Shown piece after piece: positions 1 to 64,000 of a stretch of DNA of 64,000 nt; the first letter of the stretch is position 1; every line of letters starts with the position of its first letter. Source of the stretch: Agromyces aureus (lineage in GTDB: Bacteria; Actinomycetota; Actinomycetes; Actinomycetales; Microbacteriaceae); the NCBI RefSeq assembly GCF_001660485.1, contig NZ_CP013979.1, forward strand, positions 3,472,001 to 3,536,000, read 5' to 3'. The notes beneath the pieces are model-generated. The model worked only from the letters and a program-made list of their open reading frames with translations, did not search any database and was not told where the DNA came from. The position numbers were made by a program, and so were the translations under genes.

Positions 1-1
1 C

Positions 2-655
2 GGCATCCCCCGCGGCGCCGCGAACCACCAGGGCGGCCGCATCGCGTTCGGACCGGACGGATTCCTCTATGCCACCGTGGGCGACGGCGGGCTGCGCGAC
101 CCGGCACAGGACCCGACCTCGCTCGCGGGCAAGATCCTGCGCATGACGCCTGAGGGGCAGCCCGCACCGGGCAACCCGTTCGGCACGCTCGTCTACTCGA
201 TCGGACATCGCAACCCGCAGGGACTCGCGTGGGATGCGACCGGCGCGATGTGGGCCGCCGAGTTCGGCCAGAACACGTGGGACGAGCTGAACCGCATCAC
301 CCCGGGTGCGAACTACGGCTGGCCGGTCGTCGAGGGCCAGGGCGGCGTCGAGGGGTACGTCGATCCCGTGCTGCAGTGGCCGACCTCCGAGGCGAGCCCG
401 AGCGGCCTCGCGGTCGTCGGCGACACGCTCTTCCTCGCGTCGCTCCGCGGCGAACGGCTGTGGGCCGCGGCCCCCGCATCGACGGGTGCCCCTGCGCCGA
501 CAGCGTGGTTCGTCGACGAGCTCGGCCGACTGCGCGATGTCGCGCCGGGCCCCGACGGCGAGCTCTGGATGCTCACGAACAACACCGACGGCCGGGGATC
601 GCCCTCGGCGGGCGACGACCGCCTGCTGCGCGTGCGCCTCGCGCCGGCCGGGTGA
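2..655 (+). CDS. PQQ-type sugar dehydrogenase (GSDH family), C-terminal part
   Basis: The gene enters from before the window, so its start is missing; 217 residues remain. This is the six-bladed propeller family of soluble PQQ-dependent glucose/sorbosone and aldose dehydrogenases, usually secreted or lipid-anchored enzymes that oxidise sugars outside the membrane. Visible hallmarks are NHQGGRIAFGPDG (residues 8-20, with the histidine expected to act as base beside PQQ), GHRNPQG (68-74) and an EFGQNTWDEL...GANYGWP block (about 87-108). These are blade signatures of the family. The ORF ends in a normal TGA. The next gene is same-strand but about 120 bp away with its own promoter, so an operon is not indicated. 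The exact sugar cannot be told. Confidence 0.88.
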   Translation, partial: GIPRGAANHQGGRIAFGPDGFLYATVGDGGLRDPAQDPTSLAGKILRMTPEGQPAPGNPFGTLVYSIGHRNPQGLAWDATGAMWAAEFGQNTWDELNRITPGANYGWPVVEGQGGVEGYVDPVLQWPTSEASPSGLAVVGDTLFLASLRGERLWAAAPASTGAPAPTAWFVDELGRLRDVAPGPDGELWMLTNNTDGRGSPSAGDDRLLRVRLAPAG

Positions 656-778
656 CCCGACCCCCGCTCGACCTGCCTGAGGCTGCTGAGGCTTCCGGCG
701 CGAGGCGCCCGTCCGCCGTATCGGACACCCGGGATCGGCCCTGCCGCCGACCCGGCATCCGGGTCTATTCTCGGTCTC

Positions 779-1276
779 ATGGCGGATCTGGAACGGGTGC
801 GACGGTGGGCCGATGCGCTCATCGTGCTGCACCTCGACCCGACGGTCTGGAGCTTCGGCTACGACAACGCCAAGAAGCGCGCCGGCCTCTGCAACTACAC
901 CTCGAAGCGCATCTCGGTGTCGCGCTATCTCGCCGCGCGCTACGACGACGACGAGATCCACCAGATCCTGCTGCACGAGGTGGCTCATGCCATGGCCGGA
1001 CCCCGAGCCGGCCACGGGCCGAAGTGGCGGCGCACGGCCGCCGAGATCGGCTACGTCGGCCGCCGCACGCACGACGGCGAGGTCGCCAACGAGCTCGCAC
1101 CCTGGGTCGGCCGGTGCCCCGCCGGGCACGAGCACTTCCGCTACCGCCAGCCGACCCGCCCGCTCAGCTGCGGTGTCTGCCACCGCGGATTCGACCGCGC
1201 GAACCTCATCGTCTGGCACCGCCGCGAGATCACGGCCGCCGTGCGACGTCGGGCGGCCAGCGCGAGCGCGGGCTGA
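779..1276 (+). CDS. SprT-like zinc metalloprotease-domain protein
   Basis: A 165-residue protein with HEVAH (66-70) and a third histidine at 79 (AGHG), the zinc-binding set of the SprT/Spartan-like fold. It is followed by a probable zinc ribbon (Cys113, His117 and CGVC at 131-134). SprT-like domains occur in proteases acting on DNA-protein crosslinks, but the short bacterial members are mostly uncharacterised, so peptidase activity is inferred from the motif. A TATTCT box lies 7 nt before the ATG, so the message is probably leaderless. It stands alone between the dehydrogenase and a CGNR protein. Confidence 0.82.
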   Translation: MADLERVRRWADALIVLHLDPTVWSFGYDNAKKRAGLCNYTSKRISVSRYLAARYDDDEIHQILLHEVAHAMAGPRAGHGPKWRRTAAEIGYVGRRTHDGEVANELAPWVGRCPAGHEHFRYRQPTRPLSCGVCHRGFDRANLIVWHRREITAAVRRRAASASAG

Positions 1277-1382
1277 TCGCATACGCCGTTCGGCATACGA
1301 TTCCGAATCCGCCGGGGGCATTCGTTCCAACCGTGAGCAGATCGCGATCTTCGGCGGCGCCCAGTCCCGCTAGCATTGCCGG

Positions 1383-2045
1383 GTGCCCGTCTCAACCGTC
1401 TCGATCCCCGTCGGACAATGGCTCGTCTCCAGCGAAGGCGTTCGCTGGTGGTTCGACTCCGGTTCGTTCGCCCTCGACTTCGCCGTGACCGGCGCGCTGG
1501 GCGAGCCGGCCGCTCCAAGGGCGGCCTCCGCTGCTGCGGCGAACGAACGCCTCCACGCACCCGACGACCTCACCGAGTGGCTGCGCGATCGGTTCCCGGT
1601 TGCCGTCGGATCGGCCAGGTCGCGCGACCTCTTCGACGCGGTCGCGCTGCGCGACGCGATCGTGCGCATGGCCCGCGCCGCCGCCCAGGGCGACGAGCTG
1701 CGCGGCGGCGACGTCGACGTCGTCAACCTGTATGCCGCGACCCCCGACATCCCGCCGTCGCTCGGCGGCGGCACGCGCCAGGCCGGCCGCTCGGTGCACA
1801 CCGTGCCGCAGGCGCTCGCCACGATCGCCCGCGACGCCGTCGACGTGTTCTCGCCCGAGAACGCCGGGCGCCTGCGCGAGTGCGACGGCCCGGACTGCAG
1901 CATGGTCTACCTCGACACGTCGCGCGCGGCCACCCGCCGCTGGTGCTCGATGCAGCGCTGCGGCAACCGCGCCAAGGTGCGCGCCCACCGCGCGCGCAAG
2001 GCGAGCGCGAACGGGCGCGTCGAGCTCGACCAGACCGCCGCCTGA
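1383..2045 (+). CDS. CGNR zinc-finger (ABATE-type) probable regulator
   Basis: A 220-residue protein with an N-terminal ABATE-like region and a C-terminal CGNR zinc finger. The four expected cysteines are at 167, 172, 188 and 193, the last inside CGNR (193-196), with a basic tail (KVRAHRARK). CGNR proteins are thought to be stress-linked DNA-binding regulators, but targets are generally unknown. The start is GTG at 1383: TAGCAT at 1371-1376 leaves exactly 6 nt, which suits a leaderless transcript. It converges with the comB-like gene. Confidence 0.85.
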   Translation: MPVSTVSIPVGQWLVSSEGVRWWFDSGSFALDFAVTGALGEPAAPRAASAAAANERLHAPDDLTEWLRDRFPVAVGSARSRDLFDAVALRDAIVRMARAAAQGDELRGGDVDVVNLYAATPDIPPSLGGGTRQAGRSVHTVPQALATIARDAVDVFSPENAGRLRECDGPDCSMVYLDTSRAATRRWCSMQRCGNRAKVRAHRARKASANGRVELDQTAA

Positions 2046-2104
2046 CCTCCAGGCGAATCCCCGCCGGTCAGGAGGCGCTCCGGCGCCGTATCGAGACCCT
2101 GCCC

Positions 2105-2120
2105 GACCCACCGATGGGTC
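2105..2120. terminator. Small hairpin between convergent genes
   Basis: GACCCA (2105-2110), loop CCGA and TGGGTC (2115-2120) form a 6-bp stem in the gap between the CGNR gene and the convergent comB-like gene. No T-run follows. It may act as a weak two-way terminator. Confidence 0.3.
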
Positions 2121-2174
2121 CCGAGACACCGCGTCCCGAGACCCGAGCCGTCCCGAGCGAGCGGATGCCGCGGG

Positions 2175-2849
2175 CTACGCCCCGAAGGTTCCGTCGCGCA
2201 GCTCCGGCACGACGTCGGTGACGTCGCGCTGGGTGGCCTGCCGCACCTCGTCCTTGCGCGCGTCGGCGACGAGCTCCGCGCCCGATCCGCCGGCGCCGAT
2301 GAGGTGCACGGCCGCGTGCTGCAACCCCTCGAACGCCGCGCAGGCGACGGCGGCCTCCGGCGAGGTGTGGTCGACGCCGAGTCGCACGAGCGCATCGATC
2401 ACCGCGCCGGCCGTGAGCTGGTCCTCGATCGCGAAGCGGATGCCGGTGGCCGGCGCTCCCGCGTCGTCCCCGCTCGCGGAGACGGCTCGCTCGCCCGCGG
2501 CGACGACCGCGACGAACAGGCGTTCGCCGCGCGACTCCTGCAGGGCGAGGATTCGGCGGGCGACCGCCTCGCGGTTGCGCAGCGAGGCGGCGAGCACGAC
2601 GACGTCGCGGCCCGCGAGATCGCGGGCGAGCTCGGCGGTCTCGGTGGCCGCGACATCCGGTGCCGCGCCCTCGGCGAGCGCGAGCGTCTGCCCGCGCTCG
2701 GCGGCGAGCACGGCCTGCGTCGTGACGAGCAGCGCGTCCACGAGCACGACCACGTGCGCCCCCACGAGGATGCGTCGGGCACCGTCGACGCCCCAGTCGA
2801 ACCGGACCTGGTACTTCGCCTGCCCGAGGGCGGCCGTCGAATCGCTCAC
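2175..2849 (-). CDS. 2-phosphosulfolactate phosphatase (ComB) family protein
   Basis: A 224-residue protein resembling ComB, the Mg-dependent phosphatase of the coenzyme M route in methanogens, which has many actinobacterial and cyanobacterial relatives. The opening QAKYQVRFDWGVDGA and the segment DVVVLVDALLVTTQAV-like core fit the family. Because no other coenzyme M or sulfolactate gene is visible here, the substrate in this organism is unknown and the family name should be read loosely. The GTG start at 2849 is preceded on the minus strand by TAGCCT with a 6-nt gap, indicating a leaderless transcript. The 320 bp upstream hold repeats rather than genes. Confidence 0.72.
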   Translation of the reverse strand: MSDSTAALGQAKYQVRFDWGVDGARRILVGAHVVVLVDALLVTTQAVLAAERGQTLALAEGAAPDVAATETAELARDLAGRDVVVLAASLRNREAVARRILALQESRGERLFVAVVAAGERAVSASGDDAGAPATGIRFAIEDQLTAGAVIDALVRLGVDHTSPEAAVACAAFEGLQHAAVHLIGAGGSGAELVADARKDEVRQATQRDVTDVVPELRDGTFGA

Positions 2850-2944
2850 CGCGACAGGCTAACGCCGACCGGCGCCGAGTCCGGAACCGGCGTCGCATCA
2901 TGACGCGCGGTGGCAGCGCGGCGGCGGCAGAGCTCGGACGGCGT

Positions 2945-2992
2945 GGCGACGCGGCGACGCGGCGAGGCGGCGACCCGGCGACCCGGCGGGAT
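2945..2992. repeat. 8-bp tandem repeat, six degenerate units
   Basis: Consecutive units are GGCGACGC, GGCGACGC, GGCGAGGC, GGCGACCC, GGCGACCC and GGCGGGAT. The unit length is not a multiple of three and the tract lies outside genes, so it is a likely slippage-prone microsatellite. Confidence 0.8.
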
Positions 2993-3050
2993 GGCGCGAT
3001 CTGCGCAACAACGCGACCGCAACGAACACCAAGCATCACCGCCTACCAGG

Positions 3051-3128
3051 CACCACGCACTGCGCACTACGCACCACGCAGCACTACGCACCAACACCAC
3101 GCACCGCGCACCACGCACGAACACCACC
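3051..3128. repeat. Degenerate 7-bp CAC(C/T)(A/G)CG repeat tract
   Basis: The tract reads as repeated CACCACG, CACTGCG, CACTACG, CACCACG and CACCGCG units with a few inserted bases. About nine units can be recognised. Composition differs from its surroundings because one strand has almost no T or G runs. No coding function is visible. Confidence 0.7.
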
Positions 3129-3169
3129 GGATGCGGCGCACCCGCGCCCACCGCCGCGAGATCCGCGCC

Positions 3170-4459
3170 TCAGCGTCGCATGGCGTCGTAGGCCGCGAGC
3201 GCCTCGGCGTCGCTCGCCCGCGACGTCGCACGACGGGCCGCGTCGAGCGCGGCCACCGGGTCGGGCTCACGCCGGGCGATGAGCAGCTGGCGCTCCGCTT
3301 CGGCGAGGCGCGTGCGCGCGTCGGCGCCGACCCGGCCGCCACCGTGCGCGATGGCCGCGTTCGCCGCCCGCAGCTGGCTCTCGGCGATCGCGAGGGCGCT
3401 GCCGAGCGCGCGGTCGGCGCCGTCGAGTCTGGACCGCGCCGTCCTCACCTCGGCGCGGGCCGCATCGAGTCGGTCGAGCGCGATGCGCAGGCGGTCGCGC
3501 GCCGCGAACGGATCGGTGACCCGCTGCGCGCGCATGGCCAGCTCGTCGGCGGCCCCGGCGATGGCGAGCGCGAGCGCCGCCCCGGCATCGGCGGTCGGTT
3601 CGGTGGCCGTGCGTGCGGCGGCATCGACGGCCGCGTCGCGTTCGGCCCGAGCCGCCGACGCCTCAAGTTCCAGATGCTGCGCGAGCTCGGCCTCCGCCGC
3701 GGTCGCCGCCGCGAGCTCGGCCTCGACGGCACCGACCTCGTCGAGTGCGCGCTCCGCTCGATCCAACGCCTCGGCCGCACCGGCGCTCGCAGCTGCGGCG
3801 GGTTGCGCGCGGGCGATCGCGGCCGCCGCCTCGCCGAGACGCTCGTCGGCCCGTGCGAGCGCGGAATCGGCCCGCTCCAGGTTGCGATGCGCTCCGCCGA
3901 GCGCCGAGGGGGCGTACCGGCGCGACAGCTGTTCGAGCATCGCGGCGGCCGCTCGCCGGCGCGCGCCGAGCTCGCGGGCCCTCGCGTGCATGGCCGGCCC
4001 CTCGACGGTCGCGCCGTGCTCGGCACGACGGCGTGCGGCGAGCGCGGCATCCGCGTCTTCGAGCGTGCGCAGCACCTGCTCGCAGAGGTCGATGATGCGC
4101 GCGCTCCACGTGCGGCGCTCGGCCGCCGTGCCGGGATCGGCATCGTCGAGCCGCTGCTGCAGCAGGAAGGCCTCGCGAAGCCGGCGCTGCGCCGACTCGA
4201 CGGATGCGCGTGCCGCACGGGCGGTCGTCTCGTCGAACTGCGCCTCGGCGAACGCGACCTCGGCGAGCCCTTCGCGGACGGCCGTGTCGGCGCGCACGAT
4301 GAGCGACTTCGCCTCGATCTCGATAGGCGCCGTCGCGGCGAGCGCCGCCCGCTCGCGCTGGTGCCCGAGCCGGCGGAATCCCAGCACGGCCCCGACGAAC
4401 CCGGCCACGGCGACGCCGGCCACCACGAGCGAGGGCACCCACCAGAGTCCGTCGGCCAT
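3170..4459 (-). CDS. Membrane-anchored Ala-rich coiled-coil protein
   Basis: The chosen start (ATG at 4459) gives 429 residues and is set by TAGACT 7 nt upstream on the minus strand. Longer readings add an unlikely basic leader. Residues 1-25 form one transmembrane segment (MADGLWWVPSLVVAGVAVAG), followed by a short basic stretch and almost 400 residues of alanine-, glutamate- and arginine-rich helix with heptad-like spacing. The composition resembles the long C-terminal coiled-coil tail of actinobacterial TPM-domain membrane proteins, but no TPM domain is present. A scaffolding or envelope-associated role is possible; no function can be assigned. Confidence 0.72.
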   Translation of the reverse strand: MADGLWWVPSLVVAGVAVAGFVGAVLGFRRLGHQRERAALAATAPIEIEAKSLIVRADTAVREGLAEVAFAEAQFDETTARAARASVESAQRRLREAFLLQQRLDDADPGTAAERRTWSARIIDLCEQVLRTLEDADAALAARRRAEHGATVEGPAMHARARELGARRRAAAAMLEQLSRRYAPSALGGAHRNLERADSALARADERLGEAAAAIARAQPAAAASAGAAEALDRAERALDEVGAVEAELAAATAAEAELAQHLELEASAARAERDAAVDAAARTATEPTADAGAALALAIAGAADELAMRAQRVTDPFAARDRLRIALDRLDAARAEVRTARSRLDGADRALGSALAIAESQLRAANAAIAHGGGRVGADARTRLAEAERQLLIARREPDPVAALDAARRATSRASDAEALAAYDAMRR

Positions 4460-4551
4460 GTGCCGGAGTCTAGGCAGCCGGGCTGCGCAGACGCCGTGTA
4501 CCGAACCACGGCACCCGGTTCCCGGCACCCGCCCCGTCTGCACGGCGAGAA

Positions 4552-4611
4552 ATTCAGGAGATCCCGGCCTGCACCCCGCTCCACAGCCCTGTCCGGCAGG
4601 ATCTCCTGAAT
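4552..4611. repeat. 13-bp perfect inverted repeat with 34-bp interior
   Basis: ATTCAGGAGATCC (4552-4564) is the exact reverse complement of GGATCTCCTGAAT (4599-4611). The interior is 34 bp. The arms contain AGGAGAT and lack a flanking T-run, so this looks more like a small dispersed palindromic element than an ordinary terminator. Confidence 0.65.
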
Positions 4612-4644
4612 ATCTTGATCCTCCGGCCGAGCGGCTCGGGTTCA

Positions 4645-4692
4645 CGAGCGGGTTGGCGAGCGGGCTGGCGAGCGGGCGGGCGAGCGGGAGGC
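4645..4692. repeat. 12-bp tandem repeat, four copies
   Basis: Four consecutive units begin with CGAGCGGG and differ only in their last four bases (TTGG, CTGG, CGGG, AGGC). The tract lies in a spacer just before the promoter of the next gene. Confidence 0.75.
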
Positions 4693-4771
4693 ACCTCGCG
4701 CTCGCCCGCCACGCCCGTGAATCCGCCGCAGATGCTTGGTTTGCGGCATCCGTCGGTCATATGGTCGGCTC

Positions 4772-5383
4772 ATGCGGGTCATGTTGAAGCTCGAGCTCGA
4801 TTGCGAGCCGGATGCCGCGTGGCGGGCGCTGCACAGCCCCGCCGTGCTCCGCGAGGTGGTCGCCCCGTGGCTCGACTTCGCGTCACTCGAGCCGGGCGGC
4901 CTGCCGACCACGTGGAGCGAGGGCCCGCATCGGCTGCAGCCGCGCGCGTTCGGGCGCGTGCCGATCGGCGAGGAGGTCATCGACCTCAGCCACCCCGGCG
5001 GACTGCCGCCGGGCGTGCGCATGCTGCGGGACGGCGGCGGCGCGCTCACGGGCCCGTTCGCGCTCTTCGACCGGTGGGACCACCGCATGGCCGTCTCGGC
5101 GCTGCCAGGCGGGCGCACGCTCTACCGCGACCGCCTGCGCTTCGACGCCGGGCCGCTCGGCGCGCTCGCCTGGTATCCGACGTGGGCGTTCTGGCAGTGG
5201 CGCGGCAGCCGCCTGCGGCAGCTCGCGCCCTCGTGGGCGTTCGACCCGCCGGGAACTGCGGATGCCGCGGCCGCCGCCCGAGGGTCGACCTCCGGGTCGA
5301 CCGGCCGGCCCCCGACATCCGGACGACCCCCGACATCCGCCCGGCCCGCGGCATCCGAGCGTTCGGAAGGGGCCACCGCATGA
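4772..5383 (+). CDS. Uncharacterised SRPBCC-like protein paired with DUF1684
   Basis: ATG at 4772 gives 203 residues. TATGGT at 4760-4765 stands exactly 6 nt upstream, which rejects the longer upstream start. The first 150 residues (EPDAAWRALHSP..LREVVAPWLDF.. and later RWDHRMAVS..LPGGRTLYRDRL) look like a polyketide-cyclase/SRPBCC-type ligand-binding fold; this is inferred from pattern only. The last 45 residues are a low-complexity Gly/Ser/Pro/Thr tail. Its stop overlaps the start of the DUF1684 gene (ATGA), so the two are translationally coupled and probably work together, but the job is unknown. Confidence 0.68.
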   Translation: MRVMLKLELDCEPDAAWRALHSPAVLREVVAPWLDFASLEPGGLPTTWSEGPHRLQPRAFGRVPIGEEVIDLSHPGGLPPGVRMLRDGGGALTGPFALFDRWDHRMAVSALPGGRTLYRDRLRFDAGPLGALAWYPTWAFWQWRGSRLRQLAPSWAFDPPGTADAAAAARGSTSGSTGRPPTSGRPPTSARPAASERSEGATA

Positions 5384-6009
5384 GCGACCAGAACCCGTCG
5401 CTGCAACTCGTCGACTGGCGTCGGCGCGTGTTCGGGTTGTACGCGGGCGTGCGGCAGCTGAGCGCGCACGACCCCGCCGCGGGCCACGAGCTCTGGAAGT
5501 CGGGGCGCGACGAGCTCTTCGCCGGGCACCCGCAGTCGCCGCTGCTGCCCGACGACCGAGCATCGTTCACGGGGCTCACGGTCGCACGGTACGACCCCGA
5601 CTGGCGGTTCGAGCTCGAGGTGCGCCGGCCCGAGGAGCCGCAGCGGCTCGTCATCGAGAGCGCGTCCGACGGCAAGATCCGCTTCTCGCTCGTGGGCACC
5701 GTGCGCGTGCCCTACCTCGGCACGCTCGACGTGTGGCGGCTCACGCAGTACGCCGGCGGCCTGTTCGTGCCGGTGAAGGACAAGCTGGCGGGCACGGCGG
5801 GCGGCACCTACGGCGGCGGACGCTACCTGCTCGACACCGCGAAGGGCGCCGATCTCGGCCCAGGAGCCGGCCTCGACACGCTCGTCATCGACTTCAACTT
5901 CGCCTACAACCCGTCGTGCGCGTACGACCCGTCGTGGTCGTGCCCGCTCGCGCCGTCGGGCAACACGCTCCGCGAGGAAGTGCCCGTCGGCGAGCGGATG
6001 CCGCGCTGA
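5380..6009 (+). CDS. DUF1684 family protein
   Basis: A 209-residue protein starting at the ATG that overlaps the previous stop, with GGAAGGGG about 8 nt upstream as ribosome binding site. The C-terminal block LVIDFNFAYNPSCAYDP followed by WSCPLAPSGN is the diagnostic end of DUF1684. The middle KIRFSLVGTVRVPYLG and the RLTQYAGGLFVPVKD stretch also fit. DUF1684 proteins are widespread but biochemically uncharacterised; the two cysteines in the terminal block are conserved. No signal peptide is seen, so it should be cytosolic. Coupling to the SRPBCC-like gene suggests a shared small-molecule or protein substrate. Confidence 0.85.
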   Translation: MSDQNPSLQLVDWRRRVFGLYAGVRQLSAHDPAAGHELWKSGRDELFAGHPQSPLLPDDRASFTGLTVARYDPDWRFELEVRRPEEPQRLVIESASDGKIRFSLVGTVRVPYLGTLDVWRLTQYAGGLFVPVKDKLAGTAGGTYGGGRYLLDTAKGADLGPGAGLDTLVIDFNFAYNPSCAYDPSWSCPLAPSGNTLREEVPVGERMPR

Positions 6010-6354
6010 ACCGGCGGCGACGCCCGGCCACGCCGCGCAAGTCCGGTCCCGCCTCGCCCCGCCCGCACTGCCCTGCCCCGAAACCCGTCGACCAACATTC
6101 TCAGCGCCGGGCATGCGACATCCGCTATGCTGGTGGATGGTGTGCGCGATGAACGCGCCGCCTGCGTCGTAGAAACGCTTTCCGGGCAGGGCCTCATCAG
6201 AGGGCGCCCGTTGACTCTCATACGGCGAACGGATGCGCCGACCGGCGCCTTCGCCAATCCCATCGCCGGGCCGATCCGCCGCACCGCGCCGCCGCACCAC
6301 TGCGAACGCGCACCTGCGCCGGCATCACCGTGCGGTGCGCCCCGAAAGGCACCC
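6010..6354 (+). promoter_or_regulatory. Long untranslated leader and promoter of the DEAD-box helicase gene
   Basis: This 345-bp gene-free stretch precedes the helicase ATG. A TATGCT box at 6126-6131 would start a transcript near 6138 and leave about 217 nt of untranslated RNA. A Shine-Dalgarno GAAAGG lies just before the start. DEAD-box helicase genes are often controlled through long structured leaders; that is known of the family and inferred here. No clear -35 hexamer was found. Confidence 0.45.
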
Positions 6355-7926
6355 ATGACCGACATCACCTTCGCAAACCTCGGCGTTCCCGCGCCCATCG
6401 TCGCGGCCCTCTCGGCCGACGGCAAGACCAGCCCCTTCCCGATCCAGGTCGACACCCTGCCCGACACGCTCGCCGGACGCGACGTGCTCGGCCGCGGCAA
6501 GACGGGCTCGGGCAAGACCCTCGCGTTCTCGATCCCGATGGCCGCGCGCCTCGGCGGCGAGCTCTCCGGCGGCCGTCGTCGCCCGGGCCGCCCCCTCGGC
6601 CTCGTGCTCGCCCCCACGCGCGAGCTCGCAACCCAGATCGACGCCGTGCTCGCCCCGCTCGCCAAGGCGTACGGCATGACGACGACCACGATCTTCGGCG
6701 GCATCAGCCAGAAGCGCCAGGTCGACGCCCTGCGCGCCGGCGTCGACATCGTCGTGGCCTGCCCCGGTCGTCTCGAAGACCTCATGAAGCAGGGTCACGT
6801 GACCCTCGACGCCGTCGAGATCACCGTGCTCGACGAGGCCGACCACATGGCCGACCTCGGCTTCCTGCCCGTCGTCACGCGCATCATGGACAAGACCCCG
6901 CAGTCGGGCCAACGCCTGCTCTTCTCGGCGACGCTCGACAACGGTGTGGACAAGCTCGTCAAGCGCTTCCTCCACAACGAGGTGCTGCACTCGGTCGACG
7001 AGGCCACCTCGCACGTCGCCGCCATGACCCACCACGTCTTCGAGGTCGACGACGTCGACGCGAAGAACGACCTCATCACGGCCCTCGCCTCGGGCACCGG
7101 CCGCCGCATCCTCTTCATGCGCACCAAGCACCACGCCAAGAAGCTCGCGAAGAAGCTGACCGAGCAGGGCATCCCCGCAGTCGACCTGCACGGCAACCTC
7201 TCGCAGCCGCAGCGCGACCGCAACCTCGCCGCGTTCGGCGACGGCTCGGTCAAGGTGCTCGTGGCCACGGATGTCGCGGCTCGCGGCGTGCACGTCGACA
7301 ACGTCGAGCTCGTGATCCACGTCGACCCGCCCATGGAGCACAAGGCGTACCTGCACCGCTCGGGCCGCACGGCTCGCGCCGGCAGCGAGGGCGACGTCGT
7401 CACCATCTGCCTGCCCTCGCAGAAGCAGGACCTCAAGACCCTGCTGCGCAAGGCCGCGATCCAGGTCACGCCCGAGCGCGTGACCGCGAAGTCGCCGTCG
7501 GTGACCGCCCTCGTCGGCGACGTCGCCGCGTACGTGAAGCCCCTGCCCCGCGCTGCCGTGCAGCAGCAGGGTGGCGGCGGTCGCTCGCAGGGCGCGAACG
7601 CGCAGCGCAAGCGCTCGGTTCGCGACGGCGCTCCCCAGTCGGGCGAGGCTCGCACCGAAGGCGGCGGACGCCGTCGTCGGGGTCGCGGCAACGGCGGCGG
7701 TTCGGGTTCCGGGGATGTCGCGCCCGGCGCTCCCCGTCGCGACCGGTCGGGCCGCCCCGCCGAGGCCAAGTCGAACGCCCCCAAGCAGGGCTCGGGCCAC
7801 AGCCGTGGCGCGCAGACCACGGGCGCGCAGCGCGGAGCATCCGGTCGCCCCGCGAAGCAGCCGCTCCGCGTCGGCAGCCTCGTCGGCCAGAGCAGCCAGC
7901 GCACGAACCGCCGCGCCCAGGGCTGA
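6355..7926 (+). CDS. DEAD-box ATP-dependent RNA helicase
   Basis: A 523-residue helicase that unwinds RNA, probably in ribosome assembly, mRNA turnover or cold adaptation. Motifs in order are a Q-motif region (FPIQ, 28-31), Walker A GRGKTGSGKT (46-55), PTREL (87-91), DEAD (160-163), SAT (191-193) and motif VI HRSGRTARAG (from 334). From about residue 400 the protein is a basic, glycine- and arginine-rich tail of low complexity that likely binds RNA. The start at 6355 is fixed by GAAAGG and by homology of the N-terminus (ITFANLGV). Reading the same frame further upstream gives a non-conserved extension. It has its own promoter and is monocistronic. Confidence 0.93.
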   Translation: MTDITFANLGVPAPIVAALSADGKTSPFPIQVDTLPDTLAGRDVLGRGKTGSGKTLAFSIPMAARLGGELSGGRRRPGRPLGLVLAPTRELATQIDAVLAPLAKAYGMTTTTIFGGISQKRQVDALRAGVDIVVACPGRLEDLMKQGHVTLDAVEITVLDEADHMADLGFLPVVTRIMDKTPQSGQRLLFSATLDNGVDKLVKRFLHNEVLHSVDEATSHVAAMTHHVFEVDDVDAKNDLITALASGTGRRILFMRTKHHAKKLAKKLTEQGIPAVDLHGNLSQPQRDRNLAAFGDGSVKVLVATDVAARGVHVDNVELVIHVDPPMEHKAYLHRSGRTARAGSEGDVVTICLPSQKQDLKTLLRKAAIQVTPERVTAKSPSVTALVGDVAAYVKPLPRAAVQQQGGGGRSQGANAQRKRSVRDGAPQSGEARTEGGGRRRRGRGNGGGSGSGDVAPGAPRRDRSGRPAEAKSNAPKQGSGHSRGAQTTGAQRGASGRPAKQPLRVGSLVGQSSQRTNRRAQG

Positions 7927-7948
7927 TCCCGCCCGAGCAACGCACCCG

Positions 7949-7982
7949 ACGGCCCCGATGAGCACCCGCTCGTCGGGGCCGT
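7949..7982 (+). terminator. Terminator hairpin after the DEAD-box helicase
   Basis: Arms 7949-7962 and 7969-7982 pair over 14 bp with one G-U wobble around a 6-nt loop (CACCCG). No T-tract follows, as is usual for high-GC actinobacterial terminators. Confidence 0.7.
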
Positions 7983-8016
7983 TCGGCGTCGGCGTCGGCG
8001 TCGCGTCGGCGCTATT

Positions 8017-8083
8017 CCGGATCCGCGCGGCGACACGCCGCGTCGGCTCGGCCAACCCACGGCGTGTCGCCGCCGGCATCCGG
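8017..8083. repeat. Large imperfect inverted repeat
   Basis: GCGGCGACACGCCG (8027-8040) pairs perfectly with 8060-8073 around a 19-nt loop. After a short internal mismatch, CCGGAT (8017-8022) pairs with ATCCGG (8078-8083). The element sits between the helicase terminator and the GNAT promoter, so a second terminator is not needed there. Confidence 0.65.
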
Positions 8084-8184
8084 AGTTGTGCTCGGAGCCT
8101 GGGGTGCAGCACCGGCTGGTGACGTGCGCGACGACGACGCATTGTCACCGATGGACAACGATCGGGCTGGCCGGCCGGCTCGAT

Positions 8185-8213
8185 TTGTCGTGCGCCGAAC
8201 CCTGGCTTAGCCT
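8185..8213 (+). promoter_or_regulatory. Leaderless promoter of the GNAT gene
   Basis: TTGTCG (8185-8190) and TAGCCT (8208-8213) are 17 bp apart and the ATG begins 6 nt downstream of the second box. This is the clearest two-box example among the leaderless promoters here. Confidence 0.6.
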
Positions 8214-8219
8214 CTGGGT

Positions 8220-8726
8220 ATGAGCACCGAAGTCGTTGCCGAAGCCCTTGTGATCCGTCCGGTCCGCGATTCCGACGCCGAAGCCCTGGGGCGCGTGCAC
8301 GCCCAGTGCTGGCACGAAGACTACGACCAGCTGGTCGACCAGGCCACCCTCGCGAACCTCTCGCCCCGCCGCATGGCCGAGCTGTGGGCCCACCGCCTCG
8401 GGCAGAACGAGGACCACACCTACTTCGCAGCGCTTGTCGACGGCGAGATCGTCGGCTTCGCCGGCGCCGGGCCCGCACGCGACGACGATGCTCCCCGCGA
8501 GCACGAGCTGTTCTTCATCCACCTGCTCGACTCGCACCACGGCCACGGCATCGGGCAGAAGCTCTTCGACGCCACGGTCGGCGACGAGGCCCTCACGCTG
8601 TGGGTGCCCTCGGCCAACACGCACGCGATCGGCTTCTACGAGCGCAACGGCTTCACGGCCGACGGAGCCTCGCACGACGAGCCGTTCCTCGGCGAGTCCA
8701 TCCACGAGATCCGGATGGTGCGCTGA
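8220..8726 (+). CDS. GNAT family N-acetyltransferase
   Basis: A 168-residue acetyl-CoA-dependent transferase of the single-domain GNAT type. The acetyl-CoA loop is DSHHGHGIGQ (104-113), and the C-terminal NTHAIGFYERNGF (133-145) is the typical last strand and helix. Substrate is unknown; the Trp/His-rich early segment (HAQCWHEDY) resembles acetyltransferases acting on small amines. The promoter is clear: TTGTCG at 8185-8190, a 17-bp spacer, TAGCCT at 8208-8213, then 6 nt to ATG, giving a leaderless message. A strong hairpin follows the stop. Confidence 0.85.
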   Translation: MSTEVVAEALVIRPVRDSDAEALGRVHAQCWHEDYDQLVDQATLANLSPRRMAELWAHRLGQNEDHTYFAALVDGEIVGFAGAGPARDDDAPREHELFFIHLLDSHHGHGIGQKLFDATVGDEALTLWVPSANTHAIGFYERNGFTADGASHDEPFLGESIHEIRMVR

Positions 8727-8748
8727 GCGGGCGCACTGGAGATTCGAC

Positions 8749-8784
8749 CGAGACGAGCGGGTGCTGCGGCATCCGCTCGTCTCG
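8749..8784 (+). terminator. Terminator hairpin after the GNAT gene
   Basis: CGAGACGAGCGG (8749-8760) pairs exactly with 8773-8784. Four further pairs close inside the loop, leaving a TGCG tetraloop. Confidence 0.72.
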
Positions 8785-8862
8785 TGTTCGGAGCTCACGC
8801 CGAGCCGTCGGCCCCGCACGCGCACCTCGGCGGAGCGTTCGGACCGGCGTTAGTCTGGCCCG

Positions 8863-9819
8863 ATGCCGATCCCTGTCATCCTCGACGTCGACACGGGTGT
8901 CGACGACGCCCTCGCCCTCGTCTTCGCCGCACGTCACCCCGAGCTCGAGCTGCTCGGCGTGAGCTGCGTCGCCGGCAACGTGGCGCTCGACCAGGTCGTC
9001 GAGAACACGCTCCGGGTGCTCGCCGCCGCGGGTCGTGACGACGTCCCGGTCGCGGCGGGTGCCCGTCGCCCGCTCATCGAGGCGGCCAGGGCGGCCACCG
9101 TGCACGGAGCCGACGGACTCGGCGGGGTCGAGCTCCCGCCGTCCTCGCGCACGGTCGAGCCCGAGCACGCCGTCGAGTTCCTGCGCCGCACGATCCTCGC
9201 CGCGCCGCGACCCGTGACGCTCGTCGCACTCGCGCCGCAGACCAACGTCGCCCTGCTGCTGCGCACGCACCCCGAGGTGGTGCGGCATCTGGAGCGCATC
9301 GTGTTCATGGGCGGTTCGGCGTCGGTCGGCAACGCGACCGCCGTCGCCGAGTTCAACGTCTGGCACGACCCGGAGGCGGCCGCGATCGTGCTCGACGCGG
9401 GCGTTCCGACCTCCATGTACGGGCTCGACGTCTTCAACGAGGTCGGGGTGCCGCAGGAGCTCGCCGCCCGACTCGAGACGGGTGAGGATCCGCTCGGCCG
9501 CGTCGTCGGAGCCTTGCTCGGCCATCGCGTCGCGGGCTCGGCCGACGGATCGTTCGAGTACAGCGGGCTCATCGGCGACGCCGGCGCGGTCTGCTCGCTC
9601 GTCGACCCCGACGCACTCGGCACGCGTCGGCTGCCCGTGCGGGTCGAGCTGTCGGGATACGCGAGGGGCCAGACGCTCGTCGACCAGCGCAGTCGCCCCG
9701 GCGAGGACCTCGTGCACGGCGACGGCGTCGAGTGGGAGCACGTCGAGGTCGCGCTCACGGTCGACGCGCCACGCCTCGCGCGCGTGTTCCTCGAGACGCT
9801 CGGGCTGCCGACAGCCTAG
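8863..9819 (+). CDS. Inosine/uridine-preferring nucleoside hydrolase family protein
   Basis: A 318-residue cytosolic hydrolase that cleaves the N-glycosidic bond of ribonucleosides to free base and ribose. The calcium-binding aspartate cluster DVDTGVDD is at residues 8-15. FMGGSASVGNATAVAEFNVW is the conserved central block and the C-terminal region carries the last Asp expected for metal binding. The usual LGPLTNLA is replaced by LAPQTNVA, so substrate preference may differ. TAGTCT (8851-8856) is 6 nt before ATG, so the message is leaderless. No nucleoside transporter lies beside it. Confidence 0.9.
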   Translation: MPIPVILDVDTGVDDALALVFAARHPELELLGVSCVAGNVALDQVVENTLRVLAAAGRDDVPVAAGARRPLIEAARAATVHGADGLGGVELPPSSRTVEPEHAVEFLRRTILAAPRPVTLVALAPQTNVALLLRTHPEVVRHLERIVFMGGSASVGNATAVAEFNVWHDPEAAAIVLDAGVPTSMYGLDVFNEVGVPQELAARLETGEDPLGRVVGALLGHRVAGSADGSFEYSGLIGDAGAVCSLVDPDALGTRRLPVRVELSGYARGQTLVDQRSRPGEDLVHGDGVEWEHVEVALTVDAPRLARVFLETLGLPTA

Positions 9820-9840
9820 AAGGGGAGGCTCAGCTCGGAG

Positions 9841-9858
9841 CGGATGCTGCGGCATCCG
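9841..9858. terminator. Small GGATGC/GCATCC hairpin between convergent genes
   Basis: CGGATGC (9841-9847) and GCATCCG (9852-9858) enclose a 4-nt loop between the nucleoside hydrolase and the convergent beta-helix gene. It may terminate either transcript. Confidence 0.45.
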
Positions 9859-9927
9859 TCAACCGAACGGACGAACGGACGAACGGGCGACGCGGGATCA
9901 CCGCGCCGCCCGTCCTGCTGGTCCTGG

Positions 9928-12099
9928 TCAGTTGAATGCGGCCAGGTAACTCGGGATCGTGTCGGTACCGCTGGCCTCTTCGCCGAGGTCGTTGACGACG
10001 TGGCTGATGATGCCATTGCCGCCCAACGACACTGCGAGGAGGTTGCGGAGACGGATCCCCGGCTTCGCCGGAGCCTCGATCGCGCTGTGCGTGACGATGC
10101 TCGGATCGACATTGTTGTAGGAGTAGACGCCGACGCCCCAGGCCTGGTGCTGGTCGACCTGGTCGGCCACCTTGTAGCCGGCCCAGCCCTGCCTGGCACC
10201 GTTCGTCCACGCGGCCTGGTTCGGCGGGTCGTACGCCAGCTCCGACTGGTAGAAGACGGTGCGCCCGCGCTCACCGCTCCAGACGGTGTTGTATTGCTGG
10301 AAGTGCTCGACGAACAGGCCGTACGCGGTCACGTCGTCGCCGGTGACCACGAGGCCGCGGTCGGCGGTGTTCTGGTTCCAGCCGATGCCCTCGCCGTGGT
10401 CTCCGCGCCACGACCAGATGTGGTCGACGATCGTGTCGTCGGCGTGCACGACCAGCGCGTCGTCGACCTTGCCGGCGACCGCACCGCCGACGCGCAGGAA
10501 CACGTCGTGCAGCGAGATCGGGTCGTCGGCGTGATCGGCGGATGCCCCGGGCTCGCCCACTTCGAGCAGCACCGGCGCGTGCGTGGTGCCGGCATCGAAG
10601 AGCACGCCCGCGAGCTTGACGCCGTCGACGTCGGCGACCCGCATGGCCGCGACGCCGCCGTCGTTCACGATGGTCGCATACCCGAGACCGAGCACGACCG
10701 TGTCGGCGCGATCGACCTCGATCGTCTCGTCGACGTGGAAGACACCTGGCGTCAGCAGCAGGTTGAGCCCCTGCGCGAGCGCCTGGTTGATGCGCTCGGC
10801 CGAGTCGCCGGGCTTCGCGACGTAGAACTCGTCGAGCGGGATCGACTGACCGGGCGTCTGACCGCCCTCCCAGGTCGTGCCGCGCGTGTTCGTCGAGAGG
10901 CCGGGCACGAAGACCGCCCAGTCGTCGCCCGCCCAGTAGAGGTACGGCTTCTCACAGGTCACGGGGCTCGTGTCGAGCACGGTGTGCGACGGGTTCGGGA
11001 AGTGCGGCGCGGGCGAACCCTCGACGCCCGAGAAGACCATGTTCCAGACCGATCCCTCCCATGATCCGAACGTCGAGTCGCGGCTCAGCCACTGCTGCTG
11101 CGAGTACGAACGCACCGCACCGTCGACCTTCGTGTCGGCGATGAAGCCGCCGCTCGCCCAGCCGTAGCTCGAGGGCGCGAGGTTGAGCGCGCCCTTCACG
11201 TGCACGCGACGCATGGGTGCCGCCTGCGAGACCGCCCACCTCGCCTCGCCCGTGTGCGGCACGATCGCGAGGTTCTCGACGGAGCGCCAGAAGTTCTGCG
11301 TCGCGTTGCCGCCGAACCACTGGGCATCGGCCCAGACGCCGCCGTTGATCGTCACGTCGTCAGGGTTGCGACCCGCACCGCTGATCGAGGTGTTGAAGCC
11401 CACGTTCGCGTGCACGTCGTAGCTGCCCGGCTTGAAGAGGAACTGCGATCTCGCCGTGCCGAACTGGTCGGTCTCCTGCGCGGCGAACGCCGTGTCGAGT
11501 TCGGCCTGGATGGTCGAGTCGGGCGTCTGGTCGTCGTACACGTGCACGTTCGGGCCGAGGTCGCCGCCACCTGGAATCACGCCCACCGGCGGTTCGCCTC
11601 CTTCGCCGACGAGCACCTGCAGCTCGAAGACCGAGTACCCGTATCCGGTGCCGCGCTGGGTGCCCTCGAGCCGGAGCCACCGGCCGTGCGCGTCGACCTC
11701 GACCGTATCGGAACCGCCGTCACCGGCCGTGACGCTCGCGGCGGTGGTCCAGTTCGTGCCGTCGTCGGAGACGTGCACCCGGTACCCGCGCCCGTAGGCC
11801 GCCTCCCACGAGATCTGCACCGAGCAGATGTCGCGCGCCTCACCCAGGTCGAGGGCGAGCCATTCGGCGTCCTTGAACGCGGAACCCCACCGCGTCTGCG
11901 GGTTGCCGTCGACCGCGAGGTTCGCGGTGAACGGGCCCTCGGAGCTGGAGGCGGTCGCCGTGATGCTCCCCGTGGGCAGTGCCTCGCAGTCGGCGGCGCT
12001 GGCCGCCGTCGATCCGGCCAGGCCGAGCCCGCTGCCGAGCAGGCCGGCGGTCGTGATCGCGGCGAGGGTCTTCGCGCGCGTCGTTCGTCGTGTCGTCAT
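9928..12099 (-). CDS. Secreted discoidin-domain, beta-helix polysaccharide-active protein
   Basis: A 723-residue exported protein. The start at 12099 is chosen because GAGAG lies 5 nt upstream; an in-frame ATG at 12111 lacks a site. Residues 1-36 are a signal peptide (RR-containing n-region, cleavage near ASA-AD). A discoidin (F5/8 type C) sugar-binding domain spans about 45-165, then a long region rich in parallel-beta-helix turns follows to the end (FLFKPGSYDVHANVGFN, NFWRSVENL, FVEHFQQYNTVW). Closely similar Streptomyces proteins are often labelled adenylyl cyclase or coagulation factor 5/8 protein, without support. The fold recalls GH55-type glucanases, so activity on a glucan-like polymer is plausible but unproven. 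It starts 17 bp after the DUF1996 gene, probably in one transcript. Confidence 0.72.
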   Translation of the reverse strand: MTTRRTTRAKTLAAITTAGLLGSGLGLAGSTAASAADCEALPTGSITATASSSEGPFTANLAVDGNPQTRWGSAFKDAEWLALDLGEARDICSVQISWEAAYGRGYRVHVSDDGTNWTTAASVTAGDGGSDTVEVDAHGRWLRLEGTQRGTGYGYSVFELQVLVGEGGEPPVGVIPGGGDLGPNVHVYDDQTPDSTIQAELDTAFAAQETDQFGTARSQFLFKPGSYDVHANVGFNTSISGAGRNPDDVTINGGVWADAQWFGGNATQNFWRSVENLAIVPHTGEARWAVSQAAPMRRVHVKGALNLAPSSYGWASGGFIADTKVDGAVRSYSQQQWLSRDSTFGSWEGSVWNMVFSGVEGSPAPHFPNPSHTVLDTSPVTCEKPYLYWAGDDWAVFVPGLSTNTRGTTWEGGQTPGQSIPLDEFYVAKPGDSAERINQALAQGLNLLLTPGVFHVDETIEVDRADTVVLGLGYATIVNDGGVAAMRVADVDGVKLAGVLFDAGTTHAPVLLEVGEPGASADHADDPISLHDVFLRVGGAVAGKVDDALVVHADDTIVDHIWSWRGDHGEGIGWNQNTADRGLVVTGDDVTAYGLFVEHFQQYNTVWSGERGRTVFYQSELAYDPPNQAAWTNGARQGWAGYKVADQVDQHQAWGVGVYSYNNVDPSIVTHSAIEAPAKPGIRLRNLLAVSLGGNGIISHVVNDLGEEASGTDTIPSYLAAFN

Positions 12100-12116
12100 G
12101 TCGTCTCTCATCGGGA

Positions 12117-13505
12117 TCAGGCCTTCGGGATCAATCGGTACTGCTCGTCGAGCACGGCACCGCGGTGCGGCTTGTAGAGGTCGTAGCCGCGCGGGTTGCA
12201 CTGGAGGCCGCCGTTGATGCACTGCTCGACGAGCCGGTCGAGCACCTCGGGCTCCCACGCGTTGAAGAAGTCGTAGTGCCACGACTGGTCGGAGCCGCTC
12301 GCGAGCCGGACGTCGGACATGTCGCCGCTCACGGGCCACGCGATCTTGAACTCGATCATCGGCACCGCGATCGGGTGGGTCATCGGGCACTGTCCGTTGA
12401 CGGGATACGCCATGTGCGGGCCGTGGCCCATCTCCTTCGCGGCCTGGGGCGTCAGGTGCATGCCGTCCCAGCACGACGGGGCCTGGTACCGGATGTTGAG
12501 CTCGGTGCCGGGGTCGCAGTACGCCGGGATGTCCCAGCTCTTGGAGATGCCGCCGCACTCCCAGCCCTCGACCGCGCCGGGCGCGGTGCGGAACTGGTCG
12601 ACGGTCGCCTTCATGTCGCCCGCGACGAATCGGAGCCCCTGCGGGAACGGCTGCACCTTCTTGTAGTCGTCGATGCCCGACTTGTAGTAGATGGTCATCG
12701 GGATGTCGGGCTCGATCACCTGGGTGCCCTTGTAGAGCGCCGGGAACCAGTACGACGAGTGGTCCTGCGGCACCGTGCACGTCGAACCGGTGTTCGCGAG
12801 CAGCGAGTCGGTCGTCGTGAACGCGTCGGTCGACCGGTTGCCGACGAACGTGTGCAGGTGGGAGGCACCGGGCTGGCCCGGGTAGACGATCGGGTCGTCG
12901 GGGCGGTTGTGCGAGAACGTGCAGTTCGCCTGGAACTCATGGTGCGTGACCTCGTCGTTGAACACGGGCGGGTCCTCGGGGTCGACGACCTCGCCGTCGC
13001 CGAAGACCTGGAACTCGTACAGCGAGTAGCCGTATCCGGTGCCGCGGTCGGAGCCGACGAACTGCACGTAGCGGCCCGCGCCCGTGAAGTCGAGCGTCTG
13101 CACGCCGCCGGTACCGTCGGTGACCGCGGCCACCGTGTCCCACGACTGCGTGTCGTCGGAGACCTCGATCGTGAAGGCCGAGCCGTAGGCGGCCTCCCAG
13201 TCGAGCACGACGCGCTCGAGCGGATGACTCGCGCCGAGGTCGATGCGGAACCACTGGTCGTCGGTGGGGTTGCTCGCCCATCGGGTCGAGCGGTCGCCGT
13301 CGACGGCGAAGCGCGGGCCGAGGCCGCCGGACTCGGAGCTCGACGCGCTCGTCAGCGCGCCCTTCGAGAGGAGGGTCGCCGAGGCGGCGTTCGCCGCGTT
13401 CGCGGCGACCAGCGTGCCCGCGACGAGGCCGATCGCCGCGAGCCCCGAGAGGGCGAGCGCGAACGGGACCGGTCTGCGGATGCGGTCGGTGGAAAGGGTG
13501 GACAT
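12117..13505 (-). CDS. Secreted discoidin and DUF1996 domain protein
   Basis: A 462-residue exported protein. Residues 1-41 form a signal peptide (hydrophobic core FALALSGLAAIGLVAGTLVA). A discoidin domain spans about 45-170 and a DUF1996 domain about 190-440, opening with HEFQANCTFSH and GASHLHTFVGN and holding several paired cysteines. DUF1996 is known mainly from fungal secreted WSC-type proteins and from actinobacteria; its activity is unknown. GAAGGACG upstream of the ATG is a good ribosome site. The upstream hairpins at 13681-13768 separate it from the glycosidase gene, and the beta-helix gene follows within 17 bp, suggesting a two-gene operon of secreted carbohydrate-binding proteins. 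Confidence 0.82.
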   Translation of the reverse strand: MSTLSTDRIRRPVPFALALSGLAAIGLVAGTLVAANAANAASATLLSKGALTSASSSESGGLGPRFAVDGDRSTRWASNPTDDQWFRIDLGASHPLERVVLDWEAAYGSAFTIEVSDDTQSWDTVAAVTDGTGGVQTLDFTGAGRYVQFVGSDRGTGYGYSLYEFQVFGDGEVVDPEDPPVFNDEVTHHEFQANCTFSHNRPDDPIVYPGQPGASHLHTFVGNRSTDAFTTTDSLLANTGSTCTVPQDHSSYWFPALYKGTQVIEPDIPMTIYYKSGIDDYKKVQPFPQGLRFVAGDMKATVDQFRTAPGAVEGWECGGISKSWDIPAYCDPGTELNIRYQAPSCWDGMHLTPQAAKEMGHGPHMAYPVNGQCPMTHPIAVPMIEFKIAWPVSGDMSDVRLASGSDQSWHYDFFNAWEPEVLDRLVEQCINGGLQCNPRGYDLYKPHRGAVLDEQYRLIPKA

Positions 13506-13680
13506 CGTTGTACGTCCTTCGTGTGGAGGGTGGGGCGCGTGCCTGCTGGGCGCGCGGAACGCGCCGGTCGGTCCGTTCGGACCTGGGCTCGGGATGGCGC
13601 GCGGGCGCGCCTGAGGCGGGTCGGGCGACCTGAGGTCGAGGACTCCGCTGGAGTTCAGGGACTCCGGGATTCGGAGGGGA

Positions 13681-13768
13681 ACCCGGGCCGGCGAGGAGAG
13701 GGCACCGGCCCGGGTGCTCGGTGGGGCTCCCGATCGGACGCCGGTGGCGGCATCCGATCGGGAGTCCC
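13681..13768 (-). terminator. Tandem terminator hairpins after the glycosidase gene
   Basis: The first stem pairs 13753-13768 with 13724-13738 (15 bp, one bulge). The second pairs 13705-13715 with 13681-13691 (11 bp). Both lie just beyond the glycosidase stop codon in the direction of transcription. Confidence 0.75.
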
Positions 13769-13770
13769 GG

Positions 13771-16053
13771 TCAGGGAAGGTCGTAGATGCCGACCTCGAA
13801 GAGCGAGTAGCCCCATTCGGTGCCGCGTTCGGTGAGGTTCAGCCGCACGTAGCGCGCGGTGCCCGCGGCGTCGAACGTGTCGATGCCGCCGTCGCCGCCG
13901 CTCACGGTCTTGATCGTCGACCAGTTCGATCCGTCGTTCGACACCTGCACGTCGTAGGACTTGGCGTGGGCCGCCTCCCACACGAGCTGGAACCGGTCGA
14001 ACGACCTCGCCGATCCGAGGTCGACCTGGATCCAGCCGGTCGGCGCCCACTCGCCCGACCAGCGGGTCGCGGCGTTGCCGTCGAACGCCTGGCCCGGCGT
14101 GTAGTCGTCGCCCCACGTCTGGAAGCTCGACGCGGTCGCGGTCTTGCCGAGCGCGACGTTGCTGCCGGGCACCGCGGGCGGCACGACCTTGAACGACCGG
14201 GTCTCGACGCCCACGTTGCCCTTGCCGTCCTCGACGAAGACGTACGCCTTCCAGACGCCGAGCTTCTGCGGCGCGACCACGGTGATCGAGTTGCCGCTGC
14301 GCTGGTGCTCGACGTACTGCACCCCGCCGTTGCCGTCGATGTACTTCGAGTTGAAGAACGTGACGTACTTCAGGGCGTCGCCGTCGGGGTCGGTCACCGA
14401 GAGGTTGAACGTGAACGGCTGACCGGCCACGATCGAGCCGGAACCAGGGATCGACATCGAGCTGATGCGCGGCGGCGTGTTGCCGCCGGCCGCGGATCCG
14501 TTCCACATGTCGGCGACCGTGTAGTAGCCGAGCCGCTTGTTGCCGCCCGGGTTCACGTTGAACCACACGCCACCGAAGTCGCCCTCGAGGCCGTAGTGGA
14601 AGAACGTCGCGCCGAGACCGACGCCCTCGTGCTCGGAGATGCAGCGCCAGGAGTCGCGGAGCGCCTCGCCCTTCTCGATGTCGGTGGGTTCGTCGGGAAC
14701 GCCGTTCGCGTCGTCGGGAACCTCCCACTCACCGGCCGCGCCGCCCTCGGTCACGATGTACGGCCAGTCGTAGTCGCCGTCCTGCCAGGTCTGGCGGATG
14801 TTGCAGACGTCGCCGTAGGAGTTCACCGCGAGCAGGTCGAGCGCCGGGGTGTTGGCCTTGTAGTACGGCCAAGAGCCGGTCCAGGCATCGGTCGAGGTGA
14901 CCGGGTGGTTCGGGTCGATCTGCTTGATCGCGACGGCGACCTCGTTGACGTAGGCCGCGTAGGCGTTGCGCTCGGCTTCGAGCACGGCGCCCGAGAAGCA
15001 GTTCTGCAGGCCGAGGAGCGACTCGTTGCCCACGCTCCACATGAGGGTCGCGGGGTGCGACTTGTAGACGTTCACCCAGTTCAGGATGTCGGCCTTCGTC
15101 GTGGACTTGTAGGTCGCGTCGGTCGTGTAGTTGATGCATCCGCCCGACCCTGGGCCACCGCCGGGCAGCAGCCAGAAGCCGTTGACGACGCGCACGCCGT
15201 TCTTGGCCGCGGAATCGAGGAGCGTCTTCGTGTCGGCGCCGGTTCCCCAGGTGCGGGTCGTGTTCGCGCCCATCCCGGTCAGGCCGGGCATGTAGGTATC
15301 GGCCTCGGCGAACGAGGGACCCCACGTGAAGCCCTTGACCGTGTACGGCTTGCCATTCACCTGCAACGACCAGTTGCCGTTGCCGCCGGCGACCTTCACG
15401 ACGCTCGGCGTCGTGAAGGGGCCGGGCTCGTTCGGATAGCCGGGGTCGACCTCACCCGGGTCGGTCGGGTCGGTCGGGTCGGTGGGATCGGTGGGATCGG
15501 TGGGATCGGTGGGATCGGTCGAGCCGGTGCCGGCCGTGCCGAACACCTGGAACTCCCAGAGCGAGTACCCGTAGCCGTTGGCGCGCGTGGTGCCGTGCAG
15601 GCGCACGTACCGACCCTGGCCGTCGACGTTCAGCGATTCATTGCCGCCAGGACCGGTGGTCGTCGAGTGGATCGTGGTCCACCCGCCCGTGCCGGTGTCG
15701 GAGACCTGGATCTCGTAGGCCTTGGCGTATGCGCCCTCCCAGCGGAGCTCGATGCGGTCGAGGTCGGACTTCTGCCCGAGGTCGACCTGGATCCATTGGG
15801 GGTCGCTCCACGTGCTCGCCCAGCGGGTGCCCGGGTCGCCGTCGAATGCGGCCTTGGCGGGCGTGTAGTCGGCACTCTCGACCGACGAGGCCGACGCGGT
15901 CTTGCCCTGCGAGAGGTTCACGGGCGCCGCGAAGGCGGCTTGGCCGGGCGACGCGAGCAGCGTCGCGACGAGTGCCGCGGCGATCGCGGCGCCGAGCGCG
16001 AGCGTGCGCGCCGGGGCACCACGTCTCGTCTGGATCGGCGGGTGGGAAGTCAC
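13771..16053 (-). CDS. Secreted clan-A-like glycosidase with two discoidin domains
   Basis: A 760-residue exported enzyme. A signal peptide covers residues 1-43. Domain order is discoidin 1 (about 45-170), a Thr-Asp-Pro repeat linker (about 175-195), a TIM-barrel glycosidase (about 215-510, beginning NGKPYTVKGFTWGPSF), an Ig-like beta-sandwich (about 535-630) and discoidin 2 (about 640-760). The putative acid/base is Glu344 in WSVGNES and the nucleophile Glu436 in VTEGG, the arrangement of retaining clan-A enzymes such as GH2 or GH5 relatives. Substrate is unknown. GTG start with GAGGAGA upstream. It faces the LacI gene across an operator-bearing region, so it is likely repressed until sugar appears. 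Tandem hairpins end the transcript. Confidence 0.75.
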   Translation of the reverse strand: MTSHPPIQTRRGAPARTLALGAAIAAALVATLLASPGQAAFAAPVNLSQGKTASASSVESADYTPAKAAFDGDPGTRWASTWSDPQWIQVDLGQKSDLDRIELRWEGAYAKAYEIQVSDTGTGGWTTIHSTTTGPGGNESLNVDGQGRYVRLHGTTRANGYGYSLWEFQVFGTAGTGSTDPTDPTDPTDPTDPTDPTDPGEVDPGYPNEPGPFTTPSVVKVAGGNGNWSLQVNGKPYTVKGFTWGPSFAEADTYMPGLTGMGANTTRTWGTGADTKTLLDSAAKNGVRVVNGFWLLPGGGPGSGGCINYTTDATYKSTTKADILNWVNVYKSHPATLMWSVGNESLLGLQNCFSGAVLEAERNAYAAYVNEVAVAIKQIDPNHPVTSTDAWTGSWPYYKANTPALDLLAVNSYGDVCNIRQTWQDGDYDWPYIVTEGGAAGEWEVPDDANGVPDEPTDIEKGEALRDSWRCISEHEGVGLGATFFHYGLEGDFGGVWFNVNPGGNKRLGYYTVADMWNGSAAGGNTPPRISSMSIPGSGSIVAGQPFTFNLSVTDPDGDALKYVTFFNSKYIDGNGGVQYVEHQRSGNSITVVAPQKLGVWKAYVFVEDGKGNVGVETRSFKVVPPAVPGSNVALGKTATASSFQTWGDDYTPGQAFDGNAATRWSGEWAPTGWIQVDLGSARSFDRFQLVWEAAHAKSYDVQVSNDGSNWSTIKTVSGGDGGIDTFDAAGTARYVRLNLTERGTEWGYSLFEVGIYDLP
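15451..15525. repeat. 9-bp coding minisatellite for the Thr-Asp-Pro linker
   Basis: GGTCGGTCG- and GGTGGGATC-type 9-bp units repeat here and encode TDP triplets on the minus strand. Two unit variants sit in separate blocks, suggesting two rounds of expansion. Length should vary by slippage without breaking the frame. Confidence 0.8.
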
Positions 16054-16146
16054 GGTGAGGGTCTCCTCTGGTCACGCCGAGCCGCGGACGCGGTCGGCTG
16101 GTCGTCTCGTCATCGAGCCGCACGACCGCAGCAATGGTGATGCCTT

Positions 16147-16160
16147 GGATAGCGCTCTTA
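16147..16160. promoter_or_regulatory. LacI-type operator candidate 1
   Basis: GGATAGCGCTCTTA is centred on AGCGCT at 16151-16156. It shares GGATAGCGCTCT with site 2. It is near the glycosidase gene and would block its promoter. Confidence 0.55.
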
Positions 16161-16341
16161 CACCAGCGCGACCGAGTATCGTCCGAGGTTTTGTCCCCTG
16201 TCAAGGGGGTTTTTCGCGATGGTCGCCAACGCGTGTGCGGTGCTCGGGTACGCTCGAAGCGCGTGAATCCGCGTGTTTCCGGGGTTGATGCAGAGCTGAC
16301 ATGGCAGCGGCGACGCTCGGCACGCCACCTGAATTCGAACG

Positions 16342-16355
16342 GGATAGCGCTCTCA
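16342..16355. promoter_or_regulatory. LacI-type operator candidate 2
   Basis: GGATAGCGCTCTCA repeats 12 consecutive bases of site 1 and is centred on AGCGCT at 16346-16351. Confidence 0.55.
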
Positions 16356-16406
16356 ATCGAGCTCGGATGACGCCCGTGAACACTGCCGTTCGACACCGCA
16401 TCGCGT

Positions 16407-16420
16407 CGAAAGCGCTCGAT
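16407..16420. promoter_or_regulatory. LacI-type operator candidate 3
   Basis: CGAAAGCGCTCGAT keeps the AAGCGCTC core. GAAAGCGCTTTC-like palindromes are typical of LacI-family operators. Confidence 0.5.
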
Positions 16421-16423
16421 TCT

Positions 16424-16438
16424 CGGGAACCGTTCCCG
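16424..16438. promoter_or_regulatory. 15-bp perfect palindrome near lacI-type gene
   Basis: CGGGAAC, a central C and GTTCCCG form a perfect odd-length palindrome about 60 bp before the regulator start. This could be a second operator for the same or another regulator. Confidence 0.5.
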
Positions 16439-16500
16439 CCATCCGCCATCTTTGCGACGATTCTCGGATAGCGCGATCCCATCGGTGCTAGGGTCGTCGC

Positions 16501-17544
16501 GTGGACAAGCACGCCGAACTGCGCACCCCGACGCTCGATGACGTCGCCCGCGTCGCCGGCGTGTCCCGGGCGACCGTCTCACGAGCGATCCGCGACACCA
16601 GGGGCGTCGCCGACGAGCTCAAGGAGCTCGTCGGCCGGGCGATTGCCGAGACCGGCTACGTGCCCAACCGCGCGGCGCGATCCCTCGCGAGCGGACGCAC
16701 CGGCAGCGTGCTCGTCGCCGTCTCCGGTACCGATGCCGAGCCGGGTGCCGTCGCCGAGACCGACGTCTTCGCCGACCCGTTCTTCAGCCGGGTCATCAGC
16801 GGCGTCGTGCGAACGCTGCGCACCCTCGACATCCAACCCGTGCTGCTGCTCGTCGAGACCGACTCCGACCGGGCCGATGTGCTCGCGACCGTTCGCCAGG
16901 GCGCGGCCGACGGCGCGCTCCTCGTCTCCACGCACTCCGACGACCCGTTGCCCGCGGCATTCGCTGCCGCCGGTCTGCCGGCCGTCACCTTCGCCCGCCC
17001 CGCGAGCGGCGCACCGGTCAGCTTCGTCGACTTCGCCAACCACGACGGGGGCCGGCTCGCCGCAGAGCACCTCGCCGATCGGGGCGCCCGACGCGTCGCG
17101 CTCATCGCCGGCCCCGAAGACGTGCCGAGCGCGCAGGACCGCGCGCGCGGATTCCGCGACGCGATGGCCCGACGCGGGCAGGCGTTCCCGCCCACCGCGC
17201 ACGGCGACTTCACCGTCGAGAGCGGCGAGCGCGCCATGGCCGAGATCCTCGAGCACGATCCCGCCGTCGACGGCGTCTTCGCGGCGAACGACCTCATGGC
17301 GCTCGGCGCGATGCACGAACTCCAGGCCCAGGGCCGTCGCATCCCCGACGACGTCGCGATCGTCGGCTTCGACGACTCCGTCATCGCGACGATCGCACGC
17401 CCCACCCTCACGAGCGTTCGGCAGCCGATCGAGGAGATGGCGGCGCAGATGGCACGCATCCTCGTCGCCCAGGTCAACGACCCCGGCCTTCGGCCGTCAT
17501 CCGTGATCTTCGACCCCGTGCTCATCGCGCGCGGCAGCGCCTGA
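16501..17544 (+). CDS. LacI family transcriptional regulator
   Basis: A 347-residue sugar-responsive regulator. The N-terminal helix-turn-helix is at about 11-32 (TLDDVARVAGVSRATVSRAI), followed by the hinge region and a periplasmic-binding-protein-like sugar-sensing domain. VDGVFAANDLMALGA and VAIVGFDDS are the standard C-terminal motifs. GTG start; TAGGGT at 16489-16494 is 6 nt upstream, so the message is leaderless. A GGAT-N6-ATCC site overlaps the expected -35 position and could give autoregulation. Position opposite the glycosidase gene, with shared palindromes between, makes control of the discoidin cluster likely. The inducer is presumably a sugar released by those enzymes. Confidence 0.92.
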   Translation: MDKHAELRTPTLDDVARVAGVSRATVSRAIRDTRGVADELKELVGRAIAETGYVPNRAARSLASGRTGSVLVAVSGTDAEPGAVAETDVFADPFFSRVISGVVRTLRTLDIQPVLLLVETDSDRADVLATVRQGAADGALLVSTHSDDPLPAAFAAAGLPAVTFARPASGAPVSFVDFANHDGGRLAAEHLADRGARRVALIAGPEDVPSAQDRARGFRDAMARRGQAFPPTAHGDFTVESGERAMAEILEHDPAVDGVFAANDLMALGAMHELQAQGRRIPDDVAIVGFDDSVIATIARPTLTSVRQPIEEMAAQMARILVAQVNDPGLRPSSVIFDPVLIARGSA

Positions 17545-17578
17545 CCCACCAGTCGGCCGGGTGAGGGCCCGTGTCGAG

Positions 17579-17594
17579 TCGGCCGATCGGCCGA
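17579..17594. promoter_or_regulatory. 16-bp perfect palindrome before the nitroreductase gene
   Basis: TCGGCCGATCGGCCGA reads the same on both strands. It lies about 70 bp before the nitroreductase start and could be an operator or a small terminator for the LacI gene. Confidence 0.4.
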
Positions 17595-17662
17595 TTGACG
17601 CGGCGTCGCACGTGGGCGAGCGTGGAGAACGCCCGCCGTCCCCGGGCGGAGGACGGTACCCG

Positions 17663-18235
17663 ATGAGCAATGAAGACGCACGACCAGGCGAGCACGCGAT
17701 GCCCGACGGAGGAACATCACCCGCGTCACCCGCGTCACCCACGACGTCCACGGCCGCGCAGGTCGCCGCGCCCGCGACCGCCGCGACCTCGCGACCGCCG
17801 CGGATCCCGCCGCGCTGGTTCATCAGGACCGCCTGGGTCGTGCACCGCGGAATCTACCGCGCGACCCGCGGGCGCAAGGGCCTCTGGCCCGCGACCGCCG
17901 CGCGCTGGGGTGCGATGCGCCTGACGACCACGGGTCGCCGATCGGGCCTCGAGCGCTCCGTCATCGTCGCGTACCTCGAAGACGGACCGAACCTCGTGAC
18001 CCTCGCGATGAACGGCTGGGCCGAGCCCGACCCCGCGTGGTGGCTGAACCTGCGCGCGGACCCCGACGCCGCGGTCGTGCTGCCCACGGGCCGTCGCGAG
18101 GTCCGGGCGCGGGCTGCGTCCGGCGCGGAGCGCACCCGGCTGTGGGCCGCGTGGCAGACCCATGGCGACGACGTCGAGGCGTTGGCAGCCAGGCGGCACC
18201 GCGAGACGGCGGTCGTGGTGCTCGAACCGCGCTGA
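17663..18235 (+). CDS. Deazaflavin-dependent nitroreductase family protein
   Basis: A 190-residue protein with a Pro/Ser/Thr/Ala-rich, probably disordered first 45 residues, then the compact split-barrel domain of the F420-dependent Ddn family. Signatures include LTTTGRRSGLERSVIV, DGPNLVTLAMNGWAEPDPAWW and NLRADPDAAV. Related enzymes reduce quinones or nitro compounds with reduced F420; substrate here is unknown. The start at 17663 is supported by GGAGGA nine nucleotides upstream; a later ATG in the flexible segment cannot be excluded. It may follow the LacI gene independently, as 118 bp and a 16-bp palindrome separate them. Confidence 0.85.
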   Translation: MSNEDARPGEHAMPDGGTSPASPASPTTSTAAQVAAPATAATSRPPRIPPRWFIRTAWVVHRGIYRATRGRKGLWPATAARWGAMRLTTTGRRSGLERSVIVAYLEDGPNLVTLAMNGWAEPDPAWWLNLRADPDAAVVLPTGRREVRARAASGAERTRLWAAWQTHGDDVEALAARRHRETAVVVLEPR

Positions 18236-18253
18236 CCGGCGTCGACGCGACGG

Positions 18254-18304
18254 GTCAGCGCAGCGCGTGAGTCAGCGCAGCGCGGGAGTCAGCGCAGCGC
18301 GCCC
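18254..18304. repeat. 17-bp tandem triplication at the 3' end of the NUDIX-like gene
   Basis: Three copies of GTCAGCGCAGCGCG plus three variable bases run from 18254 to 18304. The innermost copy contains the stop codon of the minus-strand gene at 18289, so the repeat duplicates the gene's last codons and stop into the spacer. Confidence 0.8.
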
Positions 18305-18876
18305 ACCGAGGCCAGGGCCTGACGCACGAGCAGCCCGCGACCGCCCTCGAACTCGTCGCCCACGGCGTCGGAGGCCGCGTCGCCCGGCGCCATCCAGGTG
18401 ACCTCGAGCGCGTCCTGGCGCGGCTCGCAGGTGCCCGTCACGGGCACCACGAAGACGAGCGAGACCGCGTGCTGGCGGTCGTCGCTGAAGGGCGAGATGC
18501 CGGGCAGGGGGAAGTACTCGGCGACGGTGAACGGCACGGGGCTCGCCGGCAGCAGTGGGAACGCCATGGGACCGAGGTCCTTCTCGAGGTGGCGGAACAG
18601 TGCGTCGCGCACGGTCTCGCCGTACATGACCCGGCCCGAGACGAGCGTTCGGGTCATCTCGCCGACCGCGTTGGCGCGGAGCAGCACGCCCACCTCGGTG
18701 ACCTGGCCGAGGCCGTCGACGCGCACCGGCACGGCCTCGACGTAGAGCAGCGGCAGTCGCCCGCGGATCTCGGCGAGCTCGAGGTCGCTCAGCCACCCGG
18801 GGTTCGTATTGGGGGTCGGCGCGCCCACGGGCTCGTCGTCGCCGTTCCAGTCGGGGTCGGGGGTGCGCACGCTCAT
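18289..18876 (-). CDS. NUDIX-like DUF4916 family protein
   Basis: A 195-residue protein. The blocks WLSDLELAEIRGRLPLLYVE, VPVRVDGLGQVTEVGVLLRA, LVSGRVMYGETVRDALFRHL, EKDLGP, EYFPLPG and DDRQHAVSLVFVVPVTG are those of DUF4916, an actinobacterial branch of the NUDIX fold. The classical NUDIX-box glutamates are not in canonical order, so hydrolysis of a nucleoside diphosphate is uncertain. The ATG at 18876 is preferred over an upstream one because CAGAAT lies exactly 6 nt before it. Its start codon is only 35 bp from that of the divergent esterase gene. Confidence 0.8.
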   Translation of the reverse strand: MSVRTPDPDWNGDDEPVGAPTPNTNPGWLSDLELAEIRGRLPLLYVEAVPVRVDGLGQVTEVGVLLRANAVGEMTRTLVSGRVMYGETVRDALFRHLEKDLGPMAFPLLPASPVPFTVAEYFPLPGISPFSDDRQHAVSLVFVVPVTGTCEPRQDALEVTWMAPGDAASDAVGDEFEGGRGLLVRQALASVGALR

Positions 18877-18911
18877 GCCTCGATTCTGCCTCACGCCGCT
18901 AGCGTTGCAGC

Positions 18912-19559
18912 ATGACGAGTGTGCAGATCGACGATGACGCGGTGATCTGGTCGGCTTCGGCCGCCGATCGGGAGGGCCGGCCGTTGCTCGTGCTCCTGCA
19001 CGGGTTCAACTCGAACGAGGGCGATCTGTTCGGTCTCTCGCCGTACCTTCCGCTCGAGCCCGTCATCGCGTCGCTCCGGGCGCCGCTGCCCGCCGGGCCG
19101 GGGTTCGCGTGGTTCCCGCTGCTCGCGCAGGGCGCCGAGATGGCGATCGAGGGGGCGGATGCCGCGGTCGACGCGATCCTGGCCTGGCTCGACCGTGCAG
19201 CGCCCGACGTGAGCTCCGTCGGCCTGCTCGGCTTCTCGCAGGGCGGCGCGATCTCGCTCGAACTGCTGCGGCGAGCGCCCGAGCGCTTCGCGTACGTGGT
19301 GAACCTGGCCGGATTCGTGCTGCCCGGCGAACGCCAGGGCGACGGCGACGAGCGCCTCGCCGAGCTGCGCCCGCCGGTGTTCTGGGGGCGCGGCACGGCC
19401 GACCCCGTGATTCCCGAGGCCTCGATCGAGCGCACGCGCAGCTGGCTGCCGGTGCGTTCGACGCTCGACGAACGCATCTACGAGGGGCTCGGGCACTCCG
19501 TCTCGGAGCGGGAGCTCGCGGATGTCGCGGCCTTCGTCCGTGCGCAGGTGGCGGCCTGA
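18912..19559 (+). CDS. Alpha/beta hydrolase, phospholipase/carboxylesterase type
   Basis: A 215-residue serine hydrolase. The oxyanion region LLVLLHGFNSNEGDLF, nucleophile elbow GFSQGG, the catalytic Asp in RGTADPVIP and the His in YEGLGHSVS appear in the correct order for the small carboxylesterase/phospholipase family. These enzymes act on short-chain or acyl-thioester bonds in the cytosol; the natural substrate is unknown. TAGCGT at 18900-18905 sits 6 nt before the ATG, giving a leaderless transcript from a promoter almost back-to-back with the NUDIX-like gene. Confidence 0.87.
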   Translation: MTSVQIDDDAVIWSASAADREGRPLLVLLHGFNSNEGDLFGLSPYLPLEPVIASLRAPLPAGPGFAWFPLLAQGAEMAIEGADAAVDAILAWLDRAAPDVSSVGLLGFSQGGAISLELLRRAPERFAYVVNLAGFVLPGERQGDGDERLAELRPPVFWGRGTADPVIPEASIERTRSWLPVRSTLDERIYEGLGHSVSERELADVAAFVRAQVAA

Positions 19560-19563
19560 GTCG

Positions 19564-19590
19564 GGTCTCGAGACGCTTCGCTCCTCGACC
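19564..19590. repeat. GGTCTCGAGACG...CTCCTCGACC palindromic intergenic element
   Basis: This 27-bp segment has imperfect inverted ends (GGTCTCGAG and CTCCTCGACC) between two convergent genes. Its layout resembles short dispersed GAGACG-type repeats known from Microbacteriaceae spacers. Possibly also a two-way terminator. Only one full copy was seen in the window. Confidence 0.4.
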
Positions 19591-19606
19591 GGCGGGGCCT
19601 GGGGCG

Positions 19607-20035
19607 TCAGACGCCGGAGCCGGCTCCGCCGCCGCCCGAGGTGCGACCCTCGGCGGCCCAGCGCGCGGCGCGCTCCTTGTCACGCTCGGCGACGCGGATC
19701 TTCTCGGCACGCACGGCCGCCTGCGTCGCGCGCTCCTGCACGAGCCACTGCGGCGGCGCCTCGAGCAGGGCCTTGATCTCGGCGCTGGTCAGGGATTCGG
19801 TGACGCCGCTGCGCGCGAGGCCGGAGTTCGAGATGCCGAGCTTGGAGGCCACGACGGTGCGCGGGTGCGGGCCATCGCGGCGGAGGGTCTCGAGCCACTC
19901 GGGCGGGTCGGCCTGGAGCTTCGTGACCTCGTCGCGCGTGATCGTGCCCTCGCGGAACTCCTCGGGGGTCGCGTCGAGGAGGATCCCGAGCTTCTTGGCG
20001 GCGGTCTCGGGTTTCATCGACTGGGAGGCGTTCAC
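19607..20035 (-). CDS. DUF5997 family protein
   Basis: A 142-residue actinobacterial protein of unknown function. The blocks KPETAAKKLGILL, FREGTITRDEVTKLQADPPEWL and PHPRTVVASKLGISNSGLAR match DUF5997. The segment TVVASKLGISNSGLARSGVT (about 60-80) reads like a helix-turn-helix. The tail is basic and ends in a Gly-rich stretch. GTG at 20035 is preferred because TAACGT is 6 nt upstream on the minus strand, leaderless as for its neighbours. It is divergent from an HTH-less LysR-type ligand domain, an arrangement I recall from other actinobacteria, suggesting a functional pair. Confidence 0.82.
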   Translation of the reverse strand: MNASQSMKPETAAKKLGILLDATPEEFREGTITRDEVTKLQADPPEWLETLRRDGPHPRTVVASKLGISNSGLARSGVTESLTSAEIKALLEAPPQWLVQERATQAAVRAEKIRVAERDKERAARWAAEGRTSGGGGAGSGV

Positions 20036-20159
20036 CCTGATACGTTAGCCGGTCCGCCTGTGTGCGGCATCCGTCGTCATGGATGACACGCGCACAACGA
20101 CCGTCCATCGAGGCGCGATAGCCTGTCATGGGCGTTTCCGTGGCACAGGAGGGGGCGAG

Positions 20160-20879
20160 ATGACCCTGCAACTGCGCTATGTCGCCGGAGTGAGTCCGGC
20201 CAGGTGGCTGCGAGCCTGGAACGAGCGTCGACCCGACCTCGCGCTCGAGGCGCACCGCGTCGACGAGTCCGACCAGCTCGCGGGGCTTCGCGAGGGCGAG
20301 ATCGACCTCGCGTTCGTGCGCCTGCCGATCGAGACCGAGGGCCTGCACGCCATCCCCCTGTGGGAGGAGCAGGCCGTGGCCGTGCTCCCGAAGGACCACG
20401 CGTTCGCCGACGCGGAGTCGCTGACCCTCGCCGACCTCGTCGACGAGCAGGTCGCCCCGGTTCAGGATGACGCGGCGATGACGATCGAGCTCGTGGCCGC
20501 GGGCACGGGCCTGGCGTTCCTGCCCCACGGCGTCGCCCGCCTGCACGCGCGCAAAGACGTGGTCGCCATTCCGGTGACGGATGCCGCGCCGACCCGCATC
20601 GCGCTCGTCTGGACCCTCGAACGCGACGACGCCGACATCCAGGAGTTCGTCGGCGTGGTGCGCGGACGCAAGGCGCAGAGCTCGCGCGGACACGCCGACG
20701 ACGAGCCCGCGCTCTCGCCCGCGAAGGCCGCGAAGAAGGCCGCGGCCGAACGCCGCGCCGCCGAGGCGGCGAAGAAGGGCAAGGGCGGGAAGGCCGGAGG
20801 CAAGGGCGGCAAGTCCGCCCGTCCGGCTCCTCGCACGGGCTCCGGCGCGAAGCAGCGCAGCAAGCGGAGAGGCCGATGA
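20160..20879 (+). CDS. HTH-less LysR-type substrate-binding domain protein
   Basis: A 239-residue protein consisting of a LysR effector-binding domain (about 1-170) without the N-terminal DNA-binding helix-turn-helix. LRYVAGVSPARWLRAWNERRPDL opens the domain; GEIDLAFVRLP, AIPLWEEQAVAVLPKDHAF and VAAGTGLAFLPHGVARL are typical. After residue 180 comes a lysine/alanine/glycine-rich basic tail that could bind nucleic acid. AGGAGGGGG lies before the ATG at 20160. A TAGCCT box at 20119-20124 gives a leader of about 30 nt. The stop overlaps the amidotransferase start by 4 bp. With no HTH of its own it may need a partner such as the adjacent DUF5997 protein. Confidence 0.85.
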   Translation: MTLQLRYVAGVSPARWLRAWNERRPDLALEAHRVDESDQLAGLREGEIDLAFVRLPIETEGLHAIPLWEEQAVAVLPKDHAFADAESLTLADLVDEQVAPVQDDAAMTIELVAAGTGLAFLPHGVARLHARKDVVAIPVTDAAPTRIALVWTLERDDADIQEFVGVVRGRKAQSSRGHADDEPALSPAKAAKKAAAERRAAEAAKKGKGGKAGGKGGKSARPAPRTGSGAKQRSKRRGR

Positions 20880-21622
20880 GCGAACCCCGGCCGTTCCTGT
20901 TCCTCTCGGCGCGACCCGAGGTCGAGGCGGTCGGGCCGGAGTACGAGTCGATCCGCCGCGCCATGGCGGTCGATGCGGGCCGGCTCGAGCACGTCCGCCT
21001 CGACATCGAGTCGTTTCCGCAGACCGATCTCGCCGACTACGCCGGCGTGGTCGTCGGTGGCAGCCCGTTCAACGTGACGACGCCCGAGGAGCACAAGCAC
21101 CCCGTGCAGCGCCGCGTCGAAGACGACCTCGCACGGGTCGCCGAGGCCGCGCTCGACGGCGGGCATCCGCTGCTGTTCACGTGCTACGGCATCGGCGTGC
21201 TCACGCGCCTGCTCGGCGGCGAGGTCGGCACCCGCCACGGCGAGGACGCCGCGGCCGTCGAGATCACGCTCACCGACGCGGGCGCCGAAGACCCGCTGAC
21301 CGGGGTGCTCCCCCGCAGCTTCGACGCGCTCGTCGGCCACAAGGAGGCCACCGAGCGCCTGCCCGACGGCGCCGTGCTGCTCGCGTCGTCGGCGGCGTGC
21401 CCCGTGCAGGTCTACCGGGCCGGGGCGCGCGTCTACGCGACCCAGTTCCATCCAGAGGTCACCGCGCACGACTTCGTCGCGCGCGCGAACGTGTACCGCC
21501 ACCACGGTTACTTCCCGGCGAGCGAACTTCGCGCCGTGAGCGACCGGTTGGCTGCGGCATCCGTCACCGAACCGCAGCGACTGCTTCGACGCTTCGCGGA
21601 GTTCGCGGGCGCCGACGGCTGA
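20876..21622 (+). CDS. Class I glutamine amidotransferase-like protein
   Basis: A 248-residue stand-alone GATase-1 domain. The nucleophile is Cys103 in FTCYGIG and the His192/Glu194 pair is in FHPEV, a complete catalytic triad. GGSPFNV (61-67) is the oxyanion-strand region. Stand-alone members of this group hydrolyse gamma-glutamyl bonds or serve unknown acceptors; the domain is related to the GuaA amidotransferase but lacks a synthetase partner. It overlaps the LysR-domain gene (ATGA) with GGAGAGG as ribosome site, so the two are coupled. Confidence 0.86.
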   Translation: MSEPRPFLFLSARPEVEAVGPEYESIRRAMAVDAGRLEHVRLDIESFPQTDLADYAGVVVGGSPFNVTTPEEHKHPVQRRVEDDLARVAEAALDGGHPLLFTCYGIGVLTRLLGGEVGTRHGEDAAAVEITLTDAGAEDPLTGVLPRSFDALVGHKEATERLPDGAVLLASSAACPVQVYRAGARVYATQFHPEVTAHDFVARANVYRHHGYFPASELRAVSDRLAAASVTEPQRLLRRFAEFAGADG

Positions 21623-21660
21623 CGCGTCGCATCGCCCGCGCCGCTCCCGACCGACGGCGC

Positions 21661-22479
21661 TCACGCGGGCAGCGCGGGCGGCACCCCGGGCGCTGAGGGC
21701 GCTGCAGGAAACAGGCGACGCAGCACGAGCCGCTGGCCGAGCGTCCACGAGACGGTGATGAGCAGGTAGACCGCCGCGGCGAGCGGCACGAACATCGCGA
21801 CCACCGCCGTCACGAACTGCAGGAGGCCCAAGACGTTCTGCATGCTGGCGAGCCCCGGCAGTTGGCCGGGCTCGGATGCGGAAGACGACGACCTCGACGC
21901 GGATGCCGCACCCGCCGCCGCGACCGGCCGGAACGCCCGCCGGGTGACCTCGCCGACCAGGGCGATGAGCAGCACGATCGCGCCGAACACGGCGATGGTC
22001 GCGGGGGTCGCCGTGCCGGCAGCGAGGGATCCCGCGAGGCTCGAGCCGAGGGGCACGCCGAACAGCGTGTGCGTGAGCAGGTCGTTCGGGTGCCCGGCGA
22101 TGACCGGCAGGATGAACAGCGCGTAGATGACGCCGACCACGGGGATCTGCACGAGCATCGGCAGGCAGCCGGCGAAGGGCGACGTGCCCTCCTCGGCGTA
22201 GAGCGCCATCATCTCGCGCTGCAGGCGTTCGGGATTCGCCTTGTGCTTGCGCTGGAGTTCGGCCAGGCGAGGCGCGAGCCGTGCGCGGGTGCGCTCGGCC
22301 TTCGCCTGCGAGACGCCGACGGGAATGAGGGCGGTTCGCACGAGCAGCGTCACGAGCACGATCGCGAGCGCGGCGCTCGCACCGCCGGCGAGCGGTTCGA
22401 GCAGGTCGGTGAGGCCCATGAGCAGCGAGTAGGCGACGTCGAGCACGGCGGCGATGGGCGGAAAGGCGTAGAGGTCCAT
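21661..22479 (-). CDS. YidC/Oxa1 family membrane insertase, second paralogue
   Basis: A 272-residue membrane protein. The five-helix YidC core is visible: a first segment near 30-50, the basic cytosolic loop SQAKAERTRARLAPRLAELQRKHK, the conserved MMALYAEEGTSPFAGCLPMLVQIPV (about 90-115), then later transmembrane segments with a Ser/Ala-rich loop of about 30 residues between them. The hydrophilic-groove arginine is expected in the first helix (LLVRTALIP). YidC inserts and folds membrane proteins. It is away from the rnpA/rpmH context and shorter than the housekeeping copy, hence a paralogue. AAGGAAC precedes the ATG. The DUF6412 gene lies about 100 bp upstream. Confidence 0.88.
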   Translation of the reverse strand: MDLYAFPPIAAVLDVAYSLLMGLTDLLEPLAGGASAALAIVLVTLLVRTALIPVGVSQAKAERTRARLAPRLAELQRKHKANPERLQREMMALYAEEGTSPFAGCLPMLVQIPVVGVIYALFILPVIAGHPNDLLTHTLFGVPLGSSLAGSLAAGTATPATIAVFGAIVLLIALVGEVTRRAFRPVAAAGAASASRSSSSASEPGQLPGLASMQNVLGLLQFVTAVVAMFVPLAAAVYLLITVSWTLGQRLVLRRLFPAAPSAPGVPPALPA

Positions 22480-22578
22480 GAGGTTCCTTGCGGTCGGAGC
22501 GGAGTGGGAGTCCGTCTGGCCGCGAGAGCGCAGGGTCGCCGATGCACCCGCGAGCGCGGGGCAGTGGGTCGAATGTCG

Positions 22579-22869
22579 CTACGCGGCCTGCATGGCGCCG
22601 CCCGGCGCCCTGGGACGCGGGCGACCTGCCGCGTCGGGGTCGCTCTGCGCGATGAGGCGCCCCGGATCGACCGTCTGGCGGTGCCGCAGCGACGCGCTGC
22701 TGGCGTCGGCGCCGACGAGGGAGGGAACCGCCCGGTAGGACGTCACGATGACCGCGACCGCGGCGATCGAGAGCGCGCCGATGACGATGGCCGTGAGGTG
22801 CGCGTCGCCCGCGAGCTGCGGTTCGAGCACGCCCTGGATCAGGCGCAGGAGGGCGACGACGTGGTCCAC
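22579..22869 (-). CDS. DUF6412 family small membrane protein
   Basis: A 96-residue protein with one hydrophobic segment (AIVIGALSIAAVAVIVTS, about 28-45) and the diagnostic C-terminus QSDPDAAGRPRPRAPGGA of DUF6412. Members are typically encoded beside a YidC paralogue in actinobacteria, as here, transcribed in the same direction and just upstream of it. The function is unknown; membrane-insertion assistance or envelope biogenesis is a contextual guess. AGGAGGCGC upstream of the ATG gives a strong ribosome site. Confidence 0.75.
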   Translation of the reverse strand: MDHVVALLRLIQGVLEPQLAGDAHLTAIVIGALSIAAVAVIVTSYRAVPSLVGADASSASLRHRQTVDPGRLIAQSDPDAAGRPRPRAPGGAMQAA

Positions 22870-22957
22870 GTGCGCCTCCTCTGCGGTCGGGATCAGACCT
22901 TCACGCTAACACTGGAGTGACCGCGCGGCGACGCACGCCGACCCCCGGAAACGCCGA

Positions 22958-22991
22958 CGAGCGGATGCCGGTGGGTACCGGCATCCGCTCG
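22958..22991 (-). terminator. Terminator hairpin after the GlsB gene
   Basis: CGAGCGGATGCCGGT (22958-22972) and its exact complement (22977-22991) enclose a 4-nt loop. It lies 18 bp beyond the GlsB stop. Confidence 0.8.
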
Positions 22992-23009
22992 GGCGGGTGT
23001 TGTCGCGGG

Positions 23010-23273
23010 TCAGGCGCGCTTGTTGCGCGTGATCAGGCCGTAGATGAGCAGCACGATGATCGAGCCGCCGATGGCGAGCAGCCAGGTGCCGAGGTCCCAG
23101 AACTCGGTCAGCGGGCGGTTCAGGATCAGGCTGCCGAGCCAGCCGCCGAGCAGCGCGCCGACGACGCCGAGCAGCAGCGTGATGAACCAGCCGCCGCCCT
23201 GCTTGCCCGGGAGGATGAGCTTGGCGATGGCACCGGCGATCAGGCCGAGGAGGAGGAATCCGAGGAAACTCAC
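23010..23273 (-). CDS. GlsB/YeaQ/YmgE family stress-response membrane protein
   Basis: An 87-residue membrane protein with three hydrophobic helices rich in glycine (FLLLGLIAGAIAKLILPGKQGGG, then GVVGALLGGWLGS and a last helix before the basic RNKRA end). The LGLIAGAIAKLILPG and GGWFITLLLGVVGALLGG blocks are the family signature. Members are induced by envelope or osmotic stress; exact function is unknown. The GTG start at 23273 is chosen because AAGGAGC lies 7 nt upstream and the longer reading is not conserved. It ends in a strong hairpin. Confidence 0.88.
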   Translation of the reverse strand: MSFLGFLLLGLIAGAIAKLILPGKQGGGWFITLLLGVVGALLGGWLGSLILNRPLTEFWDLGTWLLAIGGSIIVLLIYGLITRNKRA

Positions 23274-23412
23274 TGTAGTGCTCCTTGTATCGGGGGTTGG
23301 AGGAGTACCACTGAACCACGGGGCGCCACCGTGTGGCTGGCCCTTGCGCTGCACGTCTTGGACGCGCTATATACGCGGGCGGGGCCGTCGAGGATCGCGC
23401 AGGGCGGGCGCG

Positions 23413-24900
23413 TCAGCCGAGGTCGTCGCCCCAGCCGGTCGACTCCCCCGCGGCCGCGATCGTCTGCGGCACGCCCCACGGGTTGGCCGTCTGCAGCGGC
23501 TCGGGCAGCAGCGACTCCGGCGCGCCCTGGTAGGCGACCGGCCGGAGGAACCGGGTGATGGCGGCCGTGCCGACCGAGGTCGACGAGTCGTTCGTGGTCG
23601 CCGGCCACGGTCCGCCGTGCTGCATCGCGGGCGTCACCGCGACGCCCGTCGGCCAGCCGCCGAACAGCACGCGACCGGCGTGCTCGGTGAGCACGCGCAC
23701 CAGGGCCTGCAGCTCAGCGGCATCCTCGCCGGCCGCGGCGTGCACGGTCGCCGTGAGGTTGCCGTCGAGCAGGGTCGGCACGAGGGCCGCGAGGTCGGTG
23801 CCGGGCGCCACCTCGACGAGCACCGAGAGCGGGCCGAACGATTCCTCGAGGATCTCGTCGCGCCCCGCCGCGAGGTCGTCGAGCGAGACCGCGACGATCG
23901 TCGGCGTGACCCAGCCCTGCCCGGATCCGTCGAGCTCCACGCGGCCCTCGGCCACCGCACGCACGCCGGGGGCGGCCAGCACGGCCTCGCGGCGCTCGGC
24001 GTAGCCCGCGGCGATGCGCGGGTTCAGCAGCCGGTGCGGGGCGACGGATGCCGCGGCATCCGCGATGCCCTGCTCGAGCCCGTGCCCGGCGGGAACGAAC
24101 ACGAACCCGGGCTTGGTGCAGAGCTGCCCGGCCGAACCGCTGACGCTCGTGACGAAGCCCGCGACGATCTCGTCGGCGCGCTCGTCGAGCGCCGCCTGGG
24201 TCACGAACACGGGGTTGAGGCTGCCGAGCTCGCCGAAGAAGGGGATCGGCACCGGGCGCGCGGCCGCGATGCCTGCGAGGAACTGGCCCGCCGGGATCGA
24301 GCCGGTGAACGCGCCGGCCTTCACGCGCGGGTCCTCGAGGATCTCGACGCCCTCCTGCTGCCCCGTGACGACCTGGAACACGCCGTCGGGCATGCCCGCG
24401 GCGGCGAGCGCCTCGGCGACGATCGCGGCCGTGCGCTCGGTGAGCTCGGGGTGGCCCGGGTGCCCCTTGAGGATCACCGGGCAGCCGGCGGCGAGCGCCG
24501 AGGCGGTGTCGCCGCCCGCGACCGAGAACGCGAACGGGAAGTTCGACGCCGCGAAGTTCACGACCGGGCCGAGCGGCACGAGGTAGCGGCGCACGTCGGG
24601 GCGGGGTCCGAGCGCGAAGGCCGGATCGGCCTGGTCGATGCGCACGTCGAGGTACGCGCCGTCGGCGACGGCCTCGGCGAACATCCGGAGCTGCACGGCC
24701 GTTCGGCGGAGCTCGCCGCGCAGGCGCGCCTCGGCGAGGCCCGTCTCGGCCATGCCGACCTCGACGAGCGAGTCGGCGTTCGCCTCGAGCGCGTCGGCCA
24801 CCGCCACGAGCGCCTTCGCACGGTCGCGCGGGTTCGTGTCGGCGAACGGCCGGGCGGCTGCGGCGGCGTTCGCCGCGATGGTCTCGAGCTCGGGGGTCAT
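23413..24900 (-). CDS. Alpha-ketoglutarate semialdehyde (2,5-dioxovalerate) dehydrogenase
   Basis: A 495-residue NAD(P)-dependent aldehyde dehydrogenase that performs the last step of hydroxyproline breakdown, alpha-ketoglutarate semialdehyde to alpha-ketoglutarate. The catalytic Cys261 is in GQLCTKPG and the general-base Glu224 in FFGELGSLNP. NFAASNFPFAFSVAGGDTASALAAGCPV is characteristic of this ALDH subgroup. The start at 24900 has GGAG six bases upstream; an in-frame ATG 15 bp earlier does not. It is the last gene of the hydroxyproline operon, 67 bp after the epimerase; the spacer holds short GGTGC repeats. The substrate is inferred from subgroup and neighbours. Confidence 0.9.
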   Translation of the reverse strand: MTPELETIAANAAAAARPFADTNPRDRAKALVAVADALEANADSLVEVGMAETGLAEARLRGELRRTAVQLRMFAEAVADGAYLDVRIDQADPAFALGPRPDVRRYLVPLGPVVNFAASNFPFAFSVAGGDTASALAAGCPVILKGHPGHPELTERTAAIVAEALAAAGMPDGVFQVVTGQQEGVEILEDPRVKAGAFTGSIPAGQFLAGIAAARPVPIPFFGELGSLNPVFVTQAALDERADEIVAGFVTSVSGSAGQLCTKPGFVFVPAGHGLEQGIADAAASVAPHRLLNPRIAAGYAERREAVLAAPGVRAVAEGRVELDGSGQGWVTPTIVAVSLDDLAAGRDEILEESFGPLSVLVEVAPGTDLAALVPTLLDGNLTATVHAAAGEDAAELQALVRVLTEHAGRVLFGGWPTGVAVTPAMQHGGPWPATTNDSSTSVGTAAITRFLRPVAYQGAPESLLPEPLQTANPWGVPQTIAAAGESTGWGDDLG

Positions 24901-24967
24901 CTGGGTCTCCTGCATGGTGCGGTTCGGTGCGGTGCGGTGCGGGGTCGGAGCCGGTCGGGTCGGGGGG

Positions 24968-25969
24968 TCAGAACTGGAAGCCGGTCGGGAACGGGTCGCT
25001 CGGGTCGAGCAGGTACTGCGCGGTGCCCGTGACCCAGGCCCGGCCGGTGATGGTCGGGATCACGGCGGGTCGGCCGTCGACCTCGGTCTCGCCGATGAGG
25101 CGACCGACGAAGCGGCTGCCGATGAACGACTCGTTGACGAAGTCGGTGTCGAGCGCGAGCTCGCCGCGCGCCCAGAGCTCGGCCATGCGTGCCGACGTGC
25201 CGGTGCCGCACGGCGAGCGGTCGAACCATCCGGGGAAGATGGCCATGGCGTGGCGCGACAGCGCGGCATCCGACCCGGGGGCGATGAACTCGACGTGGTG
25301 GCAGTGGTCGACGCCGTCGATGAACGGATGCCGCGGCGGCGCGGTCTCGTTGATGGCCGCCATGATCGCGAGGCCGGCCGTCACGATCTCCTGCTGGCGT
25401 TCGCGGTCGAACGGGAGCCCGACCGCGTCGAGGTCGACCATGGCGTAGAAGTTGCCGCCGAACGCCATCGAGTACGGGATCGTGCCGTAGCCGGGCACCT
25501 CGACGGTGGCGTCGAGCGCCTCGACGTAGCTCGGCACGTTCTCGATGGTCACCGAGTCGGCATGGCCGTCGGTCACCGCCACCCGCGCGATCACGAGCCC
25601 GGCGGGGGTGTCGAGCCGGATCTCGGTGACGGGCTCGACGACGTCGACCATGCCCGTCTCGACGAGCACCGTGGCCACGCCGATGGTGCCGTGCCCGCAC
25701 ATCGGCAGGCATCCGCTCACCTCGATGTAGACGACGCCCCAGTCGCAGTCGGGCCGGGTCGAGGGCTGGAGGATGGCGCCGCTCATCGCGGCGTGGCCGC
25801 GCGGTTCGTTCATGAGGAACAGCCGCAGGTCGTCGAGGTGCTCCATGAAGTGGAGCCGCTTCTCGTTCATCGTCGCGCCGGGAATGACCCCGACGCCGCC
25901 GGTCACGACGCGCGTGGGCATGCCCTCGGTGTGCGAGTCGACGGCCGAGATGACCCGGTTCGAGCGCAT
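24968..25969 (-). CDS. 4-hydroxyproline 2-epimerase (proline racemase family)
   Basis: A 333-residue cofactor-independent epimerase that converts trans-4-hydroxy-L-proline to cis-4-hydroxy-D-proline by two-base proton transfer. Both catalytic cysteines are present: Cys91 in MCGHGT and Cys254 in CGTGTSA. Keeping the second cysteine separates it from trans-3-hydroxyproline dehydratases, which carry Thr there. VDSHTEGMPTRVV and the substrate-site histidine in CHHVEF also fit. AGGAGGAAC precedes the ATG. It is 28 bp after the DapA-like gene, within the hydroxyproline operon. Proline racemase activity is less likely given the neighbouring genes. Confidence 0.92.
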   Translation of the reverse strand: MRSNRVISAVDSHTEGMPTRVVTGGVGVIPGATMNEKRLHFMEHLDDLRLFLMNEPRGHAAMSGAILQPSTRPDCDWGVVYIEVSGCLPMCGHGTIGVATVLVETGMVDVVEPVTEIRLDTPAGLVIARVAVTDGHADSVTIENVPSYVEALDATVEVPGYGTIPYSMAFGGNFYAMVDLDAVGLPFDRERQQEIVTAGLAIMAAINETAPPRHPFIDGVDHCHHVEFIAPGSDAALSRHAMAIFPGWFDRSPCGTGTSARMAELWARGELALDTDFVNESFIGSRFVGRLIGETEVDGRPAVIPTITGRAWVTGTAQYLLDPSDPFPTGFQF

Positions 25970-25997
25970 GTGTTCCTCCTGCTCCGGACGGCCGGAC

Positions 25998-26915
25998 TCA
26001 GCGGCTCGCGATGTAGTCGAGCGCCTTCTGCGTGTCGCGGCGCACCTGCGCCTCGTGCTCGGCCGACAGCGGGCCGCGCGGAGGACGTGTCGGTCCACCG
26101 TAGCTCTGCCCGGCGATGTCGATCGACAGCTTGATGGCCTGCACGAACTCGGTCTTCGAGTCCCAGCGGAACACCGCGACGAGCTGCGTGTAGAGCGTGC
26201 GCGCCTCGTCGATGCGGCCCGCCTTCACGAGGTCGTAGATCTCGACGGCCTCCTTCGGGAACGCGTTCGGGTAGCCGGCGAACCAGCCCGTCGCACCCAC
26301 CACGAGCGACTCGAAGAGCAGGTCGTCGGCGCCGGCGATGACGTCGATGTCGCAGAGTTCCTTGATCTCGAGCACCCGGCGGATGTCGGCCGTGAACTCC
26401 TTGATCGCGACGACGTTCTCGAGTTGGGCGAGCTCGGCGACGAGGTCGGGCGTGAGGTCGACCTTCGTGTCGAACGGGTTGTTGTAGAGCATGATCGGCA
26501 GGCCGACCTCGTTCAGGCGCGTGTAGTGCTCGACGACCTCGCTGCGGCTCGCGCGGTAGATCGTCGGCGGCAGGGCGAGCACGCCGTCGGCGCCGTCCTC
26601 CTTGGCGTACTCGGCCCACTGCACGGCCTGGTGCCAGCCGACGCCGTGCACGCCCGCGACGACGAGTCCGCGACCCGCGACGGTCTCGACGGCGACCTGG
26701 ATCACCTTGCGACGCTCGGCGTCGGTGAGGCTCGAGTACTCGCCGAGCGATCCGTTCGGGCCGACGCCGCGGCATCCGTTCTCGATGAGGAAGTCGCAGT
26801 GCGCGGCGAACCGGTCGTAGTCGACGGCGAGGCCTGCGGGCGCGGAGGCGTCCTCCTTGAAGGCGAGCGTGGTCGCGACGACGACGCCGCCGAGGTCGAA
26901 CTTCTGGGTGGTCAT
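25998..26915 (-). CDS. DapA-family 1-pyrroline-4-hydroxy-2-carboxylate deaminase
   Basis: A 305-residue class I aldolase-fold lyase. The Schiff-base lysine is Lys172 (VAIKEFT) and the helper Tyr144 is in LPIMLYNNPFDT. In hydroxyproline clusters this DapA branch deaminates and opens 1-pyrroline-4-hydroxy-2-carboxylate to alpha-ketoglutarate semialdehyde; that function is inferred from the neighbours, since sequence alone would also allow other dihydrodipicolinate-synthase-family reactions. It starts inside the end of the FAD/NAD subunit gene (ATGA overlap), so it is coupled to it. Confidence 0.87.
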   Translation of the reverse strand: MTTQKFDLGGVVVATTLAFKEDASAPAGLAVDYDRFAAHCDFLIENGCRGVGPNGSLGEYSSLTDAERRKVIQVAVETVAGRGLVVAGVHGVGWHQAVQWAEYAKEDGADGVLALPPTIYRASRSEVVEHYTRLNEVGLPIMLYNNPFDTKVDLTPDLVAELAQLENVVAIKEFTADIRRVLEIKELCDIDVIAGADDLLFESLVVGATGWFAGYPNAFPKEAVEIYDLVKAGRIDEARTLYTQLVAVFRWDSKTEFVQAIKLSIDIAGQSYGGPTRPPRGPLSAEHEAQVRRDTQKALDYIASR

Positions 26916-28429
26916 GGGTGTCCTTTCTCGGACGGTCGGTGCGTGATGGTGTTGGGGTCTCTGCCGGCCAGTTCGCCGAGGCGCAGTGGCGAGGCGATGG
27001 GTCGGCGGTCGGTGGTGACGGATGCCGCGGGGCTGCCGACGATCTCCTCGACCGTTCGCCCGCAGATGCGCCCCTGGCAGATGCCGAGGCCGGCGCGGGT
27101 CGTGAGCTTCATCGAGCGGAGGCCGCTCGCGCAGGTCGCCTCGCGCGTCTCGCGCAGGCGCCCGTAGGGCACCTCCTCGCAGCGGCAGACGACGGTGTCG
27201 TCCTCGAGCCACGTGGTCCAGCCCGAGCGGATGCCGTGCGCGGCCTCGATGCGGGCGGCGAAGCCCGTGAAGGTGCGGCGTGCGCCGACGGCCGCGGCGA
27301 GGTCGGCGTCGCGCGGGCTGCCGCCGGCGGCGACGTGACCGGCGATCTCGCCCTCGGCGAGGGCCGCGTCGACGCCGCCGATGCCGGTGATCTCGCCGGC
27401 GGCGTAGACGCCGGGAACGCTCGTGGCCTGGCTCTCGTCGACACGCACGAAGCGCTCGGGGGTGAGGTCGCATCCGGCGGCGATCGGCAGTTCGAGTCGT
27501 GGCGTGAACCCGTGGCTCACGCACACGGCGTCGACCTCGATGCGGCGCTCGGTGCCGGCGATCGGCGACCAGTCGGCGTCGACCTCGGCGACCGTGACGG
27601 CCTCGACCCGGTCGGTGCCGTGCGCGGCGACGACCGCCCGTCCGGTGACGTACGGGATGCGGTGCCGCAGGTGGGTGCCGACGTAGCCCGCGAGTTCGCC
27701 GCCCTTCTTCGCGGCGCCCACGAGCTGCCACGGCTTCGGCAGCCACCCCTTCACGAGCGCCGACACGCGGCTCGCCTCGTAGACGCCGAGCACCTTCGCG
27801 CCGGTCGCGGCGACCGAGGCGGCGACGGGCAGCAGGAACGGTCCGGCTCCGGCGATGACGACCCGCTCGCCCAGGGCCACGCGCTCGCCCTTCGCGAACG
27901 CCTGCGCCGCGCCGGCCGTGAAGACGCCGGGCAGGTCCCATCCGGGGAACGGCAGCGTGCGGTCGTGCGCGCCCGTGGCGAGCACGAGCGCGTCGGGGCG
28001 GAACGTGCGGCCCCGCCGGGCGGTGCCGTCGGGCGGGCCCACGAGCACGTGCACGGCGACGGGGGCGGCCTCGCCCGCGGCATCCGCCTGCTCGATCGCC
28101 CAGACCTGCGCGCCGAGCACGATCTCGCAGCCCGGGTCGCGGTCGAGCTCCTCGTGCAGCGCGGTGTAGGTCGACCAGCCGTGGTGCAGCGCGCGCTCGT
28201 TCGCCGAGGGACGCGACGCTGGCAGGTGGCGCCAGTACTGGCCGCCCGTGGCGTCGACGGCATCGAGCAGGGTCACGGATGCCCCGCGCTCGCGGGCGGC
28301 CTTCGCTGCGGCGAGTCCGGCGGGGCCGGCGCCGACCACGAGCACCGTGCGCGCGGCGGGCGCACCGGCGGCGGGCGCACCGGCGGCGGGCGCACCGGCG
28401 GCCGGCGTCGCGGGAGTGGCGGGGCTCAT
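26912..28429 (-). CDS. D-hydroxyproline dehydrogenase, FAD/NAD-binding subunit
   Basis: A 505-residue flavoprotein subunit related to the alpha subunit of hydrogen cyanide synthase (HcnB) and proline/opine dehydrogenases. After an AAGAP-repeat N-terminus comes the FAD Rossmann motif VVGAGPAGLAAA (31-42), a second dinucleotide-binding fold (VVIAGAGPFLLPVA) and a C-terminal BFD-like [2Fe-2S] domain with Cys415, Cys417, Cys451 and Cys456. With the small ferredoxin-like and DadA-like subunits it should oxidise cis-4-hydroxy-D-proline to 1-pyrroline-4-hydroxy-2-carboxylate and pass electrons to the respiratory chain. Both ends overlap neighbouring genes by 4 bp, so the three subunits are translationally coupled. 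Confidence 0.88.
   Translation of the reverse strand: MSPATPATPAAGAPAAGAPAAGAPAARTVLVVGAGPAGLAAAKAARERGASVTLLDAVDATGGQYWRHLPASRPSANERALHHGWSTYTALHEELDRDPGCEIVLGAQVWAIEQADAAGEAAPVAVHVLVGPPDGTARRGRTFRPDALVLATGAHDRTLPFPGWDLPGVFTAGAAQAFAKGERVALGERVVIAGAGPFLLPVAASVAATGAKVLGVYEASRVSALVKGWLPKPWQLVGAAKKGGELAGYVGTHLRHRIPYVTGRAVVAAHGTDRVEAVTVAEVDADWSPIAGTERRIEVDAVCVSHGFTPRLELPIAAGCDLTPERFVRVDESQATSVPGVYAAGEITGIGGVDAALAEGEIAGHVAAGGSPRDADLAAAVGARRTFTGFAARIEAAHGIRSGWTTWLEDDTVVCRCEEVPYGRLRETREATCASGLRSMKLTTRAGLGICQGRICGRTVEEIVGSPAASVTTDRRPIASPLRLGELAGRDPNTITHRPSEKGHP
28361..28405. repeat. 15-bp coding repeat for AAGAP units
   Basis: Three near-identical 15-bp units (GGCGGGCGCACCGGC-like) encode AAGAP repeats at the N-terminus of the FAD/NAD subunit. 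The number of units could vary in frame. Confidence 0.75.
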
Positions 28430-28749
28430 CGCGCCGCCTCGGGGAGCTCGTCGTGCTGCGTCTCGACGACGTCGCCGTCGGTCGCGCGTCGCTGGCACGC
28501 CCGCACGTCGCGTTCGCCGTTGACCGTCACGATGCAGTCGAAGCACACGCCGATGCCGCAGAAGAGTCCGCGGGGTCGACCGTCGACCGAGGTCCTGCGC
28601 CACGCGAGCCGCCCCGTCGCGAGCACGACGCCGGCGATGGTCTGGCCCTCGACGCCGTCGACCGCTTCGCCGTCGACCGAGATGCCGACGGGGCGCTCAC
28701 CCCTCGGCCGGATCGGGTCGTGCCGCGAGGGCATCATGCGCGCGGCCAT
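28426..28749 (-). CDS. D-hydroxyproline dehydrogenase, [2Fe-2S] small subunit
   Basis: A 107-residue ferredoxin-like subunit (HcnA-like). Cys64, Cys69, Cys72 and Cys85 form the plant-type [2Fe-2S] pattern C-x4-C-x2-C-x12-C within GLFCGIGVCFDCIVTVNG. It should relay electrons between the two flavin subunits. Its stop overlaps the start of the FAD/NAD subunit and its start overlaps the stop of the DadA-like gene (TGATG), so all three are read as one unit. Confidence 0.9.
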   Translation of the reverse strand: MAARMMPSRHDPIRPRGERPVGISVDGEAVDGVEGQTIAGVVLATGRLAWRRTSVDGRPRGLFCGIGVCFDCIVTVNGERDVRACQRRATDGDVVETQHDELPEAAR

Positions 28750-29957
28750 CAGGCGGCCTCCTCGGTCTCGGGCAGCAGGTGCGGTGCGAGCGACGCACGG
28801 TCGAGGCCGAACGGGGCGGCGTCGATGGGCGAGGGCGTGCCGAGCAGGCCGGCGACGAGCAGCTCGGCGGTCGCGAGCGAGAGCCCGATGCCCGCGCCCT
28901 CGTGCCCGCTCGCGTGCCAGAGCCCCGGCACCCGGTGGTCTTCGCCGATCACGGGAAGGTGGTCGGGCATGAACGGACGGAACCCGCCGTAGGTGCGCAT
29001 GATCGAGGCGCCCGCGAGGAACGGGAACAGGCGCAGCGCCTTGCCCGCGACCTCGCGGATCACGTCGACGCGCAGGCGCTCGTCGAACCCGACCTGCTCA
29101 CGGCTGGAGCCGAGCAGCACCGTGCCCGCCGCCGTCGACTCGACGACGCTCGAGGTCTGCAGCGCGGCATCGGACGACTGGGTGGCGCCGAAGTAGTCGC
29201 CGTCGTAGACCTTGTGGAACACGCGGTGCGGCATGCGCGTGGTGACGAGCACCATGCCGCGGCGGGGCTTCACGGGCAGGCGAACGCCCATGGCGCCCGC
29301 GACCTCGCCCGACCAGGGTCCGGCCGCGATGAGCACGGCGCCGGCGGCCACGTCGCCGGCATCGGTGGTCACGCCCGACACGCGGCCGTCTGCATCGCGC
29401 ATCGCACCGGTCACCGTGACGCCCGTTCGCACGATCGCGCCGTGGCGGCGGGCCGACGCGAGCAGCGCCTCGGTTGCGATGACGGGCTGCACCTGCGCGT
29501 CGTCGGGGTAGTGCACCGCGGCGGTGATCGCCGGGTTCAGCCACGGCTCGAGCGCGAGCGCGTCGGCGACGGACACCGCGCGGGCGTCGACGCCGGCCAC
29601 GCGCTGGGTCGCGGCGAAGGCCAGCAACGGCTCGGCACCGGCATCCGTCGTCGCCACCACCAGGCCGCCCTTGCGCTCGTACTCGAGCGAGGGGAACGCG
29701 GCACCGCGCTCGTCGGCGAGCTCGTCGGCGAGCTCGGCCACGAGGGCGGGCCAGAGCGACGAGGCGTAGACGGCGAGGTCGAGTTCGGCGCCGGGCCCCT
29801 TGTCGGAGACGAGCAGGTTGCCCTCGCCCTTCGCACTGGTTCCGGATGCCGCGGCTCCGCGTTCGAGCACGGTGACGCCCACCCCGGCCATCGCGAGTGC
29901 GCGGGCGCAGGCCGCGCCGACGATGCCGGCGCCCACGATGACGACGTCGGTGATCAT
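28749..29957 (-). CDS. D-hydroxyproline dehydrogenase, DadA-like FAD catalytic subunit
   Basis: A 402-residue FAD-dependent amine oxidase of the DadA/HcnC family, expected to carry the active site that oxidises D-hydroxyproline. The FAD motif is VVIVGAGIVGAACARAL (6-22). LPVKPRRGMVLVTT and the C-terminal HASGHEGAGIGLS are typical of the family. GAGAGGAGC precedes the ATG. It is the first gene of the operon. A TATGTCACATA palindrome lies about 40 bp upstream, a likely GntR operator. The divergent glutaminase begins 110 bp away. Confidence 0.88.
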   Translation of the reverse strand: MITDVVIVGAGIVGAACARALAMAGVGVTVLERGAAASGTSAKGEGNLLVSDKGPGAELDLAVYASSLWPALVAELADELADERGAAFPSLEYERKGGLVVATTDAGAEPLLAFAATQRVAGVDARAVSVADALALEPWLNPAITAAVHYPDDAQVQPVIATEALLASARRHGAIVRTGVTVTGAMRDADGRVSGVTTDAGDVAAGAVLIAAGPWSGEVAGAMGVRLPVKPRRGMVLVTTRMPHRVFHKVYDGDYFGATQSSDAALQTSSVVESTAAGTVLLGSSREQVGFDERLRVDVIREVAGKALRLFPFLAGASIMRTYGGFRPFMPDHLPVIGEDHRVPGLWHASGHEGAGIGLSLATAELLVAGLLGTPSPIDAAPFGLDRASLAPHLLPETEEAA

Positions 29958-29994
29958 GGCGCTCCTCTCATCGGCGACTGGCGCTCATCAGTAA

Positions 29995-30005
29995 TATGTC
30001 ACATA
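29995..30005. promoter_or_regulatory. TATGTCACATA operator candidate for the hydroxyproline operon
   Basis: TATGT-C-ACATA is a perfect 11-bp palindrome 38-48 bp before the first operon gene. On the minus strand it continues as GTGACATATTAC, matching 11 of 12 bases of GTGACATACTAC before the aminopeptidase gene. A GntR/FCD regulator encoded between them is the obvious binder. Confidence 0.55.
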
Positions 30006-30067
30006 CCCACTGGGAGCACAACGGGTCGGTCCGCGAAGACGCGGATGCACAGCCCTAGGCTGGCCGC

Positions 30068-31333
30068 ATGGCCGTCGACGAGTCCGACCGGAGCACGCCG
30101 TCCCCGCTGAGCATCGCGCTCGCCTCGGTGCTCGAGCGTGCGCGGCCGAAGACATCGGGAGCCGTCGCCACGTACATCCCCGAGCTCGCACGCGCAGACC
30201 CCGACCAGCTCGGCATCGCGCTCGCGAGCGTGCGCGGCACCGTGCACGAGGCCGGCGACAGCGACGCCGAGTTCACGATCCAGTCGGTCTCCAAGCCGTT
30301 CGTGCTCGCCCTGGCGCTCGAGCAGTCCGGGCTGGCCGAAGTGACCAGGCACGTCGGCCTCGAACCGAGCGGCGAGCCGTTCAACGCCATCAGCCTCGAC
30401 GAGCACACCGGTCGGCCGCTCAACCCGATGATCAACGCGGGCGCCATCGTGACCAGCTCGCTCGTGCGCGGCGACCGCGCCGACGAGAAGTTCGCGGTGA
30501 TCAGCGCCGGCCTCTCGGCCTTCGCCGGCCGCTCGCTCGACGTCGACGAGGCCGTGTACTCCTCCGAACAGGCGACCGGCGACCGCAACCGCGCGCTCGC
30601 CTACCTCGCACGGTCGGCCGGCACGCTCGCGTCGAGCGCCGAGGTCGCGACGACGGCGTACTTCCGGCAGTGCTCGCTCACGGTCACGGCGCGCGACCTC
30701 GCGATCATGGCCGCGACGCTCGCCAACGGCGGCGTGAACCCCATCACGCGCGAACGCGTCGTCAGCGAGGACGTCGCGCGCTGGACGACCGCGGTCATGA
30801 CCAGCTGCGGCATGTACGACGCCTCGGGCGAGTGGCTCGTGCGCGTCGGCCTGCCCGCCAAGAGCGGCGTCGGCGGGGGCATCGCGGCCCTGCAGCCCGA
30901 GCAGTTCGGCATCGGCACGTTCAGCCCCCGGCTCGACGCGCGCGGCAACAGTGTGCGCGGCGTCGCCGTGCTCGAGCAACTCAGCGAGCGCCACGGCCTG
31001 CACATGCTCCAGCACCGCGAGACCCCGCTCTCGCCGATCGACGAGATCTCGGTCGGCGGCGGCTCCGACGAGGTCGCCGGCGACGAGGTCGTCGCGATGC
31101 TCCGCGGCGAGCTGAACTTCGGCAATGTCGAGGAGGTGCTCACCCGCCTCATGCCGCTGCTCGAGTCCGAGGGCCGGCTGGTGCTCGACTTCGGGGCGGT
31201 CACGCGGGTCGGCGCACCCGCGGTGCGCCTGCTGCTCTGGGCAGCGGATGCCGCGGGCCCGGCGCCCGACGGACTCCCCCGCGTCGAGCTGCGCGACCCC
31301 GACGGCGTGCTCGACGTCGATCTCGCCGACTGA
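30068..31333 (+). CDS. Glutaminase with C-terminal STAS-like domain
   Basis: A 421-residue enzyme converting glutamine to glutamate and ammonia through a serine beta-lactamase-like active site. The nucleophile pair is Ser73 and Lys76 in QSVSKPF; NPMINAGAIVTSS and PAKSGVGGGI are further family blocks. Residues from about 338 (GELNFGNVEEVLTRLMPL..LVLDFGAVTRVGAPAVRLLL) look like a STAS domain, probably a regulatory or partner-binding module. TAGGCT (30056-30061) is 6 nt before the ATG, so the message is leaderless. It is divergent from the hydroxyproline operon and may share its control region. Confidence 0.9.
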   Translation: MAVDESDRSTPSPLSIALASVLERARPKTSGAVATYIPELARADPDQLGIALASVRGTVHEAGDSDAEFTIQSVSKPFVLALALEQSGLAEVTRHVGLEPSGEPFNAISLDEHTGRPLNPMINAGAIVTSSLVRGDRADEKFAVISAGLSAFAGRSLDVDEAVYSSEQATGDRNRALAYLARSAGTLASSAEVATTAYFRQCSLTVTARDLAIMAATLANGGVNPITRERVVSEDVARWTTAVMTSCGMYDASGEWLVRVGLPAKSGVGGGIAALQPEQFGIGTFSPRLDARGNSVRGVAVLEQLSERHGLHMLQHRETPLSPIDEISVGGGSDEVAGDEVVAMLRGELNFGNVEEVLTRLMPLLESEGRLVLDFGAVTRVGAPAVRLLLWAADAAGPAPDGLPRVELRDPDGVLDVDLAD

Positions 31334-31361
31334 GGGGTTATCGTGTCCGCGCGGGTTTGCG

Positions 31362-32051
31362 CTATCCGATGAGGCTGACGGCCCGCGCGATGACGAGGGC
31401 GAGCAGGACGAAGCCGCCGAACGACTCGAGTGACATGAGCAGCTTCGCTCGGGTCGTGAGCGGCATCGTGTCGGTGGGGCTGAAGGCCATCGAGTTCGAC
31501 AGCGAGAAGTAGAAGTAGTCGACGAATCCGGCGGTCCAGTCCGACTTGAGCGATGAGCCTGCCGCGACTTCGACGATGGTGTCGTCATCTTCATCCTGCG
31601 GGAAGCGGAAGTCGGCGTTCGGCAGGTCCGACCGCTTGGCCATCGTCCGCATGACCGGTCCACCTCGATCGATCTCCCAGAACAGCAGGGCGAACCCGAT
31701 CACGTTCACCACCCAGACCTGCAGGGCGGATTGCAGCAATGACGGGCCGTCGCCATTCCCGCGGACGAGGACCAGGACCAGGAGAACCAGAGTGATCTGG
31801 TTGGAGATCACCACGATGATCGCGAGGGTCAGCGAGGCGATGCGCGACCATGTCGTCTGCGTGTTGAAGCGGTGCGGGTTGAGGATGATCAGCGGGATCA
31901 GCAGCAAGATGCCGATGGCGACCGTCACGTACCGCTGGACCGTGATGAGATCGTTCGGCAGCGCGCCGTACAGGGCGAGCGCGACGACGAGCGCGAAGAC
32001 CGCCGGCCACCTGTGCTCGATACGGGCACGACGGGTCTCATGTTGTTCCAC
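31362..32051 (-). CDS. DUF1345 family membrane protein
   Basis: A 229-residue protein with about five transmembrane helices (around 15-33, 42-60, 72-95, 110-125 and the last near 210-227). The segment FVDYFYFSLSNSMAFSPTDT followed by MPLTTRAKLLM is the family hallmark and resembles a channel pore loop and helix. Function is unknown; ion transport is a possibility only. The GTG start at 32051 has TAGACT 6 nt upstream, hence leaderless. It lies next to the GntR gene but has its own promoter. Confidence 0.8.
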   Translation of the reverse strand: MEQHETRRARIEHRWPAVFALVVALALYGALPNDLITVQRYVTVAIGILLLIPLIILNPHRFNTQTTWSRIASLTLAIIVVISNQITLVLLVLVLVRGNGDGPSLLQSALQVWVVNVIGFALLFWEIDRGGPVMRTMAKRSDLPNADFRFPQDEDDDTIVEVAAGSSLKSDWTAGFVDYFYFSLSNSMAFSPTDTMPLTTRAKLLMSLESFGGFVLLALVIARAVSLIG

Positions 32052-32076
32052 GCCCGAAGTCTAGGTTGACGACTCC

Positions 32077-32748
32077 CTACTCGGCCTCGGGGTTGCCCGC
32101 CCACCACCCGAGCGTGTGGTGGATGTGCCGGTGCATGAGCGCGCGCGCCCCGGCCGCGTCGCCGTCGGCGAGGTGCCGCAGCAGCTCGAGGTGCTCGGCG
32201 GCGGACTCGTCGAGCGCCTTCGTCTCGAGCATGTCCGAGAGGCCGACGAGCCGGGTGCGCGAGCGCAGGTCGGCGACCGTGTCGACGAGGAGGCCGTTGC
32301 CGAGCAGGCGGGTGAGCGCGAGGTGGAACGACAGATCGGCCTCGAGGTAGGCGCGCAAATCGCCCGTGCGCGCGCCGACGACGATCTGCTCGGCGAGCGC
32401 CCGCAGCGCGGGCAGCTGCTCGGCCGGGAAGCGACGCGCGAGTTCCTCCATCGCGGGCGGCTCGAGCAGCTGGCGCACCTCGACGATCTCGCGCAGCACC
32501 TCTGGGCTCACGGTCGTGACCCGGAAGCCCTTGTTGCGCACGGGCTCGACGAACCCGCGGCTCTCGAGGTCGAGCATGGCCTCGCGCACGGGCGTCGCCG
32601 AGACGTCGAACTGGGCGGCGAGGGTCGGCACGGTCAGGAGTTCACCGGGGGCGAGCTCGCCCGAGATGATCGCCGCCGACAGGGCCTGTTCGACCCGCGC
32701 CCGCAGGCTCAGCTGCGGTTCGACGGGGCGGATCGCCGTGACGGCCAT
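32077..32748 (-). CDS. GntR/FCD family transcriptional regulator
   Basis: A 223-residue regulator. The winged helix-turn-helix is at about 15-75 (GELAPGELLTVPTLAAQFDV then SATPVREAMLDLESRGFVEP). It is followed by an FCD ligand-binding domain of mostly helical sequence (about 85-205) with the acidic and histidine metal-ligand pattern DLSFHLAL...HLELL...HRHIHHTL. GntR/FCD regulators typically sense organic or amino acids and repress catabolic operons. It lies 67 bp after the aminopeptidase gene, same direction. Binding to the TATGTCACATA-type sites is inferred from position. Confidence 0.9.
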   Translation of the reverse strand: MAVTAIRPVEPQLSLRARVEQALSAAIISGELAPGELLTVPTLAAQFDVSATPVREAMLDLESRGFVEPVRNKGFRVTTVSPEVLREIVEVRQLLEPPAMEELARRFPAEQLPALRALAEQIVVGARTGDLRAYLEADLSFHLALTRLLGNGLLVDTVADLRSRTRLVGLSDMLETKALDESAAEHLELLRHLADGDAAGARALMHRHIHHTLGWWAGNPEAE

Positions 32749-32815
32749 CTCGTTGTCCTCTCTGTGGGCGGATTCTCTGCGGGCGGAGTCACGCACGCCG
32801 GCGGCGGTCTGCCGG

Positions 32816-34288
32816 TCACTGCTCGCGCATCCAGGTCTCGATGCCGGCCGCGTCGATCGGCAACGCGGCCGACAGCACCTCCGAGCCAGCGGCCGTGACC
32901 AAAATGTCGTCCTCGAGGCGCACGCCGATGCCTCGGAGCTCGGGCGGCAGGGTCGTGTCGAACGCGTGGAAGTAGAGGCCGGGCTCGACGGTGAGCACCA
33001 TTCCGGGCGCCATCTCGGCCTGCTGGTACGCCTCGTAGCTCGAGTGCGCGCAGTCGTGCACGTCGAGGCCGAGGTGGTGGCCGACGCCGCACACGAGGTA
33101 GCGGCGGTGGTGCTGCCCCTCTGGCGAGAGCGCCTCGTCGACCGAGACGGGCAGCAGCCCCCAGTCGGCGAGCCCGTTCGCGATGACCTCCATCGAGGCG
33201 GTGTGGAAGTCGCTCCACGGGCGGCCGGGGCCGACGGCCGCGAGTCCGGCGCGGTGCGAGCGCTCGACGAGGTCGTGCACCTCGCGCTGGGCGGTGCTGA
33301 ACGTTCCGGATGCCGGGAACGTGCGCGTGACATCCGCCGTGTAGAACGTACGGCTCTCGACGCCCATGTCGAGCAGCAGCAGTTCGTCGCGCTTGACCGG
33401 GCCGTCGCAGCGCACCCAGTGCAGGGTCGGCGCGTGCTCCGCCGAGCCGACGATGGTCGAGTACCCGGGGCCGTTGCCGAACGTGCGCGCGTAGCGGTCG
33501 AACGTGCCCTGCAGCCAGCGTTCGCCGCCCCATTCGATCGCGTTCGGGATCTCGCGGATGACGCTGCGGAACCCCTCGACCGTCGCGTCGACCGCGCGGC
33601 GCAGCTCGCCGATCTCCCAGTCGTCCTTGATCATGCGGAGTTCGGAGAGCACCCGCCCGAGCTCCGTCGAGCGTCGGATGCCGCGGAGGGCCGCATGCTC
33701 GGAGTTCGCCGTGCCGAACCGCAGCACGTCGTCGCTCGGCCGCACGAGGTCGCCCAGGCGCTCGAGCGGCTGCACCTCGAGGTCGAGCGCGGCCGCCCAG
33801 TCGGACGCGTCGGGCGCCGATCCGACCCAGAGCTCGCCGTGCGCGGCGTCGCTGAAGAAGTCGGGGTCGCCGGGGTAGGCCGGGGCCGGCACGAACAGGG
33901 TGGCGTCGTGGGCCGACCCCGACGGCGTCAGCACGACGACGGCGTCTTCGGCGGAGCATCCGGTCAGCCAGAAGAAGTCGCTGTCGGGGCGGAAGTCGTA
34001 GTTCGTGTCGTTCGCGCGCACGGGTGCTCGGCCGGCCTCGACGACGACCGTGCGGCCGGGCAGCGAGGCGCTCAGCCTGGCCCGGTGGGCAGCGGATGCC
34101 GCGGCGGCGCCCGGTTCGACGGGCGGGGTGCGGTCGGGGGCGGCCCATCCGGTGGCCATGTACTCGCGGAACGCGGTCACTTCGCGGAGGCGCGGCAGCC
34201 GCGGGTCACGGGTCGATGGGGCCGGCATCGAGGAGGCCGAGGCGGGCCCGGTGGGGTGCTCGTGCGTGAGCGTGCCCGGTTCGTTCAT
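32816..34288 (-). CDS. Xaa-Pro aminopeptidase (M24 family)
   Basis: A 490-residue di-metal peptidase that removes the residue before a penultimate proline or hydroxyproline. All five metal ligands are present: Asp307 (LLLDMGVE), Asp319 (TADVTRTF), His404 (GVGHHLGLDVHD), Glu435 (TVEPGLYF) and Glu459 (RLEDDI). The N-terminal domain (about 40-190) is the creatinase-like domain expected of the PepP branch. No signal peptide, so cytosolic. AAGGAGAA precedes the ATG. A GTGACATACTAC motif shared with the hydroxyproline operon lies just upstream, and its products would feed that pathway. Confidence 0.92.
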   Translation of the reverse strand: MNEPGTLTHEHPTGPASASSMPAPSTRDPRLPRLREVTAFREYMATGWAAPDRTPPVEPGAAAASAAHRARLSASLPGRTVVVEAGRAPVRANDTNYDFRPDSDFFWLTGCSAEDAVVVLTPSGSAHDATLFVPAPAYPGDPDFFSDAAHGELWVGSAPDASDWAAALDLEVQPLERLGDLVRPSDDVLRFGTANSEHAALRGIRRSTELGRVLSELRMIKDDWEIGELRRAVDATVEGFRSVIREIPNAIEWGGERWLQGTFDRYARTFGNGPGYSTIVGSAEHAPTLHWVRCDGPVKRDELLLLDMGVESRTFYTADVTRTFPASGTFSTAQREVHDLVERSHRAGLAAVGPGRPWSDFHTASMEVIANGLADWGLLPVSVDEALSPEGQHHRRYLVCGVGHHLGLDVHDCAHSSYEAYQQAEMAPGMVLTVEPGLYFHAFDTTLPPELRGIGVRLEDDILVTAAGSEVLSAALPIDAAGIETWMREQ

Positions 34289-34322
34289 CGTGCGATTCTC
34301 CTTCGACTCCGCTGTGTAATGG

Positions 34323-34334
34323 GTGACATACTAC
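34323..34334. promoter_or_regulatory. GTGACATACTAC operator candidate before the aminopeptidase gene
   Basis: This 12-mer differs in one base from GTGACATATTAC on the minus strand at the hydroxyproline operon promoter. It lies 35-46 bp before the aminopeptidase ATG, overlapping the expected -10 region. Confidence 0.5.
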
Positions 34335-34369
34335 GCTGCGGCGGCTCGTCCCTGCCGAGCGGGCGGAGA

Positions 34370-34921
34370 TCAGTCGTCGAGCAGCCGCTCGAAGAGCACG
34401 TGATCCTGCCAACGCCCCGCGATGCGCAGGTAGCGACGCGCGAGGCCGATGCGCGCGAACCCGTTGCGCTCGAGCACGGTCTGCGAGGCGGCGTTGTGCA
34501 CGAGGGTTCCGGCCTGCACCCGATGCAGGCCCGCCCGGCGCGCGGCGTGCAGGGCGACGCCGACGGCCGTGGTCGCGAGCCCCCGCCCCGTGTACTCACC
34601 GTCGATCCAGTATCCGAGGTTGGCGTTCTGGAAGGCCCCGCGCACCACGTCGGAGAGGTTCATGCGACCGATGATCCCGGCCCCGTCGGTCGTGCCGTCG
34701 ACGAGCACCAGCGCGATCGCCGTGCCCGCATGCATGCGATCGAGCAGGGCCGTGACCTCGCGCTCGTGCGTGCCCGTATGGAAGAACGACTCGGTGCGCT
34801 CGGGCTCCCACGGCTCGAGGTGCTCGCGATTGCGCCGGTAGGCCGCGGCGAGCGCGGGTCCGTCGCCGGCTGCGAGCGCGCGCACGATCACGCCCCCGTC
34901 GAGCTCGACCGGTTCGATCAT
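34370..34921 (-). CDS. RimJ/RimL-type GNAT N-acetyltransferase
   Basis: A 183-residue acetyltransferase of the ribosomal-protein-acetylating type. NREHLEPWEP near the start, GRMNLSDVVRGAFQNANLGYWID and the acetyl-CoA loop ..GRGLATTAVGVALHAA.. followed by LERNGFARIG are the expected blocks. The ATG at 34921 is preferred; GAGAGGTGGG is suitably placed before it, whereas the longer GTG start overlaps that site. A TAGCGT box about 65 bp upstream gives a short leader. The substrate may be a ribosomal protein or an antibiotic-like amine; not decidable here. Confidence 0.85.
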   Translation of the reverse strand: MIEPVELDGGVIVRALAAGDGPALAAAYRRNREHLEPWEPERTESFFHTGTHEREVTALLDRMHAGTAIALVLVDGTTDGAGIIGRMNLSDVVRGAFQNANLGYWIDGEYTGRGLATTAVGVALHAARRAGLHRVQAGTLVHNAASQTVLERNGFARIGLARRYLRIAGRWQDHVLFERLLDD

Positions 34922-35154
34922 CGCGGCGCCCACCTCTCGTCGGCCGCACGACGATCCGGGCGAGCGGATGCCGCGTGGCAGCCAACCACGCTAGCAGCCG
35001 TCCCTGCCCGGTCGACGGCTGGGGCCGACGGGTCGGGCGATGGGCCGGGCGCCGGCGGCCGACGCGGCACAGGCGGCCCGCCGCGGCATCCGCTCGACCG
35101 AGGAGGTACGCGCAGTGCCTCCCATGCGAGCCCGGGCCGACGTAGCGTGGAGGC

Positions 35155-36057
35155 ATGGGAGACGTGCGCGCCGACATCCGGGAGTTCCTGAGCTCCAGGC
35201 GCGCCCGCATCACGCCCGACCAGGCCGGGCTTCCGGCCTACGGCGGCAACCGGCGGGTGCCGGGCCTGCGCCGCGAGGAGGTCGCGATGCTCGCGGGCGT
35301 CTCGGTCGACTACTACGTGCGCCTCGAACGCGGCGACCTGGCCGGGGCGTCCGAGAGCGTGCTCGACTCGCTGGCGCGCACCCTGCAGCTCGACGACGCC
35401 GAACGCGAGTACCTGTTCGATCTCGCCCGCGCGGCCGGACCCGCGCCGAGACGCGCGTCGAAGCCGAAGGCGTCAGTGCGGCCCGCCGTGCTGCAGGTGC
35501 TCGAGGCCTTCGGCGATGCGCCGGCGTGGGTACGCAACGGCCGTCACGACATCCTCGCCGCGAACCGCATGGCGCGCGCCCTGTACTCCCCCGTCTTCGA
35601 CGACCCGCGGCGGCCCGTGAACACGACCCGCTTCGCGTACCTGAACCCGGCGGCCCGCGAGTTCTGGCGCGACTACGACCAGATCACGCACGACGCCGCG
35701 GCGATGCTGCGCCTCGAGGCCGGGCGCAATCCGCACGACCCCGGGCTGATCACCCTCGTCGGCGAGCTGTCGACGCAGAGCGAGCTGTTCCGCGAGCGGT
35801 GGGCGTCGCGCGACGTGAAGTTCCACCGCAGCGGGCGCAAGCGCCTGCACCACCCCGTGGTCGGCGACCTCGACCTCGACTACGAGTCGATGGACCTGCC
35901 GAGCGAACCCGGTCTCGTGCTGAACGTCTACACGGCGCCCGCCGGATCGCCGTCGTCCGACGCGCTGGCGCTGCTCGCCTCGTGGGCCGCGACGAACGCA
36001 GAAGCCCTCGGTGAAGCGGATGCCGCGGTGCCTCCCCGAGCGCGAGGTGGCACATGA
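35155..36057 (+). CDS. HTH regulator with MmyB-like ligand-binding domain
   Basis: A 300-residue regulator. The XRE-type helix-turn-helix spans about 35-65 (PGLRREEVAMLAGVSVDYYV then RLERGDL), and the rest is the MmyB-like PAS-related domain (WVRNGRHDILAANRMARALY, RFAYLNPAAREFWRDYDQI) that in some members binds a fatty acid. Members usually sit beside oxidoreductase genes, as here with an aldo/keto reductase 13 bp away on the opposite strand. TAGCGT (35143-35148) is 6 nt before the ATG, so it is leaderless. It may control the reductase or the nearby broken dehydrogenase. Confidence 0.9.
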   Translation: MGDVRADIREFLSSRRARITPDQAGLPAYGGNRRVPGLRREEVAMLAGVSVDYYVRLERGDLAGASESVLDSLARTLQLDDAEREYLFDLARAAGPAPRRASKPKASVRPAVLQVLEAFGDAPAWVRNGRHDILAANRMARALYSPVFDDPRRPVNTTRFAYLNPAAREFWRDYDQITHDAAAMLRLEAGRNPHDPGLITLVGELSTQSELFRERWASRDVKFHRSGRKRLHHPVVGDLDLDYESMDLPSEPGLVLNVYTAPAGSPSSDALALLASWAATNAEALGEADAAVPPRARGGT

Positions 36058-36070
36058 GCTGCCCTGCCGT

Positions 36071-37352
<1,282 letters not shown>

Positions 37353-37475
37353 GTGTTCCATCACACGCTCGTCTGCGTGCGCGCGGGAGTCCCTGCCGAG
37401 ACCGGTACTCCCAGACCCTGCCTCACGGCGCCCGGTCGGAGGATCATGGGCGACGGATGCCGCGAAAGGACCATC

Positions 37476-37841
37476 ATGAGCACCTGGACCCCCGAAGATC
37501 TCACCGCCCTCGACCGCGCCGGCGAGATCCGCGTCGCCGGCCGCCGCGACGACGGATCGCTGCGAACGCCCGTCGTCATCTGGCACGCCGTCGTCGACGG
37601 CTCCCTCTACGCGCGCTCGGTGCGCGGTCCGGAGGGCGGCTGGTACCGCGGCGTCACCCGCAACTCCGAGGGCACCGTCAGCTGGGGCGGGCCGGCCCGC
37701 GAGGTCACGTACACGCGCGACGAATCGCACGAGGCCGAGCTCGACGCCGCCTACTTCGCCAAGTACGGCCGCGGCTCGGCGACCCAGTCGCTCATGAAGC
37801 CCGAGGTCAAGGCCACCACCCTGCGCATCGACCCCAAGTAG
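37476..37841 (+). CDS. DUF2255 family protein
   Basis: A 121-residue protein. TWTPEDLTALDRAGEIRVAG, RRDDGSLRTPVVIWHAVVDG and LYARSVRGPEGGWYRGV are the family blocks. DUF2255 proteins resemble small flavin- or F420-binding split-barrel oxidoreductases in outline, but no activity is established. The ATG at 37476 is supported by GAAAGGA at 37464-37470 and by family length. It is divergent from the broken dehydrogenase and converges closely (19 bp) with the DUF2252 gene. Confidence 0.85.
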   Translation: MSTWTPEDLTALDRAGEIRVAGRRDDGSLRTPVVIWHAVVDGSLYARSVRGPEGGWYRGVTRNSEGTVSWGGPAREVTYTRDESHEAELDAAYFAKYGRGSATQSLMKPEVKATTLRIDPK

Positions 37842-37860
37842 CGTTCGAGTCGCGCCGGGC

Positions 37861-39306
37861 TCAGGCCGGCGTCGCCTCGATCCGACCCGAGGCGATCGCG
37901 GCCATGAACGCGCGGTAGTCGAGGTCGTTCTGGTCGGCGTACGCCTCGGCGAACGCCGAGATCGACTCGTCGAACACGTCGGAGGTGCCGAGGTACGCGG
38001 CGAGCTGCACGCGATCGCCGCTCCGGCCGTGCGCGCGCGCGAGCGTCTCGCCGCACACCCGCGCATAGAGCGCGGCACCGCTCGGCACCATCACCTCGGG
38101 GTCGATCGATCCCTTCCAGTCCTTGAGCTGGCGGATGTAGAAGTCGCGCTGCACGCCGCTGTCATCGGGGTACCCCCGCAGCCACCCGAGGAAGATGTCG
38201 CTCGAGGCCTGCATGACCCGCTGACCGCGCACGACGCGCTCGCCGTGCTCCTCGTACTCGCTTGCACCGAGGAAGCGCTCGAGCACCGAACTCTGCGCCT
38301 CCTTCGCCTGGAGGAAGATCGGGTCCGCGTCGTCACGACCCTTCAGGAGCACGACCCACGTGCGGGTGCCGACGCTGCCGACCCCCGGCACCGTGCGCGC
38401 CATGTGCACGTACGAGTACTCCGCGATCGGATGCCGCTCGGTCGTGAGCGTTCGCTGGTACTCGTGCAGCGCGGCCTGCATCTTCGCCTCGGTCTGCTCG
38501 TGGTCGATGGTCTGGATGTCCTCGACCGGCACGATGAGCGGCGGATCCGCGGCGATCCGCATGCGGCCGCCTTCCGTCGTGACGAGCTTGGAGAAGACCT
38601 TCATGCGGTCCTGGGTGAACGCCTTGGCGACGGCCGACTCGAACCGCTTCATCTGCTTCTTGCCGAGATGGTCGTCGTCGACCGCGCGGCGCACGAGCTC
38701 CTTCACGTGCTCGACCGGCACCGTGTCGTACCAGGCGTCGAGCACCGAGACCTCCGCGGATCGCAGGATCTGCTCCCGGTACCCGCGCACCGCCGCGAGG
38801 CGCGCGGTGCGGCGGTCGTCGTCGTCGAAGCCGCGATGGCGGGCGGCGATCTCGATGCTCGCCACGAGCCGCTTGACGTCCCATTCGAACGGGCCGGGCA
38901 GGGTCTCGTCGAAGTCGTTGATGTCGAACACGAGCCGACGCTCGGCCGAGCCGAACACGCCGAAGTTCGACAGGTGGGCGTCGCCGCAGAGCTGCACGAC
39001 CACACCGCTGTCGGTCGCGGCATCGAGGTCGGCGGCCATGATCACGGCAGCGCCTCGGTAGAACGTGAAGGGCGAGACGCTCATGCGCGCATGCCGAAGC
39101 GGAATGAGCAACGGGTCGCGCGTCTCGGCCTGGGCCTCGAGCAACGCGACCGGATCGGGCCTCGTCGCCGTCGGCGCCCACGTCGCGTGGCTGCGACGCG
39201 GGGTGTGCGCGCGAGCCGCACGCCCCGACTCGCGTCGCGCGTCGAAGTCCTCCGACTTCGGGTCGAGCCGCGCCGTCGTCGGCCGATCGCGTTCGCGGTC
39301 GCTCAC
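37861..39306 (-). CDS. DUF2252 family protein
   Basis: A 481-residue soluble protein. CGDAHLSNFGVF (107-118) and FDINDFDETLPGPFEWDVKR (from 127) recall the catalytic loop and metal-binding DFG of aminoglycoside-phosphotransferase-like kinases (GD-H-x-x-N ... D-x-D). So a kinase-like fold is likely, though no substrate is known. RKDQTF-like and FLQAKEAQSSVLE segments are also conserved in DUF2252. Its GTG start overlaps the stop of the DUF998 gene by 4 bp (GTGA), so the two are coupled and probably act together at the membrane. Confidence 0.85.
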   Translation of the reverse strand: MSDRERDRPTTARLDPKSEDFDARRESGRAARAHTPRRSHATWAPTATRPDPVALLEAQAETRDPLLIPLRHARMSVSPFTFYRGAAVIMAADLDAATDSGVVVQLCGDAHLSNFGVFGSAERRLVFDINDFDETLPGPFEWDVKRLVASIEIAARHRGFDDDDRRTARLAAVRGYREQILRSAEVSVLDAWYDTVPVEHVKELVRRAVDDDHLGKKQMKRFESAVAKAFTQDRMKVFSKLVTTEGGRMRIAADPPLIVPVEDIQTIDHEQTEAKMQAALHEYQRTLTTERHPIAEYSYVHMARTVPGVGSVGTRTWVVLLKGRDDADPIFLQAKEAQSSVLERFLGASEYEEHGERVVRGQRVMQASSDIFLGWLRGYPDDSGVQRDFYIRQLKDWKGSIDPEVMVPSGAALYARVCGETLARAHGRSGDRVQLAAYLGTSDVFDESISAFAEAYADQNDLDYRAFMAAIASGRIEATPA

Positions 39307-40448
39307 GACTCCACCGACTCGGGTTCGGCCCGGTCGATCGGGACGCTCGCCCCCGCCGCGTCGGCGGTGGACGCGGCATCCGTCGGTGCCATCGACCCCG
39401 CCGTTCGGAGGAACACGATCAGCCAGGCGAAGACCAACGAGAACGCGATGAGCTCGACCGCGGTGAGGTTGTAGTACCCCGTGATGAAGAAGACGGCGAT
39501 CACGACGATGACGGCGACGAACAGGTAGCCGAGCATGAGGAAGACGCGGGGCATCGTGGGCACGAGCGACCGCAGCGCGATCACCAGGATCACGTAGACG
39601 ATCGCCATGCCCGTCGCCGAGAGGTTGTGGATCTCGAGGAACTCGTCGACCGGGAAGATGCCCACGCACGCGAGCATCACGCCCATGACGATCAAGGCCA
39701 GGCGAACGATGCCCTGCCCCCGCTGCTCTGCACGCGTTCGGGTGGGCAGCCACGCCGTCGCGTAGTGCGCGACCGTGGTCACCATCACGCCCGCGATGAT
39801 GAGCGTGAGGTTGAACGTCAACGACGAGATGTCGTCGCTGATGCCGAGCGTGCTGAGGTTCTTCTGCCACCAGAGCGGGTCGCTCGCGCTCAACGTGCTC
39901 GCCAGCGTGCCGACCACGAGGAACACGGCCAGCACGATCGAGAGCAGCATCGGCGTGATGCTCACGGCCGACAGGAACGCGGCGTACGCGGTGATCGCCA
40001 TGACCACGCCGACGAGGATCGCCGCCGTCACCGAATAGAGCACCGCACCCTCGAATCCCGCCGCGAACACCGCGGCGAGCCCCACCCAGCCGAGCAGCGC
40101 GATCACGGCGTGCGACAGGGCCAGCGCGGCGACGTCGAACCAGCGCAGCCGTCGCCCGGTGCCGGTGCCGGTGCCGTTCGAACCGTCGAGCGCCCGTTGC
40201 TGCGCGCGACGCAGCACGCAGCCGAACAGGAAGGCGGCGAGCGCGGCGAGCGCCGCCCCGATGGCCGCGGCATCGCCGAACGAGTCCCGCCCGGCGATGG
40301 GCAGGTCGCGCCCCTGGAAGAGGAACAGCGCGGGCACCGTGCCGACCAGGAATGCCGCGGCACCCACGAGCAGTGCGGTGGATTCGCGAGCCTCCGCGTC
40401 GTCGATCGGACGACGGACGATGCGGGCCAAGGATGTCGACTGGGTCAC
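39303..40448 (-). CDS. DUF998-like multi-pass membrane protein
   Basis: A 381-residue protein with about ten hydrophobic helices. The middle half (VGIFPVDEFLEIHNLSATGM) carries the FP-x-D ... HN-x-x-A pattern of DUF998, preceded by SSLTFNLTLIIAGVMVTTVA and a long luminal loop with WWQKNLSTLG. Function is unknown. The GTG start at 40448 has GGAGG five bases upstream; a GTG six bases earlier would overlap that site. The tail is a Ser/Ala/Glu-rich cytosolic end. It is the first gene of a pair with DUF2252. Confidence 0.75.
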   Translation of the reverse strand: MTQSTSLARIVRRPIDDAEARESTALLVGAAAFLVGTVPALFLFQGRDLPIAGRDSFGDAAAIGAALAALAAFLFGCVLRRAQQRALDGSNGTGTGTGRRLRWFDVAALALSHAVIALLGWVGLAAVFAAGFEGAVLYSVTAAILVGVVMAITAYAAFLSAVSITPMLLSIVLAVFLVVGTLASTLSASDPLWWQKNLSTLGISDDISSLTFNLTLIIAGVMVTTVAHYATAWLPTRTRAEQRGQGIVRLALIVMGVMLACVGIFPVDEFLEIHNLSATGMAIVYVILVIALRSLVPTMPRVFLMLGYLFVAVIVVIAVFFITGYYNLTAVELIAFSLVFAWLIVFLRTAGSMAPTDAASTADAAGASVPIDRAEPESVES

Positions 40449-40609
40449 GGGCACCTCCACGGAATGAGCGCGCCCGGAGACGAGTGTGCTCCCTGATCGG
40501 GAGCGTACCGCGAACCGGTCGTCCTGCAGAAGATGCTCATCGATGGATGTCCGACGTGTCGACCGATGGCGCTGGCGGCACTGACCCGACCGACGGCACC
40601 GACCACGAG

Positions 40610-40647
40610 AGAACCCCCGACCTCCTGCAGAGGAGATCGGGGGTTCT
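40610..40647. terminator. Terminator hairpin after tRNA-Ser
   Basis: AGAACCCCCGA (40610-40620) pairs with 40637-40647 and an inner CTCCT/AGGAG stem closes a GCAG loop. The stem is about 16 bp with one mismatch and begins 2 bp beyond the tRNA 3' end. Confidence 0.82.
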
Positions 40648-40649
40648 GG

Positions 40650-40739
40650 TGGCGGTACCGGTGGGATTTGAACCCACGGTGCGCTTTCACGCACACAACT
40701 TTTCGAGAGTTGCACCTTCGGCCGCTCGGACACGGTACC
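40650..40739 (-). tRNA. tRNA-Ser (anticodon CGA)
   Basis: On the minus strand the 90-nt gene has the acceptor pair GGTACCG/CGGTACC with discriminator G and an encoded CCA. The anticodon arm is CAACT-CTCGAAA-AGTTG, giving anticodon CGA (40705-40703). A long variable arm (TGTGCGTGAAAGCGCACC) marks a class II tRNA, and the T arm is GTGGG-TTCAAAT-CCCAC. It reads UCG codons, common in this GC-rich genome. A strong hairpin follows the 3' end. Confidence 0.96.
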
Positions 40740-40855
40740 GAGGTCAATAGTAGGCGACACTGCCGAATCGACCAAAACGAGCGACCGAGCGGATGCCGCG
40801 GCTCGCCGGCCCCGCGATCGGCGCCGATGTCGGCGGCCGCACGTACGCTCGCACC

Positions 40856-42217
40856 ATGGCAAAACCCGCATCCGCGTACCGTTGCACCGAATGCGGCTGG
40901 AGCACCGTCAAGTGGGTCGGCCGGTGCGCCGAGTGCCAGCAGTGGGGCACGGTCGTCGAGGCGAGCGAGCAGACCGGCATCACGCGTTCGCTGAAGCCCG
41001 TCGCGATCGGCGCCTCGCAGGTCGCGCGTTCCATCACCGAGGTCACGACCGAAGAGCGCGGCCACTGGCCGAGCGGCGTCGGCGAGTTCGACCGCGTGCT
41101 CGGCGGCGGCATCGTGCCCGGCGCGGCGATCCTGCTGAGCGGCGAGCCCGGCGTGGGCAAGTCCACTCTGCTGCTGGATGTCGCGGCGCGCGTGGCGGCG
41201 TCCGGTCGCCGTGTGCTCTACGTCAGCGCCGAAGAATCGGTCGCCCAGGTGCGCCTGCGGGCCGGCCGAACGGGCGCCATGCAGCCCGAGCTGTTCCTCG
41301 CCGCCGAGACCGACCTCGCGACCGTCATCGGCCAGGTCGACGCCGTGCAGCCCGAACTGCTCATCGTCGACTCCGTGCAGACGGTCACGAGCTCGCTGAA
41401 CGACGGCATCGCCGGCCAGCCCGGGCAGGTACGCGAGGTCGCGTCCACGCTCATCCGTCTGGCGAAAGAACGCGAGCTGCCCGTGCTCCTCGTCGGCCAC
41501 GTCACGAAAGACGGCACGATCGCCGGCCCGCGCCTGCTCGAGCACCTCGTCGATGTCGTGTGCCAGTTCGAGGGCGACCGCCAGACCGCGCTGCGCTTCG
41601 TACGCGCGCTGAAGAACCGCTTCGGCCCGACCGACGAGGTCGGCTGCTTCGAGATGACCGGCGACGGCATCAGCGAGGTGCCCGACCCCAGCGGGCTGTT
41701 CCTCAGCCGCGGGGCCGCCGTGAGCGGCACGTGCGTCACCGTCGCGCTCGAAGGGCGCCGCGCGCTGCCCGTCGAGGTGCAGGCGCTCGTCGTGGCCACC
41801 AAGGCGCCGCAGCCGCGACGCGTCGTCAACGGCGTCGACCCGTCGCGCGTCGCGATGATCCTCGCCGTACTCGAACGCCGTGCGGGCCTCCGGCAGATCG
41901 GCGAACACGACGTCTACGTCTCCACGGTCGGCGGCGTGCGCCTGATCGAACCGGGCGCCGACCTCGCCATCGCCATCGCCATCGCGTCGGCGATGCGCGA
42001 CCGCGCGGTGCCGCACAACCTCGCCGCATTCGGCGAGATCAGCCTCGCCGGCGAGGTGCGCCCCGTCAGCTCGGCCAAGCAGCGCGGCAGCGAGGCCCGC
42101 CGGCTCGGCTACACGACGATCCTCGACGTCGAGGCCGGCAGCGTGCAGGCCGCCGTCGGGCGCGCCCTCGCGGCCGCCACCACCGAACGCGAACGCGAAC
42201 TCGACGCCGCGTTCTGA
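40856..42217 (+). CDS. radA: DNA repair protein RadA
   Basis: A 453-residue RecA-like motor that helps branch migration in homologous recombination. The N-terminal zinc finger has Cys10, Cys13, Cys24 and Cys27, Walker A is GEPGVGKST (96-104), the RadA signature KNRFG is at 253-257, and the C-terminal third is the Lon-protease-like domain (..SAKQRGSEARRLGY..). ATG at 40856 has TACGCT 6 nt upstream and is thus leaderless. Length is standard for the family. Confidence 0.96.
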   Translation: MAKPASAYRCTECGWSTVKWVGRCAECQQWGTVVEASEQTGITRSLKPVAIGASQVARSITEVTTEERGHWPSGVGEFDRVLGGGIVPGAAILLSGEPGVGKSTLLLDVAARVAASGRRVLYVSAEESVAQVRLRAGRTGAMQPELFLAAETDLATVIGQVDAVQPELLIVDSVQTVTSSLNDGIAGQPGQVREVASTLIRLAKERELPVLLVGHVTKDGTIAGPRLLEHLVDVVCQFEGDRQTALRFVRALKNRFGPTDEVGCFEMTGDGISEVPDPSGLFLSRGAAVSGTCVTVALEGRRALPVEVQALVVATKAPQPRRVVNGVDPSRVAMILAVLERRAGLRQIGEHDVYVSTVGGVRLIEPGADLAIAIAIASAMRDRAVPHNLAAFGEISLAGEVRPVSSAKQRGSEARRLGYTTILDVEAGSVQAAVGRALAAATTERERELDAAF

Positions 42218-42311
42218 CCCGCCCGCGCGCATCCGGCCCTGCCTGTGTGCCTTCGCTCGCGCGCACTGCCCGTGGGCCGCTCGGTCGCCGAGGGGCGCGG
42301 GGCTCGGCGGC

Positions 42312-42731
42312 TCAGGCCTCGAGCGCCTTGAGCAGCTCGGCCGGCTGCGCCTGCATCGGGTGCGGCCCCGCGATGTCGAGAAAGACGGTGGTGATCGTCG
42401 ACTCGTGACGCTTCAAGAAGGTGCGCAGCCATGCCGGGCTCTGCAGGCCGACCGCAGGCGGCAGGTTGTCGGGCTTGTTCGCGGCGTCGCTGAACAGCAG
42501 CAACGCCACGTCGCCAGTGGCCGGGTCGCGGTAGGTCCAGACCTCGCCGCCGTCGAGCGGCTTGTCGCGGGGCCCGGGTTTGATGAGCGGCACCACGGTG
42601 TTGCCGTGGCGCAGGGCGAGCGCGACGGCCGCGATGTCCTGCTTCTCGAGCGCCGATGCGAGCGCCTCCGAGCGAAACTCGACGGGTTCCCCGCCCTTGC
42701 CCGATTTGCTCGACTTCTTGCGCTGCGCCAT
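42312..42731 (-). CDS. Small SseB-like hypothetical protein
   Basis: A 139-residue cytosolic protein. The pattern of an N-terminal Lys/Ser-rich start, then strand-rich blocks such as VVPLIKPGPRDKPL and WTYRDPATGDVALLLFSDA resembles the SseB N-terminal fold, and related Microbacteriaceae entries are sometimes named dehydrogenase without basis. No catalytic motif is visible. TACGCT is 6 nt before the ATG on the minus strand, so the transcript is leaderless. The neighbours give no functional clue. Confidence 0.7.
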   Translation of the reverse strand: MAQRKKSSKSGKGGEPVEFRSEALASALEKQDIAAVALALRHGNTVVPLIKPGPRDKPLDGGEVWTYRDPATGDVALLLFSDAANKPDNLPPAVGLQSPAWLRTFLKRHESTITTVFLDIAGPHPMQAQPAELLKALEA

Positions 42732-42794
42732 CCCTCAAGCGTACCGAGCCGATGCCAGACGATGCCGCGCGCCCTGCGCCCCGACCCAGGCAGC

Positions 42795-43427
42795 TCAGTA
42801 CAGCTGGAACTGCTTCGTCAGGTCGTCGTTCTCGAACCCGTCGACCGAGACCGACAGGTGGTACGACGCGCCGCCGGCCGGCACGGTCTCGCGGGCGCCC
42901 TCGCACGTGTCGGGCGCCGAGCGCGTGCGATCCCAGACGAGCGGGGCCGCCGAGCTCACGGGGGTGCCGGGCGTCAGCGACACCTCGGCGTCGATCTTGT
43001 CGGTCTGGCAGTCGGTGGAGACCCAGTACTGCTCGTCGCCGCTCTTGATCGTGAAGACCTGCGCGGCCGTGCCGGCGTTCAGCACGCAGACGTTGCGCCC
43101 GACGTTCGTGATCGTGACGGAGAGTTGCGGCTGTTCGCCGGCCTCGTAGACCGTCTTGTCCGTGACGGGTTCGACGGTGATCTGCTCGGGCGCGCAGGGG
43201 TCGCCGTCGGCCGCGACCGCTTCGGTGGGGATCGTCGTGGCCGGAGGAGCGGCCGGCGCGGTCGTCGCCGGTGCCTTCTGGTCGGTCTCACCCTGGGCGC
43301 CACCGGGTCGCACGATGATGAGCACGACGGCGACGACCACCGCGAGCAGCCCCAGCAGCACGACCAGGCGTCGCCGACGGTACACCTGCGGCGATTGCCG
43401 TCGTGCCGGTGTCTGATTCGTCGACAT
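42795..43427 (-). CDS. Membrane-anchored extracellular Ig-like protein
   Basis: A 210-residue protein. Residues 22-40 form a transmembrane anchor (LVVLLGLLAVVVAVVLIIV) after a basic stretch, followed by a Thr/Pro/Ala linker and an extracellular beta-rich domain with paired cysteines (CAPEQITVEPVT..., NVGRNVCVLNAG, STDCQTDK, TCEGA). It resembles small DUF4232-like or Ig-like extracellular domains. The ATG at 43427 has TACCCT exactly 6 nt upstream, rejecting the GTG two codons earlier. No function is assigned. Confidence 0.72.
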   Translation of the reverse strand: MSTNQTPARRQSPQVYRRRRLVVLLGLLAVVVAVVLIIVRPGGAQGETDQKAPATTAPAAPPATTIPTEAVAADGDPCAPEQITVEPVTDKTVYEAGEQPQLSVTITNVGRNVCVLNAGTAAQVFTIKSGDEQYWVSTDCQTDKIDAEVSLTPGTPVSSAAPLVWDRTRSAPDTCEGARETVPAGGASYHLSVSVDGFENDDLTKQFQLY

Positions 43428-43503
43428 GCTCACAGGGTACGACCGGGCGGCGGATGCCGGTGGCGCGCGCCCGGCGTGCCGAAATGCCCGATCAACGCGC
43501 CGT

Positions 43504-44013
43504 TCAGAGGGACTTCAGCATGCGGGTGTTGCCGAGCGTGTTCTGCTTCACGCGCGCGAGGTCGAGGAACTCGGCCACGCCGTCGTCGTGCGAGCGCACG
43601 AGCTCCGCGTAGACCTCGGGTGCGACGGTCTCGGCGCCCATGTCGACGAACCCGTGACGGGCGAAGAAGTCGACCTCGAACGTGAGGCAGAACAGCCGGC
43701 TGAGTCCGAGTTCGCGGGCGTCGTCGACGAGGCGGTCGACGATCGCGTGACCCACGCCGTGCCCGAGCCAGGCGTCGGCCACGACGAGCGTGCGCACCTC
43801 GCCGAGGTCTTCCCACATGGCGTGCAGGGCGCCGGCACCGATGACCTCACCGGTCTCGGAGAGCTCTGCCACCCGGAACTCCTGGATCGCTCCGTAGAGG
43901 TCGACGCGCTCCTTGCCGAGCAGGATGCGTCGCGAAACGAGCGGCTCGACGAGCGCGAGGATGGCGGGCACATCGCTGGTGCGCGCGGCGCGCACGGTGA
44001 CGGGGCTGTTCAC
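43504..44013 (-). CDS. Amino-acid N-acetyltransferase (ArgA-like GNAT)
   Basis: A 169-residue GNAT resembling the short N-acetylglutamate synthases of actinobacteria (such as the mycobacterial ArgA-type enzyme), which acetylate glutamate or glutamine to start arginine synthesis. VRAARTSDVPAILALVEPLV, HAMWEDLGEVRTLVVADAWL, GHGVGHAIVDRLVDDARELG and FEVDFFARHGFVDM are the expected blocks. The GTG at 44013 is favoured over the ATG three bases earlier because TAGGGT then lies exactly 6 nt upstream. No other arginine gene is near. Substrate remains an inference. Confidence 0.82.
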   Translation of the reverse strand: MNSPVTVRAARTSDVPAILALVEPLVSRRILLGKERVDLYGAIQEFRVAELSETGEVIGAGALHAMWEDLGEVRTLVVADAWLGHGVGHAIVDRLVDDARELGLSRLFCLTFEVDFFARHGFVDMGAETVAPEVYAELVRSHDDGVAEFLDLARVKQNTLGNTRMLKSL

Positions 44014-44064
44014 CATGCAACCCTATCGAGCCGCGTCGACCCCGAACCGTGGACCGCGAATCGC

Positions 44065-44274
44065 TCAGGCCTTCGCGGCCTGCTTCACCCGCTTCTTGGC
44101 GCTCTTCTCGACGAGCACGGGCACGAAGTCGCGCACGGGCTTGCCCTCGAGGCCGGCGTACTCGTCGGCGACGATGCGGGCGATCTCATCGCGATCGACC
44201 CCCGGGTATTTCTCGGCGAGACGGTCGACCACTTCGGCGACGGCGTGCTGCTCGGTCGCCTTCTTCTGCTCCAT
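44065..44274 (-). CDS. Small three-helix-bundle dimerisation-domain protein
   Basis: A 69-residue basic helical protein. VVDRLAEKYPGVDRDEIARI, VADEYAGLEGKPVRDFVPVL and VEKSAKKRVK match the three-helix bundle domain found alone or attached to other actinobacterial proteins. No membrane segment. TAGGCT is 6 nt before the ATG (leaderless). Partner is unknown; ClpC is divergent-adjacent only by position. Confidence 0.75.
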   Translation of the reverse strand: MEQKKATEQHAVAEVVDRLAEKYPGVDRDEIARIVADEYAGLEGKPVRDFVPVLVEKSAKKRVKQAAKA

Positions 44275-44338
44275 GGTTGGAGCCTATGTCGAAACATGCA
44301 ATTCGAACCTGAACATCTCGCGCCAAGATGGCGAAAGG

Positions 44339-44360
44339 GGCCGGACCCGAAGGTCCGACC
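44339..44360 (-). terminator. UUCG-tetraloop terminator after clpC
   Basis: On the minus strand GGTCGGACC, loop TTCG and GGTCCGGCC form a 9-bp stem with one G-U pair closed by the very stable C(UUCG)G loop, followed by CCTTTC. Confidence 0.78.
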
Positions 44361-44399
44361 CCATTCACGGTGTCGATGCACACGTCGTCGATGCGCCGG

Positions 44400-44418
44400 G
44401 CGGATGTCGCGGCATCCG
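44400..44418 (-). terminator. GGATG/CATCC hairpin between clpC stop and terminator
   Basis: GCGGATG (44400-44406) and CATCCGC (44412-44418) can pair 18 bp beyond the clpC stop. It may be a first, weaker terminator or 3'-end stabiliser. Confidence 0.45.
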
Positions 44419-44435
44419 CCCGTGGACGACCGCGA

Positions 44436-46961
<2,526 letters not shown>

Positions 46962-47043
46962 GCTCTACTCCTCTCGACCCCTCAGGGCAGGGGGCGCCGA
47001 TACATCGAGCGTAACCAGCACGGATGCCGCATGGGCCGCTGTT

Positions 47044-47054
47044 CGCCGTGGGCG
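47044..47054. promoter_or_regulatory. ClgR-like operator candidate before clpC
   Basis: CGCCGTGGGCG resembles the CGCY-N4-GCG core reported for ClgR sites in actinobacteria, about 85 bp before the clpC ATG. The match is approximate and rests on my memory of that consensus. Confidence 0.35.
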
Positions 47055-47136
47055 CATCGGAGTGACATCCGAGGTCGTCGGTGCATCAGGGCTGCGGATG
47101 TCGCGCCGCACGCGCCGTGGGAATCACGGCCGCGGG

Positions 47137-47195
47137 TTGACAGGCGCCCCGATTCAGACCTACCGTATCGATATTCGTTGTTATCGATATTCGTT
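47137..47195 (+). promoter_or_regulatory. Promoter and twin operators of the DUF2975/HTH pair
   Basis: TTGACA (47137-47142), an 18-bp spacer and TACCGT (47161-47166) form a good promoter. Immediately after it TATCGATATTCGTT occurs twice (47166-47179 and 47182-47195), each containing the palindrome TATCGATA, covering the start of transcription. The downstream HTH protein probably binds here and represses itself. Confidence 0.62.
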
Positions 47196-47207
47196 ATGGA
47201 GGACGTG

Positions 47208-47828
47208 ATGAGCACCACGACCCAGCAGTACCGCCCGAGTCGGGGCGACGTCGCGGGCATGTGGACGTTCCTCGGCGCGGGAGCCGTGATCGCGGTCTGG
47301 GCCGTCGTCGCGGCCGTGCTGCGCATCATCGAGGTGCTGCCCAACCGCGACGTGCAGGTTCCGGCCGAGTTCGCCGGCACCGTGGCCGAGGCTCCGATCG
47401 GGCCCGACGGCGCCGGGGTGCCCGTGGTGCTCGACCGCGCCTCCATCACGGCCGAGACACTGCCGGCGCTCTCGGTCGCCTCGCTCGTGATCGAGCAGGT
47501 CATCGCCGCCGCCACCGTCGTCGTGGTCGTCGTCTGCCTCGTGCTGCTCAGCTGGTCGGTCATGCGCGGCCGGGTCTTCAGCCGGCGCAACACCCGACTC
47601 GTCACGATCGCGGGCTTCACCGGCCTGATCGGCTACGCCGCGGTGCCGTTCTTCGCGAACATGGCCGCGAACGGCGCGTTCGCCGAGATCAGCGGGCGCG
47701 CGTTCGACAACGTCGTGATGGCGGTCGACCTCGCGCCATTGCTCCTGCTCGCCTTCATCTCGGCGCTCGCGACCGTCGTGTTCTCGATCGGCGATCGCCT
47801 GCAGCGGGACACCGAGGGGCTCGTCTGA
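47208..47828 (+). CDS. DUF2975 family membrane protein
   Basis: A 206-residue membrane protein with about four helices (near 20-40, 92-115, 132-150 and 170-190) and an extracellular loop of about 45 residues after the first. FSRRNTRLVTIAGFTGLIGY is typical of DUF2975. These proteins are almost always encoded with a small Cro/CI-type regulator, as here, and their role is unknown; a sensor or ligand-gated anti-repressor function is a guess. GGAGG at 47198-47202 selects the ATG at 47208 over one 12 bp upstream. The stop overlaps the next start (TGATG). Confidence 0.85.
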   Translation: MSTTTQQYRPSRGDVAGMWTFLGAGAVIAVWAVVAAVLRIIEVLPNRDVQVPAEFAGTVAEAPIGPDGAGVPVVLDRASITAETLPALSVASLVIEQVIAAATVVVVVVCLVLLSWSVMRGRVFSRRNTRLVTIAGFTGLIGYAAVPFFANMAANGAFAEISGRAFDNVVMAVDLAPLLLLAFISALATVVFSIGDRLQRDTEGLV

Positions 47829-48070
47829 TGCCGCCCGCCGAACCCGACGAGGCATCCGATGTGCACTGCCGCCTCGACGAACTGCTCCAGGCGCGCGGAA
47901 TGACGCTCGCGAGGCTCAGCGAGCTCGTCGGCGTCTCGGTCGTGAACCTCAGCGTGCTGAAGAACGACCGGGCGCGAGCCATCCGCTTCTCGACCCTCCA
48001 GGCGATCTGCGAAGCCCTCGACTGCGAGATCGGCGAACTGCTCGTTCGCCGCCCGCGACCGGCTACTTGA
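47828..48070 (+). CDS. Cro/CI-type HTH regulator (YozG-like)
   Basis: An 80-residue regulator that is nearly all helix-turn-helix: LDELLQARGMTLARLSELVG then VSVVNLSVLKNDRARAIRFS and TLQAICEALDCEIGELL. This small Cro/CI group is paired with DUF2975 membrane proteins. It is translationally coupled to the DUF2975 gene. It likely binds the twin TATCGATA sites upstream of the pair. Its 3' end overlaps the lipoprotein gene on the other strand by 8 bp. Confidence 0.88.
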   Translation: MPPAEPDEASDVHCRLDELLQARGMTLARLSELVGVSVVNLSVLKNDRARAIRFSTLQAICEALDCEIGELLVRRPRPAT

Positions 48071-48539
48071 TCGGGACGGTGACCGACTGGTCGCCGACCT
48101 CGACGACGAGCGGCTCGGTCGTGGTCACGAAGACCGGGCTCCAGAAGACGGTGGTGTGCGGCACGTAGTCCATGGTGCAGACCTGGTCGGCCGGAAGCTC
48201 GGCGAGGTCGACCGAGACGCGGTTGCCCTCGCCGGCCTGGTCGATCACGTTGATGCGCGTGCCGACCGGCGGGCACGTCGAGCTGCCCGAGACCGTGACG
48301 GCGATCTGGCCGCCCTGTCCGAGCCACTGGGCCGACAGCCCCTCGGTGGCGGTCTCCTCGTCGGCGTGCTCCTCGTCGTCGCCGCCGTTGCCCTCGGCAT
48401 CGCCCGCGTGGTCGCTGACCGGCATTCCCGCGAAGTTCTCGATGGGGCGAGGGCTGGGGTTGCATGCGGAGAGCAGGAACACGGATGCCACGGCCACGGC
48501 CGCGAGGCCTGCACGACGAAGGGTGAGGGAGGAGTGCAT
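48063..48539 (-). CDS. Small exported lipoprotein
   Basis: A 158-residue lipoprotein. The lipobox LLSAC ends a signal peptide, making Cys26 the lipidated residue. It is followed by an acidic Asp/Glu-rich stretch (HAGDAEGNGGDDEEHADEET) and a small beta-rich domain. No known family is recognised; such acidic linkers often bind cations. TACCAT lies 6 nt before the ATG, so it is leaderless. It converges with the HTH gene, overlapping by 8 bp. Confidence 0.75.
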   Translation of the reverse strand: MHSSLTLRRAGLAAVAVASVFLLSACNPSPRPIENFAGMPVSDHAGDAEGNGGDDEEHADEETATEGLSAQWLGQGGQIAVTVSGSSTCPPVGTRINVIDQAGEGNRVSVDLAELPADQVCTMDYVPHTTVFWSPVFVTTTEPLVVEVGDQSVTVPIK

Positions 48540-48610
48540 GCCGTAATGGTATCGGTTCGACTGCGTCCGGCGCGCCTCGAGACACGGCGGGCTGGGGCTA
48601 GCATGCGGGC

Positions 48611-49666
48611 ATGAGCAATCTCGAGCGTGACCCCGTCGAGCTCGTGTGCCCGCCCGAGCCGTCGGGTGCCGCGCTGATCGCGGTGCTCCAGCCGCGCGAG
48701 GTGCCGCTCGGCGGTCCGCGCGCCATGAACGTGCGCCGCACCCTCCCCCAGCGCGGCCGCACGACGATCGGCGCGTGGTGCTTCGTCGACCACTACGGCC
48801 CCGACGAGGTCGCGACCTCCGGCGGCATGGTCGTGCCCCCGCATCCGCACACGGGGCTGCAGACCGTGAGCTGGCTCTTCGAGGGCGAGATCGAGCACCA
48901 CGACAGCACGGGCAGCGCCGAGTTCGTGCGACCGGGCGCCGTGAACCTCATGACTGCCGGGCGAGGCATCGCGCACTCCGAGGTGTCCACGCCCGACACC
49001 TCTCGGCTCCACGGGGTGCAGCTCTGGGTCGCGCTCCCGGATGCCGCGCGCACCGTCGCTCCGTTCTTCGAGCATGCCGAGACCGAGCCCGTCGAGGTCG
49101 ACGACGCCGTCGTCCGCGTGTTCGCCGGATCGCTGCCCGGCATCGACGCCGAGACCTCGGTCACCGTGTTCTCGCCGCTCGTCGGTGCGCAGATCGAACT
49201 GCCCGCCGGCGGGGAGGCCTGGATCGAGCTCGACCCCGCCTTCGAGCACGGCCTGCTCGTCGACCGGGGTCCGGTCACCGCGACGATCGCCGCGCTCGAG
49301 AGCGAGCACGACGATGCCTCGCCCGATGCCGATCCGCTCGCCGTCGCCGGTCACACGTCGCACCTCGCGCAGCACGAGCTCGGGTACGTCGCGGTCGGGC
49401 ACGAGGGTGTGCGAATCCGTGCCGGAGGGCACGAGTCCGCCAGGGTCGTGCTGATCGGAGGGGTGCCGTTCGGCGAGGAGATCGTGATGTGGTGGAACTT
49501 CATCGGTCGCACGCACGACGAGATCGCCGAGTTCCGGCGTGCGTGGCAGTCCGACGTCATCGCCCGCGGCGACGCCGACGGCCGGTTCGGCACGGTCGAC
49601 GGCTTCGACGGCGACGCGCTGCCTGCGCCCGAGCTGCCGACCGTGCGGCTGAAGCCGCGAGCCTGA
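48611..49666 (+). CDS. Pirin family protein
   Basis: A 351-residue bicupin-fold protein. LGGPRAMNVRRTLPQRGRTT, the metal-site block HPHTGLQTVSWLFEGEIEHH and GRGIAHSEVS are pirin hallmarks, with the His/Glu ligands for an iron ion. Bacterial pirins have quercetinase-like or regulatory activities; the C-terminal cupin here is longer than in some members. TAGCAT (48599-48604) is 6 nt before the ATG, so the message is leaderless. A large hairpin follows the stop. Confidence 0.9.
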   Translation: MSNLERDPVELVCPPEPSGAALIAVLQPREVPLGGPRAMNVRRTLPQRGRTTIGAWCFVDHYGPDEVATSGGMVVPPHPHTGLQTVSWLFEGEIEHHDSTGSAEFVRPGAVNLMTAGRGIAHSEVSTPDTSRLHGVQLWVALPDAARTVAPFFEHAETEPVEVDDAVVRVFAGSLPGIDAETSVTVFSPLVGAQIELPAGGEAWIELDPAFEHGLLVDRGPVTATIAALESEHDDASPDADPLAVAGHTSHLAQHELGYVAVGHEGVRIRAGGHESARVVLIGGVPFGEEIVMWWNFIGRTHDEIAEFRRAWQSDVIARGDADGRFGTVDGFDGDALPAPELPTVRLKPRA

Positions 49667-49698
49667 GCCGCGGCATCCGATCGCCCTGGATCGCGGAA

Positions 49699-49737
49699 CG
49701 CCGCGGGCGTCGATGCTCGTGCATCGCGCCCGCGGCG
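49699..49737. terminator. Two-way terminator between pirin and carboxypeptidase genes
   Basis: CGCCGCGGGCG (49699-49709) pairs exactly with 49727-49737; an inner CGATG/CATCG stem and a 6-nt loop complete a 16-bp hairpin with one bulge, between two convergent genes. Confidence 0.8.
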
Positions 49738-49763
49738 CCGCGTCGGAACCTCGGCTCGGCCGG

Positions 49764-52700
49764 CTACTCGGCGGAACCCGCCATCCTGCGTCGGCGTGCG
49801 ATGAACATCACCGCGGCTCCGAGCAGCAGCACACCCGCACCGATGCCGAGGGGCAAGGCCACCGGGAACCCGGTGTCGGCGAGGCCGTCGCCGGACCCGC
49901 TGCTCGCCGTGCCCGAACCGGGAACGGCCGGCGCCTCGGTCTCGACGGGCGTCTCGCCGCCGGGTGCGGCGACGACCGTGAAGTCGTCCCAGCCGAAGAG
50001 CTCGCCCGATGCGGTGAGCACCGCGAGTCGGTGCACGCCGGGCTCGGTGTCGGCCGGAACCGTCACCTCGAATCCGCCGTCGAGCACGGTCCTGGTGCCG
50101 AGCTGCACGGGCGTCGAGAACAGGACGGCCTGGAACTCGGTGCCCTCGAGGTCGCCCTCGATGCCCACGCGGATCGTCGCGCCGGCCTCGACCGAGTCGG
50201 GCAGGCTCACGCCGCCGCGAGTGTCCTCGGTGAGGTCCTCCTCGGTCACGGGCGGCACGACCGCTGCGCCCTCGCCGGCGACCCAGTAGAGGCTGCGGGC
50301 GATCGCCGGGTAGGACCCGACCGGGTGCGTGCGGAAGTTCACCGACGTGCCGAGCATCGCGAGGCGCGATCCGCCGGCGGCCGTCGCCGTGACGACCGAG
50401 GCCTGGCCCGCGGCATCCGTCGTCGAACGCCCTGCGCTGTCGGCCCAGTGACCCGCGACGAGCGTGTCGTCACTCGCGTAGGTCTGCTCGACCTCGGTGT
50501 TCGCGCCCAACCCGGTGTACCAGACGGCCGGGTAGACGAACGCGGTGTCCTGCGTGTAGGTCGACAGCAGTCCGCCTTCGGCATCGGCGACGTGCACGAT
50601 GCCGTTGGAGCCGCTCGTGCCGCTGTTGGCCGTGACGGTCGTCAGGCCGAAGGTGTTCGCGAAGGCCGCGACCGCCGTGCCCTTGCCCGAAACTCCCTTG
50701 CCGGCAGCGAGGAACTCCTGCACCTTCGTCGCGCCGGCGGCGTTCGCGCCGGTGAAGGCGAGGTTGCCGCCGACCCAGAGCACGTCGGCCGTCGACAGGT
50801 CGACCGCACCCGAGGTGATCGTCGCAGCGCTCACGAGGCGGATGTCGGTGAACCCGAGTCGCTGCAGGGTGACGCGGTCGTCCTGCGTGCCCGAGTACGC
50901 GACCGTCAGTCGGTCGAGGCCGCGGCTCGGCTCCTCGCGAAGTCGCAGCCCGTCGGATGCCGTGAAGGCCACACCGTACGCGTCGGCGACGACCTGCGCC
51001 GCGTCGCGCGACGAGCCGGCGATGATGACGCTGCCGTCCTCGAACGCCGAGACCGGCACCCCGGCGTCGAGCAGGGCGTTGATCGCCTGGTACTCGGCCG
51101 CACCCGCGGTCGCGAGCTCGAGGTACGCGCCCTCGGCCGGCACGGCGCCGGTCGTCGCGGCTTCCTCGACGGCTTCGACGGGCATCGGCAGTTCGGCGTC
51201 GGTCGTCGAACCGACATCGATGACGTCGGCGCCCCAGAGCAGCGCGAGGCTCCAGGCCGAGATGTCGTACATGTCGGGTACGCGCTCGGAGATGTCCGAG
51301 CCCTCGTCGAGGAGCACGTTCGCCATGCCGCGGAGGGGCTGGTGCATGTCGACCACGTAGCTGCCCGCGGGGTACTCGACGCCGTCGATCGTGAACGCGG
51401 CCGTTGCGCGGGAGACCTCGACGCCGTTCGCGATGAGCTGGTCGACGAGGCGTGCGGCGTCGGTCGCCGAACGCTGCGCGGCGCCCGTGGGGATCACGTA
51501 ACCGCGGGGGAACTCCGCACGGTACACGTCGGTCTCGTCCCAGATGTCAGCCCACTGGTCGGGGCCGGGGATCGTCGTGGGGTCGGCGTCGGCCGCGATC
51601 GTGCGCAGTTCCTCGCCCGCGTCGCCGCGGCGGAAGATCTCGATCTGGTTCTCGAGCAGTGCGGCGGCGTTGTCGACCACGTAGTCGACCGACGTCTCGA
51701 TGACGAGCTCGGCGACCTCGACGTTCACCAGCGTGTTGGCCTGGTTCTGCGCGGCGTTGTTCGTGCGGCCGAGGGGCAGCTCGACGGTGTTCGTGATGGC
51801 GCCCTGGTACGCGATGAACTGCGGCGTGAAGATCGGGGGCCAGTCGTCCCATCCGGAGCGGATGTCGCGGTAGGGGATCTTGACCTTGCCGGTGTTCTCG
51901 GTGGTCGCCCCGCCGTCGGCGGCGAGGTAGGTGTTGCCGGGGATGTTCGCGTCGACGACGGCCTCCTCGATCGCCAGCGCGGCCTCGTAGGCGTGCGGCA
52001 GGAAGAGGTCGTACTCGTAGTTCTCACCGTGGGGCGGGCCGCACGGCTCGATCTGCAGCACGCTCGTGTAGCCGTGCAGGTCGACGTAGAACGTGGGCTG
52101 GATGATGCCCGAGAGGTCGCGGATGATGCGCGCCTCCGGCGTGACGCCCGTGATCATGTCGCGGTTGGCGTCGAACCCGTCGGCGTTGGCCCGCTGACCG
52201 AGCGCACGGCCGTCGGGGTTGTTCGTGACGGTGAAGTAGAGGCGGTAGCCGTCGAGGACGTCGGAGACCTCTTCGATGGGCGCGGTCGCGAGGTGCTCGA
52301 TGTACGGCAGGACGCCGTCGGTGCCCTCCCACTCGTTGCCGTGGATGTTCGCGTTGAACCAGACCGGCACCTTGTATCCGGACATGAGTTCGTCGTCGGC
52401 GGCCGCGCCGGTGGCGTCGTGCTTGATCTCGTCGCGCCAGGCGGCCTGCTGCGCGGTCTCGGCGGGCGTCTCGGGCGACGTGATGGTCACGAGGTGGATG
52501 TCGCGGCCGAGCACGGACTGTCCGACGACCTGCACCGAGATGCGGTCGCTCTGCGCCATGAGGGTGTTGAGGCGCGGCGCGATCTCGTCGTACGGCACGG
52601 CGCCGCGGGCGATCGAGGCGTCGGCGGGGTTGTCGGCCGGAATGGCGAGGGTCGGCTGGCTCGGGTACGACGCGGGCGCGTCGACGAGCGAGGAGATCGG

Positions 52701-52823
52701 ATAGGTGATGGGGAGTGCCCCGGGCGTCGGCGTCGCGGCGACGGCCGGTGCGCTTGCGGTGACGAGGGCTGCGCCGACGATGGCGGCCACCCCGACACCG
52801 GAGAGGACGTGTCTGAACGTCAT
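49764..52823 (-). CDS. Large secreted M14 carboxypeptidase with sortase signal
   Basis: A 1019-residue exported zinc carboxypeptidase. Residues 1-29 are a signal peptide. The M14 domain follows, with zinc ligands His161 and Glu164 (HGNEWEG), NNPDGR and the substrate-binding arginine region. After it come several beta-rich modules. The C-terminus has LADTG (981-985), a hydrophobic helix and RRRR, the layout of an LPXTG-like signal for class E sortases of actinobacteria, so the enzyme should be covalently attached to the wall. It likely trims peptides outside the cell. GGAG precedes the ATG. The 309-bp spacer before it is AT-richer than its surroundings. Confidence 0.88.
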   Translation of the reverse strand: MTFRHVLSGVGVAAIVGAALVTASAPAVAATPTPGALPITYPISSLVDAPASYPSQPTLAIPADNPADASIARGAVPYDEIAPRLNTLMAQSDRISVQVVGQSVLGRDIHLVTITSPETPAETAQQAAWRDEIKHDATGAAADDELMSGYKVPVWFNANIHGNEWEGTDGVLPYIEHLATAPIEEVSDVLDGYRLYFTVTNNPDGRALGQRANADGFDANRDMITGVTPEARIIRDLSGIIQPTFYVDLHGYTSVLQIEPCGPPHGENYEYDLFLPHAYEAALAIEEAVVDANIPGNTYLAADGGATTENTGKVKIPYRDIRSGWDDWPPIFTPQFIAYQGAITNTVELPLGRTNNAAQNQANTLVNVEVAELVIETSVDYVVDNAAALLENQIEIFRRGDAGEELRTIAADADPTTIPGPDQWADIWDETDVYRAEFPRGYVIPTGAAQRSATDAARLVDQLIANGVEVSRATAAFTIDGVEYPAGSYVVDMHQPLRGMANVLLDEGSDISERVPDMYDISAWSLALLWGADVIDVGSTTDAELPMPVEAVEEAATTGAVPAEGAYLELATAGAAEYQAINALLDAGVPVSAFEDGSVIIAGSSRDAAQVVADAYGVAFTASDGLRLREEPSRGLDRLTVAYSGTQDDRVTLQRLGFTDIRLVSAATITSGAVDLSTADVLWVGGNLAFTGANAAGATKVQEFLAAGKGVSGKGTAVAAFANTFGLTTVTANSGTSGSNGIVHVADAEGGLLSTYTQDTAFVYPAVWYTGLGANTEVEQTYASDDTLVAGHWADSAGRSTTDAAGQASVVTATAAGGSRLAMLGTSVNFRTHPVGSYPAIARSLYWVAGEGAAVVPPVTEEDLTEDTRGGVSLPDSVEAGATIRVGIEGDLEGTEFQAVLFSTPVQLGTRTVLDGGFEVTVPADTEPGVHRLAVLTASGELFGWDDFTVVAAPGGETPVETEAPAVPGSGTASSGSGDGLADTGFPVALPLGIGAGVLLLGAAVMFIARRRRMAGSAE

Positions 52824-53132
52824 GGTGCTCCAGTTCGAGTGCGAGGGTCGAAGACACGGCGCTGGATCGCAGGCACGCGGTGGAACCCGCAGATCATCGA
52901 GGTGGCAATGATCGTGCGTGAGAATGAGTCAATCACGCATCAAAGGTGCATATGGTTTCGTTCGGCGCATGATTCTTGTCAATTCACGCAAGTCGACTGC
53001 GTATTGTTGCAAGGCTTGTAGCACGCAGGCGCGACAACGAGATCGCCGAGCGAGGGGAAGCGGCGAACAACTCTTCAGCACGCTACGGACGCCGTGTTAC
53101 ACGGCGGTGACAGCAGGAATACGTTTGCTCGG
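52824..53132. other. Gene-free AT-richer spacer before the carboxypeptidase gene
   Basis: This 309-bp stretch lies between the M14 gene start and the 3' end of the cardiolipin synthase gene. Its middle is notably less GC-rich. It holds a TGCGTGA/TCACGCA inverted repeat (52915-52921 / 52933-52939) and a TTGACA on the minus strand (52982-52977) without a convincing -10. No gene was seen. Confidence 0.6.
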
Positions 53133-54587
53133 CTACTGCAGCGCCGACGTGAGCCGCGCGAGGTTGTCGAGCACCGTCGAGCGGATCGGCTGGCGCATCC
53201 ACTCCTCGAGCGTGAGCTCGCGGCTGTCGGCGCGGTACCCGTCCTCGACGGCCCGCATCTCCTGCACGAAGGAGCGGCCGCGCACGAGCAGCGAGATCTC
53301 CATGTTGAGCTCGAAGGAACGGATGTCCATGTTGCTCGAGCCGATGACCGCGACATCCTCGTCGATCGTGAAGTGCTTCGCATGCAGGATGTACGGCGCC
53401 TTGTACATGTAGATCTTCACGCCGGCCCGGAGCAGCGCCTCGTAGTACGAGCGCTGCGCGTGGTAGACGAGGGCCTGGTCGCCGATCTCCGAGACGAAGA
53501 GCTCGACGTGCACGCCGCGCTGCGTCGCGCCGCTGATGGCGACGAGCATCGACTCGTCGGGCACGAAGTACGGGCTCGTGATGATGAGCTTCTGCTTGGC
53601 CGCGTAGAGCAGCGCGAGGAACAGCTTCAGGTTGTTCTGGTTCGGGAAGCCCGGCCCGCTCGGCACGACCTGGCAGTCGAGGTCCTGCGCCTCGCTCGGC
53701 TGGTCGAAGGCCTCGGGGATGTCTCGCGTCAGCTCTTCGCCGGTCTCGAGGTACCAGTCGGTTCGGAAGATGACGTCGAGCCCCGACACGATCGGGCCCT
53801 CGACCCGCGTGACCAGTTCTTTCCACTTGAGCCCGCGACGGATGTTGCCGCGCTTGTTGTAGCTGCGGTCGATGAGGTTCTGCGACCCCATGAACGCGAC
53901 CGCGCCGTCGACCACGAGGATCTTGCGGTGGTTGCGCAGGTCGGGCCGCTGGTACTTGCCCTTGAACGGCTGCACCGGGAGCATGAGCTGCCACGAGACG
54001 CCCATGGCGGTCAGGCGACGCAGCGTTCGGCGATACCCCTTCGACCGCAGCGACGCGATGTGGTCGAGCAGCACGCGCACCTTCACGCCCCGCTGCACGG
54101 CATCGCCGAGCGCCGCGAAGAACGGCTCGGTGGTCTGGTCGAGCGCGAGGATGTAGAACTCGACGTGCACGTACCGCTTCGCCCTGGCGACCTCCGCCGT
54201 CATCGTGTCGAGGGATTCTTGATAGCCGCCGATGAGGCTCGCGCTGTTCGAGCCGATGAGCGGCATCGCCCCGAGGTTGCGGTTGAGCCGCACGACGCCC
54301 TCGAACCACGCCGGCCAGCCGCTCGAGTCGCTGACCCGCTCGACGCCGTGCGTCGACTCGCGGATGAGCTCGTCGACCTGGGCCTGCTTCTCGCGCCGCT
54401 TCTTCGGCAGCTTCGGGTTGCCGATGAGCAGGAAGAAGAGCACGCCCAGGTACGGGATGAAGAAGATCGCGAGCAGCCACGCCATGCCCGCCGTCGGGCG
54501 GCGGTTGCGCGGTACCACGATGACCGCGACCACGCGGATCACGAGGTCGATCGCGAGCAGCGCGAAGGTCACGATCGCCGTGACCAT
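53133..54587 (-). CDS. Cardiolipin synthase (phospholipase D superfamily)
   Basis: A 484-residue membrane enzyme that makes cardiolipin by phosphatidyl transfer. Two N-terminal hydrophobic helices (about 1-20 and 35-60) anchor it. Two HKD motifs are present: His220, Lys222 and Asp227 (HRKILVVD) and His402, Lys404 and Asp409 (HAKHFTID). GGAGGAGA eight bases upstream selects the ATG at 54587; earlier in-frame ATGs lack a site. It is probably transcribed with the 66-residue membrane protein before it. Other PLD-type transferases cannot be fully excluded. Confidence 0.9.
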   Translation of the reverse strand: MVTAIVTFALLAIDLVIRVVAVIVVPRNRRPTAGMAWLLAIFFIPYLGVLFFLLIGNPKLPKKRREKQAQVDELIRESTHGVERVSDSSGWPAWFEGVVRLNRNLGAMPLIGSNSASLIGGYQESLDTMTAEVARAKRYVHVEFYILALDQTTEPFFAALGDAVQRGVKVRVLLDHIASLRSKGYRRTLRRLTAMGVSWQLMLPVQPFKGKYQRPDLRNHRKILVVDGAVAFMGSQNLIDRSYNKRGNIRRGLKWKELVTRVEGPIVSGLDVIFRTDWYLETGEELTRDIPEAFDQPSEAQDLDCQVVPSGPGFPNQNNLKLFLALLYAAKQKLIITSPYFVPDESMLVAISGATQRGVHVELFVSEIGDQALVYHAQRSYYEALLRAGVKIYMYKAPYILHAKHFTIDEDVAVIGSSNMDIRSFELNMEISLLVRGRSFVQEMRAVEDGYRADSRELTLEEWMRQPIRSTVLDNLARLTSALQ

Positions 54588-54612
54588 CGCGGTCTCCTCC
54601 GACGTCATCGGG

Positions 54613-54813
54613 TCAGTCGGCGGTGCGTTCGGGGCTGCTGCGCTGGCGAGCGGGGAGACCCAGCTTCGCGCGCTCCTCGGCCTCGATCTGGGCGTACGCC
54701 GCACGCTCGGTGCGGTCGGCGCGCAGGATCGCGCGCATCACGAACCAGAAGATGAGTCCGATGAGCACCGTCGGCGCGAGCGACCAGATCGCATTGGCCC
54801 AGAATTCGTCCAT
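54613..54813 (-). CDS. Small membrane protein upstream of cardiolipin synthase
   Basis: A 66-residue protein with one hydrophobic helix (IWSLAPTVLIGLIFWFVM) near its start, then a charged helix ending KLGLPARQRSS. It is of the kind often found directly before cardiolipin synthase genes in this family; function is unknown. A TATTCT box is 8 nt before the ATG, near-leaderless. The cardiolipin synthase start follows 25 bp after its stop. Confidence 0.72.
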   Translation of the reverse strand: MDEFWANAIWSLAPTVLIGLIFWFVMRAILRADRTERAAYAQIEAEERAKLGLPARQRSSPERTAD

Positions 54814-54846
54814 AGGGGTTCAGAATACGTGCTTCTGCTGGGAAAT

Positions 54847-54897
54847 CGGATGCCGCGGCGCGGCGCCGCTCGCGCGGGCCCGGTTGCGCGGCATCCG
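54847..54897 (-). terminator. Terminator stem after the small membrane protein gene
   Basis: CGGATGCCGCG (54847-54857) pairs exactly with 54887-54897 around a 29-nt GC-rich interior. It lies 7 bp beyond the stop of the 47-residue gene. Confidence 0.5.
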
Positions 54898-54903
54898 TTC
54901 GGC

Positions 54904-55047
54904 TCAGGTCAGCAGGCCCCAGATGCCGGAACCCAGCAGGTAGGCGCCGATCGCGCCAACGATGATCCAGATCGCGAGGCGCGTGTTCGACGGGCGCTTG
55001 GGGTCGGGCTCGGGCTCGAGTTCGCTCTTGGGGAGGTAGTCGTTCAT
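54904..55047 (-). CDS. Very small single-pass membrane protein downstream of lysS
   Basis: A 47-residue protein beginning MNDYLPKSELEPEPDPKRP and ending in one transmembrane helix (LAIWIIVGAIGAYLLGSGIW). It starts 37 bp after lysS, same direction, so it is probably the last gene of the lysS block. The coding signal is modest and the ribosome site weak, but the hydrophobic helix and acidic/Pro N-terminus are typical of real small membrane proteins. Function is unknown. Confidence 0.6.
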   Translation of the reverse strand: MNDYLPKSELEPEPDPKRPSNTRLAIWIIVGAIGAYLLGSGIWGLLT

Positions 55048-55084
55048 CTGCGGCATCCGCTCTTCGAAGTCATGGCCGGTCGAC

Positions 55085-56611
<1,527 letters not shown>

Positions 56612-56647
56612 CGTTCTCTCTCGTCGCGGGGCACGTGCCCGTCAAGC

Positions 56648-57622
56648 CTACTCAGCCGGACTGGGGGGAAGCTCCGCACGTGCGTCGGGCCCTGCGTCTG
56701 CACCCGCGTCGGCACCGATCTCGACGAAGGCGTTGTCGATGAGCCGGGTCGTGCCGACGCGCGCTGCGACGAGCACGAGCGCCCGCCCGCGGAACTCCTC
56801 GTCGACGGGCAGGAACGTCGCCGGGTCGACGACCACGAAGTAGTCGAGGTCGACGCCGTCATGGTCGCCGAACGCGGCGACGCCCTCGGCGAGCAGTTCG
56901 GACGCGCCGTCGGCGGCCGACGTGCGCGCGGCGTCGAGCGACTCGGCCAGCACGAGCGCGGCGACGCGTTCGCGCCCGTCGAGGAAGCGGTTGCGGCTCG
57001 AGAGCGCGAGCCCGTCGGCCTCGCGCACCGTCGGAACGACCTCGATGCGCAGCCGCAGATCGAGGTCGGCGACCATGCGCGTCACGAGGAACACCTGCTG
57101 GGCGTCCTTCTGCCCGAACACGGCGACGTCGGGCTGCGCGATCGAGAAGAGCTTGGCGACGACCGTCAGCATGCCGTCGAAGTGTCCGGGGCGGTGCGCC
57201 CCCTCGTAGCGGCCGCCGACCGGCCCCGCCGTCACCTTCGTGCCGGCCGCCGACCCGTCCGGGTACATCTCGGCGACGTCGGGTGCGAAGACGACGTCGA
57301 CTCCGAGGCCCGAGAGCGCCGCGACATCCGCCTCGAGCGTGCGCGGGTAGCGGTCGAGGTCCTCGGTCGGGCCGAACTGCAGCGGGTTCACGAAGATCGA
57401 CACGACCACGACGTCGGCCAGTTCGCGGGCGCGGCGCACGAGCGCGAGATGACCATCGTGCAGCGCGCCCATGGTCGGTACCAGGGCGACGGATGCCCCG
57501 CCGCGGCGTCGCTCGTCGAGCACGGCGCGCAGGCCGGCGATGGTGTTCACCGTGCGGGTGCTCGTCGTGTCGCTCGCGCTGCCGGTGCTGGCTCCATCGG
57601 CGTTCGTCGCCACCTCGATCAC
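56648..57622 (-). CDS. panC: Pantothenate synthetase
   Basis: A 324-residue enzyme that condenses pantoate and beta-alanine with ATP to pantothenate. The ATP-site HIGH-like motif is in MGALHDGHLALV, ALSSRNRFL carries the second signature, and FGQKDAQQVFLV is the dimer-interface block. The GTG start at 57622 overlaps the stop of the DUF2520 gene (GTGA), the pairing expected in this order. The C-terminus is extended by about 20 acidic/Ala residues. Confidence 0.95.
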   Translation of the reverse strand: MIEVATNADGASTGSASDTTSTRTVNTIAGLRAVLDERRRGGASVALVPTMGALHDGHLALVRRARELADVVVVSIFVNPLQFGPTEDLDRYPRTLEADVAALSGLGVDVVFAPDVAEMYPDGSAAGTKVTAGPVGGRYEGAHRPGHFDGMLTVVAKLFSIAQPDVAVFGQKDAQQVFLVTRMVADLDLRLRIEVVPTVREADGLALSSRNRFLDGRERVAALVLAESLDAARTSAADGASELLAEGVAAFGDHDGVDLDYFVVVDPATFLPVDEEFRGRALVLVAARVGTTRLIDNAFVEIGADAGADAGPDARAELPPSPAE

Positions 57623-58374
57623 GTGGCTCCTCCCGGCCACCGCTCGTCGGCGGCCCAGTCGATCGTACCGGGACCTCCGGGCCACGGTCCGGGGTCGTGC
57701 CTGGCGAGCGCGTTCTCGACGGCGCTGCGTACGAGCGGGGCGAGCACCGCACCCGGCCGCGGCATGCCGATGCCCTGCAGGATGCCGCTGGCCTGGTCGA
57801 CGATCGCGCTCGAGAACGAGGTCGCGGTGTCGATCGCCTCGCCGTACGCGGCGCGGTCGGCCTCGGCGATGACGAACGGCTCACCGCCCATCTCGACGAC
57901 GAGGGCCTGGCCGATCGGCAGCACCGGCGAGGGCGCGGTGACCGCGAACCACGTGCCGTGCAGACGCGCGAGGTCGATGGTCGTGCCGGTGAAGGTCATG
58001 GCCGGATGCACCGCGAGCGGGATCGCGCCCGCGCGTCGGGCCGGGTCGAGCACCGCGGTGCCGAGTCGGGCGTTCGTGTGCAGCACGAGCTGCCCGGGCT
58101 GCCAGACGCCCGCGTCGGCCAGTCCGGCGACGAGCGGGCCGAGTTCGGCCTCGGGCACGGCGAGCAGCACGAGCTCACTGCGCTCGATGATCTCGGGTAC
58201 GGGCAGCACGGGCACCTGCGGCAGCATCGCGGCCGCGCGCTCGCGGCTCGACTCCGACACGGCGGCGATGCCGGTGAGGGCGTGGCCGACCCCGGCGAGG
58301 GCCGAGGCGAGCACCGCGCCGACGCGTCCGGCGCCGATCGTGCCGACGCCGAGTCGGCCCGCGCGATCGCTCAT
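57619..58374 (-). CDS. Rossmann-fold DUF2520 domain protein
   Basis: A 251-residue protein with an N-terminal NAD(P)-binding Rossmann fold (TIGAGRVGAVLASAL) and a C-terminal DUF2520 domain. It resembles 2-dehydropantoate reductases in layout and is nearly always encoded just before panC, so a role in pantothenate or a related redox step is likely but unproven. Its start overlaps the stop of the PH-domain gene and its stop overlaps panC, each by 4 bp. Confidence 0.88.
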   Translation of the reverse strand: MSDRAGRLGVGTIGAGRVGAVLASALAGVGHALTGIAAVSESSRERAAAMLPQVPVLPVPEIIERSELVLLAVPEAELGPLVAGLADAGVWQPGQLVLHTNARLGTAVLDPARRAGAIPLAVHPAMTFTGTTIDLARLHGTWFAVTAPSPVLPIGQALVVEMGGEPFVIAEADRAAYGEAIDTATSFSSAIVDQASGILQGIGMPRPGAVLAPLVRSAVENALARHDPGPWPGGPGTIDWAADERWPGGAT

Positions 58375-60119
58375 GAGACCGCTCCCGCGACCTGGCCTGC
58401 CGCCAGCGCCTGCTCGCGCGCGGCACCCCAGTGGTGCGACTCGTCGGCTCCAGACCAGCGCACCGCGTCGGCCGCGAGGCGTTCGAAGACGGTCGCAGCC
58501 TCGTCGGCGTCGGCCACCGGGAGCTCGACGGTGACCGGGCCGGCGAGGGTGTGCACGCGCACCGACGCGAGTCGCAGCATCCGCATCACCGGCCCGCGGC
58601 TGAGCGCGACGGACTGCACGCGAGCCAGCGGCATGACCGCGAGCGACCGCGTGAGCGCCCCGCGACGGAACAGCGCGACGCTGCCGATCGTGGTGAACCC
58701 GATGCGCTTCCACGAGAACGGGTGCAGCCAGGCCGCGCGGCGCGGGGTCGTCGAGAAGCCGCCGACCGCACCCCGCCCGATCAGTCCGGCGCCGAGCACG
58801 GGCTCGATCGCGGTCTCGGCGTCGGGCAGCAGCAGCGCGAGCACGCGGCGCACGTCGTCGACCCGCCCCACCGGCAGCACGATCGTGCGCTGCACGGCCT
58901 CGCTCGACGCGCTCGCGGACTGGCCCGCCAGGTTCACCCGCACCGCCCACCAGCCGAACGGGCGCCAGAGGATCCACTGCGTCGCCTCGACCGCGTGCAC
59001 GCGCCCGGGCGGGATCGTCTGGTTCGCCGTCGAGAGCAGGCCGTGGCCGATGCGCACCCCGTCGGGAGTGCCGGCGATCGAGTAGCGCAGCGACTTCGTG
59101 ATGCGCGACCAGAGATACCCCACGAGACCGATCACGGCCGGGATGAACGAGAAGATGACCCACTCCTGGCCTGCTGCGACGCCGGCGACGATGATCGCCA
59201 CGAACACGAGGATCGAGATCGTCGTGCCGCCGAGCAGCGTCGACCCGACCACGCGCGCCACCGACAGGTGCACGACCGATTCGGGCGGGGCGAGGTTCGG
59301 GTCGAGTTCTGGTGCGAGGAACTCGTCGACGCGGCGTCCGACGACGGCCGACAATGGGGCGGATGCCGCTGGCGGGCCTCCGGCGACCCCGGCCGTCGCG
59401 TCGGGCAGGGCCGAGCCCGCGGCATCCGTCGCCACTGCACTCGCCGCCGTGCTCGGGATCGTGCTCGGCATCGCGACGCCGGCGATCGGCGCGGACGGAG
59501 CGCCCGGCGCCGCGCCGCGGGACTTCTGGGCGCGCGCACCGGATGCGAGACGCAGGATGTCGGCGCGCAGGCCGTCGGCGAGGGCCGAGCCGAGGTACGA
59601 GAGCTGCACGTTGCCCGACTCGCCGGCGACCGAGACGTCGAGCTTCGCCGCGCCGAACAGGCGCGCGAACACGGGACGGTTGATGTTCACGCCCTGCACG
59701 CGATCGAGCCGAGCCGACCGGTGCGAGCGGAACAGGATGCCGCTGCGCACCTCGACCGCCTCTGGCGTGATGCGGAACGTGTGCATGCGCCACGACAGCC
59801 AGAACCCGACGATGACGCCGATGATCACGACGACGATCGCGAGCAGCGCCCAGCCGACCTGGCCGTTCGTGATGATCGCGCCGACCGGGTCGTTCGCGTA
59901 GTCGCTCTGCCAGTCGCCTGCGCGGCTGTCGAACTCGTCGGCGGAGTCGGGGACGAACACGAAGACGAACATGTCGAGCAGCCGCTCACGGAGGTTGGCG
60001 AGCACGAACCCCAGCACGGCGATGAAGACGAGGCCGCCGCGCAGCAGCGGGCTCGCCGGGTGCAGCCGATGCCACTCGCCGTCGGCGAGCGCGGTGACCG
60101 GGGCGACCGGAGCGGTCAC
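58371..60119 (-). CDS. Large bacterial PH-domain (bPH2) membrane protein
   Basis: A 582-residue membrane protein with several bPH2 domains, each following paired transmembrane helices: first (about 25-45 and 70-95 then RMHTFRITPEAVEVRSGILF), a second after a long Ala/Ser/Pro linker (KSLRYSIAGTPDGVRIGHGL), and a third (SWKRIGFTTIGSVALFRRGA). It resembles YdbT-type proteins, whose role is unknown. GTG start overlapping the smaller PH-domain gene (GTGA). The order with folate genes is typical of Microbacteriaceae. Confidence 0.85.
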   Translation of the reverse strand: MTAPVAPVTALADGEWHRLHPASPLLRGGLVFIAVLGFVLANLRERLLDMFVFVFVPDSADEFDSRAGDWQSDYANDPVGAIITNGQVGWALLAIVVVIIGVIVGFWLSWRMHTFRITPEAVEVRSGILFRSHRSARLDRVQGVNINRPVFARLFGAAKLDVSVAGESGNVQLSYLGSALADGLRADILRLASGARAQKSRGAAPGAPSAPIAGVAMPSTIPSTAASAVATDAAGSALPDATAGVAGGPPAASAPLSAVVGRRVDEFLAPELDPNLAPPESVVHLSVARVVGSTLLGGTTISILVFVAIIVAGVAAGQEWVIFSFIPAVIGLVGYLWSRITKSLRYSIAGTPDGVRIGHGLLSTANQTIPPGRVHAVEATQWILWRPFGWWAVRVNLAGQSASASSEAVQRTIVLPVGRVDDVRRVLALLLPDAETAIEPVLGAGLIGRGAVGGFSTTPRRAAWLHPFSWKRIGFTTIGSVALFRRGALTRSLAVMPLARVQSVALSRGPVMRMLRLASVRVHTLAGPVTVELPVADADEAATVFERLAADAVRWSGADESHHWGAAREQALAAGQVAGAVS

Positions 60120-60679
60120 AGCCCCGCCCGTCGGGTCTCGGCGAGGGCCACGAGCTCGTCGCGAAGCCGCTCGGCGTCTTCGAGGGGCAGGCCGGGCACC
60201 GTGACGGCGGTCGCGGCGGCCGCGGTCACGAACTTGAGGTCGGCGAGGCCGAGCGCACGGGCGACCGGGCCCCGGGTCACGTCGACGAGCTGCATGCGCC
60301 CGTACGGCACGGCCACCTGGCGCTGGTACATGATGCCGCGGCGGAAGAGCAGGTCGTCGGAACGCAGGCGGTACCCGATCGAGCGCACGCGACGCGGCTC
60401 GAAGGCGATCGTGACGAGCGACACCACGCCGAGCGCGATGGCCGCCCACATCGCCCACCACCAGCCGAACCAGAAGTGGGCCACGAGGAGCGCGCCGACG
60501 AACACCGCCGTGCCGATGAGCGAGCCGACGACCTCGACGATCACGTACTTCGGCGAGACGCGTCGCCAGTCCTCGTCGATCGGCACGGCGTGCTCTGGCT
60601 CAGGTGCGGTCACCGGTTCGGGAACCATCGACTCTGGAACCGCAGCCTCGGGAACCGCAGCCTCGGGTCGTTCAGGCAT
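60116..60679 (-). CDS. Small PH-domain (bPH2) membrane protein
   Basis: A 187-residue protein of the YdbS type. After a Pro/Glu/Val repeat N-terminus (PEAAVPEAAVPES) come two transmembrane helices (about 45-85) and a bPH2 domain (SIGYRLRSDDLLFRRGIMYQ, QVAVPYGRMQLVDVTRGPVA). It begins within the last 8 bp of the DUF3180 gene and overlaps the large PH-domain gene by 4 bp. The two PH proteins presumably form a membrane complex; function is unknown. Confidence 0.87.
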   Translation of the reverse strand: MPERPEAAVPEAAVPESMVPEPVTAPEPEHAVPIDEDWRRVSPKYVIVEVVGSLIGTAVFVGALLVAHFWFGWWWAMWAAIALGVVSLVTIAFEPRRVRSIGYRLRSDDLLFRRGIMYQRQVAVPYGRMQLVDVTRGPVARALGLADLKFVTAAAATAVTVPGLPLEDAERLRDELVALAETRRAGL

Positions 60680-61145
60680 GTGCGGTCTCCTCGCGCTCGG
60701 GGTCGGTGTCGTCGGGGGGCAACGCGCAGAAGTGCTCGGCGACGAGACCGCCGACGAGCAGCACCGCCCCGCCGATGGCCGTGGCGAAGCCGGGCCACAC
60801 CGTGCCGAACGGCGGCACCACGCTGCGGGTGAGCAGGAAGGCCGCGATGCCGAGGCCGAACCCCAGCATGAGGGCGCCGCTCACGGCGCTGGCCTTCGCG
60901 AGCACGGCGGTGCGCATGGCCCGGAACGGATCGAGGTGCTTGGTCGCACGCTGCTTGACCGCCTTGCGGATCGGCCAGGCCAGCGCGACGACGATCGCGG
61001 CGACGCCGACGAGCGTGATCGCGAGCGAGATCGGGGGCACGATCGCCTTGCCACCCGCCGAGACGATGAGCAGGTCGACGAGGTAGCCGATCACGACGCC
61101 CGCGAGCACGGCGCCGACGATCGCACTCGGGTGCGTGCGCCTCAT
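60672..61145 (-). CDS. DUF3180 family membrane protein
   Basis: A 157-residue protein with four transmembrane helices (about 8-28, 36-58, 85-110 and 118-138). RRTHPSAIVGAVLAGVVIGY, LDPFRAMRTAVLAKASAVSG and LMLGFGLGIAAFLL are characteristic of DUF3180. It is consistently encoded directly after folK in actinobacteria. Role is unknown. It overlaps folK by 4 bp. Confidence 0.88.
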   Translation of the reverse strand: MRRTHPSAIVGAVLAGVVIGYLVDLLIVSAGGKAIVPPISLAITLVGVAAIVVALAWPIRKAVKQRATKHLDPFRAMRTAVLAKASAVSGALMLGFGLGIAAFLLTRSVVPPFGTVWPGFATAIGGAVLLVGGLVAEHFCALPPDDTDPEREETAHA

Positions 61146-61627
61146 CGTCTGGTCACCTCGTCGGGCGCGGCGGCACGCAGGGCGGCGATGCGGCCGCGCC
61201 CCGGCAGGACGGCGTCGGGCTCGAGGTCGAGCCAGGGCTGCAGCACGAACGCGCGCTGCCAGGCCCGCGGATGCGGCAGCTGCAGGCCGGTGTCGTCGAT
61301 CACGAGGCCGTCGACGTCGATGAGGTCGAGGTCGAGCGTGCGATCGCCCCAGTGCTTCAGCCGCTGGCGGCCGTGCGACGCCTCGATCTCGTGCAGTGCG
61401 GCGAGCAGCGCGTGGGGGGTGATCGTGGTCTCGACGATGACCACGCCGTTGAGGTAGCCGGGAGCGTCGAGGTCGACGCCTGCGTCGGTGATCGCCGGGG
61501 TCTCGTAGACGGGCGAGACGGCGGCGAGTTCGACCCCGGGCACCTCGGCGAGCTCGCGGACGGCACCCGCGATCGTGGCCTCGCGATCGCCGAGGTTCGC
61601 GCCGAACGCGATGACGGCGCGGCTCAC
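61142..61627 (-). CDS. folK: 6-hydroxymethyl-7,8-dihydropterin pyrophosphokinase
   Basis: A 161-residue kinase of the folate pathway, transferring pyrophosphate to 6-hydroxymethyldihydropterin. VIAFGANLGDREATI (4-18), the ATP-site HWGDRTLDLDLIDVDG and LPHPRAWQRAFVLQPW are the family signatures. GTG start overlapping folB (GTGA). The longer reading lacks support. Confidence 0.95.
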   Translation of the reverse strand: MSRAVIAFGANLGDREATIAGAVRELAEVPGVELAAVSPVYETPAITDAGVDLDAPGYLNGVVIVETTITPHALLAALHEIEASHGRQRLKHWGDRTLDLDLIDVDGLVIDDTGLQLPHPRAWQRAFVLQPWLDLEPDAVLPGRGRIAALRAAAPDEVTRR

Positions 61628-62010
61628 GGCCGTGCCCGCACGATCGACACCGAGACATCCGCGAAGGGCACGCTGATGGGCGCCTGCGGCTTGTGCACGG
61701 TGACCTCGACCTGCTCGACCGACGACCACGAGAGCGCGACGTCGGCGACCCGCTCGGCGACGGTCTCGATGAGATCGACGGGGTCGCGCTCGACCGCGGC
61801 CACGACGGCTTCGGCGAGCTCGCCGTAGTGCACGGTGCGCGCGAGGTCGTCGCCCGAGGCCGCGGCCCGCAGGTCGACCACGACCGAGACGTCGATCACG
61901 AACTCCTGCCCCTGCTCGCGCTCGAAGTCGAAGACGCCGTGATGGGCCATCACCCGCAGGCCGGTCAGGGTGATGCGATCGCCCGGGGTTGGATTGCGCT
62001 GCTCAGCCAC
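61624..62010 (-). CDS. folB: Dihydroneopterin aldolase
   Basis: A 128-residue enzyme that converts 7,8-dihydroneopterin to 6-hydroxymethyldihydropterin. ITLTGLRVMAHHGVFDFERE, FVIDVSVVVDL, YGELAEAVVAAVERDPVDLI and ETVAERVADVAL are the expected blocks, and VTVHKPQAPI carries the terminal lysine of the active site. GTG start lies 8 bp inside the end of folP. Confidence 0.95.
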   Translation of the reverse strand: MAEQRNPTPGDRITLTGLRVMAHHGVFDFEREQGQEFVIDVSVVVDLRAAASGDDLARTVHYGELAEAVVAAVERDPVDLIETVAERVADVALSWSSVEQVEVTVHKPQAPISVPFADVSVSIVRARP

Positions 62011-62818
62011 GGCTTCCACTCTGCCACGCTCCGACGACGTCGAGGGCGCGGCGCGTGGCCCGCACGTCGTGCACGCGGACGCCCCAGGCACCGGCCTGCG
62101 CCGAGAGCGCGCTGACCACGGCCGTCGGCAGGTCGCGTTCGGCCATGTCGGCATCGTCGGGCAGCAGCGAGCCGATGAATCGCTTGCGCGAGGCGCCGAT
62201 CAGTACCGGCAGCCCGAGCGCGGCGAGCACGTCGAGACGACCGAGCACCTGCCAGTTCTGCTCGCCCGTCTTCGAGAACCCGAGGCCGGGGTCGAGGATG
62301 ATGCGGTCGGCGGCGACACCCGCGGCCTGCAGCACGTCGACCCGCTGGGCGAGTTCGTCGCGCACCTCGACGGCGATGTCGGCGTAGGTGTTGAGCACGT
62401 CCATGCGATCGGAGTGCCCGCGCCAGTGCATGGCGACGTAGAGCGCGCCCGTGTCGGCGACGGCCGGCACCATCGCCGGGTCTGCGAGCCCCGCCGAGAC
62501 GTCGTTGATGATCTCGGCGCCGGCCTCGACCGCGGCGAGGGCGGTGCCGGCGCGCATGGTGTCGACGCTCACCCGGATGCCCCGGCGCGCGAACTCGCGC
62601 ACGACGGGCACCACGCGACGCAGCTCCTCGTCGGGTGCGACCCGGGCGGCGCCGGGTCGCGTGGACTCGCCTCCGACGTCGAGGAGGTCGGCGCCCTCGG
62701 CGACGAGCTCGAGGCCGTGGGCGATCGCCCGCTCGGCGTCGAAGAACTCGCCGCCGTCGCTGAACGAGTCGGGCGTCACGTTGACGACGCCCATGATGAG
62801 CGTGCCCACGCCGGTCAC
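62003..62818 (-). CDS. folP: Dihydropteroate synthase
   Basis: A 271-residue TIM-barrel enzyme condensing hydroxymethyldihydropterin pyrophosphate with p-aminobenzoate, the sulfonamide target. LIMGVVNVTPDSFSDGGEFF, LLDVGGESTRPGA, IINDVSAG and LIGASRKRFIG are all present, including the essential Asn, Asp, Lys and Arg positions. GTG start overlapping folE by 4 bp (GTGA). Confidence 0.96.
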   Translation of the reverse strand: MTGVGTLIMGVVNVTPDSFSDGGEFFDAERAIAHGLELVAEGADLLDVGGESTRPGAARVAPDEELRRVVPVVREFARRGIRVSVDTMRAGTALAAVEAGAEIINDVSAGLADPAMVPAVADTGALYVAMHWRGHSDRMDVLNTYADIAVEVRDELAQRVDVLQAAGVAADRIILDPGLGFSKTGEQNWQVLGRLDVLAALGLPVLIGASRKRFIGSLLPDDADMAERDLPTAVVSALSAQAGAWGVRVHDVRATRRALDVVGAWQSGSRG

Positions 62819-63408
62819 GCGGCGACGCCCCCGATGAGGGCGATGATCTCGGCGCGGGCCGCGGCCTCGGTGAGCGCGCCGCGCGCGACGACCGTGATCG
62901 TCGAGCTGCGCTCCTGACGCGAGCCGCGGGTGGTCACGCATCGGTGCTGGGCGTCGAGGACGACGAGCACGCCCCTGGGTTCGAGGCCGGTCTCGAGCGC
63001 GTCGGCGATCTCCTCGGCGAGCCGCTCCTGCAACTGCGGCCGGGCCGCGAGCGTGTCGACCACCGCGGGGATGCGTCCGAGGCCGACGACCCGGTCGCCG
63101 GGCAGGTAGGCGACGTGCGCGGTGCCGACGAAGGGCAGCAGGTGGTGCTCGCACACCGAGCGGAACGCGAGATCGCGGAGCACCACGGCGTCGGAGGTCG
63201 CGGGTGCCCCGGACTCCGAGGTGCCGACGGGCACCGCGTCGGCCAGATGGCTCAGCGGGTCGACCTCAAGGCCGCCGAAGAAGTCCGCGTAGGCCTCGGC
63301 GACCCGTGCAGGGGTGCGCCGGAGGCCGGCCCGCTCTGGATCTTCGCCGATCGCGACGAGGATCTCGAGCACGGCTCGTTCGATGCGCTCGGTGTCGACA
63401 CCGGCCAT
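62815..63408 (-). CDS. folE: GTP cyclohydrolase I
   Basis: A 197-residue zinc enzyme opening folate synthesis by converting GTP to dihydroneopterin triphosphate. SVCEHHLLPFVGTAHVAYLP, GLGRIPAVVDTLAARPQLQE and QHRCVTTRG carry the zinc ligands Cys/His/Cys and the catalytic histidine. GAGAGG lies 6 nt before the ATG at 63408, preferred over a GTG two codons earlier. It follows ftsH by 37 bp and heads the folate run. Confidence 0.96.
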   Translation of the reverse strand: MAGVDTERIERAVLEILVAIGEDPERAGLRRTPARVAEAYADFFGGLEVDPLSHLADAVPVGTSESGAPATSDAVVLRDLAFRSVCEHHLLPFVGTAHVAYLPGDRVVGLGRIPAVVDTLAARPQLQERLAEEIADALETGLEPRGVLVVLDAQHRCVTTRGSRQERSSTITVVARGALTEAAARAEIIALIGGVAA

Positions 63409-63445
63409 GTGCACCCTCTCAGGTCGGCGCGGAGTCCGCGGCGGG

Positions 63446-64000
63446 CTAGGCCGTCGCGGGCCGCGGGTTCTGGCGCGGTGCGCGCTTGGAGGCGGGCTCC
63501 TCGATCGGGGTGTCCTCGGAGTCCACGCCGCCGTCGACCATGCCCTCGTCGATCGGCAGCTTGTCTTCGGGGAACGTGATCGGCGGGATGTTCGAGACGG
63601 GCCGCTTCTCGCTCGAGAGCCACTGGGGGCGCTCGGGCAGCTTGCGCACGTTCGTGAAGATCTCGGCGATCTGGTTGTGGTCGAGCGTCTCGTGCTCGAG
63701 CAGCTCGGCTGCCAGCCGGTCGAGGATGTCGCGATTGTCGTTCAGCACCTGCCACGCCTCGTCGTGCGCCTGCTCGATGAGCGCCCGCACCTCGCCGTCG
63801 ACGCGCATCGCGATCTCCTCGGAGTAGTCGCGCTGGTGGCCCATGTCACGGCCGAGGAAGACCTCGCCCTGCGCCTGTCCGAGCTTGACCGCGCCGACGG
63901 TCGAGCTCATGCCGTACTCGGTCACCATCCGTCGAGCCGTCGACGTGGCCTTCTCGATGTCGTTCGAGGCGCCGGTCGAGGGATCGTGGAACACGATCTC
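63446..64000 (-). CDS. ftsH: Membrane protease FtsH, C-terminal part
   Basis: The last 184 residues of FtsH; the rest lies beyond the window. FHDPSTGASNDIEKATSTAR, RMVTEYGMSSTVGAVKLG, HQRDYSEEIAMRVDGEVRAL and AAELLEHETLDHNQIAEIF are the conserved peptidase-domain helices after the zinc site, which itself is outside the window. The C-terminal tail is acidic then basic (EDTPIEEPASKRAPRQ). FtsH degrades misfolded membrane and short-lived proteins. Position before folE is standard for actinobacteria. Confidence 0.96.
   Translation of the reverse strand, partial: EIVFHDPSTGASNDIEKATSTARRMVTEYGMSSTVGAVKLGQAQGEVFLGRDMGHQRDYSEEIAMRVDGEVRALIEQAHDEAWQVLNDNRDILDRLAAELLEHETLDHNQIAEIFTNVRKLPERPQWLSSEKRPVSNIPPITFPEDKLPIDEGMVDGGVDSEDTPIEEPASKRAPRQNPRPATA

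Follow-up and report, generated by a model that had tools for sequence, protein, structure and literature searches.

A gene for the small protein DUF5997 and a gene for a LysR-type effector-binding domain without a DNA-binding part stand back to back in Agromyces aureus, and a divergent LysR effector-domain gene adjoins every full-length DUF5997 gene whose locus was read. The DNA analysed, referred to as the window, is a stretch of 64,000 nucleotides of contig NZ_CP013979.1. The two genes very likely constitute one joint functional module. The preferred reading, with a probability of roughly 0.4, is that this module is a two-chain ligand-responsive regulator. Such a regulator fits what the pair combines: tandem helix-turn-helix-like (HTH-like) units, a LysR-type sensor with a basic tail, and promoters placed back to back.

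The DUF5997 gene (19607..20035, minus strand) encodes 142 residues and the LysR gene (20160..20879, plus strand) encodes 239; a spacer of 124 bp (20036-20159) lies between them. The DUF5997 protein shares 96% identity with its Agromyces allii counterpart and is a full-length member of PF19460 (E 1.2e-49; 167.4 bits against a cut-off of 27; profile positions 1-107 of 108 covered). Linkage was surveyed in 394 genomes of the class, 93 of which hold a PF19460 match over the cut-off. One of these (G511) carries a single-unit relative and was left out; the remaining 92 carry full-length DUF5997. All 92, which represent 24 genus codes from 10 family codes, have a divergent, adjacent LysR effector-domain gene. 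A collection of named species yielded 580 confirmed stretches, of which the best 80 were added to make up a set of 172 loci, and the arrangement is found in 172 of 172. Some same-strain records are contained in this set, which holds 167 distinct LysR tails. Among the named control genomes, that of Corynebacterium glutamicum also has a DUF5997 match. Besides the pair, no cluster of open reading frames is consistently common to different families (108 loci in nine groups): each of the 25 broadest clusters listed reaches only a minority of the loci in one or more of its groups, and the distances are mostly scattered. The first-pass annotation had described this neighbourhood for other actinobacteria, and the count of co-occurrence and orientation bears it out. 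The genes are taken for one functional module because their linkage is tight, selective and persists where the HTH is absent. Kept together across many actinobacteria while other neighbours change, the pair is probably one working unit.

The window also contains a class-I glutamine amidotransferase gene (20876..21622, plus strand), PRK07567-type, whose start overlaps the LysR stop by 4 bp at 20876 (PF00117, E 3.1e-11; NF005743, 295 bits against 264). This coupled enzyme had been proposed to make or remove the ligand. It adjoins the pair in 13 of the 172 loci, all from the window's genus, and is present in two of the four DUF5997-less loci of genus code g2, which belongs to the window's family. 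In 45 of the 172 loci the sequence read extends just some 1.5 kb to either side of DUF5997, a distance that still reaches the amidotransferase position in part. With 13 of 172 loci the enzyme is ruled out as a general partner, and the proposed role is not supported as a general one; the gene is a local neighbour outside the general module. In the two g2 loci, L226 and L227, the gene that follows LysR resembles PRK07567-type amidotransferases. Close to the amidotransferase gene lies a YidC/60KD_IMP-type membrane protein gene (21661-22479), probably a second copy; genes of this type are found near the pair in nine of the 172 loci. A DUF4916/Nudix gene (18289-18894) and an alpha/beta hydrolase gene (18912-19559) are also found in the window, and both accompany the pair in 16 of the 172 loci, 14 from the window's genus and two from the same family. 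A minus-strand catabolic cluster (23413-28603), read by eye as aldehyde dehydrogenase, proline-racemase-like, dihydrodipicolinate-synthase-like and FAD oxidoreductase genes, resembles a cluster for hydroxyproline use.

Hallmarks of LysR-type regulators are an N-terminal HTH_1 winged helix with its linker helix, a C-terminal effector-binding domain of the LysR_substrate fold, and ligand-responsive binding of a tetramer to a T-N11-A operator. The window protein has the second and lacks the first. Its effector-binding domain occupies residues 1-171, the motif GVVRGRKAQSSR residues 165-176 and a basic tail residues 177-239 (20688..20876, plus strand). Most of the tail is predicted to be disordered, apart from a predicted helix spanning residues 187-206. 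In the structure model the effector domain is confident and the tail poorly ordered; the closest structures are RipR and ITCR. Ligands in the crystals of the nearest solved relatives are itaconate, 3-phenylpropionate or muconate. A profile search found no HTH_1 match in the protein, and a frameshifted or hidden HTH is ruled out, since the 124-bp spacer has no room for one. The earlier description of a LysR effector domain without a DNA-binding part is thus confirmed. In 167 of the 172 partners, too, no HTH was found (tblastn, two HTH queries). No more than 213 bp separate these 167 from DUF5997, save in L079 (266) and L168 (278), and reading by eye in three frames upstream of L079, L168, L116 and L030 found no HTH. 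The LysR gene beside DUF5997 in L168 looks frameshifted, from either a sequencing error or a broken gene.

The five exceptions (L021, L022, L023, L163 and L170) have an N-terminal LysR-type HTH. All belong to family code f6 and fall within the 92 sampled genomes, all retain DUF5997, and the DUF5997 of these pairs keeps most of the conserved residues. One of them, L022, was scanned and matches HTH_1 with an E-value of 1.2e-16. These cases correspond exactly to the arrangement of a LysR-type regulator with a divergent target, and DUF5997 might accordingly be a mere target gene of the LysR protein elsewhere too, loss of the HTH having left a relic. A relic would be expected to decay or separate; yet 87 of the 92 sampled genomes retain the pair with no LysR HTH detected, effector domain and motif being conserved, and this explanation is quite improbable. 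In a tree of 118 of 191 rows (near-duplicates dropped), AU tests reject neither a single clade of the five rows with both HTH and DUF5997 (p 0.377) nor a single clade of all HTH-less rows (p 0.339). Tree and tests are compatible with one loss of the HTH, several losses or a regain.

Motif and tail are shared by all partners. The motif follows the last helix and is present in its loose form, [GA][IVTL][VITA][RK]G[RK]xxx[ST][ST]R, in 172 of the 172, and in its strict form, G[IV]VRGRxxx[ST][ST]R, in 166. Every partner in the set, which combines the 92 with the best 80 of 580, has a tail of at least 33 residues with a net charge of at least +9. The tail sequences are highly divergent yet uniformly basic.

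Within DUF5997 a unit of about 44 residues is duplicated. Aligned with each other, repeats 1 and 2 give an hhalign E-value of 1.2e-9, and none of 100 column shuffles does as well. The units, at residues ~5-54 and ~55-95, are predicted to be HTH-like and are followed by a long C-terminal helix (96-128). The AlphaFold2 (AF2) model has a pLDDT of 90.8. In repeat 2 the HTH-like segment at residues 55-80, GPHPRTVVASKLGISNSGLARSGVTE (19796..19873, minus strand), has predicted helices at 59-66 and 70-75. Invariant residues of this repeat are G55, P56, H57, P58, V61, A63, L66, S69, G72, L73 and R75, in an alignment of 64 rows without any HTH-bearing pair. The best Foldseek matches are MerR-type DNA-binding domains and are non-significant, none reaching E<=0.001; among all 48 rows, EF-hand and MerR-type proteins are about equally common, with some 13 each. 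A viral fold library gives no match at E<=0.001, and a sequence search of solved structures gives none at E<=10. The best hhalign match of HTH_17 to repeat 2 (E 0.0016; none of 60 column shuffles as good) covers 14 columns, too short to count, and for MerR_1 one to three of 60 shuffles do as well as the DUF5997 repeat. The median net charge of repeat 2 is 0, with values from -2 to 2; it compares with +2 in 29 MerR_1 and 29 HTH_17 domains, though the ranges overlap. DUF5997 shows no net positive charge. The suggestion that the middle of the protein looks like an HTH is upheld in that an HTH-like fold is predicted, and predicted twice over; its resemblance to the MerR type is weak and non-significant. 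DUF5997 is a plausible DNA-binding chain; that it is the specific DNA reader is doubtful. It is not called a replacement DNA-binding domain, because lineages with the HTH keep DUF5997, some lineages have neither, and the protein is neutral.

A separate family (L176-L179, L181 and L027; family code f8 and others) joins one DUF5997-like unit of the repeat-2 type to a cysteine-rich, zinc-ribbon-like segment (..VCGFAEKARPKKWWPTFTYVSCDSH..). L176, the only one of three scanned proteins from this family, passes the PF19460 cut-off barely.

The LysR gene also occurs alone. In the reverse direction, 197 genomes of the class were searched at the protein level; 58 gave a match at E<=1e-10, 36 of them with full-length DUF5997 and 22 without. 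Loci were read for 19 of the 22, G427, G445 and G540 being left out. Sixteen of the 19 are motif-bearing orthologs, all HTH-less; the remainder, L228-L230, are ordinary LysR proteins that have an HTH and lack the motif. Since the LysR gene is found without DUF5997 in 16 loci and DUF5997 in none of the 172 loci read without the LysR gene, DUF5997 appears to depend on the LysR gene and not the reverse. Genus code g9 has the ortholog in four of four genomes with DUF5997 and lacks it in five of five without; two weak matches in one genome of this genus, G377 (28-29% identity), are taken for other LysR proteins. In family code f8, ten of 11 orthologs stop at the motif and have no tail. L221 and L223 are DUF5997-less orthologs with a tail, and in the four DUF5997-less orthologs of genus code g2 (L224-L227) a basic stretch is N-terminal instead of C-terminal.

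These distributions bear on two further explanations. The basic-tailed effector domain could be a ligand-gated nucleic-acid binder by itself, DUF5997 being a protein partner, either co-regulator or antagonist, that sits on the effector domain or the tail and not on DNA. A net positive tail in all 172 partners, its N-terminal counterpart in the four g2 orthologs, the neutrality of DUF5997 and its retention beside HTH-bearing partners speak for such a binder. It is less likely than the preferred reading. Against it are the strong conservation of the HTH-like segment in DUF5997, the orthologs L221 and L223, which have a tail and no DUF5997, and the tail-less f8 orthologs, which show that the family can do without the tail. 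Alternatively, the module may not regulate transcription at all: the effector domain would be a cytosolic small-molecule binding protein, and DUF5997 would act elsewhere, for example on RNA or a transporter. This is unlikely, divergent back-to-back promoters and an effector fold of this kind being typical of regulators. In its favour are the 16 orthologs in which the effector domain persists with neither HTH nor DUF5997, the single DUF5997-like units joined to a zinc-ribbon-like segment, and a BCCT (betaine/carnitine/choline) transporter gene beside the effector-domain gene in six of 11 loci of family code f8. The BCCT gene, a neighbour seen in one genus code, is on the same strand as the HTH-less LysR gene (L213-L217 and L222), upstream in two loci and downstream in four, and this neighbour of a DUF5997-less lineage hints at the ligand.

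The spacer contains a probable -10 element for each gene: TAACGT (20042..20047, minus strand), 6 nt before the GTG start of DUF5997, and TAGCCT (20119..20124, plus strand), the LysR copy of a TANNNT conserved in spacer alignments. For DUF5997, 167 of 171 loci have a TANNNT whose end lies 4-9 nt, mostly 6-7 nt, ahead of the start codon, where shuffles expect 5.6; for LysR, a spacing of 4-9 nt is seen at 115 of 146 HTH-less loci, where shuffles expect 2.9. Both counts exclude loci without a start codon within 12 codons of the match, and the LysR count also excludes the five HTH-bearing loci. The promoters are accordingly predicted to be back to back and mostly leaderless. The window's DUF5997 transcript is probably leaderless, and in most loci both genes look so. 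The window's LysR gene departs from the pattern, with a short leader and a Shine-Dalgarno-like AGGAGG after the -10 element. A short ATG frame of 11 codons (20128-20163) begins 3 nt past this element, and its stop and the LysR start overlap in ATGA; a leader peptide, coupled to LysR, may be encoded there. No shared operator beyond the -10 elements was seen by eye in MAFFT spacer alignments of six groups, and two short inverted repeats in the window's spacer are probably due to chance.

The preferred two-chain module may operate as follows. The LysR-type effector domain, having lost its winged HTH, would bind a small molecule and act in a physical complex with the tandem HTH-like DUF5997, and the basic tail would supply nucleic-acid affinity. 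In the simplest version DNA specificity would come from the second HTH-like unit of DUF5997, and the complex would be switched by the ligand state of the effector domain. The module would control at least its own divergent promoters in the spacer. Against it stand the five of 92 sampled partners that combine a LysR HTH with DUF5997, and the 16 orthologs that lack both and in which the effector domain nevertheless persists. Fusions of the two parts were sought among proteins of about 210-667 residues sharing words with the window's DUF5997; PF03466 is found in none of 20 DUF5997 proteins of 213-308 residues. Mean-field direct coupling analysis (DCA) of the 172 pairs, underpowered at Neff 87, places 27 inter-protein pairs in the top 100 against 50 expected at random.

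A tentative extension is that the pair represents a natural split LysR-type regulator, with sensing and DNA-reading halves separated, DUF5997 as a new tandem HTH domain and the basic tail as a second DNA contact. It would be conserved in Streptomyces, Arthrobacter relatives, Microbacteriaceae and other actinobacteria, and the HTH-retaining lineages would be an intermediate state. If so, a very large family of bacterial regulators has a split version, and DUF5997 gains a function. The natural series from HTH with DUF5997, through DUF5997 without HTH, to neither would then allow the transition from one-chain to two-chain regulators to be tested.

In the open-licence literature nothing was found on the function of DUF5997 or PF19460. 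The sole mention found is one line of a table (PMC10551460), which ranks DUF5997 fourth among the domains most characteristic of rapid-growing non-tuberculous mycobacteria, with unknown function. For LysR proteins lacking the DNA-binding part, truncated LysR proteins and split regulators, nothing relevant was present among the matches listed. Added here to the description of PF19460 are its internal duplication and its pairing with a LysR effector domain in all 172 loci. Compared with LysR-type regulators, represented by the effector domains of RipR, ITCR, BenM/CatM and OxyR, the partner has no HTH_1 or linker helix and a shortened domain, together with the G[IV]VRGRxxx[ST][ST]R motif, a long basic tail and a constant DUF5997 partner. 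MerR-type and excisionase-type (HTH_17) domains such as those of BldC, HiNmlR and RacA show no significant match to DUF5997 in sequence or fold. Unlike them, DUF5997 is neutral and tandem-duplicated, and its model has a short second helix and no clear wing.
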